Shown in pieces: positions 1 through 32,479 of a stretch of DNA of 32,479 nucleotides. Position numbers and translations under genes: made by a program. Positions within the stretch are counted from its first letter, which is position 1, and the number at the start of each line of letters is the position of its first letter. The notes beneath the pieces are model-generated. The model saw nothing but the letters and a program-made list of their open reading frames with translations. It was not told the DNA's origin and did no database searches. Source of the stretch: Clostridiisalibacter paucivorans DSM 22131 (GTDB taxonomy: Bacteria; Bacillota; Clostridia; Tissierellales; Clostridiisalibacteraceae); assembly GCF_000620125.1 (NCBI RefSeq), contig NZ_JHVL01000039.1:1-32479 (forward strand). Reading direction: 5' to 3'.

Positions 1-208
1 CAATCTCACCCATTACTGTCTTGATACATGTTTTCTTGAAACCTTTATTTCTATATATCTTCTTATCTCTTTCTTTCATTAGCTCATCATCTAGTTGATT
101 AAGTAGCTCTGTGATTATTTCACATGCCTGACGGCAAACAAATTCATAAATCCTTTTCTCTAAATCCTTGAAATTTATATCCATTTCCTTTAAACTTATC
201 TTATACAT
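1..208 (-). CDS. ISLre2-family transposase, N-terminal part (cut by window edge)
   Basis: The reverse strand reads from an ATG at 208 to the left edge without a stop, about 69 codons. The peptide begins MYKISLKEMDINFKDLEKRI and continues through a charged helical segment (ELLNQLDDELMKERDKKIY) to CIKTVMGEI. This matches the start of ISLre2-family (UPF0236) transposases as I know them, which normally run about 400-480 residues, so most of the gene lies outside the window. The ATG is preceded by a modest GGTGATTAC stretch instead of a strong Shine-Dalgarno. I could not fix the inverted repeats or the target duplication, so the exact end of the element between here and the S-box promoter at 460 is unknown. 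Family assignment is fairly firm; whether the element is intact cannot be judged. Confidence 0.75.
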   Translation of the reverse strand, partial: MYKISLKEMDINFKDLEKRIYEFVCRQACEIITELLNQLDDELMKERDKKIYRNKGFKKTCIKTVMGEI

Positions 209-271
209 GTAATCACCTAACTTTCTAGTTTTCTTCGCAGATACTATTATATTGGATGATGCATGTATATG

Positions 272-300
272 AAAGATGCCTTAAGGCATCTTTTTTATTT
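272..300 (+). terminator. Hairpin terminator beside the ISLre2 end
   Basis: AAAGATGCC pairs with GGCATCTTT across a TTAA loop, followed on the plus strand by TTTATTTTTT. No plus-strand gene precedes it in the window, so it may stop read-through out of the insertion sequence or belong to an interrupted neighbour. The stretch 301-459 is AT-rich and shows no gene that I can support. Confidence 0.6.
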
Positions 301-459
301 TTTGTCCTTTTTGCCTACTAAAATTATACTCTAAGTTGGTATTTATACACTTTTCTAACAATGTGATTGCAATTTTTCCCTACCCATTTTTAACACTACT
401 ATTTATTATTAATTATATCACTATTCTTAAAAAATAAACACACTAAAACAACTTTACTC

Positions 460-488
460 TTGACATTTGTTTTTTTGAGATGTATAAT
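460..488 (+). promoter_or_regulatory. Sigma-A promoter of the metNIQ operon
   Basis: A perfect -35 TTGACA (460-465) and a perfect -10 TATAAT (483-488) are separated by 17 nt. The predicted start near 495 gives a leader that contains the whole S-box riboswitch. Such a strong core promoter fits an operon controlled by premature termination instead of by an activator. Confidence 0.92.
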
Positions 489-512
489 CTGTTTAATGAA
501 AAATTTAATAGA

Positions 513-618
513 CTCTTATCTAGAGAGGTGGAGGGACTGGCCCTATGAAACCCGGCAACCAGTACGATATTTGTACATGGTGCCAATTCCAGCGGTATTT
601 GTTATCGAAAGATGAGAG
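513..618 (+). promoter_or_regulatory. SAM-I (S-box) riboswitch aptamer
   Basis: The P1 strands CTCTTATC (513-520) and GATGAGAG (611-618) enclose the family's conserved blocks: GAGGTGGAGGGACTGGCCC, ATGAAACCCGGCAACC, and GGTGCCAATTCCAGC. These are the signature blocks of the S-box that binds S-adenosylmethionine in Firmicutes. An antiterminator can be drawn: GAGAGAGG (614-621) can pair with CCTCTTTC (638-645), using the 3' side of P1 and the 5' arm of the terminator, so SAM binding would favour termination. It controls a methionine importer, the expected target class. Confidence 0.97.
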
Positions 619-634
619 AGGGAATCTTGATTTC

Positions 635-662
635 AAACCTCTTTCGTCAAAGGGGTTTTTTT
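635..662 (+). terminator. Riboswitch-controlled intrinsic terminator
   Basis: AAACCTCTTT (635-644) pairs with AAAGGGGTTT (649-658) over a CGTC loop, followed by a run of T. This is the expression platform of the S-box; its 5' arm is shared with the antiterminator described for the aptamer. Confidence 0.92.
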
Positions 663-739
663 AATGCTAAAATCCCTATAGAGGTATTTTTATGACCTAG
701 ATTCTTTATTTTGTTAATTGGTTAAAGGAGTGAAGTATT

Positions 740-1756
740 ATGATATCTATTGAAAGCTTAAACAAAGTATTTAAAAACAGTGACAAAAGCAACTTCTATG
801 CCCTAAAAAATATAAATTTAAAGATTCAAGAAGGAGAGATATACGGAATAATAGGGCTAAGTGGTGCAGGTAAATCTACTCTTATTAGATGTCTCAATAG
901 ACTAGAAGAGCCCTCTTCTGGTGAAATATATATAGACAATAGTGACATCACTAAATATAATACCTCCCAATTAAGGGAATTAAGAAAAAGTATTGGTATG
1001 ATTTTTCAACATTTTAACATATTGAGCTCCAGAACAGTTTTCCAAAATATAGCCTTTCCATTAGAAATCTCAGGATATAGTAAAAATGAGATCAAAAAAA
1101 GGGTTGAAAAACTTCTAGAGCTAGTAGAACTTTCAGATAAAAGGGATACATATCCCTCCCAATTAAGTGGAGGCCAAAAACAGAGGGTTGCCATAGCAAG
1201 GGCCCTCGCCAATGAACCCAAGATACTTTTAAGTGATGAATCCACATCTGCATTGGACCCTAAAACTACTAAATCTATACTAAATTTAATTAAAAAAATC
1301 CAAAAAGAGATGAGTTTGACTGTAATATTGATTACACATCAAATGGAAGTTATAAAGGAAATCTGTGATAAAGTAGCAATAATTGAAGATGGTGAAATTA
1401 TAGAATCGGGAAATGTAGAAGATATATTTGCAAGCCCCAAAACCAAAACTGCAAAGGCCTTTGTATCCAGTATTCATACCAATACTGAAGAAGAGTTGAA
1501 TTTTCCTAAAATCAAAGGTACTAAAGTTATAAAACTAAAATTTTTAGGCGAGACATCAAAGGAACCCTTAGTATCTCAAGCCATAAAGAAGTTTGATATT
1601 GACATAAATATCTTATCAGGCAATATAAGTGAACTTATGAAAACCAGTGTAGGTCATTTGATAATTCAAGTTTTTGGAGAGTGTAATGAAATAGAAGAGA
1701 CAATCCACTGGTTCAATACTAATAAAGTTAATACAGAGGTGATTTGGAATGGCTGA
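740..1756 (+). CDS. metN: Methionine ABC transporter ATP-binding protein
   Basis: ATPase of the MetNIQ importer for methionine, acting at the inner face of the membrane. The 338-residue protein has Walker A GLSGAGKST (39-47), the Q-loop at Q90, signature LSGGQ (142-146), Walker B ILLSDE (162-167) and the switch His200. Residues from about 260 form the C-terminal NIL (ACT-like) domain that lets MetN be inhibited by intracellular methionine in characterised members. AAAGGAG (724-730) sits 9 nt before the ATG, fixing the start. The gene is first behind the S-box riboswitch and its last 8 bases overlap metI, so the two are probably translationally coupled. The Walker B region reads SDESTSALDP where CDEATSALDP is commoner, a conservative change. 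Function is firm from sequence plus context. Confidence 0.96.
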   Translation: MISIESLNKVFKNSDKSNFYALKNINLKIQEGEIYGIIGLSGAGKSTLIRCLNRLEEPSSGEIYIDNSDITKYNTSQLRELRKSIGMIFQHFNILSSRTVFQNIAFPLEISGYSKNEIKKRVEKLLELVELSDKRDTYPSQLSGGQKQRVAIARALANEPKILLSDESTSALDPKTTKSILNLIKKIQKEMSLTVILITHQMEVIKEICDKVAIIEDGEIIESGNVEDIFASPKTKTAKAFVSSIHTNTEEELNFPKIKGTKVIKLKFLGETSKEPLVSQAIKKFDIDINILSGNISELMKTSVGHLIIQVFGECNEIEETIHWFNTNKVNTEVIWNG

Positions 1757-2399
1757 TATTTTACATTTACTTATTGACCCCCTTTGGGAGACGCTATATA
1801 TGGTCGGTGCTTCCACAATATTTTCGTTGGCATTGGGACTTCCTTTGGGAGTGCTATTAGTTATAACTGAAAAGGGAGGCATATGGGAAAAAACTATGCT
1901 CAATTCAATTTTGGAGACTATAGTTAATATAAGTCGATCTTTCCCTTTTATTATTCTAATGATCTTAGTATTTCCCCTTTCAAAATTTGTTGTGGGAACT
2001 ACTATCGGGACTACTGCCAGTATAGTACCTCTATCTATAGCTGCTGCTCCATTTGTTGCTAGAGTAATAGAATCTTCACTTAAAGAGGTAGACAAAGGAA
2101 TTTTAGAGGCAGCAGACTCTATGGGAGCCACTATTCCCCAAATAATATTTAAAGTATTAATCCCTGAGGCTATGCCTGCATTAGTATTAGGTATTACTTT
2201 GACTATTATAAATTTAATAAGTTATTCTGCCATGGCAGGAGCCATAGGGGCTGGTGGTTTAGGAGACTTGGCAATAAGATATGGTTTTTATAGATTTCAA
2301 ACTGATGTGATGATTGCTGCTGTAATTGTCATAATAATTTTGGTTCAATTAGTACAGTGGTTGGGAAATACCATTGCTAACAATATAAATAAAAAATAG
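1749..2399 (+). CDS. metI: Methionine ABC transporter permease
   Basis: Membrane subunit of the methionine importer. The 216-residue protein has about five hydrophobic segments and a permease EAA loop (EAADSMGATIPQIIFKVLIP, roughly residues 118-137) that contacts the ATPase MetN. Length matches the MetI family (about 215-220). The ATG lies inside the end of metN, preceded by a GAGGTG ribosome binding site in the metN coding sequence. It is the second gene of the SAM-riboswitch operon, with metQ 14 nt downstream. Confidence 0.95.
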   Translation: MADILHLLIDPLWETLYMVGASTIFSLALGLPLGVLLVITEKGGIWEKTMLNSILETIVNISRSFPFIILMILVFPLSKFVVGTTIGTTASIVPLSIAAAPFVARVIESSLKEVDKGILEAADSMGATIPQIIFKVLIPEAMPALVLGITLTIINLISYSAMAGAIGAGGLGDLAIRYGFYRFQTDVMIAAVIVIIILVQLVQWLGNTIANNINKK

Positions 2400-2413
2400 G
2401 AGGTTGTTATATT

Positions 2414-3235
2414 ATGAAAAAAATTATTTCTCTTTTATTAGTATTAACTTTACTAGGTTCTATCACTTTAGCAGGATGTGGCAATAATAATTCCAATGGT
2501 GATACTTCTAAGGAAGACAATGTAATTACAATAGGTGCGTCTCCTGTCCCCCACGAAGAGATACTTAACGCTATTAAAGCAGATCTAGAAACACAGGGCA
2601 TTGAACTTAAAATAATCCAATTCACCGACTATGTTAAACCTAATATGGCTTTAGCAGATGGTGAAATAGATGCCAATTTCTTTCAGCATGAGCCTTATAT
2701 GAATAAATTTAAAGAAGAAAAAGGTGTAGATATTACATCATTAGGTAAAGTGCATATAGAACCTTTGGGATTATATTCAAACTCCGCCTCTTCCATTGAG
2801 GAATTAAAAGATGGTGCCTCTATAGCTATACCAAATGACCCTACTAATGGTGGTAGAGCATTAATACTTTTACAAAACAATGGATTAATAAAACTAAAGG
2901 AAGGTATTGGATTAGAAGCTACAGAATTGGATATAGCTGAAAATCCAAAGAACTTTGTATTCAAACCTCTTGAGGCAGCTCAACTCCCAAGAGTATTAGA
3001 TGATGTAGATGCAGCCGTAATAAATGGAAACTATGCATTGGAAGCAGGATTAGTACCTACAGAAGATGCTATCCTTATTGAAGGTGCTGACTCTCCATAT
3101 GCAAATATTATAGCTATTAGAAGTGGCGAAGAAAACAGCGAAAAACTTCAAGCATTGTTAAAAGCCCTTCACTCCGATAAAGTTAAAGAATTTATTGAAG
3201 AAAATTATAATGGCGGTGTTGTACCTACATTTTAA
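2414..3235 (+). CDS. metQ: Methionine-binding lipoprotein
   Basis: Substrate-binding lipoprotein of the importer, anchored on the outer face of the membrane. A signal peptide (MKK then a hydrophobic core) ends in the lipobox LAGC with the lipidated Cys at residue 22, followed by an Asn/Ser/Asp-rich linker. The mature part is the NlpA/MetQ periplasmic-binding fold (for example FTDYVKPNMALADGEIDANFFQHEPYM), which binds L- or D-methionine in characterised homologues. The AGGAGG site at 2398-2403 decides the start. It is the last gene of the operon and is followed by a strong terminator. Length of 273 residues is typical. Confidence 0.95.
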   Translation: MKKIISLLLVLTLLGSITLAGCGNNNSNGDTSKEDNVITIGASPVPHEEILNAIKADLETQGIELKIIQFTDYVKPNMALADGEIDANFFQHEPYMNKFKEEKGVDITSLGKVHIEPLGLYSNSASSIEELKDGASIAIPNDPTNGGRALILLQNNGLIKLKEGIGLEATELDIAENPKNFVFKPLEAAQLPRVLDDVDAAVINGNYALEAGLVPTEDAILIEGADSPYANIIAIRSGEENSEKLQALLKALHSDKVKEFIEENYNGGVVPTF

Positions 3236-3270
3236 CATTTGAAAATATAATAAAATAAATTATTTGGTAA

Positions 3271-3327
3271 AAAGAACTACTCCTTTCTGGCAATAATTAA
3301 ACCAGAAAGGAGTAGTTCTTTAAATTT
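3271..3327 (+). terminator. Intrinsic terminator of metNIQ
   Basis: A perfect 20-bp stem (3271-3290 with 3302-3321) with an 11-nt loop is followed by TTTAAATTTTT. It lies 36 bp after the metQ stop and closes the methionine operon. Confidence 0.93.
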
Positions 3328-3468
3328 TTGGATGTGATTTTCTATAAAACATCTAAAAAGCCCAGTATCAATAGACCAGTAAGAAGATCAAAGCCTAAAA
3401 TTAAAATACTAGTAATTATTAGTACTGGCTTTGTAAAAATTCACAATGCAATTTGATTTAAATTTATT

Positions 3469-3561
3469 TTAAATTTCTACATAAGGATTAAAACCATTCT
3501 CTTTCAATTCATAATTTACTATATTGTAAAGTTTTGTTGTGACTGTAAAACTAAATATCAT
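3469..3561 (-). CDS. Possible 30-residue ORF or gene remnant
   Basis: An ATG frame on the minus strand encodes 30 residues (MIFSFTVTTKLYNIVNYELK, then ENGFNPYVEI and stop). The composition looks protein-like, and KLYNIVNYELKENG reads like the end of a folded domain, but there is no clear ribosome binding site and I do not recognise the family. It may be the C-terminal scrap of a lost gene. The surrounding 3330-3560 holds nothing else I can support except weak inverted matches (AAAGCCCAGTA near 3358 against TACTGGCTTT near 3425). Confidence 0.2.
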   Translation of the reverse strand: MIFSFTVTTKLYNIVNYELKENGFNPYVEI

Positions 3562-3563
3562 TT

Positions 3564-3593
3564 TTTACAATTATTTGTAATATATGCTATAAT
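3564..3593 (+). promoter_or_regulatory. Extended -10 promoter of the small membrane protein gene
   Basis: TTTACA (3564-3569) and TATAAT (3588-3593) are 18 nt apart, and TGC directly before the -10 (3585-3587) makes it an extended TGnTATAAT element. It faces the gene at 3688 and would start a transcript near 3600 with a leader of about 90 nt. Confidence 0.7.
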
Positions 3594-3687
3594 AGTTATA
3601 TTGAAACATTTGTTTTTTTCTAATAATTATTCTGTAAATAAAAAATATATTGCTAGTCTTAGTTTACAGAAGAAAGTAGGTTGTTTT

Positions 3688-3978
3688 ATGTTTGATGTAA
3701 AAGATAAGGATTCAATTATCTATAAAAAGATATGCCCTGTAATGGTTAAATTATCATACCTGTTGTTGTTTTCTGCACTATATACTTCGGCAATAGATGC
3801 AGAAAAATATTTTAAAATAATTGCAATCATTTTGCCAATTATACTGGTATTTATTTCTTTCTTAGCAGGGCTAGAAGAAATTTATATTAAAAATAGAAAA
3901 ATACTTGGTTATACATGCTATGTCTTAGGCGTTATTATTCCAACTCTTCTTCTTTATATGTTATATATTGTATCTTAA
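3688..3978 (+). CDS. Small three-helix membrane protein, unknown function
   Basis: I do not recognise this 96-residue product. A short polar N-terminus (MFDVKDKDSIIYKKICP) is followed by three hydrophobic segments at about residues 18-35, 42-62 and 73-95, with a charged EEIYIKNRK loop between the last two. I chose the ATG at 3688 because GTAGG lies 7 nt upstream; the frame is also open back to a TTG at 3601, but that would coincide with the predicted transcript start. The gene stands alone between the metNIQ terminator and a bidirectional terminator, with its own good promoter, so it is probably expressed. No partner can be inferred from the neighbourhood. Confidence 0.6.
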   Translation: MFDVKDKDSIIYKKICPVMVKLSYLLLFSALYTSAIDAEKYFKIIAIILPIILVFISFLAGLEEIYIKNRKILGYTCYVLGVIIPTLLLYMLYIVS

Positions 3979-4064
3979 ACGTCTCTTATAAATAAAATTA
4001 TGATAATCTATATTTATTAATATAATTTTATTTATACTTTACCTATGAAGAATTGAAACTATTT

Positions 4065-4102
4065 AAAGGCCCTTGATATTTTTAAAAATATCAAGGGCCT
4101 TT
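4065..4102. terminator. Bidirectional intrinsic terminator
   Basis: A perfect 16-bp stem, AAAGGCCCTTGATATT (4065-4080) with its complement at 4087-4102, has a TTTAAA loop and A/T-rich flanks on both sides. It separates the plus-strand small membrane gene from the converging minus-strand cstA-type gene and can serve both. Confidence 0.9.
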
Positions 4103-4189
4103 ATTATTAAATAGTCTAAGTGGTTCGTATGTGTGTAGATAAAGATTAATTTAATTTATTTAGCCACAAGACTATCTCTTCACTTTTAT

Positions 4190-5626
4190 TTATACATTGT
4201 TCTGTACAGTATTTGTATTATTAGATACTTTACTTTGAACCTTTAAAAATATAATCAAAGCTACTATAGCAGCTAAAATACCTACTGGATATGAAATACT
4301 AGTAGAAAGTCTAAATCCCTCTTTTGCTTGTAAAATATATGTTACAGACACAGCTGTCATAAATGTTGCGGGCACCGTTGATATCCAATGCAATTTATTA
4401 TTTTGTATAAGATAAGCTGATGCTGACCACAATACAATCGTTGCTAATGTCTGATTCGACCATGCGAAATATCTCCATATTACATTAAAGTCTATTCTAG
4501 TTAATGCAAATCCTATTGCAAATATGGGTATAGCTAACATTAATCTATTTTTTATAACTCCTTGCTTATATCCAACTGCATCTGCCATAACTAATCTTGC
4601 ACTTCTAAATGCTGTATCTCCAGATGTTATAGGCGCAGCTATAACTCCCAACATAGCTAATAAACCACCTATAGTTCCCAATAAGCTACTAGATATTGTA
4701 TTTACTACAGCTCCAGGTCCTCCTGCATCTACTGCTGCATCAAGCCCTAATACTCCTCCATCAAAAAACGTCATTGCCGCTGCTGCCCAGACCAATGCTA
4801 TTATACCTTCTGCAATCATTGATCCATAGAAAATCTTTCTGCCGTATTTTTCATTAGTCATACATCTAGCCATCATAGGTGATTGAGTAGCATGGAACCC
4901 TGATATGGCACCACATGCTATAGTAACAAATAACATAGGCCATAAAGTCAATCCCTTAGGATGCATATTAGTCAATGTAACTTCTGGTATATTATATCCC
5001 TTTATTACCATCATTCCCCCTATTCCAATAGCCATTATAAGAAGGGCCGCTCCAAATAGAGGATAAACTCTACCAATAACCTTGTCAACTGGCAATATTG
5101 TTGCCATAAAATAATAAACTAGTATTATAGCTAACCATATATTTAAACTTCCCAACCCAAATAGTTCTAAATCTGCAAGTAATTTAGCAGGTCCAGTCAT
5201 AAATACTGTTCCAACAAGGATCAGCAATACTACTGAAAATACCCTCATAATCCTCCTTGCATTCTCTCCTAAGTATATACCTACTATTTCTGATATACTT
5301 TTACCCTCATGTCTAACAGAAAGCATTCCAGAAAAATAATCATGTACTCCTCCTGCAAATATACTTCCCAATACTATCCATATAAAGGCCGCAGGTCCAA
5401 AAAGTGCTCCCATAATAGCACCAAAAATAGGTCCTAATCCAGCTATATTTAAGAACTGTATCAAGAAAATTTTACTCCATTTCATCGGAACAAAATCCAC
5501 CCCATCAGTCATAGATATCGCTGGAGTAGGTCTATCCTCCTGAACTCCGAAAACCTTTTCAACAAAGGCTCCATAAATGAAATATCCTATTATAAGTATT
5601 GCTATGGAACTCAAAAATGATACCAT
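4190..5626 (-). CDS. cstA: CstA-family transporter (carbon starvation / pyruvate or peptide uptake)
   Basis: Polytopic membrane protein of the CstA family. It is recognised by the N-terminal stretches FLNIAGLGPIFGAIMGALFG and FAGGVHDYFSGMLSVRHEGK and by FHATQSPMMARCM, with about 13 hydrophobic segments in 478 residues. This is the short form; E. coli CstA and BtsT are about 700 residues. Family members take up peptides or pyruvate by proton symport; which substrate applies here is not shown by sequence. An AAGGAGG site precedes the ATG. It is the gene immediately downstream of the LytS/LytR-type pair, the same partnership as BtsSR-BtsT in E. coli, so regulated uptake of a fermentable acid such as pyruvate is a reasonable inference. 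A separate promoter lies at 5660-5688. Confidence 0.9.
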   Translation of the reverse strand: MVSFLSSIAILIIGYFIYGAFVEKVFGVQEDRPTPAISMTDGVDFVPMKWSKIFLIQFLNIAGLGPIFGAIMGALFGPAAFIWIVLGSIFAGGVHDYFSGMLSVRHEGKSISEIVGIYLGENARRIMRVFSVVLLILVGTVFMTGPAKLLADLELFGLGSLNIWLAIILVYYFMATILPVDKVIGRVYPLFGAALLIMAIGIGGMMVIKGYNIPEVTLTNMHPKGLTLWPMLFVTIACGAISGFHATQSPMMARCMTNEKYGRKIFYGSMIAEGIIALVWAAAAMTFFDGGVLGLDAAVDAGGPGAVVNTISSSLLGTIGGLLAMLGVIAAPITSGDTAFRSARLVMADAVGYKQGVIKNRLMLAIPIFAIGFALTRIDFNVIWRYFAWSNQTLATIVLWSASAYLIQNNKLHWISTVPATFMTAVSVTYILQAKEGFRLSTSISYPVGILAAIVALIIFLKVQSKVSNNTNTVQNNV

Positions 5627-5653
5627 ATGAAAAACCTCCTTATTTTTTCTCCA

Positions 5654-5704
5654 ACCATTATTATAATGGTTTATATTTTTTATGGAAGTTTTTATGAATA
5701 AGTT
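5654..5704 (-). promoter_or_regulatory. Promoter and palindrome upstream of the cstA-type gene
   Basis: On the minus strand a perfect -10 TATAAT (5665-5660) has a poor -35 (CTTCCA, 5688-5683) at 17 nt, as expected for an activator-dependent promoter. The -10 lies inside a perfect 17-bp palindrome, ACCATTAT-T-ATAATGGT (5654-5670). AAGTT occurs twice just upstream (5686-5690 and 5700-5704). Binding by the neighbouring LytTR regulator is an inference. Confidence 0.55.
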
Positions 5705-5758
5705 GTCATTTTTTATGTTTCTTTAGCAATATTTGTGTATAAGATACAAGTTTATTGT

Positions 5759-6526
5759 CTACTTTATATCCATAATCTTTTTAAATTCTTTAACCTGACT
5801 CCTACTTACAGGTATTTTTTCTTCTACATTCTGCATTTTAACTTGATATGTGCTATTAAACCAAGGCTCAATAGACTCTATATAATCTAAATTTATGATA
5901 AAACTTCTGTGACTTCTGAAAAAACCACAATGTACTAATTTTTTTTCAAGTTTACTCAATGTGTCCTGATAAATAAATCTTCCCTTCTTTGATATAACTA
6001 TGGTATCCCTCTCTTCTACTGTACAATATATTATATCTTTGGAATCTAGAGGTATCAATGCTCCATTCTTATATAGACAGATTTTATTTACCTCTCCTTC
6101 TTCCTTTACCTTTATATCACTAATTAATCTCTCTATATGTCTTTCATATTGAGGAGTTATAGTCTTACTTATAGACCTTATCTTATCTAATGCCTTTTCT
6201 AATCTAACCTTAGAAACTGGCTTCAATAAATAATCTATTGCATTTACTTCAAATGCCTTTATTGCAAAGTCATCATATGCCGTTACAAATATTATTAATG
6301 GCTTTTTTTCTCTTTTATATATTTCCTCTGCCACCTTCAAGCCATTTATCTTTGGCATTTGAATATCTAATATCACTAAATCTGGATTAAGTATATCATT
6401 CATTTCTATCGCTTCTAATCCATGAGATGCTTCTCCAACTATATTTACATCTTCTATATCCTCTAGTAAGTATTTGATTTCTTCCCTTGCTGGCATCTCA
6501 TCATCTACAATAAGACAATTTATCAT
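5759..6526 (-). CDS. LytTR-type response regulator
   Basis: Cytoplasmic transcription factor partnered with the kinase encoded just upstream. The receiver domain (residues 1-120) has the acidic pair D8-D9, phospho-acceptor D54 in LVILDIQMP, T82 and K102 in YLLKPV. The C-terminal part (about 150-252) is a LytTR DNA-binding domain, with DIIYCTVEERDTIVISKKG and the typical FFRSHRSFIINLDYIESIEP. Its ATG overlaps the kinase stop by 4 bp (ATGA), showing coupled translation. The cstA-type gene follows 132 bp downstream and is the likely target. It belongs to the LytR/BtsR/YpdB group, not to the unrelated LytR-CpsA-Psr enzymes. Confidence 0.93.
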   Translation of the reverse strand: MINCLIVDDEMPAREEIKYLLEDIEDVNIVGEASHGLEAIEMNDILNPDLVILDIQMPKINGLKVAEEIYKREKKPLIIFVTAYDDFAIKAFEVNAIDYLLKPVSKVRLEKALDKIRSISKTITPQYERHIERLISDIKVKEEGEVNKICLYKNGALIPLDSKDIIYCTVEERDTIVISKKGRFIYQDTLSKLEKKLVHCGFFRSHRSFIINLDYIESIEPWFNSTYQVKMQNVEEKIPVSRSQVKEFKKIMDIK

Positions 6527-8220
6527 TTAAAGTCACCTCTCTGCTTAGGAATTTTCATAATCACCTTGGTACCTACTCCAACATTACTTTCTATCTTCAA
6601 ACCATAATTATCACCATATTTATTTATTAATCTCTGATTAACATTTATAAGTCCTATAGATTGGTTTCCCTTGTCATTAGAAAATATATTATATAACTTT
6701 TCCTTTTCCATGCCTATTCCATCATCTTTAACAATAAGTATAGTTTCTTCTTCCATATCTTCTGCAATTATATCTATTGTTCCATTATCTAATTTCTCCA
6801 TTATACCATGTTTTATAGCATTTTCAACCAATGGCTGTAATATTAATGGTGGCAAATAACATTGTATATCTTCATCTATATGGTATTTTACGTTTAATTT
6901 ATCTCCAAATCTAGCCTTTTCTATTTCTAAATATGAATTTATATGCTCTATCTCTTTCATTAGATTTACTTCTTCTTGATTTTGTTGGAGATTCTTTCTA
7001 AAGTAATCACCAAGATGTATCAATAGCTGTCTGGCCTTATCAGGTTTTATCCTTATAAAAGATACTATTGTATTTATAGCATTAAATAAAAAATGGGGAT
7101 TTATTTGAGCTTGAAGTGCCTTTAATTCGGCCTTAGCTAATAATTTTGATTGTTCTTCTATTTTGCTCAATTCTATCTGTGTAGAAAATAGCATTGCTAG
7201 CCCCAATGCCAGTTCTAAATCAATTTGTGTAATGGCATTTTCTGTAGTCTTATAAAGCTTTAATGCACCTATGACATTATTCTGTCCTTCCAATGGCACT
7301 ATAACTGCCGATTTTAATTTGCAATTACTATTACCACAATCAATCTGATCACTATTGTAAGCTACCCTATAATTTCCATATTTAATTACATCTTTAGTCA
7401 ACCCTGTTTTTATATCATCTCCCGTTATATGGTGATCTTCTCCGATACCCACATGGGCCAGTATTTTTTCTTTATTAGTTATAGCCACCGCCTTTAAATC
7501 TGTCATATCATATATTATTTTAGCAGTCTCATAGGCAGTTTCTTTATTAAACCCCTTCCTCAAATACTTTAATGTCTTATTGGCTATCTTTAATGCTCTC
7601 TGGGCTTGGATTGCAGCAGCCTGTTCCTGATCCTTAAATATGGTTTCTATTATGCCTATAAATATGGATATGCCTATTGCATTGGCCACTATCATAGGTA
7701 TAGCAATGATTTCAACCAGTCTCACTGCCATATCAAAGGGTCTAGCAACCATCAATATTATTACCATTTGTAGCATCTCTGCAATAGCTCCCGCCGCCAA
7801 TGCAAATAACCACTTATTGTCTGTTTCATAAAACTTCTTACTTAAAAACCCTGACATTAGTCCCTCTGTGATAGTAGATAATGCACAAGCCAGTGCAGTA
7901 AATCCTCCAATATCTATAATCCACCTATGTCCCCCAGCAATAATCCCTGATATTACTCCAACAAAGGGACCACCTAAAAGCCCTCCAACAAATACTCCAA
8001 TAACTCTAGAATTGGCCAATGCTCCCCGTATAGGTATACCTGAATATGTTCCAAATATACCAAATAAGCCAAAAAAAACAGATAAAATTATTTTATCTTT
8101 ATATCCTATTTTATTCTTTTCTAATAAATGCCTAAAAACATTTACCTTTGACAGTATAAATGCCAATACTATTATTATACCTACCCTATTTCCTAAATTG
8201 CCCATTATATCCATTACCAA
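6523..8220 (-). CDS. LytS-type sensor histidine kinase (5TM-LYT, GAF, HisK)
   Basis: Membrane sensor of 565 residues. Residues 1-195 form the multi-helix 5TM-5TMR_LYT input domain (conserved NSRVIGVFVGGLLGGPFVG). About 215-350 is a GAF domain containing C295-x4-C300 followed by KLKSAVIVPL, a spot where LytS relatives also carry cysteines. The kinase core has phospho-acceptor H376 in QINPHFLFN, the N-box PLVENAIKHG (N467) and G-box DDGIG (499-503). E. coli relatives BtsS and YpdA sense pyruvate; the ligand here is unproven. I favour the TTG at 8220 because GGGAG (8234-8230) is 9 nt upstream; the ATG at 8214 would be 15 nt away. The leader holds a hairpin and a heptamer array. Confidence 0.92.
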   Translation of the reverse strand: MVMDIMGNLGNRVGIIIVLAFILSKVNVFRHLLEKNKIGYKDKIILSVFFGLFGIFGTYSGIPIRGALANSRVIGVFVGGLLGGPFVGVISGIIAGGHRWIIDIGGFTALACALSTITEGLMSGFLSKKFYETDNKWLFALAAGAIAEMLQMVIILMVARPFDMAVRLVEIIAIPMIVANAIGISIFIGIIETIFKDQEQAAAIQAQRALKIANKTLKYLRKGFNKETAYETAKIIYDMTDLKAVAITNKEKILAHVGIGEDHHITGDDIKTGLTKDVIKYGNYRVAYNSDQIDCGNSNCKLKSAVIVPLEGQNNVIGALKLYKTTENAITQIDLELALGLAMLFSTQIELSKIEEQSKLLAKAELKALQAQINPHFLFNAINTIVSFIRIKPDKARQLLIHLGDYFRKNLQQNQEEVNLMKEIEHINSYLEIEKARFGDKLNVKYHIDEDIQCYLPPLILQPLVENAIKHGIMEKLDNGTIDIIAEDMEEETILIVKDDGIGMEKEKLYNIFSNDKGNQSIGLINVNQRLINKYGDNYGLKIESNVGVGTKVIMKIPKQRGDFK

Positions 8221-8242
8221 TGATTACCACTCCCTTTTGGCA

Positions 8243-8361
8243 GTTCTTGGTTCTTAGTTCTTAGTTCTTAGTTCTTGGTTCTTAGTTCTTAGTTCTTGGT
8301 TCTTGGTTCTTAGTTCTTAGTTCTTGGTTCTTGGTTCTTAGCTCTTGGTTCTTAGCTCTTA
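8243..8361. repeat. Heptanucleotide tandem array, 17 units of GTTCTT(A/G)
   Basis: Exactly 17 consecutive 7-bp units fill 119 bp. Fifteen are GTTCTTA or GTTCTTG and two near the right end are GCTCTT(A/G). The array starts 22 bp upstream of the kinase TTG start, just behind its ribosome binding site, so it lies in the leader or promoter zone of the lytSR-type genes. A 7-bp unit changes spacing but cannot preserve reading frame, and no coding frame crosses it. Variation in copy number by slippage is plausible. Confidence 0.97.
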
Positions 8362-8367
8362 GAAAAA

Positions 8368-8392
8368 AGTAGAAATCTATAGGATTTCTACT
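8368..8392 (-). repeat. Core hairpin of the palindromic repeat family, terminator-like on the minus strand
   Basis: AGTAGAAATC (8368-8377) pairs with GATTTCTACT (8383-8392) over TATAG. Read on the minus strand it is followed by TTTTTT, so it could act as an intrinsic terminator or attenuator in the kinase leader. The core matches the hairpin centre at 25391-25413. Confidence 0.7.
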
Positions 8393-8473
8393 ACTTACTT
8401 ATTCTACAATATATATTTGTCAATAATCTGATATATAAATTATATATTAATACTCTTATTTTGAAAACACCTG

Positions 8474-8511
8474 GAAAAAAATAGTTGGTAATTAAAAATT
8501 AACTACCAACT
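8474..8511 (-). terminator. Intrinsic terminator of the his operon
   Basis: On the minus strand AGTTGGTA-G-TTAA pairs with TTAA-T-ACCAACT (one internal mismatch, TTT loop; 8511-8483), followed by ATTTTTTT. It lies about 100 bp beyond the hisIE stop and closes the histidine operon. Confidence 0.85.
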
Positions 8512-8553
8512 CAGATTGCTAACAACCATACAATTATAATAAAGTCATAAAAA

Positions 8554-8632
8554 AGTTAGTAGTTTAATGATGCGAACCATAGGTTCTCTACCATCAACTA
8601 CTAACTACAAACTACTAGCTACGAACTGTATT
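8554..8632 (-). repeat. Palindromic repeat element overlapping the hisIE 3' end
   Basis: AGTTAGTAGTT (8554-8564) is perfectly complementary to AACTACTAACT (8596-8606), with an inner GAACC-ATA-GGTTC hairpin. The right side continues as AGTT-containing heptamers through the hisIE stop codon (8615-8617) and its last few codons. Read on the minus strand, TGATGGTAGA...CCTATG and GCATCATTA match the element at 21444-21535. Confidence 0.8.
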
Positions 8633-9247
8633 ATGCCTTTTGTACAATTCCCCTTTTATATCATCTATATCTATGCCCATATGAACTAATAACACCAATA
8701 TATGATATACCAAATCACTTACTTCATAAACTACTTCATCTCTACTTTCATTTTTAGCCCCTATTATTACTTCACTGGATTCTTCCCCTACCTTTTTCAA
8801 TATCTTATCTATTCCCTGGTCAAATAAATAGTTGGTATATGAGCCTTCTGTGGGATTAGATCTCCTGTGTTCTATTAATTTATATAATCTATATATGAAA
8901 TCTTTAATTTTTCCATCAATATCTTTGTCTAATATATTATTATGAAAACAAGAATATTCTCCCGTATGACAAGCCACACCCTTTTGTCTAACTTTAACTA
9001 ATATAGTGTCACCATCACAATCATAGTCCATTTTTATTATTTCTTGTGTATTTCCTGATTCCTCCCCCTTATGCCAAAGTTTTTTTCTACTCCTACTATA
9101 AAACCATGTCTCTCCACTTTTCCATGTTCTCTCCAGTGATTCCTCATTCATATATGCTAACATTAACACTTCATTAGTATTGATATCTTGAATTATTGCA
9201 GGTATAAGTCCATTTTTATCAAATTTTATATCTTTTATAAAATCCAT
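8615..9247 (-). CDS. hisI: Bifunctional phosphoribosyl-AMP cyclohydrolase / phosphoribosyl-ATP pyrophosphatase
   Basis: HisIE fusion catalysing steps 2 and 3 of histidine synthesis (PR-ATP to PR-AMP to ProFAR) in the cytoplasm. Residues 1-105 are the HisI domain, with LAYMNEESL, TWFYSRSRKKLWHKGEESGN, DCDGDT and the zinc-site motif GVACHTGEYSCF. Residues from about 113 are the HisE domain, with GSYTNYLF, KVGEESSEVIIGAKN and the acidic EVSDLVYH helix. It is the last gene of the operon, 4 bp after hisF. The final residues (VRS and stop) are encoded by a palindromic repeat element that has invaded or formed the 3' end, so the C-terminus probably differs slightly from that of relatives. Length of 210 residues is normal. 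Confidence 0.95.
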   Translation of the reverse strand: MDFIKDIKFDKNGLIPAIIQDINTNEVLMLAYMNEESLERTWKSGETWFYSRSRKKLWHKGEESGNTQEIIKMDYDCDGDTILVKVRQKGVACHTGEYSCFHNNILDKDIDGKIKDFIYRLYKLIEHRRSNPTEGSYTNYLFDQGIDKILKKVGEESSEVIIGAKNESRDEVVYEVSDLVYHILVLLVHMGIDIDDIKGELYKRHNTVRS

Positions 9248-9251
9248 ATAA

Positions 9252-10019
9252 TCAGTCCTTTCTCACATTTACACCGTTCTTAGCTAAATAATTCTTTAAC
9301 TTAGGTATAGATATTTTATTAAAATGAAATACAGATGCCGCCAATGCCGCATCAGAGAACCCTCCATTAAAAACTTCATAAAAATCTCTATATTCTCCTG
9401 CACCTCCAGATGCTACTATAGGCACATTGGTCTCATTTGATATAAGTTTCATAAGTTCTATATCATATCCGTCCTTTACACCATCGGTATCAATACTGTT
9501 TATAACTAGTTCTCCTGCTCCTAACTGGACAGCTTTTTTGGCCCATTTTAATACATCTAGCCCTGTATTAATCCTTCCACCATTTATATATACAGTCCAT
9601 CCTGAAGGAGCTAAATTATCTCTTTTAGCATCTATTGACACTACCACACATTGACTCCCAAATTTTAATGCCCCCTCTGTAATCAGTGTCGGTGTCTTTA
9701 CTGCACTAGAATTTATAGAAATTTTATCTGCACCTGACCTTAAAATCTCAGTAAAATCCTCCAAGGTCTTTACTCCTCCACCCACAGTAAAGGGTATAAA
9801 TATCTCATCTGCAGTCCTTTTTACTACATCCAAAAATATATCTCTTTCTTCATATGAAGCAGTTATGTCATAAAATACCAATTCATCTGCTCCTGCATCG
9901 TTATAATATTTAGCTAATTTTACAGGGTCCTCAACGTCTCTTATATCTTTAAATTTAGTGCCCTTGACTACCCTGCCATTTTTCACATCAAGACATGGGA
10001 TTATTCTCTTGGTTATCAT
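9252..10019 (-). CDS. hisF: Imidazole glycerol phosphate synthase, cyclase subunit
   Basis: TIM-barrel subunit that, with HisH, converts PRFAR plus glutamine-derived ammonia into imidazole glycerol phosphate and AICAR. The start [20 protein letters not shown] is diagnostic, and the catalytic acids are D11 (CLDV) and D130 (VVSIDAKR). Phosphate-binding loops are visible at TVGGGVKT (about 78-85) and [11 protein letters not shown]. Length of 255 residues is typical. It lies between hisA (13 bp upstream) and hisI (4 bp downstream). Confidence 0.97.
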
Positions 10020-10032
10020 ATAACACCATCTC

Positions 10033-10749
10033 CTATTGCCCTATTTTTTTATTAAGACATTCGAAATCAATATTTCCATTGTATAATGCCTTGCCTATTA
10101 TACATCCATATACATCCATTTCTCTAAGTTTAAATACATCCTCTATTGTACTTACCCCTCCAGATGCTACTATATCTATATTGCTTTTATCCATTATCTC
10201 GCTATACATCTCAAAATTAGGCCCTTTCATCATGCCATCCTTTGATATATCAGTATATACTACGGTCTTTATCCCCATTCTTTCTAGTTCCACTATAAAA
10301 TCTACTGCATTTATACTAGAAATACTTGTCCATCCATGTGCTGCTATAAGACCATCCTTTGCATCTATGGATATAACTATATTATCTCTATATTTCTTTA
10401 ACACATCGTTTAAAAATCTTTTATCCTCAATAGCCTTAGTACCTATTATAACTTTATCTGCTCCCATATCTATATAACCAGTTATATCTTCTAATGTTCT
10501 TATACCCCCTCCTATTTGGATAGGTATATTTATTGATAATATTATTTCTTTTATTATTTCCCTATTAAAGGATTTTCCTTTCAATGCCCCATCTAAATCT
10601 ACAATATGGATATATTTTGCACCCTTTTTTTCCCAATCTTTTGCCACTTGTACAGGATTATCATTGTAAATAGTTATATCTTTAAACTTTCCCTGTTTCA
10701 GTCTTACACATTTGCCATCCTTTATATCTATAGCTGGATAAATAATCAT
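10033..10749 (-). CDS. hisA: ProFAR isomerase (phosphoribosylformimino-AICAR-P isomerase)
   Basis: TIM-barrel isomerase converting ProFAR to PRFAR (step 4). It begins [20 protein letters not shown] with catalytic D8 and has the second acid at D129 ([11 protein letters not shown]). The phosphate loops [12 protein letters not shown] and [11 protein letters not shown] are intact. The paralogous HisF lies next in the operon; the PAIDIK versus PCLDVK start and the shorter length (238 residues) distinguish them. Its ATG overlaps the hisH stop by 4 bp, which suggests coupled translation. Confidence 0.97.
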
Positions 10750-11348
10750 ATTACCATCTCCCCAAATGCCTTTAATAGATTTAGTCCTATTTCTCCACTT
10801 TTTTCTGGGTGAAACTGCATTCCATATACATTATTATTTTTAACTATAGCAGGTACTTTAACTCCATAATCTGTATATGCTATAATTTCTTTTCCATAGG
10901 GTTTTGCATAATAAGAATGTACAAAATATACATAGCTTTCTTCTTTTATATATTTTAAAATAGGATCTTCATCATTAAAATATAACTTATTCCAGCCCAT
11001 ATGGGGAATCTTAACATCTTGATTAAATTTTACAATATCCCCAGATATAATGCCTAATCCTTCATATTCACCATCTTCATAGCTTTTATCATACAGTAAT
11101 TGCATCCCTAAACATATTCCCAAAAGAGGCTTTTTATTATAGACATTTTTCTTTATACAATCTGTTAACTGGCTATTGTTTAACTTAGATATGGCATCCC
11201 TAAAGGCACCCACTCCAGGTAATATCAACCCCGATGCATTATCTATATCCTTTATATTATCGGTTATTTGAGCTTCAAATCCCAATGCATTCAATGCCTT
11301 TTCCACACTGCGCACATTACCAACACCATAATCTATTATTGCAATCAT
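10746..11348 (-). CDS. hisH: Imidazole glycerol phosphate synthase, glutaminase subunit
   Basis: Class I glutamine amidotransferase that feeds ammonia to HisF. The triad is visible: nucleophile C79 in LLGICLGMQLL, then H180 and E182 in MQFHPEKSGEIG. The oxyanion region LPGVGAF (about 43-49) is intact. Length of 200 residues is standard. It directly follows hisB (adjacent bases) and overlaps hisA by 4 bp. Confidence 0.97.
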   Translation of the reverse strand: MIAIIDYGVGNVRSVEKALNALGFEAQITDNIKDIDNASGLILPGVGAFRDAISKLNNSQLTDCIKKNVYNKKPLLGICLGMQLLYDKSYEDGEYEGLGIISGDIVKFNQDVKIPHMGWNKLYFNDEDPILKYIKEESYVYFVHSYYAKPYGKEIIAYTDYGVKVPAIVKNNNVYGMQFHPEKSGEIGLNLLKAFGEMVI

Positions 11349-11933
11349 TTAAATCACTCCCTTTGTAGACAAAACCCCTTCTATCCTCGGGTCTATAGAT
11401 GTAGCTTGGTCCAATGCCCTTCCAAATCCTTTAAATATCCCTTCTATAATATGGTGGTCATTCTCACCCGAAATCTCCTTTATATGTAATGTTATACCAC
11501 TATTATTTACAAATGCATTAAAAAACTCCCTTACCAATTGGGTTTCAAACTCTCCCACCCTTGGAGTAAACAGTTGTACATCAAAGGATAAATGGGGCCT
11601 TCCTGAAATATCCAATGCTATTAATGATAATGCTTCATCCATGGGAGAATAAAGACTTGCATATCGTTTTATACCCTTTTTATCTCCCAATCCTTTTTTA
11701 AATACACTACCTAATAGTATCCCAATGTCTTCTACAGTATGGTGCCCATCAACATACAAATCCCCTTCACATTTTAAACTCAAATCGAACATACCATGAA
11801 CAGCAAATAATGTTAGCATATGATCAAAAAATCCTATGCCTGTGGATATATTTACCTTTCCCTGTCCATCTATATTTAATTTTAGCTGAATATTAGTCTC
11901 TGTTGTCTTTCTACTATCTTTCACTACTCTCAT
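11349..11933 (-). CDS. hisB: Imidazoleglycerol-phosphate dehydratase
   Basis: Monofunctional dehydratase (step 6, IGP to imidazole-acetol phosphate). The duplicated manganese-binding motifs are present: FFDHMLTLFAVHG and GHHTVEDIGI in the first half, EFFNAFVNNSGITLHI and DHHIIEGIFKGFGRAL in the second. At 194 residues it lacks the histidinol-phosphatase domain fused in enteric bacteria. No histidinol-phosphate phosphatase gene (hisK or hisN type) is seen in this operon, so that step must be encoded elsewhere. It overlaps hisC by 4 bp. Confidence 0.96.
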   Translation of the reverse strand: MRVVKDSRKTTETNIQLKLNIDGQGKVNISTGIGFFDHMLTLFAVHGMFDLSLKCEGDLYVDGHHTVEDIGILLGSVFKKGLGDKKGIKRYASLYSPMDEALSLIALDISGRPHLSFDVQLFTPRVGEFETQLVREFFNAFVNNSGITLHIKEISGENDHHIIEGIFKGFGRALDQATSIDPRIEGVLSTKGVI

Positions 11934-12985
11934 ATTTTAACCACTTCCCTTAATGTATCTACAAATAATTTATTCTCCTCTGATTTTCCCACAGTCACTC
12001 TAAAACATCCATTGAGTTTTCCTCCATTAAATGGTCTAATCATAAAACCCCTTTTAATTAGTTCTTCAAATATATTCTCTCTATCTATACTAAATAATAT
12101 GAAATTAGTTTCCGATGGATATACGATAATGTCATCTATTTTTTTCATTTCTGCATATAATTTATCCCGCTGTTTTTTTATATACTCTATATTATTACTA
12201 ATAAATGTCTTTTCATCTAAGATAATCTCTCCTACTATTTGTGATATGGCATTTAAATTATATGGAGGTTTTACTGCTTTGATATAATTTATTATCTCAG
12301 TATTAGATACAAGATATCCTGTCCTTATACCAGCCAACCCAAATGCCTTAGAGAGAGTTCTCAATACTATTAGATTATCAAACTTATTGACTAATGATAT
12401 CACCGTTTCTCCACCAAATTCTATATATGCCTCATCTACTACAACTATGGCGTTTGTCTGTTTTATTATTTTGATAATATCTGTTTTAGAAATTATATTC
12501 CCTGTGGGATTATTTGGGTTACATATAAATATTACTTTAGGTTTCAATCTTTTACTTGCGTCTATAATTTCATCTACATCTATATTAAAATTATCATCAG
12601 ATTCTATACCTATATAATTAGCCCCTATAATATCACATCCATGTTTATACATAACAAATGTGGGAGTATGGGCCAACACTGTATCTGATTTGTCCACAAA
12701 TGTTTCTAAAAGTAGCTTTATCATTTCATCAGAGCCATTTCCTGTAATTATGTTTTCCTGCTCCACTCCCACATATTGGGCTATTTTTTTCGTTAAAATA
12801 TTTGCATCTGTATCAGGATAGTAATTCAGTGACACCTTTTTAAATCTACCTATTATTTTATCCATCACAAATGATTCCAATATAAATGGGCTTTCATTGG
12901 CATCCATTTTATATTTATAACTATATTTGTTGGGCATATAGGGTTTCAGTCCCTTTACACTCTCCTTGACAAGTTTATCTATCAT
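11930..12985 (-). CDS. hisC: Histidinol-phosphate aminotransferase
   Basis: PLP enzyme, fold type I, that transfers the amino group from glutamate to imidazole-acetol phosphate. Seen are MDANESPF (28-35), GNGSDEMI (82-89), the CNPNNPTGN loop (155-163), VVDEAYIEF (182-190), the PLP lysine K213 in RTLSKAFGLAGIRTGYL, and a C-terminal Arg in FRVTVG that binds the substrate carboxylate. Length of 351 residues is normal. It sits 2 bp after hisD and overlaps hisB by 4 bp. Confidence 0.96.
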   Translation of the reverse strand: MIDKLVKESVKGLKPYMPNKYSYKYKMDANESPFILESFVMDKIIGRFKKVSLNYYPDTDANILTKKIAQYVGVEQENIITGNGSDEMIKLLLETFVDKSDTVLAHTPTFVMYKHGCDIIGANYIGIESDDNFNIDVDEIIDASKRLKPKVIFICNPNNPTGNIISKTDIIKIIKQTNAIVVVDEAYIEFGGETVISLVNKFDNLIVLRTLSKAFGLAGIRTGYLVSNTEIINYIKAVKPPYNLNAISQIVGEIILDEKTFISNNIEYIKKQRDKLYAEMKKIDDIIVYPSETNFILFSIDRENIFEELIKRGFMIRPFNGGKLNGCFRVTVGKSEENKLFVDTLREVVKI

Positions 12986-12987
12986 AT

Positions 12988-14298
12988 TTATTCAAACCTC
13001 ACTTTTATCGAATTGCCATGGGCAGTAAGTCCTTCCCTTTGGGCAAACTCTATTATTTTATCCTTATCTTTGTATAATGCACCTTTATCATAATATATGA
13101 TGCTAGATTTCTTAACAAAATCATCTACTCCAAGGGGAGAAAAGAATTTAGCAGTTCCTCCAGTGGGTAGCACATGGTTAGGACCTGCCCAATAATCTCC
13201 TAAAGGTTCAGGGGCATACTGGCCTAAGAAAATAGCCCCTGCATTTTTAATTTTATACATCATGTTAAAGGGATCTTTAACCATAAGCTCAAGATGTTCA
13301 GGTGCTATTTCATTAGCTATTTTTACAGCATCATAAATATCATCTACTATACATATCTTCCCATAATTCCCAAGAGACTTCTCAGCTATATCCCCTCGTT
13401 CCAATAATTTCAATTGATTCTTCAATTCTTCTTTTACTCCTAACACTAACTCACCAGATGTAGTAACTAATTTAGCAGATGCCATATTGTCATGCTCCGC
13501 TTGAGATAACATATCCGCTGCCAAATATCTAGGATTTGCACTTTCATCAGCAATTATTAAAATTTCGCTAGGACCAGCAATCATATCTATATCCACATCT
13601 CCATAGACCATACCCTTAGCAGTAGCCACATATATATTCCCTGGACCTACAATTTTATGAACTTTAGGTATAGTATCTGTTCCAAAGGCCAATGCAGCTA
13701 TTCCTTGTGCTCCTCCCACTTTTATTATTTGGTCTATTCCTACTATGTAGGCAGCTACTAGTATATCTTTGTTCACCTTTCCATCCTTTCCCGGTGGCGT
13801 TGCCATAATAATTTCATTTACCCCTGCCACTTTAGCAGGTATTACATTCATCAACACAGAAGATGGATATGCAGCACTCCCCCCAGGTACATATATCCCT
13901 ACCTTTTCTATGGGGTTATATAGCTGCCCCAAAACCTTTCCCTCTTCTTCATTGGTAAACCAAGAATCCTTCAACTGCCTTTTATGATACTTTTCAATAT
14001 TATCCTTTGCTCCCCGTAAAACCTCTATAAATCCTTTATCTACTGAATTTATAGCCTCTTCAATCTCTTTTTCATTTACATATAGTGCATCTAATTTTGT
14101 ATTGTCAAATTTATCTGTATAATAATACAGTGCTTTATCACCTTGTAGTTTTACATCATTTATAATATCTTTGACAATATCTTTGAATTCATCACTATAA
14201 TTTTTTTCTCTTTTCACTTGTTTTATAAAGCTATCTACTTTTCCATTTTTCAAGTTAACTACATCTATCACATTTACTACCCCCAATGATAACTCCAT
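12988..14298 (-). CDS. hisD: Histidinol dehydrogenase
   Basis: Zinc- and NAD-dependent enzyme for the last two oxidations, histidinol to histidine. It contains YVPGGSAAYPSSVLMN, KVGGAQGIAALAFGT, VGPGNIYVATAKG, DMIAGPSEILIIAD, the zinc-ligand region LSQAEHD, and EHLEL and GPNHVLPTGGTAKF near the C-terminus. The start is uncertain. The ATG at 14298 overlaps hisG by 44 bp with only a weak GGAATAA site. A GTG at 14271, nine codons in, has GGGGG just upstream and a smaller overlap, and gives a more typical N-terminus. Function is firm; the extreme N-terminus is not. Confidence 0.95.
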   Translation of the reverse strand: MELSLGVVNVIDVVNLKNGKVDSFIKQVKREKNYSDEFKDIVKDIINDVKLQGDKALYYYTDKFDNTKLDALYVNEKEIEEAINSVDKGFIEVLRGAKDNIEKYHKRQLKDSWFTNEEEGKVLGQLYNPIEKVGIYVPGGSAAYPSSVLMNVIPAKVAGVNEIIMATPPGKDGKVNKDILVAAYIVGIDQIIKVGGAQGIAALAFGTDTIPKVHKIVGPGNIYVATAKGMVYGDVDIDMIAGPSEILIIADESANPRYLAADMLSQAEHDNMASAKLVTTSGELVLGVKEELKNQLKLLERGDIAEKSLGNYGKICIVDDIYDAVKIANEIAPEHLELMVKDPFNMMYKIKNAGAIFLGQYAPEPLGDYWAGPNHVLPTGGTAKFFSPLGVDDFVKKSSIIYYDKGALYKDKDKIIEFAQREGLTAHGNSIKVRFE

Positions 14299-14914
14299 TT
14301 ATTCCATCAATTAAATCTTTTATTCTTTTATTTTTGATTTTAAAACTGACTTTATTACATATTAGTCTGGCACTTATATCATACATATCTTCAATAATCT
14401 CAAGGCCATTGGCCCTTAGAGTATTACCTGTTTCAACTATATCCACAATAACGTCAGACAATCCCACTATAGGTGCCAATTCCACTGATCCATTCAGCTT
14501 TATTATTTCTATTTGCTTCTTAGTCTCTTCAAAATACCTCTTTGCCACATTGGGATATTTAGTAGCCACCCTCAACGGTAGTCCATTTATTCGTCCATTA
14601 TCAAAATCTTTAGTAGATGCCACTGAAAACTTACATTTTCCAAAACCTAGATCCAATATTTCATATACATCCCTTTCTTCCTCCATTATGGTATCCTTAC
14701 CAACTATTCCTAAATCCACTGCTCCCCTTTCCACATATACAGGTACATCACTGGCCTTTACCATTACAAACATAATTTTTTTGTTCTGGTTTCTAAATAT
14801 AAGCTTCCTAGAATTGCCTTCCATTTCTTTGCATTGAAACCCAGCATCTTTTAAAATTTTGTAGCCCTTATCTCCCAATCTTCCCTTGGCAAGGGCTATA
14901 TTTATATATTCCAT
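14255..14914 (-). CDS. hisG: ATP phosphoribosyltransferase, short catalytic subunit
   Basis: First committed enzyme of histidine synthesis, joining ATP and PRPP. At 219 residues it is the short HisG form that lacks the C-terminal regulatory domain and needs HisZ. Motifs are IALAKGRLGDKG near the N-terminus, VPVYVERGAVDLGIVGKD, and the PRPP loop ending in IVDIVETGNTLRANGL. hisZ lies 15 bp upstream, consistent with the hetero-octamer. AGGAGAGG is well placed before the ATG. The gene's 3' end overlaps the start of hisD. Confidence 0.96.
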   Translation of the reverse strand: MEYINIALAKGRLGDKGYKILKDAGFQCKEMEGNSRKLIFRNQNKKIMFVMVKASDVPVYVERGAVDLGIVGKDTIMEEERDVYEILDLGFGKCKFSVASTKDFDNGRINGLPLRVATKYPNVAKRYFEETKKQIEIIKLNGSVELAPIVGLSDVIVDIVETGNTLRANGLEIIEDMYDISARLICNKVSFKIKNKRIKDLIDGINGVIIGGSKCDRCS

Positions 14915-14929
14915 AATATTACCTCTCCT

Positions 14930-16222
14930 TTAGTGTATAGATGCCAATGATCTAATCTCTTTTCTTCTATCTATGCTCTTCAAAAAAGTATCCTTATCAA
15001 TATTGTTTGTCACATTCTTTTTTGTGTTTATTATCTTGTATTTATTGTCATTTAATATCAGTATATTATATATCTTTCTATACATAGCATTTTCTATATA
15101 TGTCCTTTCATTGCTACAATATTTAGTCTCCACTATATATCCCCTATTCCTCAATTTCTTAGCCAGTACAAATGCATTCTTTCTATCATCCATACTATAT
15201 AGAATCATATAATCGGTATAATCCTCTATATCAATACTTTGTGTTTTTCTTTTAGCCTTTATTACCTCATCCATATTTATCCCAAACCCTGTAGCTACCA
15301 TTGAATGCCCAAACTGCTCCATGAGTCTGTCATATCTTCCTCCACTTAATACTATACTTCCATGATTTGCCACATATCCCTTAAATATTGCCCCAGTATA
15401 ATAGTCTAAATCAGTTATTAGCCCTAGGTCTAAAGATATGTATCTATTAAGTCCATAATCTGATATGATATTACAAATTTCTTCCAAATTTTCTATGGCC
15501 TTTTTCATTTTATCGTTCAAAGATATTTCCTTTGCTTTTTTTATAATATATGGATAATCACCATATAATTTAGGTATTTCTAGTATTACATCCCCCACTT
15601 TTTTATCTATATTCATCTTATCCAATATTTTTTGTATCTCTGGTACATTTTTGTCTTCAATATATTTTCTCAATAGCTTTTGAGTTTCTTTATCTATCTT
15701 TCCTTCCTCAAAAAGACCCTTGCAATAATCAGACTGACCTATCTCCAACTGAAATATACTAAAATGTTCCATTAATACTTTAATAGCCAATGCAATCACT
15801 TCTCCATCTGCCTCAGCTGTTCCATTGCCAAAATATTCAATTCCAGCTTGAGTAAATTCTCGCTGACTATCTTTGTCTTTACCCTTTATCCTAAATATAT
15901 TTGATACATAAGATAATTTTAAAAAATCATCCATATCCCTATAATTATTGGCCACCATTCTAGCTATGGGAGTAGTAACGTCTGGTCTGAGCACTAATAT
16001 TTCTCCAGATTCATCTATTAATTTAAACATCTCTTCTCTTGCCACTGTACCCTCTATGTTCGAAAATACATCATAATATTCAAAAGTAGGTGTGGATACC
16101 TCTCTATATCCATAGCTTTTAAATATACTTTTGACATTGTTTATCATATTGTCTTTAAGTTTATAACTTCCAAATGTCTCATCTTGTAATCCCTGTGGCA
16201 GCTTATAATTAAGTTCTAACAT
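14930..16222 (-). CDS. hisZ: ATP phosphoribosyltransferase regulatory subunit
   Basis: Histidyl-tRNA synthetase-like protein without aminoacylation activity in known members; it activates short HisG and carries the histidine feedback site. Class II synthetase core motifs are seen: GYREVSTPTFEYYDVF, EEMFKLIDESGEILVLRPDVTTPIAR, the motif-2 region REFTQAGIEYFG, and VLSGGRYDRLMEQFG. I place the start at the ATG at 16222 (430 residues), because GGTGGAGG lies just before it. The frame stays open to a GTG at 16234, but that codon is part of the ribosome binding site. It is the first gene of the operon, with a promoter about 60 bp upstream. Confidence 0.94.
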   Translation of the reverse strand: MLELNYKLPQGLQDETFGSYKLKDNMINNVKSIFKSYGYREVSTPTFEYYDVFSNIEGTVAREEMFKLIDESGEILVLRPDVTTPIARMVANNYRDMDDFLKLSYVSNIFRIKGKDKDSQREFTQAGIEYFGNGTAEADGEVIALAIKVLMEHFSIFQLEIGQSDYCKGLFEEGKIDKETQKLLRKYIEDKNVPEIQKILDKMNIDKKVGDVILEIPKLYGDYPYIIKKAKEISLNDKMKKAIENLEEICNIISDYGLNRYISLDLGLITDLDYYTGAIFKGYVANHGSIVLSGGRYDRLMEQFGHSMVATGFGINMDEVIKAKRKTQSIDIEDYTDYMILYSMDDRKNAFVLAKKLRNRGYIVETKYCSNERTYIENAMYRKIYNILILNDNKYKIINTKKNVTNNIDKDTFLKSIDRRKEIRSLASIH

Positions 16223-16283
16223 TTTGACCTCCACCTTCGCTTTATTAGTTTACTGCTTTACCGTACTAAATTATTTAATTATA

Positions 16284-16312
16284 ATAATACTACTAATTTT
16301 TTAAAAAGTCAA
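16284..16312 (-). promoter_or_regulatory. Promoter of the his operon
   Basis: On the minus strand -35 TTGACT (16312-16307) and -10 TATTAT (16289-16284) are 17 nt apart. The leader is only about 55 nt, with no T-box or other riboswitch visible. The -35 box begins 1 bp from the end of a RAYT-associated repeat copy (16314-16350). Confidence 0.8.
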
Positions 16313-16313
16313 C

Positions 16314-16350
16314 TAAAAAATGGGGTCAGGCTCACCTTTAAACTTTATTT
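16314..16350 (+). repeat. RAYT-associated repeat, copy R1
   Basis: A 37-bp sequence (T, six A, T, then GGGGTCAGGCTCACCTTTAA and ACTTTATTT) identical to copy R2 at 17253-17289. It directly abuts the -35 box of the his promoter. Confidence 0.93.
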
Positions 16351-16477
16351 TAATTCCACTACAATATATTTTTTTGTATATAAGTAACATTTCACAAGAT
16401 TATCTACTGTTTTTAAATCTATGTCTACAATCTAATATATATGATAATATATAGATATAATCTATTTGGAGGTAAAT

Positions 16478-16777
16478 ATGGATAAAATAATAATAATATG
16501 TTCAATATTTATAATAATTTTTTATTTTTTTAAGAAAAGTCAGTGGATAGTATTGTATGAATCTAATAATATGGACAAAAGCCGTATATATGAATACCTT
16601 TTTTATCTAAAGAATAATAATATTCGATGCAAAGTAAATATGCTTAATTCCAGAGGATTTGGTAATAGTATGGGAAATAGTTTTAATGTAAGAAATCAAG
16701 AAACTATTCAATTACGAGTGCATAAGAATGATTACGAAAAAGCAAGAAAATTGATTTCTAAAAAAAATGCATTATAA
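16478..16777 (+). CDS. DUF2007-like small protein with N-terminal membrane helix
   Basis: The 99-residue product starts with a hydrophobic segment (residues 3-16, IIIICSIFIIIFYF), then a small alpha/beta domain: VLYESNNMDKSRIYEYLFYL, NNNIRCKVNML, and QLRVHKNDYEKARKLI. This resembles DUF2007 (putative signal-transducing protein) domains, in which a short chain resembles half of a PII-like ferredoxin fold; the function is unknown. I take the ATG at 16478 because TTGGAGG (16466-16472) lies just ahead. An in-frame TTG at 16466 is within that site. It is the only plus-strand gene in the island, lying between repeat copies R1 and R2. Confidence 0.7.
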   Translation: MDKIIIICSIFIIIFYFFKKSQWIVLYESNNMDKSRIYEYLFYLKNNNIRCKVNMLNSRGFGNSMGNSFNVRNQETIQLRVHKNDYEKARKLISKKNAL

Positions 16778-16850
16778 AATTAGCGTCAGTACCACATTAC
16801 AATGTAAATATATTATTAATCATTTCCTCTTATTAGAAACATAATGAACT

Positions 16851-16874
16851 ACCACCGAGACAAGCAACGGTGGT
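16851..16874 (-). other. IS200/IS605-type right-end hairpin (tnpB 3' end, possible omega-RNA scaffold)
   Basis: ACCACCG (16851-16857) pairs with CGGTGGT (16868-16874) over a 10-nt loop, 41 bp beyond the stop of the tnpB remnant on its strand. A smaller stem CCTAG-TTAAG-CTAGG overlaps the tnpB stop. This layout resembles the 3' untranslated end of IS605/IS1341 elements, where the omega-RNA ends and its guide is read from flanking DNA. Family knowledge and inference; not proven here. Confidence 0.5.
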
Positions 16875-16914
16875 TTCAAAAAAAGTTTGGAATTTAACTT
16901 TCGACCTAGCTTAA

Positions 16915-17202
16915 CTAGGCAACCCTTATTCTTTTGGGAGTGTCCATGACTCCATTATCCCTTATCTTATGAATCATTTTGGGAATACATTTATCTTTGA
17001 GATATTTTCTCATGATATTTACACTTCCGTTTACATCACTATTGATTATCTTGTTTCCTGCTTGGAATAATACCCTTTTAATTCTTCTTGATTTGTTACA
17101 ATTAGACTTATTTAAATCTTCTAAGTCTATCGCAGAGCAACCACTTGTGTAGCTTTAGTTGATTAAGACTAACTTTATACCCTCTAACTTAGCTTTGTAT
17201 AA
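16915..17202 (-). pseudogene. tnpB: Decayed tnpB (IS605/IS1341-type) C-terminal remnant
   Basis: A 95-codon open stretch on the minus strand, interrupted by one in-frame TAA at 17157-17155, reads LYKAKLEGIKLVLIN-stop-SYTSGCSAIDLEDLNKSN and continues NKSRRIKRVLFQAGNKIINS, DVNGSVNIMRKYL, to PKRIRVA and stop. This is the C-terminal part of TnpB, with the SYTSGCS region and the late RuvC segment (SDVNGSVNI, which holds the last catalytic Asp). A second stop lies just before LYK, and no upstream part (about 270 residues in an intact protein) is present: RAYT repeat R2 begins about 50 bp away. The gene is dead. No tnpA (IS200-type) of its own is seen. In intact elements TnpB is an RNA-guided nuclease. 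Confidence 0.88.
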
Positions 17203-17252
17203 CTATGAATATGTTGGCAACAATGACTGGGTTAACTCAATCAACACTCAAT

Positions 17253-17289
17253 TAAAAAATGGGGTCAGGCTCACCTTTAAACTTTATTT
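17253..17289 (+). repeat. RAYT-associated repeat, copy R2
   Basis: Identical over 37 bp to R1 (16314-16350). Its right end overlaps the stop and last codons (NKV) of the RAYT transposase gene, as an inverted partner of R3 on the other side of that gene. Confidence 0.93.
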
Positions 17290-18101
17290 ACTATTCTAGA
17301 TATAGTTTGCTCTGAGACCTTAAGTCTATCAGCTAATTCTCTTTGACTCATTAGCTTGTTTTTAATTACTGTCTTAACAAATTTCTCTTTTATTTTGCTA
17401 GTTTTTCTATTCTTGGCCCTCCCCATTAAATCTTCATAAATGATTTCATATTTATTTATAAATTGGTTTAATAACTCTTCATATGTTAAATCAAAATTTA
17501 ACTCTTTATTATATTTTGTAATGTTTTCATTAGGTATAAATTCATAATCACTTTTACATTCAATAATATCTTCTTGTTCCATGAATTTTAAGTACTTACT
17601 TATAGCTTCATTCTTCTTGGTTGAAAAAATAGACATTGGAAAATAAATATCACAATATATGGGAGTGTATGTTTTATATTCCCTATGACTGCTCCATCTA
17701 TAATCTATATCTGCTATCCCTGCTCTTACTGGATTATTATGTATATATTTTATTAATGTGAGTAAATACTGATCTTTATCACATAATATTGACTTATACC
17801 TCTGTTCAAATACATGTCCAGTTCTTTCATTCACCTTATTATAGTGTTGAGTAAATGTCTGTTGTATTAATTGCATAGGTTTTGACAATGGTATATCATC
17901 CACTTCAATCAATAAATGAGCATGATTATCCATAATCGCATAGGCATATAATTTGCAATCATATTTATCTATGTATGTCTTGACCTTTTTCAAATATAAC
18001 CCTTTCATTTTATTAGATTCAAAAATATATTGTCTATTATTACCTCTTACTATCACATGATAAAGGGCTCCTCTATAGTGAACTCTTGTTTTTCTAGGCA
18101 T
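17277..18101 (-). CDS. REP-associated tyrosine transposase (Y1 / HUH) with C-terminal HTH
   Basis: Single-strand nuclease of the Y1 transposase family, RAYT clade. The HUH motif is H60-A-H62 in MDNHAHLLIEV, and the likely catalytic tyrosine is Y87 in QQTFTQHYNKVN. The family hallmarks GHVFEQRYKS and YIHNNPVRAGI and WSSHREY are present. Beyond residue 240 lies a helix-turn-helix, LMSQRELADRLKVSEQTISR, a C-terminal extension seen in clostridial forms. RAYTs are domesticated or host-linked relatives of IS200 TnpA that act on repetitive palindromic sequences. Here four copies of a GGGGTCAGGCT repeat surround the gene, two of them flanking it in inverted orientation. AGGAGGG precedes the ATG. The frame of 274 residues looks intact and probably active. 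Confidence 0.93.
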   Translation of the reverse strand: MPRKTRVHYRGALYHVIVRGNNRQYIFESNKMKGLYLKKVKTYIDKYDCKLYAYAIMDNHAHLLIEVDDIPLSKPMQLIQQTFTQHYNKVNERTGHVFEQRYKSILCDKDQYLLTLIKYIHNNPVRAGIADIDYRWSSHREYKTYTPIYCDIYFPMSIFSTKKNEAISKYLKFMEQEDIIECKSDYEFIPNENITKYNKELNFDLTYEELLNQFINKYEIIYEDLMGRAKNRKTSKIKEKFVKTVIKNKLMSQRELADRLKVSEQTISRIVNKV

Positions 18102-18125
18102 AAAATCCCTCCTATTAAATGCCTA

Positions 18126-18149
18126 ATATTTAAAAGTAAGCCTGACCCC
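18126..18149 (-). repeat. RAYT-associated repeat, copy R3 (inverted, diverged)
   Basis: On the minus strand GGGGTCAGGCTTACTTTTAA then ATAT; it differs from R1/R2 at a few positions (TTACTTTT for TCACCTTT). It lies between the RAYT ATG and the stop of the VanZ-like gene, 4 bp from the latter. Confidence 0.88.
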
Positions 18150-18153
18150 GTTT

Positions 18154-19558
18154 CTATTTCATTGCTGGAATAGTAATTGTATATTCTTTTTCATCTATTA
18201 TTGAATCAAATAAATATATTGGTTGATAAAATCCCTTGGAATCTAATCTATAATCTAATGATATCTTTATTATATCTATAGACTCTATATTATTACTTGA
18301 ATTAAAATAACGAAACTTTCCATCTTTTAAATCTTTATAAGCCTCTGATTCACTTTTAATTATAACATCTTTAACTTTATTATATGTAACTATATTATTG
18401 TGAATTTTTTTGATTGTATTATCATTGTAATATGTACAATATAATACCCCCTCAATCAATGATTGGTCTTTAATATGTTTTTCTACAGTCCATTTATATC
18501 TTCCAATATCTTCATTTTTAAATACAGATTCTTTAGGCAGATTTATATTATATTTTTTTAAAGATTTCAGCAAAGTATCTTTGTCTATATTCATAGGTTC
18601 TATTTCGTCATCGAAAACAGAAAAATCTGTGTATCTATAACTTCCATCTAAATACTCCAACCATATATTATAATCTGTATTTCCTCTTATCCAATAAATT
18701 GCCTTATTTTCATAAATATCTATTTCTATGTTTTGAGTATTAATTCTAAGATTTTCAAAGAAATCAATAACAAATTCTTTTGCTAAATCCTCAGTGTAAG
18801 AAGGTGCCTTGTAAATAGGAACTATTCTATTCTCATTATTTAACTTTATATCTAAGAATATCTTTGCATCTTTCATATCTATTTTATAATTATGAGCTAT
18901 TGAAAGATTGCCAAATTCCTTAAAAGTATAATATGTAAAAATACCTTTAAAAATACCTATTACTAATATCAATGGAAGTAAATAATTTAATGTTCTTAAA
19001 AATCTATGTTTTTTTCCCTTTATCAATTCAAATATTCCCATAACAACACCATAACCAATAACAGCCCCTAATAGATTGTTAAAAATATCATCTAGTTCAA
19101 ATATACCAAAACCTGTAATCAATTGTACACATTCAATTAATAAAGTTAATATGAATGCCAATCCTATAGTCCACTTTTTATTGTGAAAATTTTTATGTAA
19201 CATGGGTAATAAGATTCCTAAAGGTACAAACATTAATATATTTAGTATAATAAACTGCCAATTTCTAATAGCAAATGTATTCCAAGCTTCTCTATAGGAA
19301 CTTAAGAAATGGAGATTTGCATTTCCATAAAAACTTCCGTCTCGGTTCAAAAATGTAACTCCTATAAACATGATTATATATATAGTAAGCAAGAACCCTA
19401 TAAAAGTCTGCCTTTTCTCCAATTTCTTTTCTCCATTCATTAATTTTTTTATATATAAAAAAATAACATATACCTCCAAGTATACTTATCATTATTACAA
19501 CTGCTATTCCTAAATAAAAATATTCTTCAATCATTCTCACTAATTCGTGTATTCTCAA
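18154..19558 (-). pseudogene. VanZ-like membrane protein gene, frameshifted at a 7-A run
   Basis: Two overlapping frames make one VanZ-family protein. The first frame starts at TTG 19558 (GGAG 8 nt upstream) and gives MRIHELVRMIEEYFYLGIAV... to YFFIYKK. The second, open to 18154, continues LMNGEKKLEKRQTFIGFLLT with the VanZ core FLNRDG, NLHFLSSYREAWN, WQFIILNILMFVPLGILLP, ECVQLITGFGIFELDDIFNN and a fifth helix. The switch is at the A7 run (19450-19444): one base too many. A joined product would be about 467 residues: five helices plus a C-terminal extracytoplasmic domain of about 270 residues that I do not recognise. VanZ confers teicoplanin resistance in enterococci, but most relatives have unknown roles. 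It could be a true mutation, slippage-dependent expression, or a sequencing error. It sits between repeats R3 and R4. Confidence 0.82.
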
Positions 19559-19590
19559 CCCTCATACTCCTTCTAATCCATTTTATGTAA

Positions 19591-19619
19591 AAATAATGTT
19601 TAAAGATGAGCCTGACCCC
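19591..19619 (-). repeat. RAYT-associated repeat, copy R4 (inverted)
   Basis: On the minus strand GGGGTCAGGCTCATCTTTAA then ACATTATTT, differing from R1/R2 at only a few of 29 positions. It lies upstream of the VanZ-like start and 13 bp from the parvulin gene terminator, and marks the right edge of the island. Confidence 0.9.
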
Positions 19620-19632
19620 ATAATAACATAAT

Positions 19633-19656
19633 AAAAGCGACCATAAGGTCGCTTTT
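19633..19656 (-). terminator. Intrinsic terminator of the parvulin gene
   Basis: AAAAGCGACC (19633-19642) pairs with GGTCGCTTTT (19647-19656) over ATAA. On the minus strand the stem ends in TTTTATTATG, immediately after the stop of the gene at 19661. Confidence 0.85.
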
Positions 19657-19660
19657 TCCA

Positions 19661-20407
19661 TTATTTTTCTTCTACTGTATACTTTTCTTTTAATTTCGCT
19701 GTTTTTTCTAAGTATAATTTGTTTTGTTTTATAGCAACTAATTGCTTATATATTTGGTCTCTAACTTCGCCTAGAGTCTTTATAGCTGCTGGTTTCTTAT
19801 CTTCTACCTTTATTATATGGAACCCAAATTGAGTTTTTACAGGTTCACTTACATCTCCAACATTCATATCAAATGCTGCATTTTCAAATTCTGGAACCAT
19901 TCTTCCTTTACTGAAATAACCTAAATCTCCACCTTTTTCTTTAGATGGGCAAGTAGAGTATTTCTTTGCTCCTTCTTTAAAGGACATACCTTCATTTAGT
20001 TCTTTTACTATTTCTTTAGCTTTATCTTCATCTGATACTAATATATGACTAGCCTTTACACTTTCTGGTGCAGTGAACTGTTCTCTATGCTCATTGTAAT
20101 ATTCAGTAACCTCATCTTCAACTACTTCTGCATTATTTAAAAGATCTCTTATAGCATATTGCTTTAATAGACTTTCCTTTACTCTTTCTAATTCATTTTG
20201 AAACTCTTCATCTTTATCCATATTATTTTCAATAGCTTCAAGATAGAATAACTGCTGATTAATTAATTCTTGAAGAAGTTGTTTTCTCCCTTCTTCAGAA
20301 TTGAACTGCATACCCTGTTGAGGTCCCAATCCTTGTAATAAAAAATCTACATCTTTTTCTGTAATCTCTGTCCCCTCTACTACTGCCAACACTTTGTTTT
20401 TATCCAT
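19661..20407 (-). CDS. Cytoplasmic parvulin-type peptidyl-prolyl isomerase
   Basis: Foldase of 248 residues. Residues 1-100 form a SurA/PrsA-like N-terminal helical domain (VLAVVEGTEITEKDVDFLLQ, LLQELINQQLFYLEAIENN). Residues about 114-205 are the rotamase domain, with VKASHILVSDEDKAKEI, AKKYSTCPSKEKGGDLGYFS, MVPEFENAAFDM and TQFGFHIIKVED. Unlike the PrsA lipoprotein there is no signal peptide or lipobox: the protein starts MDKNKVLAVVEG, so it should stay in the cytoplasm. It is monocistronic, with its own promoter near 20441-20471 and terminator at 19633-19656. The precise client proteins are unknown. Membership in the parvulin family is firm. Confidence 0.92.
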   Translation of the reverse strand: MDKNKVLAVVEGTEITEKDVDFLLQGLGPQQGMQFNSEEGRKQLLQELINQQLFYLEAIENNMDKDEEFQNELERVKESLLKQYAIRDLLNNAEVVEDEVTEYYNEHREQFTAPESVKASHILVSDEDKAKEIVKELNEGMSFKEGAKKYSTCPSKEKGGDLGYFSKGRMVPEFENAAFDMNVGDVSEPVKTQFGFHIIKVEDKKPAAIKTLGEVRDQIYKQLVAIKQNKLYLEKTAKLKEKYTVEEK

Positions 20408-20440
20408 ATATTAAACTCTCCTTTATAACGTATTCAATTC

Positions 20441-20471
20441 TCATCATATCAAAAAAAATAAAACTTGTCTA
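20441..20471 (-). promoter_or_regulatory. Probable promoter of the parvulin gene
   Basis: On the minus strand TAGACA (20471-20466) precedes TATGAT (20446-20441), with a T-rich spacer slightly over the optimum. The start would lie about 30 nt ahead of the ATG, which has AAAGGAG. Confidence 0.5.
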
Positions 20472-20486
20472 ATCTCACCATTGTCA

Positions 20487-21407
20487 CTATTCTTTTATTT
20501 TTCTAGGTATGGAAAAATAATTAGTTCCCCATACACCTATGAGTATAACTATCCCCCCTATTCCCTGGTACCAATAAAAACTTTCTTTCAATATAAATAC
20601 GCCTGCCAATATAGAAACTACTGTAGTCAAATTTGCAAATACCGCTGCCCTTGATGCCTCTAATTTAGACAACATATAGTTAAAAAGAAAAAATGCCACA
20701 ATAGAGGACAACACTCCCAGATAAAGTACTGGGATTAACAACTTAATATTTGATAGTGGTACAAAATAGTCTGATAAGTTTCCATGATATATATGTTTGA
20801 TTATAGATACTCCATTAAATACTATGGCTCCAACCCACATCATTACAAAGGTTGTTTCTTCAGGTTTAAATTGCAATGAAGACTTTCTAGACAATATATT
20901 ATAAAAGCTTCCTGATAGCACCGCTAAAAACAATACTATCCCGCCAATATAATTTCCAGTGGCACCACCCTTCATTATATTTATAAAAAGTACTCCTGAT
21001 ACCGATATTATTATAAAAATTATCTGTGACCTTGATGTCTTTTCCTTCAAAATAATAGATGCTAAAATAGTAACTATTACAGGCATCAAAGCTGTCATCA
21101 TTCCTGCCTCCGATGATGAAGTCAATCTTATACCTATAGTTTCACATATAAAGTATGATATAGGCTGAAAAAAAGCCAATAAAAACAATATATGTACCCT
21201 TTTTCCTGTAAAATCTACTTTCACCTTTCCCATTAACCTTAATATTGTAAGAATTATTGCAGCTATGGCAAATCTATATGCCAATAATTGGAATGGTCTA
21301 TCTTCTAATTCTATCAATGCTAATTTAGTAAATAAAAATGAAAGACCAAAAATAGTGGAAATCAAAACCCCAGATATAATAGGAAAATATTTTTTTATTT
21401 TATCCAA
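20487..21407 (-). CDS. EamA-family (DMT) transporter
   Basis: Ten hydrophobic segments in 306 residues arranged as two EamA repeats (roughly 8-145 and 155-300), typical of drug/metabolite exporters such as RhaT/YdcZ-type or amino-acid effluxers. Recognisable parts are FGLSFLFTKLALIELE in the first helix, ETIGIRLTSSSEAGMMTALM in the first repeat, and NYMLSKLEASRAAVFANLTT in the second. Substrate cannot be predicted. The start codon is TTG at 21407: GAGG lies 10 nt upstream, while the nearby ATG leads to an immediate stop. The gene stands alone, with a palindromic repeat element in the 190-bp gap upstream. Confidence 0.88.
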   Translation of the reverse strand: MDKIKKYFPIISGVLISTIFGLSFLFTKLALIELEDRPFQLLAYRFAIAAIILTILRLMGKVKVDFTGKRVHILFLLAFFQPISYFICETIGIRLTSSSEAGMMTALMPVIVTILASIILKEKTSRSQIIFIIISVSGVLFINIMKGGATGNYIGGIVLFLAVLSGSFYNILSRKSSLQFKPEETTFVMMWVGAIVFNGVSIIKHIYHGNLSDYFVPLSNIKLLIPVLYLGVLSSIVAFFLFNYMLSKLEASRAAVFANLTTVVSILAGVFILKESFYWYQGIGGIVILIGVWGTNYFSIPRKIKE

Positions 21408-21443
21408 TAATAATCATCCTCTATCTTGTGAATACGGTTAGTT

Positions 21444-21535
21444 GTTAGTAGTTTATAGTTCGTAGTTGGTAGTTGATTGTAGAAATCCTATGCATCATTA
21501 TGCTACGAACTACGGACTATCCTTTTACTACTAAC
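21444..21535 (+). repeat. Palindromic repeat element between eamA-type and cof-type genes
   Basis: A 92-bp long hairpin: GTTAGTAGT (21444-21452) pairs with ACTACTAAC (21527-21535), and ATAGTTCGTAGTT (21455-21467) with AACTACGGACTAT (21508-21520, one mismatch). The left arm has AGTT or TAGTT every 7 bp. The core TGATTGTAGAAATCCTATG matches the elements at 8554-8632 and 25369-25438. Confidence 0.8.
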
Positions 21536-21597
21536 TTATTTTATATCCTTGTCATAATAATAGTTTCTAAAAAATCTTACATAAAAGAATATTCTTT

Positions 21598-22458
21598 TCA
21601 AATTTTAAATATCTCTTTCAATACCTTTGCAACCCCATCTTCATTATTGGTTTTATCCGTTATTCTATCTGCCACAGATTTTACTGGTTCTATGGCATTT
21701 TTCATCGCTATACCCAATCCTGAATGTCTTATCATCTCAATATCATTATTGTCATCACCTATTACTACAATTTCTTCTGCCTTTATTCCCTTATCATCAC
21801 AATAGGCCTTCAATGAAAGCCATTTTGAACCCAGCGGGTTCATAACTTCAAGTATGGGACCTACTGGAGATAAGCTATTCATTATATGGGAACTATATTT
21901 ATTGGGATACTTTTCATGCAGTATATTCTGAAACTCATCTAATTCATCATACTTGTTCATATAGCATACTACCAACGCTCTAGGGTCTTTATATTTTAAT
22001 AAATCCTTTACTTTGACATATCTCTCTATATTTTTTGACATATAGCTAGAATAATTACTATCATCTTCTTCTAACTCTATTATCAAATCGTATCCATCCT
22101 CATAGTAATCAGAATGAACTACTGGATACATACCTCTTTTTCTTCCTTCTTTTATCAATGTATAGAAGTCAATATCATTTAAATATTTAGTTATTAACAC
22201 TTCATCATTACTTATATTTCTCACTATATTACCATTATTAGCCATAATAACTAAATCCATATCCAGTCCTCTAACAAATTCCTTTGCAGACCAATATCTC
22301 CTCCCTGTAGCTATAACTATCTCTATTCCCATATCATTTATCTCTTTCAATGCCTTCTCATTTTCTATAGAAATTTCTTTATCATCATTGAGAAGAGTTC
22401 CATCTAAATCAATGGCTACTAGTTTATATTTTATTTCAATCACCTCATTTATCGCCAC
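21598..22458 (-). CDS. Cof-type HAD-IIB phosphatase
   Basis: Haloacid dehalogenase-superfamily hydrolase of the Cof/YkrA subfamily, generally sugar-phosphate or nucleotide phosphatases. Motif I is VAIDLDGTLLNDD with nucleophile D17 and D19; motif II is IVIATGRRYWSA; motif IV is VVIGDDNNDIEMI with GLGIAMKNA after it. The C2-type cap occupies the middle. The start is uncertain: a GTG at 22458 lacks a ribosome binding site, while a GAGGTGA site lies just ahead of codons ATT and ATA (encoding I7 and I9), so a rare start codon, or the GTG at 22443, is possible. It is followed by the eamA-type gene after a repeat element, and lies 8 bp after the M18 peptidase stop, so it probably belongs to the pepD-apeB transcript. 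Confidence 0.9.
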   Translation of the reverse strand: MAINEVIEIKYKLVAIDLDGTLLNDDKEISIENEKALKEINDMGIEIVIATGRRYWSAKEFVRGLDMDLVIMANNGNIVRNISNDEVLITKYLNDIDFYTLIKEGRKRGMYPVVHSDYYEDGYDLIIELEEDDSNYSSYMSKNIERYVKVKDLLKYKDPRALVVCYMNKYDELDEFQNILHEKYPNKYSSHIMNSLSPVGPILEVMNPLGSKWLSLKAYCDDKGIKAEEIVVIGDDNNDIEMIRHSGLGIAMKNAIEPVKSVADRITDKTNNEDGVAKVLKEIFKI

Positions 22459-22466
22459 TATAAATA

Positions 22467-23765
22467 CTATATACTAAAGAATTTATTGAATACCTCCATC
22501 ATATAATAATGGTCCTTTACTCCTCCTAACTCTCTGATAGAATGCATTGCTAACATTGGATTACCCACATCTACAGACCTTATATCCAACTGTCCAGAGG
22601 ATATGGGTCCTATTGTAGAGCCTCCTCTTTCATCAGACCTATTTACAAATTTTTGAACTGGTACACCTGCCAATTCACACATATGTTCAAATACTGTCCC
22701 AGAATCACTGTCAGTAGTATATCTTTGATTTGCATTAATCTTTATTACTGGTCCACCATTTAAAACAGGTTTGTTAGTAGGATCATGCTTTTCAGGACTA
22801 TTGGGATGAACTGCATGGGCCATATCTGCAGATATTATATAGGAATCGTTCAATCCCCTCAGAAAATCCTCTCTATCTCCATTTAATCCAAGAGTTATCC
22901 TCTCCAATATAGTCTTTAACATAGGAGAACCTGCTCCTTGTTTAGTTTGACTTCCAATTTCTTCGTTATCAAAGCATACCATGACCTTCGTCTGATCTGA
23001 TGGTGAAGCATTAATAAGGGCCTTTATACCACTATGAACCATAGCTAAATCATCTAATTTACCACAGGATATAAATTCTTCTTTAGCACCTATTATACTT
23101 CCCCTTTCAAATTCTGATAAATATAATTCAAAATCTTTAATATCAGTATAAGATATATCTAACTCTTTTGCTATGGCATTAACTAAATAATTCTCTCCTT
23201 CTAATTTATCATTTATTCCCATAACCAATGGCAATAAATCCTTTTGTTTGTTTAATTCAATACCTTCATTTATTTTTCTATTCATATGAATGGCTACATT
23301 GGGAATTATAACCATAGGCCTATCAAAGTTTATAAGTTTACTAATGGGCTTCAGTGGATTATGCCCTTTCATAGTTACCCTACCTGCCAATGTCAATGGC
23401 CTATCCATCCAAGTATTTAATATAGGACCTCCATATACCTCTGTATTCAATTTAAGATATTTATTTTTTTCTATAATTTCCGGGTTAGGTTTCACTTTAA
23501 ATGTAGGGGAATCTGTATGGGCCCCTATTATCTTAAATCCCCTATCTTTTCCACTACTACCTATTTCAAAGGCTATTAAAGCTGAATCATTCTTTACTAC
23601 AAAATACTTTCCTCCAGTATTTAATTTCCATCGATCTACTAAAGACAACTCCTGAAATCCATTTTCCAATAAATCTTTTTTTATATTTTCTACTACATGA
23701 AATGGACTGGGACTCTCATATATAAAGTCTAAAAGCTCTTCTGCCAATTTTCCTTCTCTGATCAT
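22467..23765 (-). CDS. apeB: M18-family aminopeptidase (aspartyl aminopeptidase type)
   Basis: Zinc metallo-aminopeptidase of clan MH that in the family removes N-terminal acidic or other residues from peptides in the cytoplasm. Metal-site motifs are IIGAHTDSPTFKVKPNPE (His at about 83), CGKLDDLAMVHSG (Asp about 238), CFDNEEIGSQTKQGAGSPML (catalytic Glu about 268) and the later SADMAHAVHPNSPEKHDP. The ATG at 23765 is chosen because AAGGAG lies just before it; an in-frame GTG at 23774 directly abuts that site and would be too close. Length is 432 residues, as for the family. It lies 12 bp after pepD, and the two peptidases are clearly one transcript dedicated to peptide use. Confidence 0.93.
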   Translation of the reverse strand: MIREGKLAEELLDFIYESPSPFHVVENIKKDLLENGFQELSLVDRWKLNTGGKYFVVKNDSALIAFEIGSSGKDRGFKIIGAHTDSPTFKVKPNPEIIEKNKYLKLNTEVYGGPILNTWMDRPLTLAGRVTMKGHNPLKPISKLINFDRPMVIIPNVAIHMNRKINEGIELNKQKDLLPLVMGINDKLEGENYLVNAIAKELDISYTDIKDFELYLSEFERGSIIGAKEEFISCGKLDDLAMVHSGIKALINASPSDQTKVMVCFDNEEIGSQTKQGAGSPMLKTILERITLGLNGDREDFLRGLNDSYIISADMAHAVHPNSPEKHDPTNKPVLNGGPVIKINANQRYTTDSDSGTVFEHMCELAGVPVQKFVNRSDERGGSTIGPISSGQLDIRSVDVGNPMLAMHSIRELGGVKDHYYMMEVFNKFFSI

Positions 23766-23777
23766 AATTTCCACTCC

Positions 23778-25235
23778 TTATTTAATCTCTTTCAATACTC
23801 CCAATAAATAGTCCCAAGTTCTTTTAACAGATGAAATACTCAAACTCTCTTGTGGTGTATGAACATCATACATATTGGGTCCAAAGGATATCATATCCAC
23901 ATCTCCCAGTTTTTCTGCAAAAAGTCCACACTCTAATCCTGCGTGGATAGCAGTAACATTGGGTTTCTTCTCATACATATCTTCATATACCCTCTCAAAG
24001 ACGTCCCTTATGTATGAATCCTTTCTATATTGCCATTCTGGATATTCCGATCCCATATCTACTTGGGCATCTACCATATCACTAGCTATTTTTATTCTAT
24101 TATATATTTCATATTTAAGACTCTTTACTGAACTCCTTATGGCATTTTGAAATACTACTTCATCTTTTGATACAGATACTATACCCAAGTTATTAGAACT
24201 TTGTACTAATCCTTCAATATCCATACTCATAGTTTGAACTCCAGTAGGTATCATATTTAACAAAAATATAACTCCTTTTTTAGTGTCTTTACTAAAAGCA
24301 GCATCAATCTTACCATCATATCTTTCTATCTCTATGGTTACATTGGGATCTGCTGTTTTCAATTCATTTTTTATTATTTTATCTAAATAGTTGACTTTAT
24401 CCTTCAATCTATTTTCATTTGATTTATCTATAAGAATTATAGCCTCAGCCTCTCTAGGAATGGCATTAGTTTTTGAGCCTCCCTTTAAATCTGCTAACGA
24501 TATATCCATTTCCTCATCTAATACAGATAATATCCTACCAAGAATCTTATTGCTATTTCCCCTTTCCTTGTTTATTTCCATACCTGAATGTCCACCTTTA
24601 AGTCCTTTGACCTTAAGTGTATAAGGTATATAACCTTCGCTAATATCATGCCAATTTATAGGAAGATTAGCCGATACTCTCATACCTCCAGCACAGCTAA
24701 CTAATAAAACACCTTCTTCTTCTGAATCTATATTTATAAGTATTTTTCCCTCTATATCTTCAGGGTTAATTTGAGAAGCTCCGCCCATACCAGTTTCCTC
24801 TTCTGTAGTTAGAAGTACTTCCAATGGTGGATGGGGTATATCTTCTGAATCAAGTAAAGCCACAGCATATGCCACTGCTATACCATTGTCACCACCTAAT
24901 GTAGTATCTGTAGCCTTTAACATATCTCCATCTATTTGTAATTTCAATGGGTCTTTCTCAAAATCATGACAAGAATTGCTTGTCTTTTCACATACCATAT
25001 CCATATGCCCTTGTATAATTACCACAGGGGCATTTTCATATCCAGATGTACCTGGTTTTTTTATAATCACATTCATTGCATTATCTTGAATTACTTCAAG
25101 GTTTCTTTTCTTAGCAAAATATACTAGATGGTCACTCATCTCTTTTTCTTTTCCTGAACATCTAGGTATCTTTGTTATTTCCTCAAAATATTTTAATACC
25201 TCTTTAGGTTCTAGATCCTTTAATACACTACCCAT
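23778..25235 (-). CDS. pepD: Cytosol non-specific dipeptidase (M20C)
   Basis: Zinc dipeptidase (PepD/Xaa-His family), 485 residues, which cleaves a broad range of dipeptides in the cytoplasm. Metal ligands and catalytic residues are seen in IIQGHMDMVCEK (H77, D79), TTLGGDNGIAVAYA (D116), LLTTEEETGMGGA (E145-E147) and the C-terminal TAIHAGLECGLF. The dimerisation lid begins near GLKGGHSGMEI. I start at the ATG at 25235, which has AGAGAGG 9 nt upstream and gives the standard length; the frame stays open further to 25340 but that extension is AT-rich and lacks a site. A possible promoter (TTGAAA near 25287) lies just upstream. First gene of the pepD-apeB pair. Confidence 0.93.
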   Translation of the reverse strand: MGSVLKDLEPKEVLKYFEEITKIPRCSGKEKEMSDHLVYFAKKRNLEVIQDNAMNVIIKKPGTSGYENAPVVIIQGHMDMVCEKTSNSCHDFEKDPLKLQIDGDMLKATDTTLGGDNGIAVAYAVALLDSEDIPHPPLEVLLTTEEETGMGGASQINPEDIEGKILINIDSEEEGVLLVSCAGGMRVSANLPINWHDISEGYIPYTLKVKGLKGGHSGMEINKERGNSNKILGRILSVLDEEMDISLADLKGGSKTNAIPREAEAIILIDKSNENRLKDKVNYLDKIIKNELKTADPNVTIEIERYDGKIDAAFSKDTKKGVIFLLNMIPTGVQTMSMDIEGLVQSSNNLGIVSVSKDEVVFQNAIRSSVKSLKYEIYNRIKIASDMVDAQVDMGSEYPEWQYRKDSYIRDVFERVYEDMYEKKPNVTAIHAGLECGLFAEKLGDVDMISFGPNMYDVHTPQESLSISSVKRTWDYLLGVLKEIK

Positions 25236-25323
25236 AAATATCAACCTCTCTTTAATATATTTAGATATACTAATTATTATATAGATTTCAATATTATATA
25301 TAGATTTCCTGCATATAATAACA

Positions 25324-25356
25324 AAAAAATAAAAAAGCAACTAAAATTAGTTGCTT
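25324..25356 (-). terminator. Intrinsic terminator of the membrane FeS protein gene
   Basis: AAGCAACTAA (25335-25344) pairs with TTAGTTGCTT (25347-25356). On the minus strand the stem is followed by TTTTATTTTTTT. It separates the FeS gene at 25445 from pepD and lies beyond the repeat element. Confidence 0.88.
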
Positions 25357-25368
25357 AGATTATTAACA

Positions 25369-25438
25369 AGTTAGTAGTTAGTAATTGATGGTAGAAATCC
25401 GTAGGATTTCAACTATAGACTACTAACTATAACTAACT
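25369..25438 (+). repeat. Palindromic repeat element between pepD and the FeS gene
   Basis: The arm AGTTAGTAGTTAGTA (25369-25383) is nearly complementary to TACTAACTATAACTAACT (25421-25438), with a small bulge. The centre GAAATCC (25394-25400) pairs with GGATTTC (25404-25410). The arm is built of AGTT-containing 7-mers, and TGATGGTAGAAATCC matches the elements at 21444 and 8554. It fills the space between the FeS gene stop and its terminator, so it would be in that gene's 3' UTR. Confidence 0.8.
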
Positions 25439-25444
25439 ATTTCC

Positions 25445-25918
25445 TCAATTTGATTTATCTTTCATTTTCTTTATTAGCCCTGTAGCGTGACCCATGGGAC
25501 AAACTACACACCAGCTTCTAGGCTTAAATACAACTCCTAAAATTATACCCATTATAAGAGAAACTGTCATAAATCTAAACATACTAAATGCTATTTTATC
25601 AAAATTAGGACCTGCATGGATTAAAGAAATGCTAAATACAGTAATCATAAATATTAATAAGCCATTTTTAAAGGCCTTTTTAGTCATCCCTTTAGGCAAA
25701 TTATTATTTAGACTTATAGATTTTAGAAAATTCCCTAATAATGAACCCCTAGGACAGTATTTTGCACAATGTATCTTCCCCCTTCCCCTTATTGCATGGT
25801 ATAGTGGGGCACCCATACATAAAAATCCCAATATCCCAAATCTAAAATCCAATATAGATAATGTTAAAAATAGTATCATGAATATCCATGACCAACTCAT
25901 ATGTGACTTCTTACTCAT
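25445..25918 (-). CDS. Membrane protein with 4Fe-4S-type cysteine motifs
   Basis: A 157-residue protein with four predicted helices (about 9-26, 27-42, 86-104 and 113-131). Two paired cysteine motifs are HCAKYCPRGS (C51, C55) and SWCVVCPMGHATG (C137, C140), which resemble the NapH/MauN/RnfB-like CxxxCPxG pattern and would place four thiols on the same, probably cytoplasmic, face for one iron-sulfur cluster. Such proteins often pass electrons to membrane partners, but no partner is adjacent, so the role is open. GGGAGGG precedes the ATG. A palindromic repeat and a terminator follow. Upstream, 25919-26056 is AT-rich and holds only its promoter region, which I cannot assign. Confidence 0.75.
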   Translation of the reverse strand: MSKKSHMSWSWIFMILFLTLSILDFRFGILGFLCMGAPLYHAIRGRGKIHCAKYCPRGSLLGNFLKSISLNNNLPKGMTKKAFKNGLLIFMITVFSISLIHAGPNFDKIAFSMFRFMTVSLIMGIILGVVFKPRSWCVVCPMGHATGLIKKMKDKSN

Positions 25919-26056
25919 AAATAATCCCTCCCAGTAATCATGTTAGTGTTATCGATATATTTATATATTATAATATTATGATTTATAAATCAATATGTTT
26001 TTATCATTTTTAAACTTTTAAAATATTTTTTGCTATTTTAGCATATTACATTATAA

Positions 26057-26090
26057 AAAAACCCTTCAAATGTAACTTTGAAGGGTTTTT
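26057..26090. terminator. Intrinsic terminator downstream of the gntP-type gene
   Basis: AAAAACCCTTCAAA (26057-26070) pairs with TTTGAAGGGTTTTT (26077-26090) over TGTAAC, with a T run on the minus strand. It lies 20 bp after the permease stop and also insulates the FeS gene beyond it. Confidence 0.9.
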
Positions 26091-26110
26091 AACTCTTTAC
26101 TTATTATATT

Positions 26111-27484
26111 TTAAACAACACCTAAAGATGCTGCTATAATTGCTACAATTGTTGCTCCAAGAGGTATAACAACAGTACACATACCTAAGTCAGCATAAGA
26201 TTCCTTATGAGTAAGTCCAGTAATGCCTAATAATGTGATTACTGCACCATTATGTGGTAATGTATCCAATCCACCACATGCCATAGCAGCTATCCTATGG
26301 AATGCTTGGGGACTTATACCTAATTCTACTGCCTTCTGCAAATATATATCTCCCAATGCACCCAATGCTATACTCATACCTCCAGATGCCGAACCTGTTA
26401 TACCAGCAAGAATACTAGTTGATGCCGCCAATGAGATAAGAGGTGTTCCTGGTATGGCTAATATAGCTGATTTAACCAATGCAAATGCTCCCAATGTCTT
26501 TATAACATTACCATATCCAACCTCTGATGATGTGTTTATTATTGCTAATAATGAACCTATTGCACCTTTATTTACTGTATCCTTTACATCTGCTAAGTTT
26601 TTCTTAAAGAATATTATTGCTACTACTATAGATACCACTAATGCTATTATTAAACTCCAAATTCCCTTTACTTTATCTATACTAGTCCCGTATTGCTCAA
26701 GATAAGCACCATCATAATTGCCAAAATAGAATTTACCCAATACAAAGTTTAATCCAAGTACTATAATTATAGGTAATATTGCTGCAGCAAAGCTTGGAAG
26801 GTTTGATTGATCCATATCTTTAATATTTTCATTTGGATGATTACCATATCCTTCTCCTGCTGCCATAGCCTTTTTAGACCTAAAAGTTATCCATGTTAAT
26901 CCACCACCAAACATAACTCCACCACCTATTAATCCTAAGAAAGGTGCTGCCCATGCTGTAGTTCCAAAGAATGGCATAGGAATGGCATTCTGGATCTGAG
27001 GTGTTCCTGGTAATGCTGTCATTGTAAATGTAAATGAACCCAATGCTATTGAAGCAGGTATAAATCTCTTCGGTATATTTGCTTCTCTAAATAATGCTGC
27101 TGCAATTGGATAAACTGCAAATGCAACAACGAATAATGAAACTCCACCGTAAGTTAATATACCACATGATAATACAACTGCCAATATTGCCTTGTCTTTA
27201 CCTAACTTTTTAGTTATAAAATGCGCTATAGACTTTGCAGCGCCTGCATCGTCCATAACCTTACCAAATATTGCCCCTAATAAGAATAGAGGGAAGTAAG
27301 CCTTTGCATATCCTGCAAAGTTTACCATGAATACTTCTGTATAGCTGGCAAGTAGAGGCACATCACCTGAAAATAATACGGCTAGCATGGCCAACAATGG
27401 TGCCAATATAAGTACCGTAATACCCCTATAAGCCAAAAACATCAATAATCCCAAAGAAAGAATAATACCAAATATACCTAACAT
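26111..27484 (-). CDS. GntP-family carboxylate permease
   Basis: Polytopic permease of 457 residues in the GntP family (gluconate, 3-hydroxybutyrate and related acid uptake). Recognised by YAKAYFPLFLLGAIFGKVMD, CGILTYGGVSLFVVAFAVYP, TMTALPGTPQIQNAIPMPFF, GITGSASGGMSIAL and AMACGGLDTLPHNGAVITLL near the C-terminus. About 12 helices. It follows the CoA-transferase gene by 58 bp without a terminator, so the two are co-transcribed from the sigma-54 promoter. That partner suggests a short-chain acid such as hydroxybutyrate as substrate instead of gluconate; this is inference. GAGGAGGAG precedes the ATG. Confidence 0.9.
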   Translation of the reverse strand: MLGIFGIILSLGLLMFLAYRGITVLILAPLLAMLAVLFSGDVPLLASYTEVFMVNFAGYAKAYFPLFLLGAIFGKVMDDAGAAKSIAHFITKKLGKDKAILAVVLSCGILTYGGVSLFVVAFAVYPIAAALFREANIPKRFIPASIALGSFTFTMTALPGTPQIQNAIPMPFFGTTAWAAPFLGLIGGGVMFGGGLTWITFRSKKAMAAGEGYGNHPNENIKDMDQSNLPSFAAAILPIIIVLGLNFVLGKFYFGNYDGAYLEQYGTSIDKVKGIWSLIIALVVSIVVAIIFFKKNLADVKDTVNKGAIGSLLAIINTSSEVGYGNVIKTLGAFALVKSAILAIPGTPLISLAASTSILAGITGSASGGMSIALGALGDIYLQKAVELGISPQAFHRIAAMACGGLDTLPHNGAVITLLGITGLTHKESYADLGMCTVVIPLGATIVAIIAASLGVV

Positions 27485-27542
27485 AAACTTCTCCTCCTCG
27501 CTGTTTTATGCACCCAAGATATACCCATTATATCTATTATGT

Positions 27543-29099
27543 CTATTTAATTACTAATCCCATTTTTTCTTCTTTAAATATAGCTGAATCCATTTCCTTT
27601 AGATTTTCAGATACAATAGGCTTAAACTCCATTAAGTCTAAAACATCTTTTTGTAGATCTATCCCAGGAGCTATTTCTGTCAAAACAAGTCCTTCTTTGG
27701 ATAATTCAAATACTGCTCTCTCTGTAATATATAATACTGGCTGTTCTATTGCAGACGCGTATTCTCCACTAAATGTTATTTGTTCAACTTCTTTTTTGAA
27801 TTTCTTTACTTTACCTTCATTTAATATTTCAAGTTTTCCATTTCCTGGTTTAACTTTTAATCCTCCAGCTGTAAATGTTCCACAATAAACTACTTTTTTA
27901 GCATTTTGTGTAATATTTATAAATCCACCACAACCTGCAATCTTAGGACCAAATTTTGATACGTTTATATTTCCTCTTTCATCACATTGTGCCAATCCCA
28001 AGAATGCTATATCTAATCCTCCACCATCATAAAAATCAAATTGATATGGTTGATCTAGGATAGCTTCTGCATTTGTAGATGCACCAAAATCTTGTCCTCC
28101 TGCTGGAACTCCACCTACAGGACCTGCCTCTACAGTTAATACCATCTTATCTCCTTGTCCCTCTTCATTTGCAACCATAGCAACAACTTCTGGTACTCCT
28201 ATACCTAAGTTTACAGCACAATTTGGCATAAGCTCCATAGCTGCCCTTCTAGCAATTACCTTTCTTTCATTAAATTTATAAGGCTTTACTGAGTCTACTG
28301 GTATATATGCATTTCCTGCATATTCAGGAAGATATTGAGTTGCAAATGTCTGCATATGATTTTCTTCATCCTCTGCAACAACTACTGCATCTACATATAT
28401 TCCAGGTATTTTTACCAATTTAGGATCAAGACTTCCTGCTTTTACAACCTTTTTAACCTGTACTATTACCTTTCCACCTGAGTTCTTACAAGCACCAGCA
28501 ATAGATAAGTTTTCAAGAGATACTGACTCTTCTTCCATACTAATATTTCCGTTTTCATCAGCATATGTTCCTCTTAATAAAGCAAAATCTATAGGGAAAG
28601 ATTTATAAAGTAAGTAATCTTTTCCTTCTATATCCATAAGTTTTACTATATCATCCTTTGCCATATCGTTAATTTTACCACCATCTAATCGTGGATCAAC
28701 AAAGGTTTTCAAACCTACATGGGTTAATGTTCCTGGCTTACCAGCTGCGATATCTCTAAACATATGAGATATAGTACCTTGTGGAAGGTTATAAGCCTCT
28801 ACCTTATTTTCCAAAGCCAATTTTTGTAATTTAGGTGCTAATCCCCAATGTCCACCTATAACTCTTTTAATCAAGCCTTCATGACCAAAGTGGTTTAGAC
28901 CTCTATCTTTTCCATCTCCTTGACCAGCAGCATAAACTAAAGTAATATCCTGTGGTTTATTTTTTTCTAAAAACCTTTTTTCTAAGGCAATTCCTAATTC
29001 TTCCGGAAAACAGTTACCTACAAATCCACCAGTAGCAACTGTAGAACCATCCGTAATCATTTCCATAGCTTCTAAAGCACTAAGTACTTTTACACGCAT
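27543..29099 (-). CDS. Acetate/propionate CoA-transferase (YdiF-type, fused subunits)
   Basis: Class I CoA-transferase with both halves in one 518-residue chain. The N-terminal half has GGFVGNCFPEELGIALEKRF and GGHWGLAPKLQKL; the C-terminal half has AVNLGIGVPEVVAMVA and the catalytic E324 in LTVEAGPVGGVPAGG, which forms the acyl-CoA intermediate in the family. It moves CoA between acetyl-CoA and short-chain acids (propionate, butyrate, acetoacetate in relatives), activating imported acids without ATP. A strong AAAGGAGG precedes the ATG. First gene of the sigma-54 operon, followed by the GntP-type permease: uptake and activation of one substrate in one transcript. The exact acid is not shown by sequence. 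Confidence 0.93.
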   Translation of the reverse strand: MRVKVLSALEAMEMITDGSTVATGGFVGNCFPEELGIALEKRFLEKNKPQDITLVYAAGQGDGKDRGLNHFGHEGLIKRVIGGHWGLAPKLQKLALENKVEAYNLPQGTISHMFRDIAAGKPGTLTHVGLKTFVDPRLDGGKINDMAKDDIVKLMDIEGKDYLLYKSFPIDFALLRGTYADENGNISMEEESVSLENLSIAGACKNSGGKVIVQVKKVVKAGSLDPKLVKIPGIYVDAVVVAEDEENHMQTFATQYLPEYAGNAYIPVDSVKPYKFNERKVIARRAAMELMPNCAVNLGIGVPEVVAMVANEEGQGDKMVLTVEAGPVGGVPAGGQDFGASTNAEAILDQPYQFDFYDGGGLDIAFLGLAQCDERGNINVSKFGPKIAGCGGFINITQNAKKVVYCGTFTAGGLKVKPGNGKLEILNEGKVKKFKKEVEQITFSGEYASAIEQPVLYITERAVFELSKEGLVLTEIAPGIDLQKDVLDLMEFKPIVSENLKEMDSAIFKEEKMGLVIK

Positions 29100-29140
29100 T
29101 TTTGTTACCTCCTTTAAAATTTTTACTCACCCATTATATA

Positions 29141-29157
29141 AAGCAATTATCATGCCA
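29141..29157 (-). promoter_or_regulatory. Sigma-54 (-24/-12) promoter of the CoA-transferase operon
   Basis: The minus strand reads TGGCATGATAATTGCTT (29157-29141), a near-exact match to TGGCAC-N5-TTGCW with the invariant GG and GC at proper distance. The CoA-transferase ATG is about 40 nt downstream, and a sigma-54 activator gene lies directly upstream, as is common for such operons. Confidence 0.9.
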
Positions 29158-29251
29158 ATAATGAAAGCGTTTTTCATTTTGTTAATTTTTTTTCAAACAT
29201 GGCTTATATACTATGGTTAACACATCTATTCAATTATATTTTCCCATTATA

Positions 29252-29306
29252 GATAATAAAAAAACTCAACCGCTGTATAAAAAATATACATCATTTGAGT
29301 TTTTTT
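29252..29306 (-). terminator. Terminator of the sigma-54 activator gene
   Basis: AAAAAAACTCAA (29258-29269) pairs with TTGAGTTTTTTT (29295-29306), and the loop holds a second stem (TGTATA with TATACA). The minus strand continues with TTATTATC. It ends the activator transcript before the sigma-54 promoter, making the downstream operon independent. Confidence 0.75.
29274..29290. promoter_or_regulatory. 17-bp palindrome TGTA-N9-TACA, candidate enhancer site 1
   Basis: TGTATAAAAAATATACA is a perfect palindrome about 145 bp upstream of the predicted start of the sigma-54 operon, a usual enhancer distance. It also sits within the loop of the activator terminator, so the symmetry could be structural instead. 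Confidence 0.45.
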
Positions 29307-29340
29307 GACGTTTAACTGTATGTTAAGATGTTTTGAGTAA

Positions 29341-29357
29341 TGTAAATTAATTTTACA
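29341..29357. promoter_or_regulatory. 17-bp palindrome TGTA-N9-TACA, candidate enhancer site 2
   Basis: TGTAAATTAATTTTACA has the same TGTA-N9-TACA form as site 1; the centres are 67 bp apart. It lies just 8 bp beyond the activator stop codon. Binding by the Fis-type HTH of that activator is an inference. Confidence 0.45.
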
Positions 29358-29364
29358 TGTCTAA

Positions 29365-31077
29365 TCAATTTACGTTTTCTAAGTCATACTGTCTTATTTT
29401 ATTGTATAATCCCGCTCTACTAATACCTAATATTTTTGAAGCCTTATTTTTATTCCATCCACATTCCTCTAGACATTCTTCTATTACTTGTTTTTCCACA
29501 TCCTCAATAATTTCCTTTAGATATCCTTGACCTATTTTAAATTTATTATTATTCTTAGTTAGTCTAGAAGGCAAATGTTCTGGCTTTATATATAGATCAG
29601 AATCCAATAAATTTATAGCCCTCTCTATGACATTTTCCAATTCCCTAACATTGCCTGGCCAATCATATGCCATCAAATATTCGTATGCCTCTTTAGAAAT
29701 TCCTTCAACATACATCCCCAATCTAGTAGCAACTTTCATTCTGAGAGCATTAGATAATCCAGGTATATCTTCCTTTCTATCCCTAAGTGGAGGTATAGTT
29801 ATCTTCATAACATTTAACCTATAATACAAATCATCTCTAAACTCTCCTTTTCTTATGCTTTCCTCTAAATCTTTATTTGTAGATGCTATAATTCTAACAT
29901 CTATATCCTTTAATACATTTCCTCCTACTCTCTCTATCTCTTTTTCCTGAATCACCCTCAATAGCTTAACTTGCATCTGTACAGGCATATCTCCTATTTC
30001 ATCTAATAATATAGTTCCTCCATTGGCAATCTCAAATTTTCCTTTTTTCCCACCCTTTCTCGCCCCTGTAAATGCACCTTCTTCATATCCAAATAGTTCT
30101 GATTCCAGAAGCTCAGCAGGTATGGCTGCACAATTTAGCTTAATAAAGGGAGCAAGGTATCTTTTACTGGCATTATGTATAGCATGGGCATATAATTCCT
30201 TACCTGTACCACTTTCTCCACATATTAATATATTGGAATCTGTCTGAGCAGCTCTTCTTGCCATTTCCTTCACTCTTCTTATTTTGGGAGAGCTACTTAT
30301 TATATCATTAAAAGAATATTTTGCCCTTCGTTCATTGTCTAATGCACTTTTATAGTACTGAATCTCTTTTTGTAAATTATTTATCTTTCTACTCAATGAA
30401 TAAAAGTCACTTAAATCTTTGAATATAACCTTTCCTATAGCTCCCACAATTTTACCATCTTTTTTCATAGGCAGTCTCATGGCAACCATCTTATTTCCCC
30501 TTATTTCTTGTACCTCACCCATTTCCATTACACCTGTTTGAGCAACTAGATGCATTCTAGTATTTTCTATTACCTCTGTTACATGTTTACCCTCTGGATG
30601 AGATTCTTTTACAAATTCCTTATAGGCATCACTCATCATAGTTATAATGCCATTTGTATCTACTACAACAGTCCACTCATTGAAAGCATTCATTATACTG
30701 CTCAATACCTCTATCTGCATTCTATCTTCATTGGCTTTTTCTCTTAATTCATTATAAACAGTAAGGTCCTGAAATATTGCTATTGCACCCTTTATATCTT
30801 CTCCATCTTTTATAGCTATTCTATTGGTGTTAAACTCTTTTCCTTTATACTTAAAACGCCTATCCAATTCATCTTTACCAGTAGAAAGAATCCTCAATAA
30901 CTCACTATTAGGAATTATCTCATCTAAATTTTTTTCCATACTATTCTTCTTGTTTAACCCCAATAATTTTCCTGCTTTTTTATTCAGTATAACTATATTT
31001 CCATATTTATCAACACCTACTATAGCTTCACTTATATTCTCAATAACGGATTCAAAGCTCTTTTTGAATAAAGTCAT
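29365..31077 (-). CDS. PAS-PAS-AAA+-Fis sigma-54-dependent transcriptional activator
   Basis: Enhancer-binding protein of 570 residues. Two PAS-type sensor domains (about 8-110 and 122-228) are followed by a short coiled linker. The AAA+ domain has Walker A GESGTGKE (287-294), sigma-54-contact loop GAFTGA (334-339), Walker B TILLDEIGD (355-363) and the sensor ASTNKDLEES. The C-terminus is a Fis-type helix-turn-helix (about 530-565, CGWNKNKASKILGISRAGLY). No receiver domain is present, so control should come from a ligand or cofactor on the PAS domains. Located between the thiolase-maoC pair and the sigma-54 CoA-transferase operon; the latter is its obvious target. Its own promoter lies in 31078-31229, which is AT-rich and which I cannot resolve further. 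Confidence 0.94.
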   Translation of the reverse strand: MTLFKKSFESVIENISEAIVGVDKYGNIVILNKKAGKLLGLNKKNSMEKNLDEIIPNSELLRILSTGKDELDRRFKYKGKEFNTNRIAIKDGEDIKGAIAIFQDLTVYNELREKANEDRMQIEVLSSIMNAFNEWTVVVDTNGIITMMSDAYKEFVKESHPEGKHVTEVIENTRMHLVAQTGVMEMGEVQEIRGNKMVAMRLPMKKDGKIVGAIGKVIFKDLSDFYSLSRKINNLQKEIQYYKSALDNERRAKYSFNDIISSSPKIRRVKEMARRAAQTDSNILICGESGTGKELYAHAIHNASKRYLAPFIKLNCAAIPAELLESELFGYEEGAFTGARKGGKKGKFEIANGGTILLDEIGDMPVQMQVKLLRVIQEKEIERVGGNVLKDIDVRIIASTNKDLEESIRKGEFRDDLYYRLNVMKITIPPLRDRKEDIPGLSNALRMKVATRLGMYVEGISKEAYEYLMAYDWPGNVRELENVIERAINLLDSDLYIKPEHLPSRLTKNNNKFKIGQGYLKEIIEDVEKQVIEECLEECGWNKNKASKILGISRAGLYNKIRQYDLENVN

Positions 31078-31229
31078 AATTCATACCTCTCTTTTTATAT
31101 CTATAGAATTTTCATTCTTTAAATAATTTTATCTATCTAATTTATGATATCCTAATTTACCTATTTTAAAATATTTTATAATATGCGGTGTTAAAAATGA
31201 TTATAGCATTTAACCTTTATTTCGTCTAG

Positions 31230-31279
31230 TTTTACCAAAAGAGCCCCTTAATTATAATTAAGGGGCTCTTTTAGTAAAA
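31230..31279. terminator. Intrinsic terminator after the maoC-type gene
   Basis: A perfect 36-bp palindrome, AAAAGAGCCCCTTAATTA (31237-31254) with its complement at 31255-31272, is extended by TTTTAC/GTAAAA with one mismatch. It lies 24 bp beyond the MaoC stop on the minus strand. Confidence 0.92.
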
Positions 31280-31302
31280 ATTTAGTGTTAGATAGATCTA
31301 CT

Positions 31303-31719
31303 TTATTTTGGGGGCATTACTGTAGCAACGCCTTTTAATACCACATCACCATTTTGATTAGTACATACTGTACTAAGTTTTAAAATATTTTTTTCTTCTA
31401 ATTTTTCTATAACTTCTATTTCTGCTTTTATAGTATCTCCAAATCTAACTGGTGCAGTAAATTTCATTTCTTGGCCTAGGTATATTGTTCCTGGTCCAGG
31501 TAATTTAGTACCTAGCACTGCAGAAACAAATCCAGCAGTCAACATACCATGAGCAATTCTACCTTTAAACATAGTTTTTTCTGATACTTCTTGATTTATA
31601 TGGGCAGGGTTTAAATCTCCTGTAACACCTGCATATAAATAAACATCTGTTTCTGTAACTGTCTTTTGGAAGAAATCTTTATCGCCAATATTTATTTCCT
31701 TCATAGTTAAACCTTTCAT
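31303..31719 (-). CDS. MaoC-like (R)-specific enoyl-CoA hydratase
   Basis: Hot-dog fold hydratase (PhaJ-type) of 138 residues. It carries the hydratase motif VTGDLNPAHIN with catalytic D35 and H40, followed by RIAHGMLTAGFVSAVLG. It would interconvert crotonyl-CoA-like enoyl esters and (R)-3-hydroxyacyl-CoA. I take the ATG at 31719, with GAGGAGG 9 nt upstream; the in-frame TTG at 31725 is only 3 nt from that site. It lies 67 bp after the thiolase stop with no terminator between, so they share a transcript. With thiolase and CoA-transferase nearby, a C4 hydroxybutyrate/crotonate pathway is suggested. Confidence 0.9.
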   Translation of the reverse strand: MKGLTMKEINIGDKDFFQKTVTETDVYLYAGVTGDLNPAHINQEVSEKTMFKGRIAHGMLTAGFVSAVLGTKLPGPGTIYLGQEMKFTAPVRFGDTIKAEIEVIEKLEEKNILKLSTVCTNQNGDVVLKGVATVMPPK

Positions 31720-31786
31720 AATCAAATACCTCCTCTTTTTATTGATAACAAATTATAAAGGCATTACTCTCTAAAAGGTACTTAAT

Positions 31787-32479
31787 CTATCTCTCAACTA
31801 TAATTGAAGTACCTTGACCTCCACCTATACAAAGTGTTGCTAATCCTAATTTTGAATCTCTTTTTACCATTTCATGTAATAGTGTTACCAATATTCTAGC
31901 TCCTGATGCACCTATTGGGTGTCCCAATGCTATAGCCCCACCATTTACATTGGTCTTTTCTGTATCTAATCCTAAATCTTTTACTACTGCCAATGATTGA
32001 GCTGCAAATGCCTCATTTGCTTCTACTAAGTCTAAGTCTTCTACTTTTACTCCTGCTTTTTTCAATGCCTTCCTAGTTGCTGGCACTGGTCCATATCCCA
32101 TTATTGCTGGATCCAATGCTGCTGAACCATATCCCTTGATTGTTGCCAATGGCTTAATGCCCAACTCATCTGCCTTTTCTTTAGACATTACTATCAATGC
32201 TGCTGCTCCATCATTTATTCCTGATGCATTTCCTGCTGTTACTGTTCCACCCTTTTTAAATGCTGGTCTCAATTTTCCTAGCTTTTCTATTGTTGATCCA
32301 AATTTAGGATGCTCATCTGTATCTACTAGTATTGGATCTCCCTTTCTCTGTGGTACTTCTACTGGTACTATTTCATCTTTAAATCTTCCTTCTTTTATAG
32401 CCTTTTCTGCTCTCAATTGGCTTGTCAATGAAAACTCATCTTGAGCTTCCCTTGTTATATTCCATCTCTCTGCTATATT
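31787..32479 (-). CDS. Acetyl-CoA acetyltransferase (thiolase), C-terminal part, cut by right edge
   Basis: 230 residues of the C-terminal part of a thiolase; the frame is open to the window end, so about 160 N-terminal residues including the first catalytic Cys are missing. The visible part starts [18 protein letters not shown], then [53 protein letters not shown] with the catalytic His, and [15 protein letters not shown] with the second Cys. It condenses two acetyl-CoA to acetoacetyl-CoA, or cleaves it. It is co-directional with the maoC-type gene, 67 bp downstream. Substrate chain length cannot be set, though C4 thiolase is likely from the sequence style. Confidence 0.94.

Follow-up and report, generated by a model that had tools for sequence, protein, structure and literature searches.

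The 17-unit heptad array that precedes the sensor kinase gene of Clostridiisalibacter paucivorans DSM 22131 is probably the expanded arm of one decayed copy of a lineage-specific palindrome, and would serve mainly as a passive spacer in the 5' untranslated region. It lies in the window, i.e., the whole stretch of 32,479 nucleotides that was analysed, and is one of many such arrays in the genome. Because dozens of these arrays are intergenic and mostly lie near gene starts and run in one strand direction, they are better regarded as a spreading and growing DNA repeat than as a gene switch. A switch dedicated to the kinase is unlikely, since the 29 orthologous leaders examined are free of arrays, the genes downstream of arrays are diverse and the array itself is unstructured.

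The array is real, as the original prediction had it. Its 17 units occupy positions 8243-8361 and read AAGAACY on the minus strand, which is the mRNA strand, and GTTCTTR on the plus strand, where a unit-by-unit reading gives exact GTTCTTR in 15/17 units and GCTCTTR in 2/17; the unit is thus not TAACTGA. Tandem Repeats Finder, run on the window, places it at 8242-8362 with a period of 7, 17.3 copies and a score of 179, the runner-up array scoring 50, and it overwhelmingly exceeds chance. The array is situated in the 394 bp that separate hisIE (8615-9247) from the kinase gene (6523-8220), both on the minus strand. Along that strand, the spacer displays successively a hairpin with six Ts (8613-8547), a second terminator-like hairpin with seven Ts detected by a terminator scan (8511-8483), a promoter-like site (8467-8439), a hairpin followed by Ts (8392-8368), the array (8361-8243), an SD-like GGGAG (8234-8230) and the TTG start at 8220. 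The GGGAG motif lies 8 bases after the array and 9 bases before the TTG, in agreement with the claim that the array is directly 5' of the ribosome binding site in a probable leader.

The terminator-like hairpin at 8392-8368, also claimed beforehand, was recovered by the scan and consists of AGTAGAAATC-CTATA-GATTTCTACT followed by Ts, which number six if the last stem base is counted; it corresponds to AAATCCTATAGATTTC, a variant of the dispersed core described below. Considering its pattern, namely a stem-loop followed by a U-run, it is predicted to be an intrinsic terminator. Four terminator-like sites are present between 7900 and 8900, two of them being this hairpin read on both strands, vs 0.5 +/- 0.8 in shuffles. 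Promoter-like sites near the array are no commoner than in shuffles (2 vs 5.9), and the best one, TTTTCA-17-TATAAT at 8467-8439, is the sole minus-strand site in the scan and is not above chance. The TTGACA formerly proposed as a possible -35 does exist at 8423-8418, although it has no -10 at 16-18 bp and is absent from the promoter scan. When folded from 8432, the leader is no better than shuffles (z +0.93), and in its centroid fold the core hairpin is the main structure while the array is mostly open. Neither the array nor the elements of seven other loci gave a match to Rfam 15 at gathering threshold.

Regarding the locus itself, the kinase is a LytS-type protein of 565 aa with 5TM-5TMR_LYT, His_kinase and HATPase_c domains, and is encoded on the minus strand together with a LytTR response regulator (255 aa, 5759-6526) and a CstA-family transporter (478 aa, 4190-5626); the upstream gene hisIE is bifunctional (PRA-CH and PRA-PH). 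Elsewhere in the window, a SAM riboswitch can be found at 513-618 (97 bits), upstream of plus-strand ORFs 740-3235. The TTG start at 8220 is supported by the relatives, as 25/29 have ATG, GTG or TTG at the aligned kinase start, three having CTG and one being off by a codon. For these orthologues, which come from the best 29 among 35 relatives that have the kinase gene, a period-7 array is absent from 29/29 leaders over the 300 bp before the start, or over a shorter stretch. Among the 29 loci, only that of relative G007 also shows hisIE beside the kinase gene, with a spacer of 109 bp without heptads. The HisIE protein of G007 ends in RHK and that of the window in RHNTVRS; heptads (GTTCGTA GCTAGTA ...) overlap the hisIE 3' end at 8615-8626 on the minus strand and provide the last residues VRS and the TAG stop. 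The genes located behind 19 other arrays comprise 18 with a Pfam match and one without a family, and include those for AhpC, MazG, SLH proteins, GlpX, a RarA-type ATPase, TsaD and a POR subunit as well as TruA, FliW, a nickel-insertion protein, SipL, an M23 peptidase and an amidase. The functions of these genes are unrelated. With dozens of arrays before unrelated genes and 0/29 in orthologous leaders, the idea that the array is a property of the kinase or its regulon is not supported.

The arrays belong to a family that is abundant in this genome. A similarity search with the 301-bp array region gave at least 47 matches (40 of 109 first-look candidates scored), and the two-unit pattern GTTCTTRGTTCTTRG has 128 sites in the genome vs 7 for its reversed control. 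The same pattern is present in 5/59 genomes of the order, with a highest count of 9; these 59 relatives are of the same order, none being of the same genus or family. A common plan was apparent in 32 stretches around genome matches, whose spacers were read in gene orientation. It begins with TAGTTNN heptads, often starting at or within the stop of the preceding gene, continues with a hairpin core, usually GTTGATGGTRGAAATCC-NNN-GGATTTCATCATTRAAC and sometimes GGGGGCGCTAGCGCCCCC, and ends with NNAACTA heptads (AAGAACY, ACTACGA etc.) which in many cases reach the downstream ribosome binding site. The element can thus be described as a bulged hairpin core, GAAATCC-NNN-GGATTTC, between an arm of TAGTTNN heptads and an arm of NNAACTA heptads, the sequences of the arms being of various types (GTTCTT, TTAG, GTAG, TCCG). 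The exact core GAAATCCNNNGGATTTC occurs at 62 sites in the genome, where its reversed control has none, and at one site each in 2/59 genomes of relatives. A search with the copy upstream of the array yielded at least 48 matches (40 of 185 candidates scored). A covariance model, R1, built from 21 copies, matched at least 86 places in this genome (all of the 86 candidates scored) and no place in the 59 relatives of the order (best 86 first-look candidates each, strict filters). R1 was also applied to a 432-kb sample made of 20 stretches of 20 kb, with coordinates set regardless of arrays, plus the window; 19 distinct copies were found at E <= 0.01, five of which are training sequences. Support from covariation for the core is thin, since compensatory changes can be seen in only 2 of 17 predicted pairs, both in two GAGAACC variants.

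Several members of this family are present in the window. The canonical copy at 8547-8613 on the minus strand (80.7 bits, in the R1 training set) forms one long hairpin with T6 and is the probable terminator of hisIE, while further copies are found on the plus strand at 21457-21518 (44 bits) and 25369-25435 (69 bits, in the training set). The hairpin at 8392-8368 and the beginning of the array together match R1 as a degenerate member at 8347-8406, plus strand, outside the training set (30.9 bits, E 0.0003 in the window with filters off), a weak membership when compared with the at least 58.8 bits of the 86 genome-wide matches. Hairpin and array are both parts of one dispersed element rather than two independent parts of the leader.

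A second repeat, TAAGCAGAGAACCCAAATCTTTATTATGATTTGGAGTGAATCGCTTA, which has an outer and an inner stem, lies inside heptad arms after GATGG. It can be found at L016 6135-6089, L027 3422 and 3544, L024 2602, L026 2443 and L082 18674-18628, and a variant copy at L089 6248 looks compensatory; in L024 and L026 it stands behind apparent 5' fragments of tRNA genes. Nine exact copies of its middle exist in the genome, four of the nine lying about 75 bp or less from a contig end, and no exact copy was found in 30 relatives. Rfam gave no match at this repeat in the five loci searched (L016, L024, L027, L082 and L089).

In the sampled DNA of this genome, a period of 7 marks the spacers and is lacking in coding DNA. 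In the 197 spacers of the 432-kb sample, exact 6-mers recur at lags 7, 14 and 21 with the same frequency of 2.87 per kb, vs 0.17-0.75 per kb at other lags from 4 to 24. Coding DNA displays 0.33 at lag 7 and 0.30 at lag 14, its value of 1.31 at lag 21 being raised as at other multiples of three. A clear period-7 segment is present in 9/197 spacers vs 0.4 in shuffles. Among other genomes of the class, G189, from another order, has spacer recurrences of 3.59, 3.32 and 2.26 at lags 7, 14 and 21, with 2.17 at lag 22 and 1.58 at lag 9; G007, from the same order, has 1.43, 1.42 and 0.99 at the three lags vs 0.10-0.91 elsewhere, and G024, with 10 spacers only, has no recurrence at lag 7. Three tandem TAGTTNN units occur in 14/291 genomes of the class, the present one included, vs 11 with the reversed control, so their mere presence is background; counts are clearly expanded in the present genome (123) and in G189 (166), and mildly in G167 (15). 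YAGTNNN heptads fill some spacers from stop codon to ribosome binding site in G189 (L219-L226), G167, G114 and G140. In the stretches read from the G189 family, which were chosen for pattern matches, no core of the GAAATCC-NNN-GGATTTC kind was seen.

The orientation of the arrays follows the genes. The array loci contain 52 intergenic arrays with both flanks, after exclusion of one in-ORF array and three lacking a flank; GTTCTT/TAGTT reads outward from the nearer ORF in 38/52 of them, and in 28/29 of those no more than 50 bp from an ORF. GTTCTT-type segments of 35 bp or longer that lie between co-directional genes carry AAGAAC on the mRNA strand 22 times and on the opposite strand twice, after removal of four non-co-directional and two in-ORF rows; the 22 segments represent 20 arrays (20:2), because assembly gaps split L009 and L020 in two each. 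The distance from the end of these 22 segments to the ORF start ranges from 5 to 406 bp and is at most 34 bp for 13 of them; for the two farthest ones (L018, L032) a looser gene call puts an ORF of 90-95 aa 15-17 bp away. Taken alone, the 432-kb sample contains four usable arrays, split 2 to 2. As for the arms of 27 cored elements, strict unit counting gave no significant excess on the start side (mean 6.1 vs 4.7 units, p 0.83), arms of at least six units being found eight times on the start side and five times on the stop side, and the start-side bias thus rests on the array counts (28/29; 20:2).

Outside this genome, 13/15 arrays in other genomes of the class are outward. A scan across phyla for arrays of at least three units met at least 120 stretches, 80 loci of which were listed; among the loci listed, 38/57 intergenic arrays are outward (p 0.016) and 30/46 within 50 bp, after exclusion of 20 arrays inside ORFs and 15 without both flanks, misses at very short spacers being kept in. 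Judged by G+T skew, 38/55 arrays with clearly unequal distances are outward among these loci, where heptads other than GTTCTT provide 9 usable arrays only, 6 of them outward. The rule is therefore weaker across phyla (30/46 within 50 bp) than in the present genome (28/29). In viral contigs, three tandem GTTCTTR units occur in at least 120 stretches vs 9 and 4 for two permuted heptads. As 100/121 viral arrays (125 loci, L279-L403) lie inside ORFs, 92 of these in AAGAAC sense, they are uninformative on intergenic arrays; the co-directional intergenic ones split 9 to 3 (n=12, p 0.15). Eight viral in-ORF examples encode EPRTKNQ-like stretches.

Higher-order units specific to a locus, of 21 bp in L010 and of 14 bp in L011 and L016, suggest local turnover in 7-bp steps, and the array of the kinase gene is likely of a kind apt to change in such steps. 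Scaffold gaps of 10 N are found in or beside arrays at L009 (3801-3810), L020 (2663-2672) and L021 (707-716), so assembled copy numbers are unreliable there; N runs number three at array loci vs one in the 432-kb sample. The two arms of an element seem to evolve each alone, as on average an arm pairs no better with its partner than with arms of other elements (duplex energies of -26.9 vs -26.8 kcal/mol, 29 elements, p 0.85), the elements with a GGGGG core (L010, L017, L020) being exceptional in that the own arm pairs better. Across array segments, the AAGAACY strand has a mean of -0.073 kcal/mol per nt vs -0.150 for its complement, with L020 reversed in that its mRNA strand is the more structured one.

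Taken together, these data suggest how the leader may have arisen. The array would be the gene-proximal arm of a decayed copy of the dispersed palindrome, specific to the lineage, whose two arms may lengthen or shorten independently of each other, 7 bp at a time, through slipped-strand replication or unequal exchange. Growth in front of a gene would be tolerated because the AAGAACY strand is little structured and leaves the ribosome binding site free, and the opposite strand would either be selected against in leaders or be avoided by a growth process that is itself polar. At the kinase gene, the outcome would be a long unstructured 5'UTR spacer devoid of dedicated function, with an effect on kinase expression that would be at most mild and dependent on copy number.

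Other functions can be envisaged for the array. That its length tunes the translation or transcription of the kinase, and hence the CstA transporter, is quite unlikely: the array is 8 bases upstream of the SD motif and the heptads of two Cyanothece strains differ mostly by 7-nt indels according to the part of that report available (PMC4679880), but the 29 orthologous leaders have no array, housekeeping genes are preceded by similar ones and, the array strand being nearly unstructured, its length has no obvious folding output. The 20:2 strand bias can be reconciled with a positive function, such as a translation enhancer or a protein site, as well as with tolerance. It can be hypothesized in this regard that AAGAACY repeats enhance translation genome-wide as an mRNA binding or standby site for ribosomal protein S1, a cold-shock protein or another RNA-binding protein; such a proposal was published for TAACTGA heptads (PMC4679880, as far as its available text goes) and would suit the presence of one strand before the genes of 20/22 co-directional arrays. 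This is very unlikely in view of the clear period-7 segments being restricted to 9/197 sampled spacers, the variation of the arm sequences and the SD-like motif found, by a loose definition and anywhere in the gap, between array and start in 21/22 segments, whereas SDs are rare in the published TAACTGA case.

The combination of repeats and a terminator-like hairpin in one leader is also known from pil1 of Streptococcus gallolyticus, where the number of repeats sets the length of a leader peptide and ribosomes open the terminator (PMC3894217, in the portion available). Unlike in pil1, the hairpin of the kinase leader precedes the repeats and the array is closed by TAA stops in all three frames, so no ribosome translating the array can open the hairpin; attenuation of this type is highly improbable. 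As to the palindromes, they could be terminators or insulators between genes, at the level of DNA or RNA, the array then being an overgrown terminator arm. The copy at 8547-8613, with its fold at z = -3.5 and its final T6, argues for this reading, which is nevertheless unlikely given that 24/41 elements have no T5 run in the 60 nt that follow the stem on either strand, such a run being present in 17/41, and that arms of one element do not, on average, match each other. The preferred reading remains that of a decayed palindrome copy with a passive, expanded arm.

A broader hypothesis, possible but doubtful, is that unrelated bacteria have heptad arrays that differ in sequence but share one polarity, G+T-rich outward at both starts and stops, which would point to a single process generating 7-bp units or to a common constraint on leaders and trailers. 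The sets concerned would be GTTCTTR/TAGTTNN, the YAGTNNN heptads found in another order of the class, and the GGGAATC and TAACTGA repeats of the literature. An unrecognised process would make 7-bp units in a direction set by gene boundaries, and the palindromes would be the meeting places of two outward tracts. What was presumed to be the leader switch of one gene is instead seen throughout the genome, with a strand rule that can be measured, and is thereby related to two separate publications on other heptamers. If general, the rule would offer a simple testable handle on the over-represented 7-bp units of bacterial intergenic DNA. The three loci with 10-N gaps are also a warning that assembled copy numbers are unreliable at some heptad loci.

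Among known systems, REP elements, which are associated with RAYT transposases, are intergenic imperfect palindromes with conserved mismatches that occur by the dozens per genome. The present element resembles them as a dispersed imperfect palindrome with conserved mismatches but differs by its heptad arms that expand and by the lack of a cognate RAYT flanked by the element. A link to RAYT/REP was considered and rejected, as none of the eight Y1 matches in the genome carries the core; no core or heptad array was found at these eight Y1_Tnp loci, several of which are cut by contig ends. One of the Y1_Tnp (RAYT-like) genes lies in the window (274 aa, 17277-18101, minus strand), with no heptad core beside it, and is bounded by the inverted repeats GGGGTCAGGC / GCCTGACCCC at 18149-18140 and 17270-17261. 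The STRR heptanucleotide repeats of filamentous cyanobacteria are likewise tandem and dispersed in one genome.

As intergenic heptameric repeats do elsewhere, the arrays consist of tandem 7-bp units in many dispersed sets that are mainly intergenic. Rehm and others described GGGAATC / GGGGA(C/T)T intergenic heptads in Xanthomonas and Nostoc, mostly at most 50 bp from ORFs, lying on the non-coding strand when upstream of the ORF and on the coding strand when downstream, with an inverted pair shown, and mentioned Calothrix heptanucleotides (PMC4692102). In the available part of that paper, the neighbouring genes belong to no functional class and the discussion gives hypotheses only for the over-representation of 7-bp units (PMC4692102). 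Both types of repeat have one strand outward from the gene (PMC4692102); GGGAATC repeats are described there as G-rich and quadruplex-forming, whereas the present units, without runs of three Gs, do not qualify as G-quadruplex heptamers and are arms of palindromes with a conserved bulged core. TAACTGA heptads were reported by MacGregor in marine Beggiatoaceae, Cyanobacteria and Bacteroidetes; in the Beggiatoaceae genome they are mostly forward-oriented and placed directly before start codons, and in Microcystis their orientations are mixed (PMC4679880). Forward units provide stops in all three frames, mostly replace a recognisable SD and, in the text available, precede genes without a pattern of functions (PMC4679880). 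They have in common with the present arrays 7-bp units before starts, three-frame stops and unrelated downstream genes, but they represent one heptamer, whereas C. paucivorans has a variable heptad family in which SD-like motifs are kept and palindromic cores are present. As far as these sources go, the outward rule fits the GGGAATC report, and TAACTGA fits it in the Beggiatoaceae genome. Among the titles retrieved in literature searches, none deals with GTTCTTR or TAGTTNN arrays. Compared with these systems, the novelty lies in the palindromic cores, whose heptad arms evolve freely, and in the strand counts obtained for GTTCTTR arrays.

Follow-up and report, generated by a model that had tools for sequence, protein, structure and literature searches.

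We identified an 889-bp TIRtron in a 32,479-nt stretch of genomic DNA from Clostridiisalibacter paucivorans DSM 22131 (the window), and we conclude, at a probability of roughly 80%, that the repeat island around it consists of this element, with inverted ends starting with GGGGTCAGG, and of extra single copies of the end sequence that landed nearby. The element itself is of a kind already described and is not a new system.

Organization of the repeat island

As the first-pass annotation had reported, the window carries four copies of GGGGTCAGGCT, two per strand: R1 (16322–16347, +), R2 (17261–17286, +), R3 (18124–18149, −), and R4 (19594–19619, −). R2 had been taken as a flank outside the transposase gene, which is incorrect, as it overlaps the stop codon of that gene. 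Because the transposase stop codon falls within R2, and R3 is located 22 nt ahead of the ATG (and ~5 nt past the stop of the VanZ-like gene), the two are the 3′ and 5′ TIRs, respectively, of one complete TIRtron that runs 889 bp from R3 to R2 (17261–18149, −). R1, in the gap between hisZ and a 103-aa open reading frame, and R4, ~42 nt past the stop of the PPIase gene and shortly after a terminator-like hairpin, are additional single copies of the element's end sequence. R1 and R2 are, as described earlier, identical across 37 nt (94% over 47 nt), and R4 is indeed close to R1 (94% over 32 nt); the likeness of R3 is 83% over 30 nt. The resemblance of R1 and R2 extends ~18 nt into their outer flanks (16304–16321, TCAACTAAAAAAT; 17243–17260, TCAATTAAAAAAT), and the present analysis found neither a copy history nor a target rule that would explain these 18 nt.

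The element encodes a 274-aa Y1 HUH transposase (17277–18101, −) that matches Pfam PF01797 (Y1_Tnp; 5.7e-15) and has a C-terminal HTH (HTH_24/HTH_3). Its HUH pair (H60 and H62, in the motif NHAH) and its catalytic tyrosine (Y119, in the motif YIHNNP) are intact, and H60, H62, Y119, N123, and P124 are invariant across the clade. The inverted-repeat score at the element ends is 16, compared with at best 10 among ten shuffles, and both ends carry GGGGTCAG, which fits GGGGWSAS; the repeat is non-palindromic and lacks a GTAG tag. The gene had been labeled a RAYT, of which the intact Y1 HUH transposase stands, but its flanks are non-palindromic TIRs tagged with GGGGTCAG rather than REPs, and the right names are therefore TIRYT and TIRtron, not RAYT in the strict sense. 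A sequence search of the PDB returned no relative of the transposase, and single-sequence structure prediction gave a low-confidence model (mean pLDDT 40.8).

Copies of the repeat across the genome

Counting the repeat genome-wide, as the first-pass annotation had proposed, we found 12 occurrences of the 11-mer GGGGTCAGGCT in the 3.25-Mb genome, with 0 for the reversed control, and 15 copies of the 21-mer GGGGTCAGGCTYAYYTTTAAA at up to 3 mismatches, as compared with 1 for the control, a number far above chance. These comprise single copies, element ends, and inverted pairs, with those outside the window located on contigs C9 (two), C17, C24 (three), C66, and C58 (two inverted pairs). Except for R2 over the transposase stop, none of the 15 lies within a gene; the one on C17 reaches a stop codon. 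As for gene ends, a hand count that scored an element or an inverted pair as one gave about 9 of 12 insertions facing a gene's 3′ end, several of them within 15 nt of the stop. Among these 12 insertions, 7 pairs are separated by no more than 10 kb, against an expectation of 0.41 (P = 5e-6), and since such clustering is typical of the repeat family genome-wide, the proximity of R1 and R4 does not on its own point to a compound unit.

The two pairs on C58 (988–1059 and 4793–4864) are 72-bp inverted TIR pairs that lie 3.8 kb apart, each ~10 nt past a stop codon, and are REPIN- or MITE-like units of the window's repeat family. With RNA parameters, the 72-nt pair folds into a 23-bp hairpin at −41.8 kcal/mol; single TIR copies barely fold. 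The copy number of the family is modest. Neither Rfam nor a literature search with the repeat sequence returned anything relevant, and the 21-mer had only 2 matches in a collection of 84,980 species, about what we estimate for chance. The same genome also holds a truncated second transposase (C42:1509–1790), 59% identical over 92 aa, whose 5′ end, AGGGTCAGGCTTTACTATTTAC, combines the common tag with another inner part; an inverted pair of similar type is found on contig C118 of another genome, G010.

The end tag follows the transposase clade

Relatives of the window transposase are present in 82 of the 249 genomes of the order, many of them framed by inverted ends that fall into distinct tag classes. 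In a phylogeny of 40 proteins, the ten TIRYTs with GGGGTCAGG ends (tagged TCAGG) all fall into one clade (support 98/90) with no other protein inside, and none of 500 shuffles fitted the tags to the tree as well; the labels of four loci (L017, L119, L114, and L034), three of them TCAGG, were set by eye before the tree was built, and only one end was seen for L114. Other end tags in the order are GGGGACAGG (L025 and L029), GGGACGGTTC (L022, L023, L034, L037, and L042), and TGCCAGGCA (L041 and L125). The GGGGTCAGG subgroup was found in this one order and on a plasmid from Sporomusa, a member of a different class, where a 42%-identical protein has GGGGTCAGGCC at both ends.

Repeat and transposase also occur together: in a set of 59 relatives, a transposase match is present in 7 of the 8 genomes that contain the exact 11-mer and in 25 of the 51 that lack it (one-sided p ~0.046, calculated by hand). 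A survey for tag dimers, with a gap of 15–44 nt that misses the window genome's own pairs (gap of 54 nt), identified 4 of the 249 genomes, each of which has a transposase match, and the control was positive in one other genome. In the window genome and two others (G030 and G011), the element whose variable part is most similar to the dispersed copies is the one in the same genome. The exact repeat occurs in the window genome alone, and G010 and G039 contain near copies. G039 also has a related element that has decayed, 79% identical to the window's in DNA and with its 5′ TIR; the leuS of this genome is 76% identical. G010 holds several repeat types, including the window's type accompanied only by transposase end fragments. 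Two 243-bp copies in that genome (C115, at 205 and 2342), 93% alike, start with the window's TIR type and a transposase 3′ end, and each follows a terminator-like hairpin. Judged from the tree, the tag goes with the transposase clade rather than with the host.

Evidence on mobility

Two genomes of a related genus, G007 and G023, which are ~93% identical around hisZ, provided a present/absent case for a related repeat family, not for the window's own. A GGGGTCAGG inverted pair on G023 contig C3 is absent from the corresponding place in G007, with both sides 91–96% identical, although the left junction is not clean, with ~20 non-matching bases. At a second G023 pair, the corresponding place in G007 holds a different sequence, and one G023 pair (L073) was rejected as an empty-site case because the sequences on its two sides align to separate locations. 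A single copy (L076) is common to both genomes and slightly decayed in G007, indicating that some copies are old. In the genome of the present/absent case, we saw no intact TIRYT matching this repeat family. At the same locus (L076:2827–3064) is a ~235-bp repeat with dozens of copies in each of G007 and G049 (72 and 80 matches, including some that overlap on the two strands) and no Rfam match. For the window itself, none of the genomes compared is a close relative (even the nearest have a hisZ only ~50% identical to the window's), and hisZ does not neighbor the PPIase gene in the relatives examined, which left no ancestral site to read.

Origin of the outer copies

The first-pass annotation had offered two accounts of the island, repeats multiplied by the transposase or a compound mobile unit, of which we favor the former. 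The case for multiplication by the window's transposase rests on the number of copies, the association of the repeat with the gene, the linkage of tag and transposase throughout the clade, and the resemblance of dispersed copies to their own element. Counting against it, no insertion of the window's own family was caught moving, G010 carries the window's repeat type with no more than transposase end fragments, and the family has few copies. A compound unit would have R1 and R4 as its termini and would carry the transposase, the VanZ-like gene, and everything else in this 3.3-kb interval as a single mobile element. Its positive support is confined to layout and base composition: R1 and R4 are inverted and nearly alike, and the R1–R4 interval has the lowest GC of any 3.3-kb stretch in the window (0.262; median 0.319). 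We consider it unlikely, as single TIRs without cargo are common elsewhere in the genome and cluster at other loci too, and no second copy of R1–R4 was seen. The interior also carries a seemingly broken tnpB, which points to assembly piece by piece. The evidence for this probable C-terminal piece of an IS605-type tnpB (about 16918–17154, −; hairpin at ~16850–16876) is weak, as it resembles the TnpB C-terminus by eye but falls below the Pfam threshold (PF07282, E = 0.2). As for the other genes, the VanZ-like assignment in the R3–R4 interval (18154–19479, −) was confirmed (PF04892, 3.8e-19), and the 103-aa open reading frame (16466–16777, +), previously called DUF2007-like, matches no family in Pfam or NCBIfam. 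Elsewhere in the window, a SAM riboswitch lies at 513–618 (+; RF00162, 97.1 bits).

That most copies face gene 3′ ends, several of them close to the stop, and that R4 comes after a terminator-like hairpin, could also be expected of a host sequence, such as a terminator or regulatory RNA, that is beside the transposase by chance. We regard this as very improbable: the tag follows the transposase clade and not the host, the exact repeat is confined to one genome with near copies in two, and single copies barely fold and have no Rfam match.

If the transposase did multiply these ends, as we favor, analogy with REP/REPIN and IS200/IS605 systems suggests how. The protein would bind its own ends as single-stranded DNA, probably folded into the hairpin formed by an inverted pair; it would cut at the foot of the hairpin near the GGGG tag through Tyr119 and, acting in cis or in trans, move or copy short segments bounded by such ends. 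Single copies would then be one-ended products or decayed pairs. To our knowledge, single-strand cleavage of a TIR by a TIRYT protein has yet to be shown for the family. The ends may further be read in two parts, the constant tag GGGGTCAGG by the catalytic core and the variable inner part by the C-terminal HTH, a tentative proposal that, if true, would account for the match between the copies in each genome and the transposase of that genome. Among ten transposases, C-terminal similarity tracked the variable part once core similarity was removed (partial r = 0.37, permutation p = 0.022), a weak correlation from one exploratory test on few sequences; core similarity did not track it (p = 0.75).

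Comparison with known systems

The names TIRYT and TIRtron were introduced for transposases whose flanking TIRs contain a GGGGWSAS motif; the TIR families occur both singly and in pairs (De Nocera et al. 2013, PMC3733652). The window's Y1 gene likewise lies between GGGGWSAS TIRs that are near or overlap gene ends, and its TIR family is dispersed as singles and pairs, a trait of some TIRtron members only; its subgroup differs in having the longer common tag together with a lineage-specific inner part. Most TIRYTs have been placed in TnpAY1 subclass 2.1, a correspondence proposed by the authors, which is characterized by a C-terminal HTH, a Y---NP motif, and no REPs, with the consensus NHVH or NH[YF]H and YIELNP or Y[IV]HLNP; the authors considered that its HTH may recognize a new target or may not recognize the target at all (Quentin et al. 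2018, PMC6006769). The window protein shares the HTH, the Y---NP motif, and the lack of REPs, and its NHAH and YIHNNP are near, but not equal to, the consensus. Overall, the element shows every testable TIRtron feature and most of those of subclass 2.1.

Like RAYTs, REPtrons, and REPINs, it combines a Y1 transposase with short repeats scattered through the genome and with inverted pairs capable of folding, but its repeats lack the GTAG/GTGG tag and the palindromic REP, and the protein scores below the cut-off of the NCBIfam model REP_Tyr_transpos (72.5 bits; cut-off 80). HUH/Y1 chemistry would be expected as in IS200/IS605, from which it differs in its longer protein with an HTH, in ends that are terminal inverted repeats rather than subterminal hairpins, and in the presence of one full copy only; the IS200 model NF033573 gives 18.7 bits (cut-off 55).

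TIRYTs are a large and little-studied group of Y1 transposases, and the papers found to use the term leave open whether TIRs are the substrate of the TIRYT. The link between tag and clade, the match of copies to their own element, and one present/absent pair make the TIR–TIRYT connection directly testable. Together, these results suggest a REPIN-like system without REPs.
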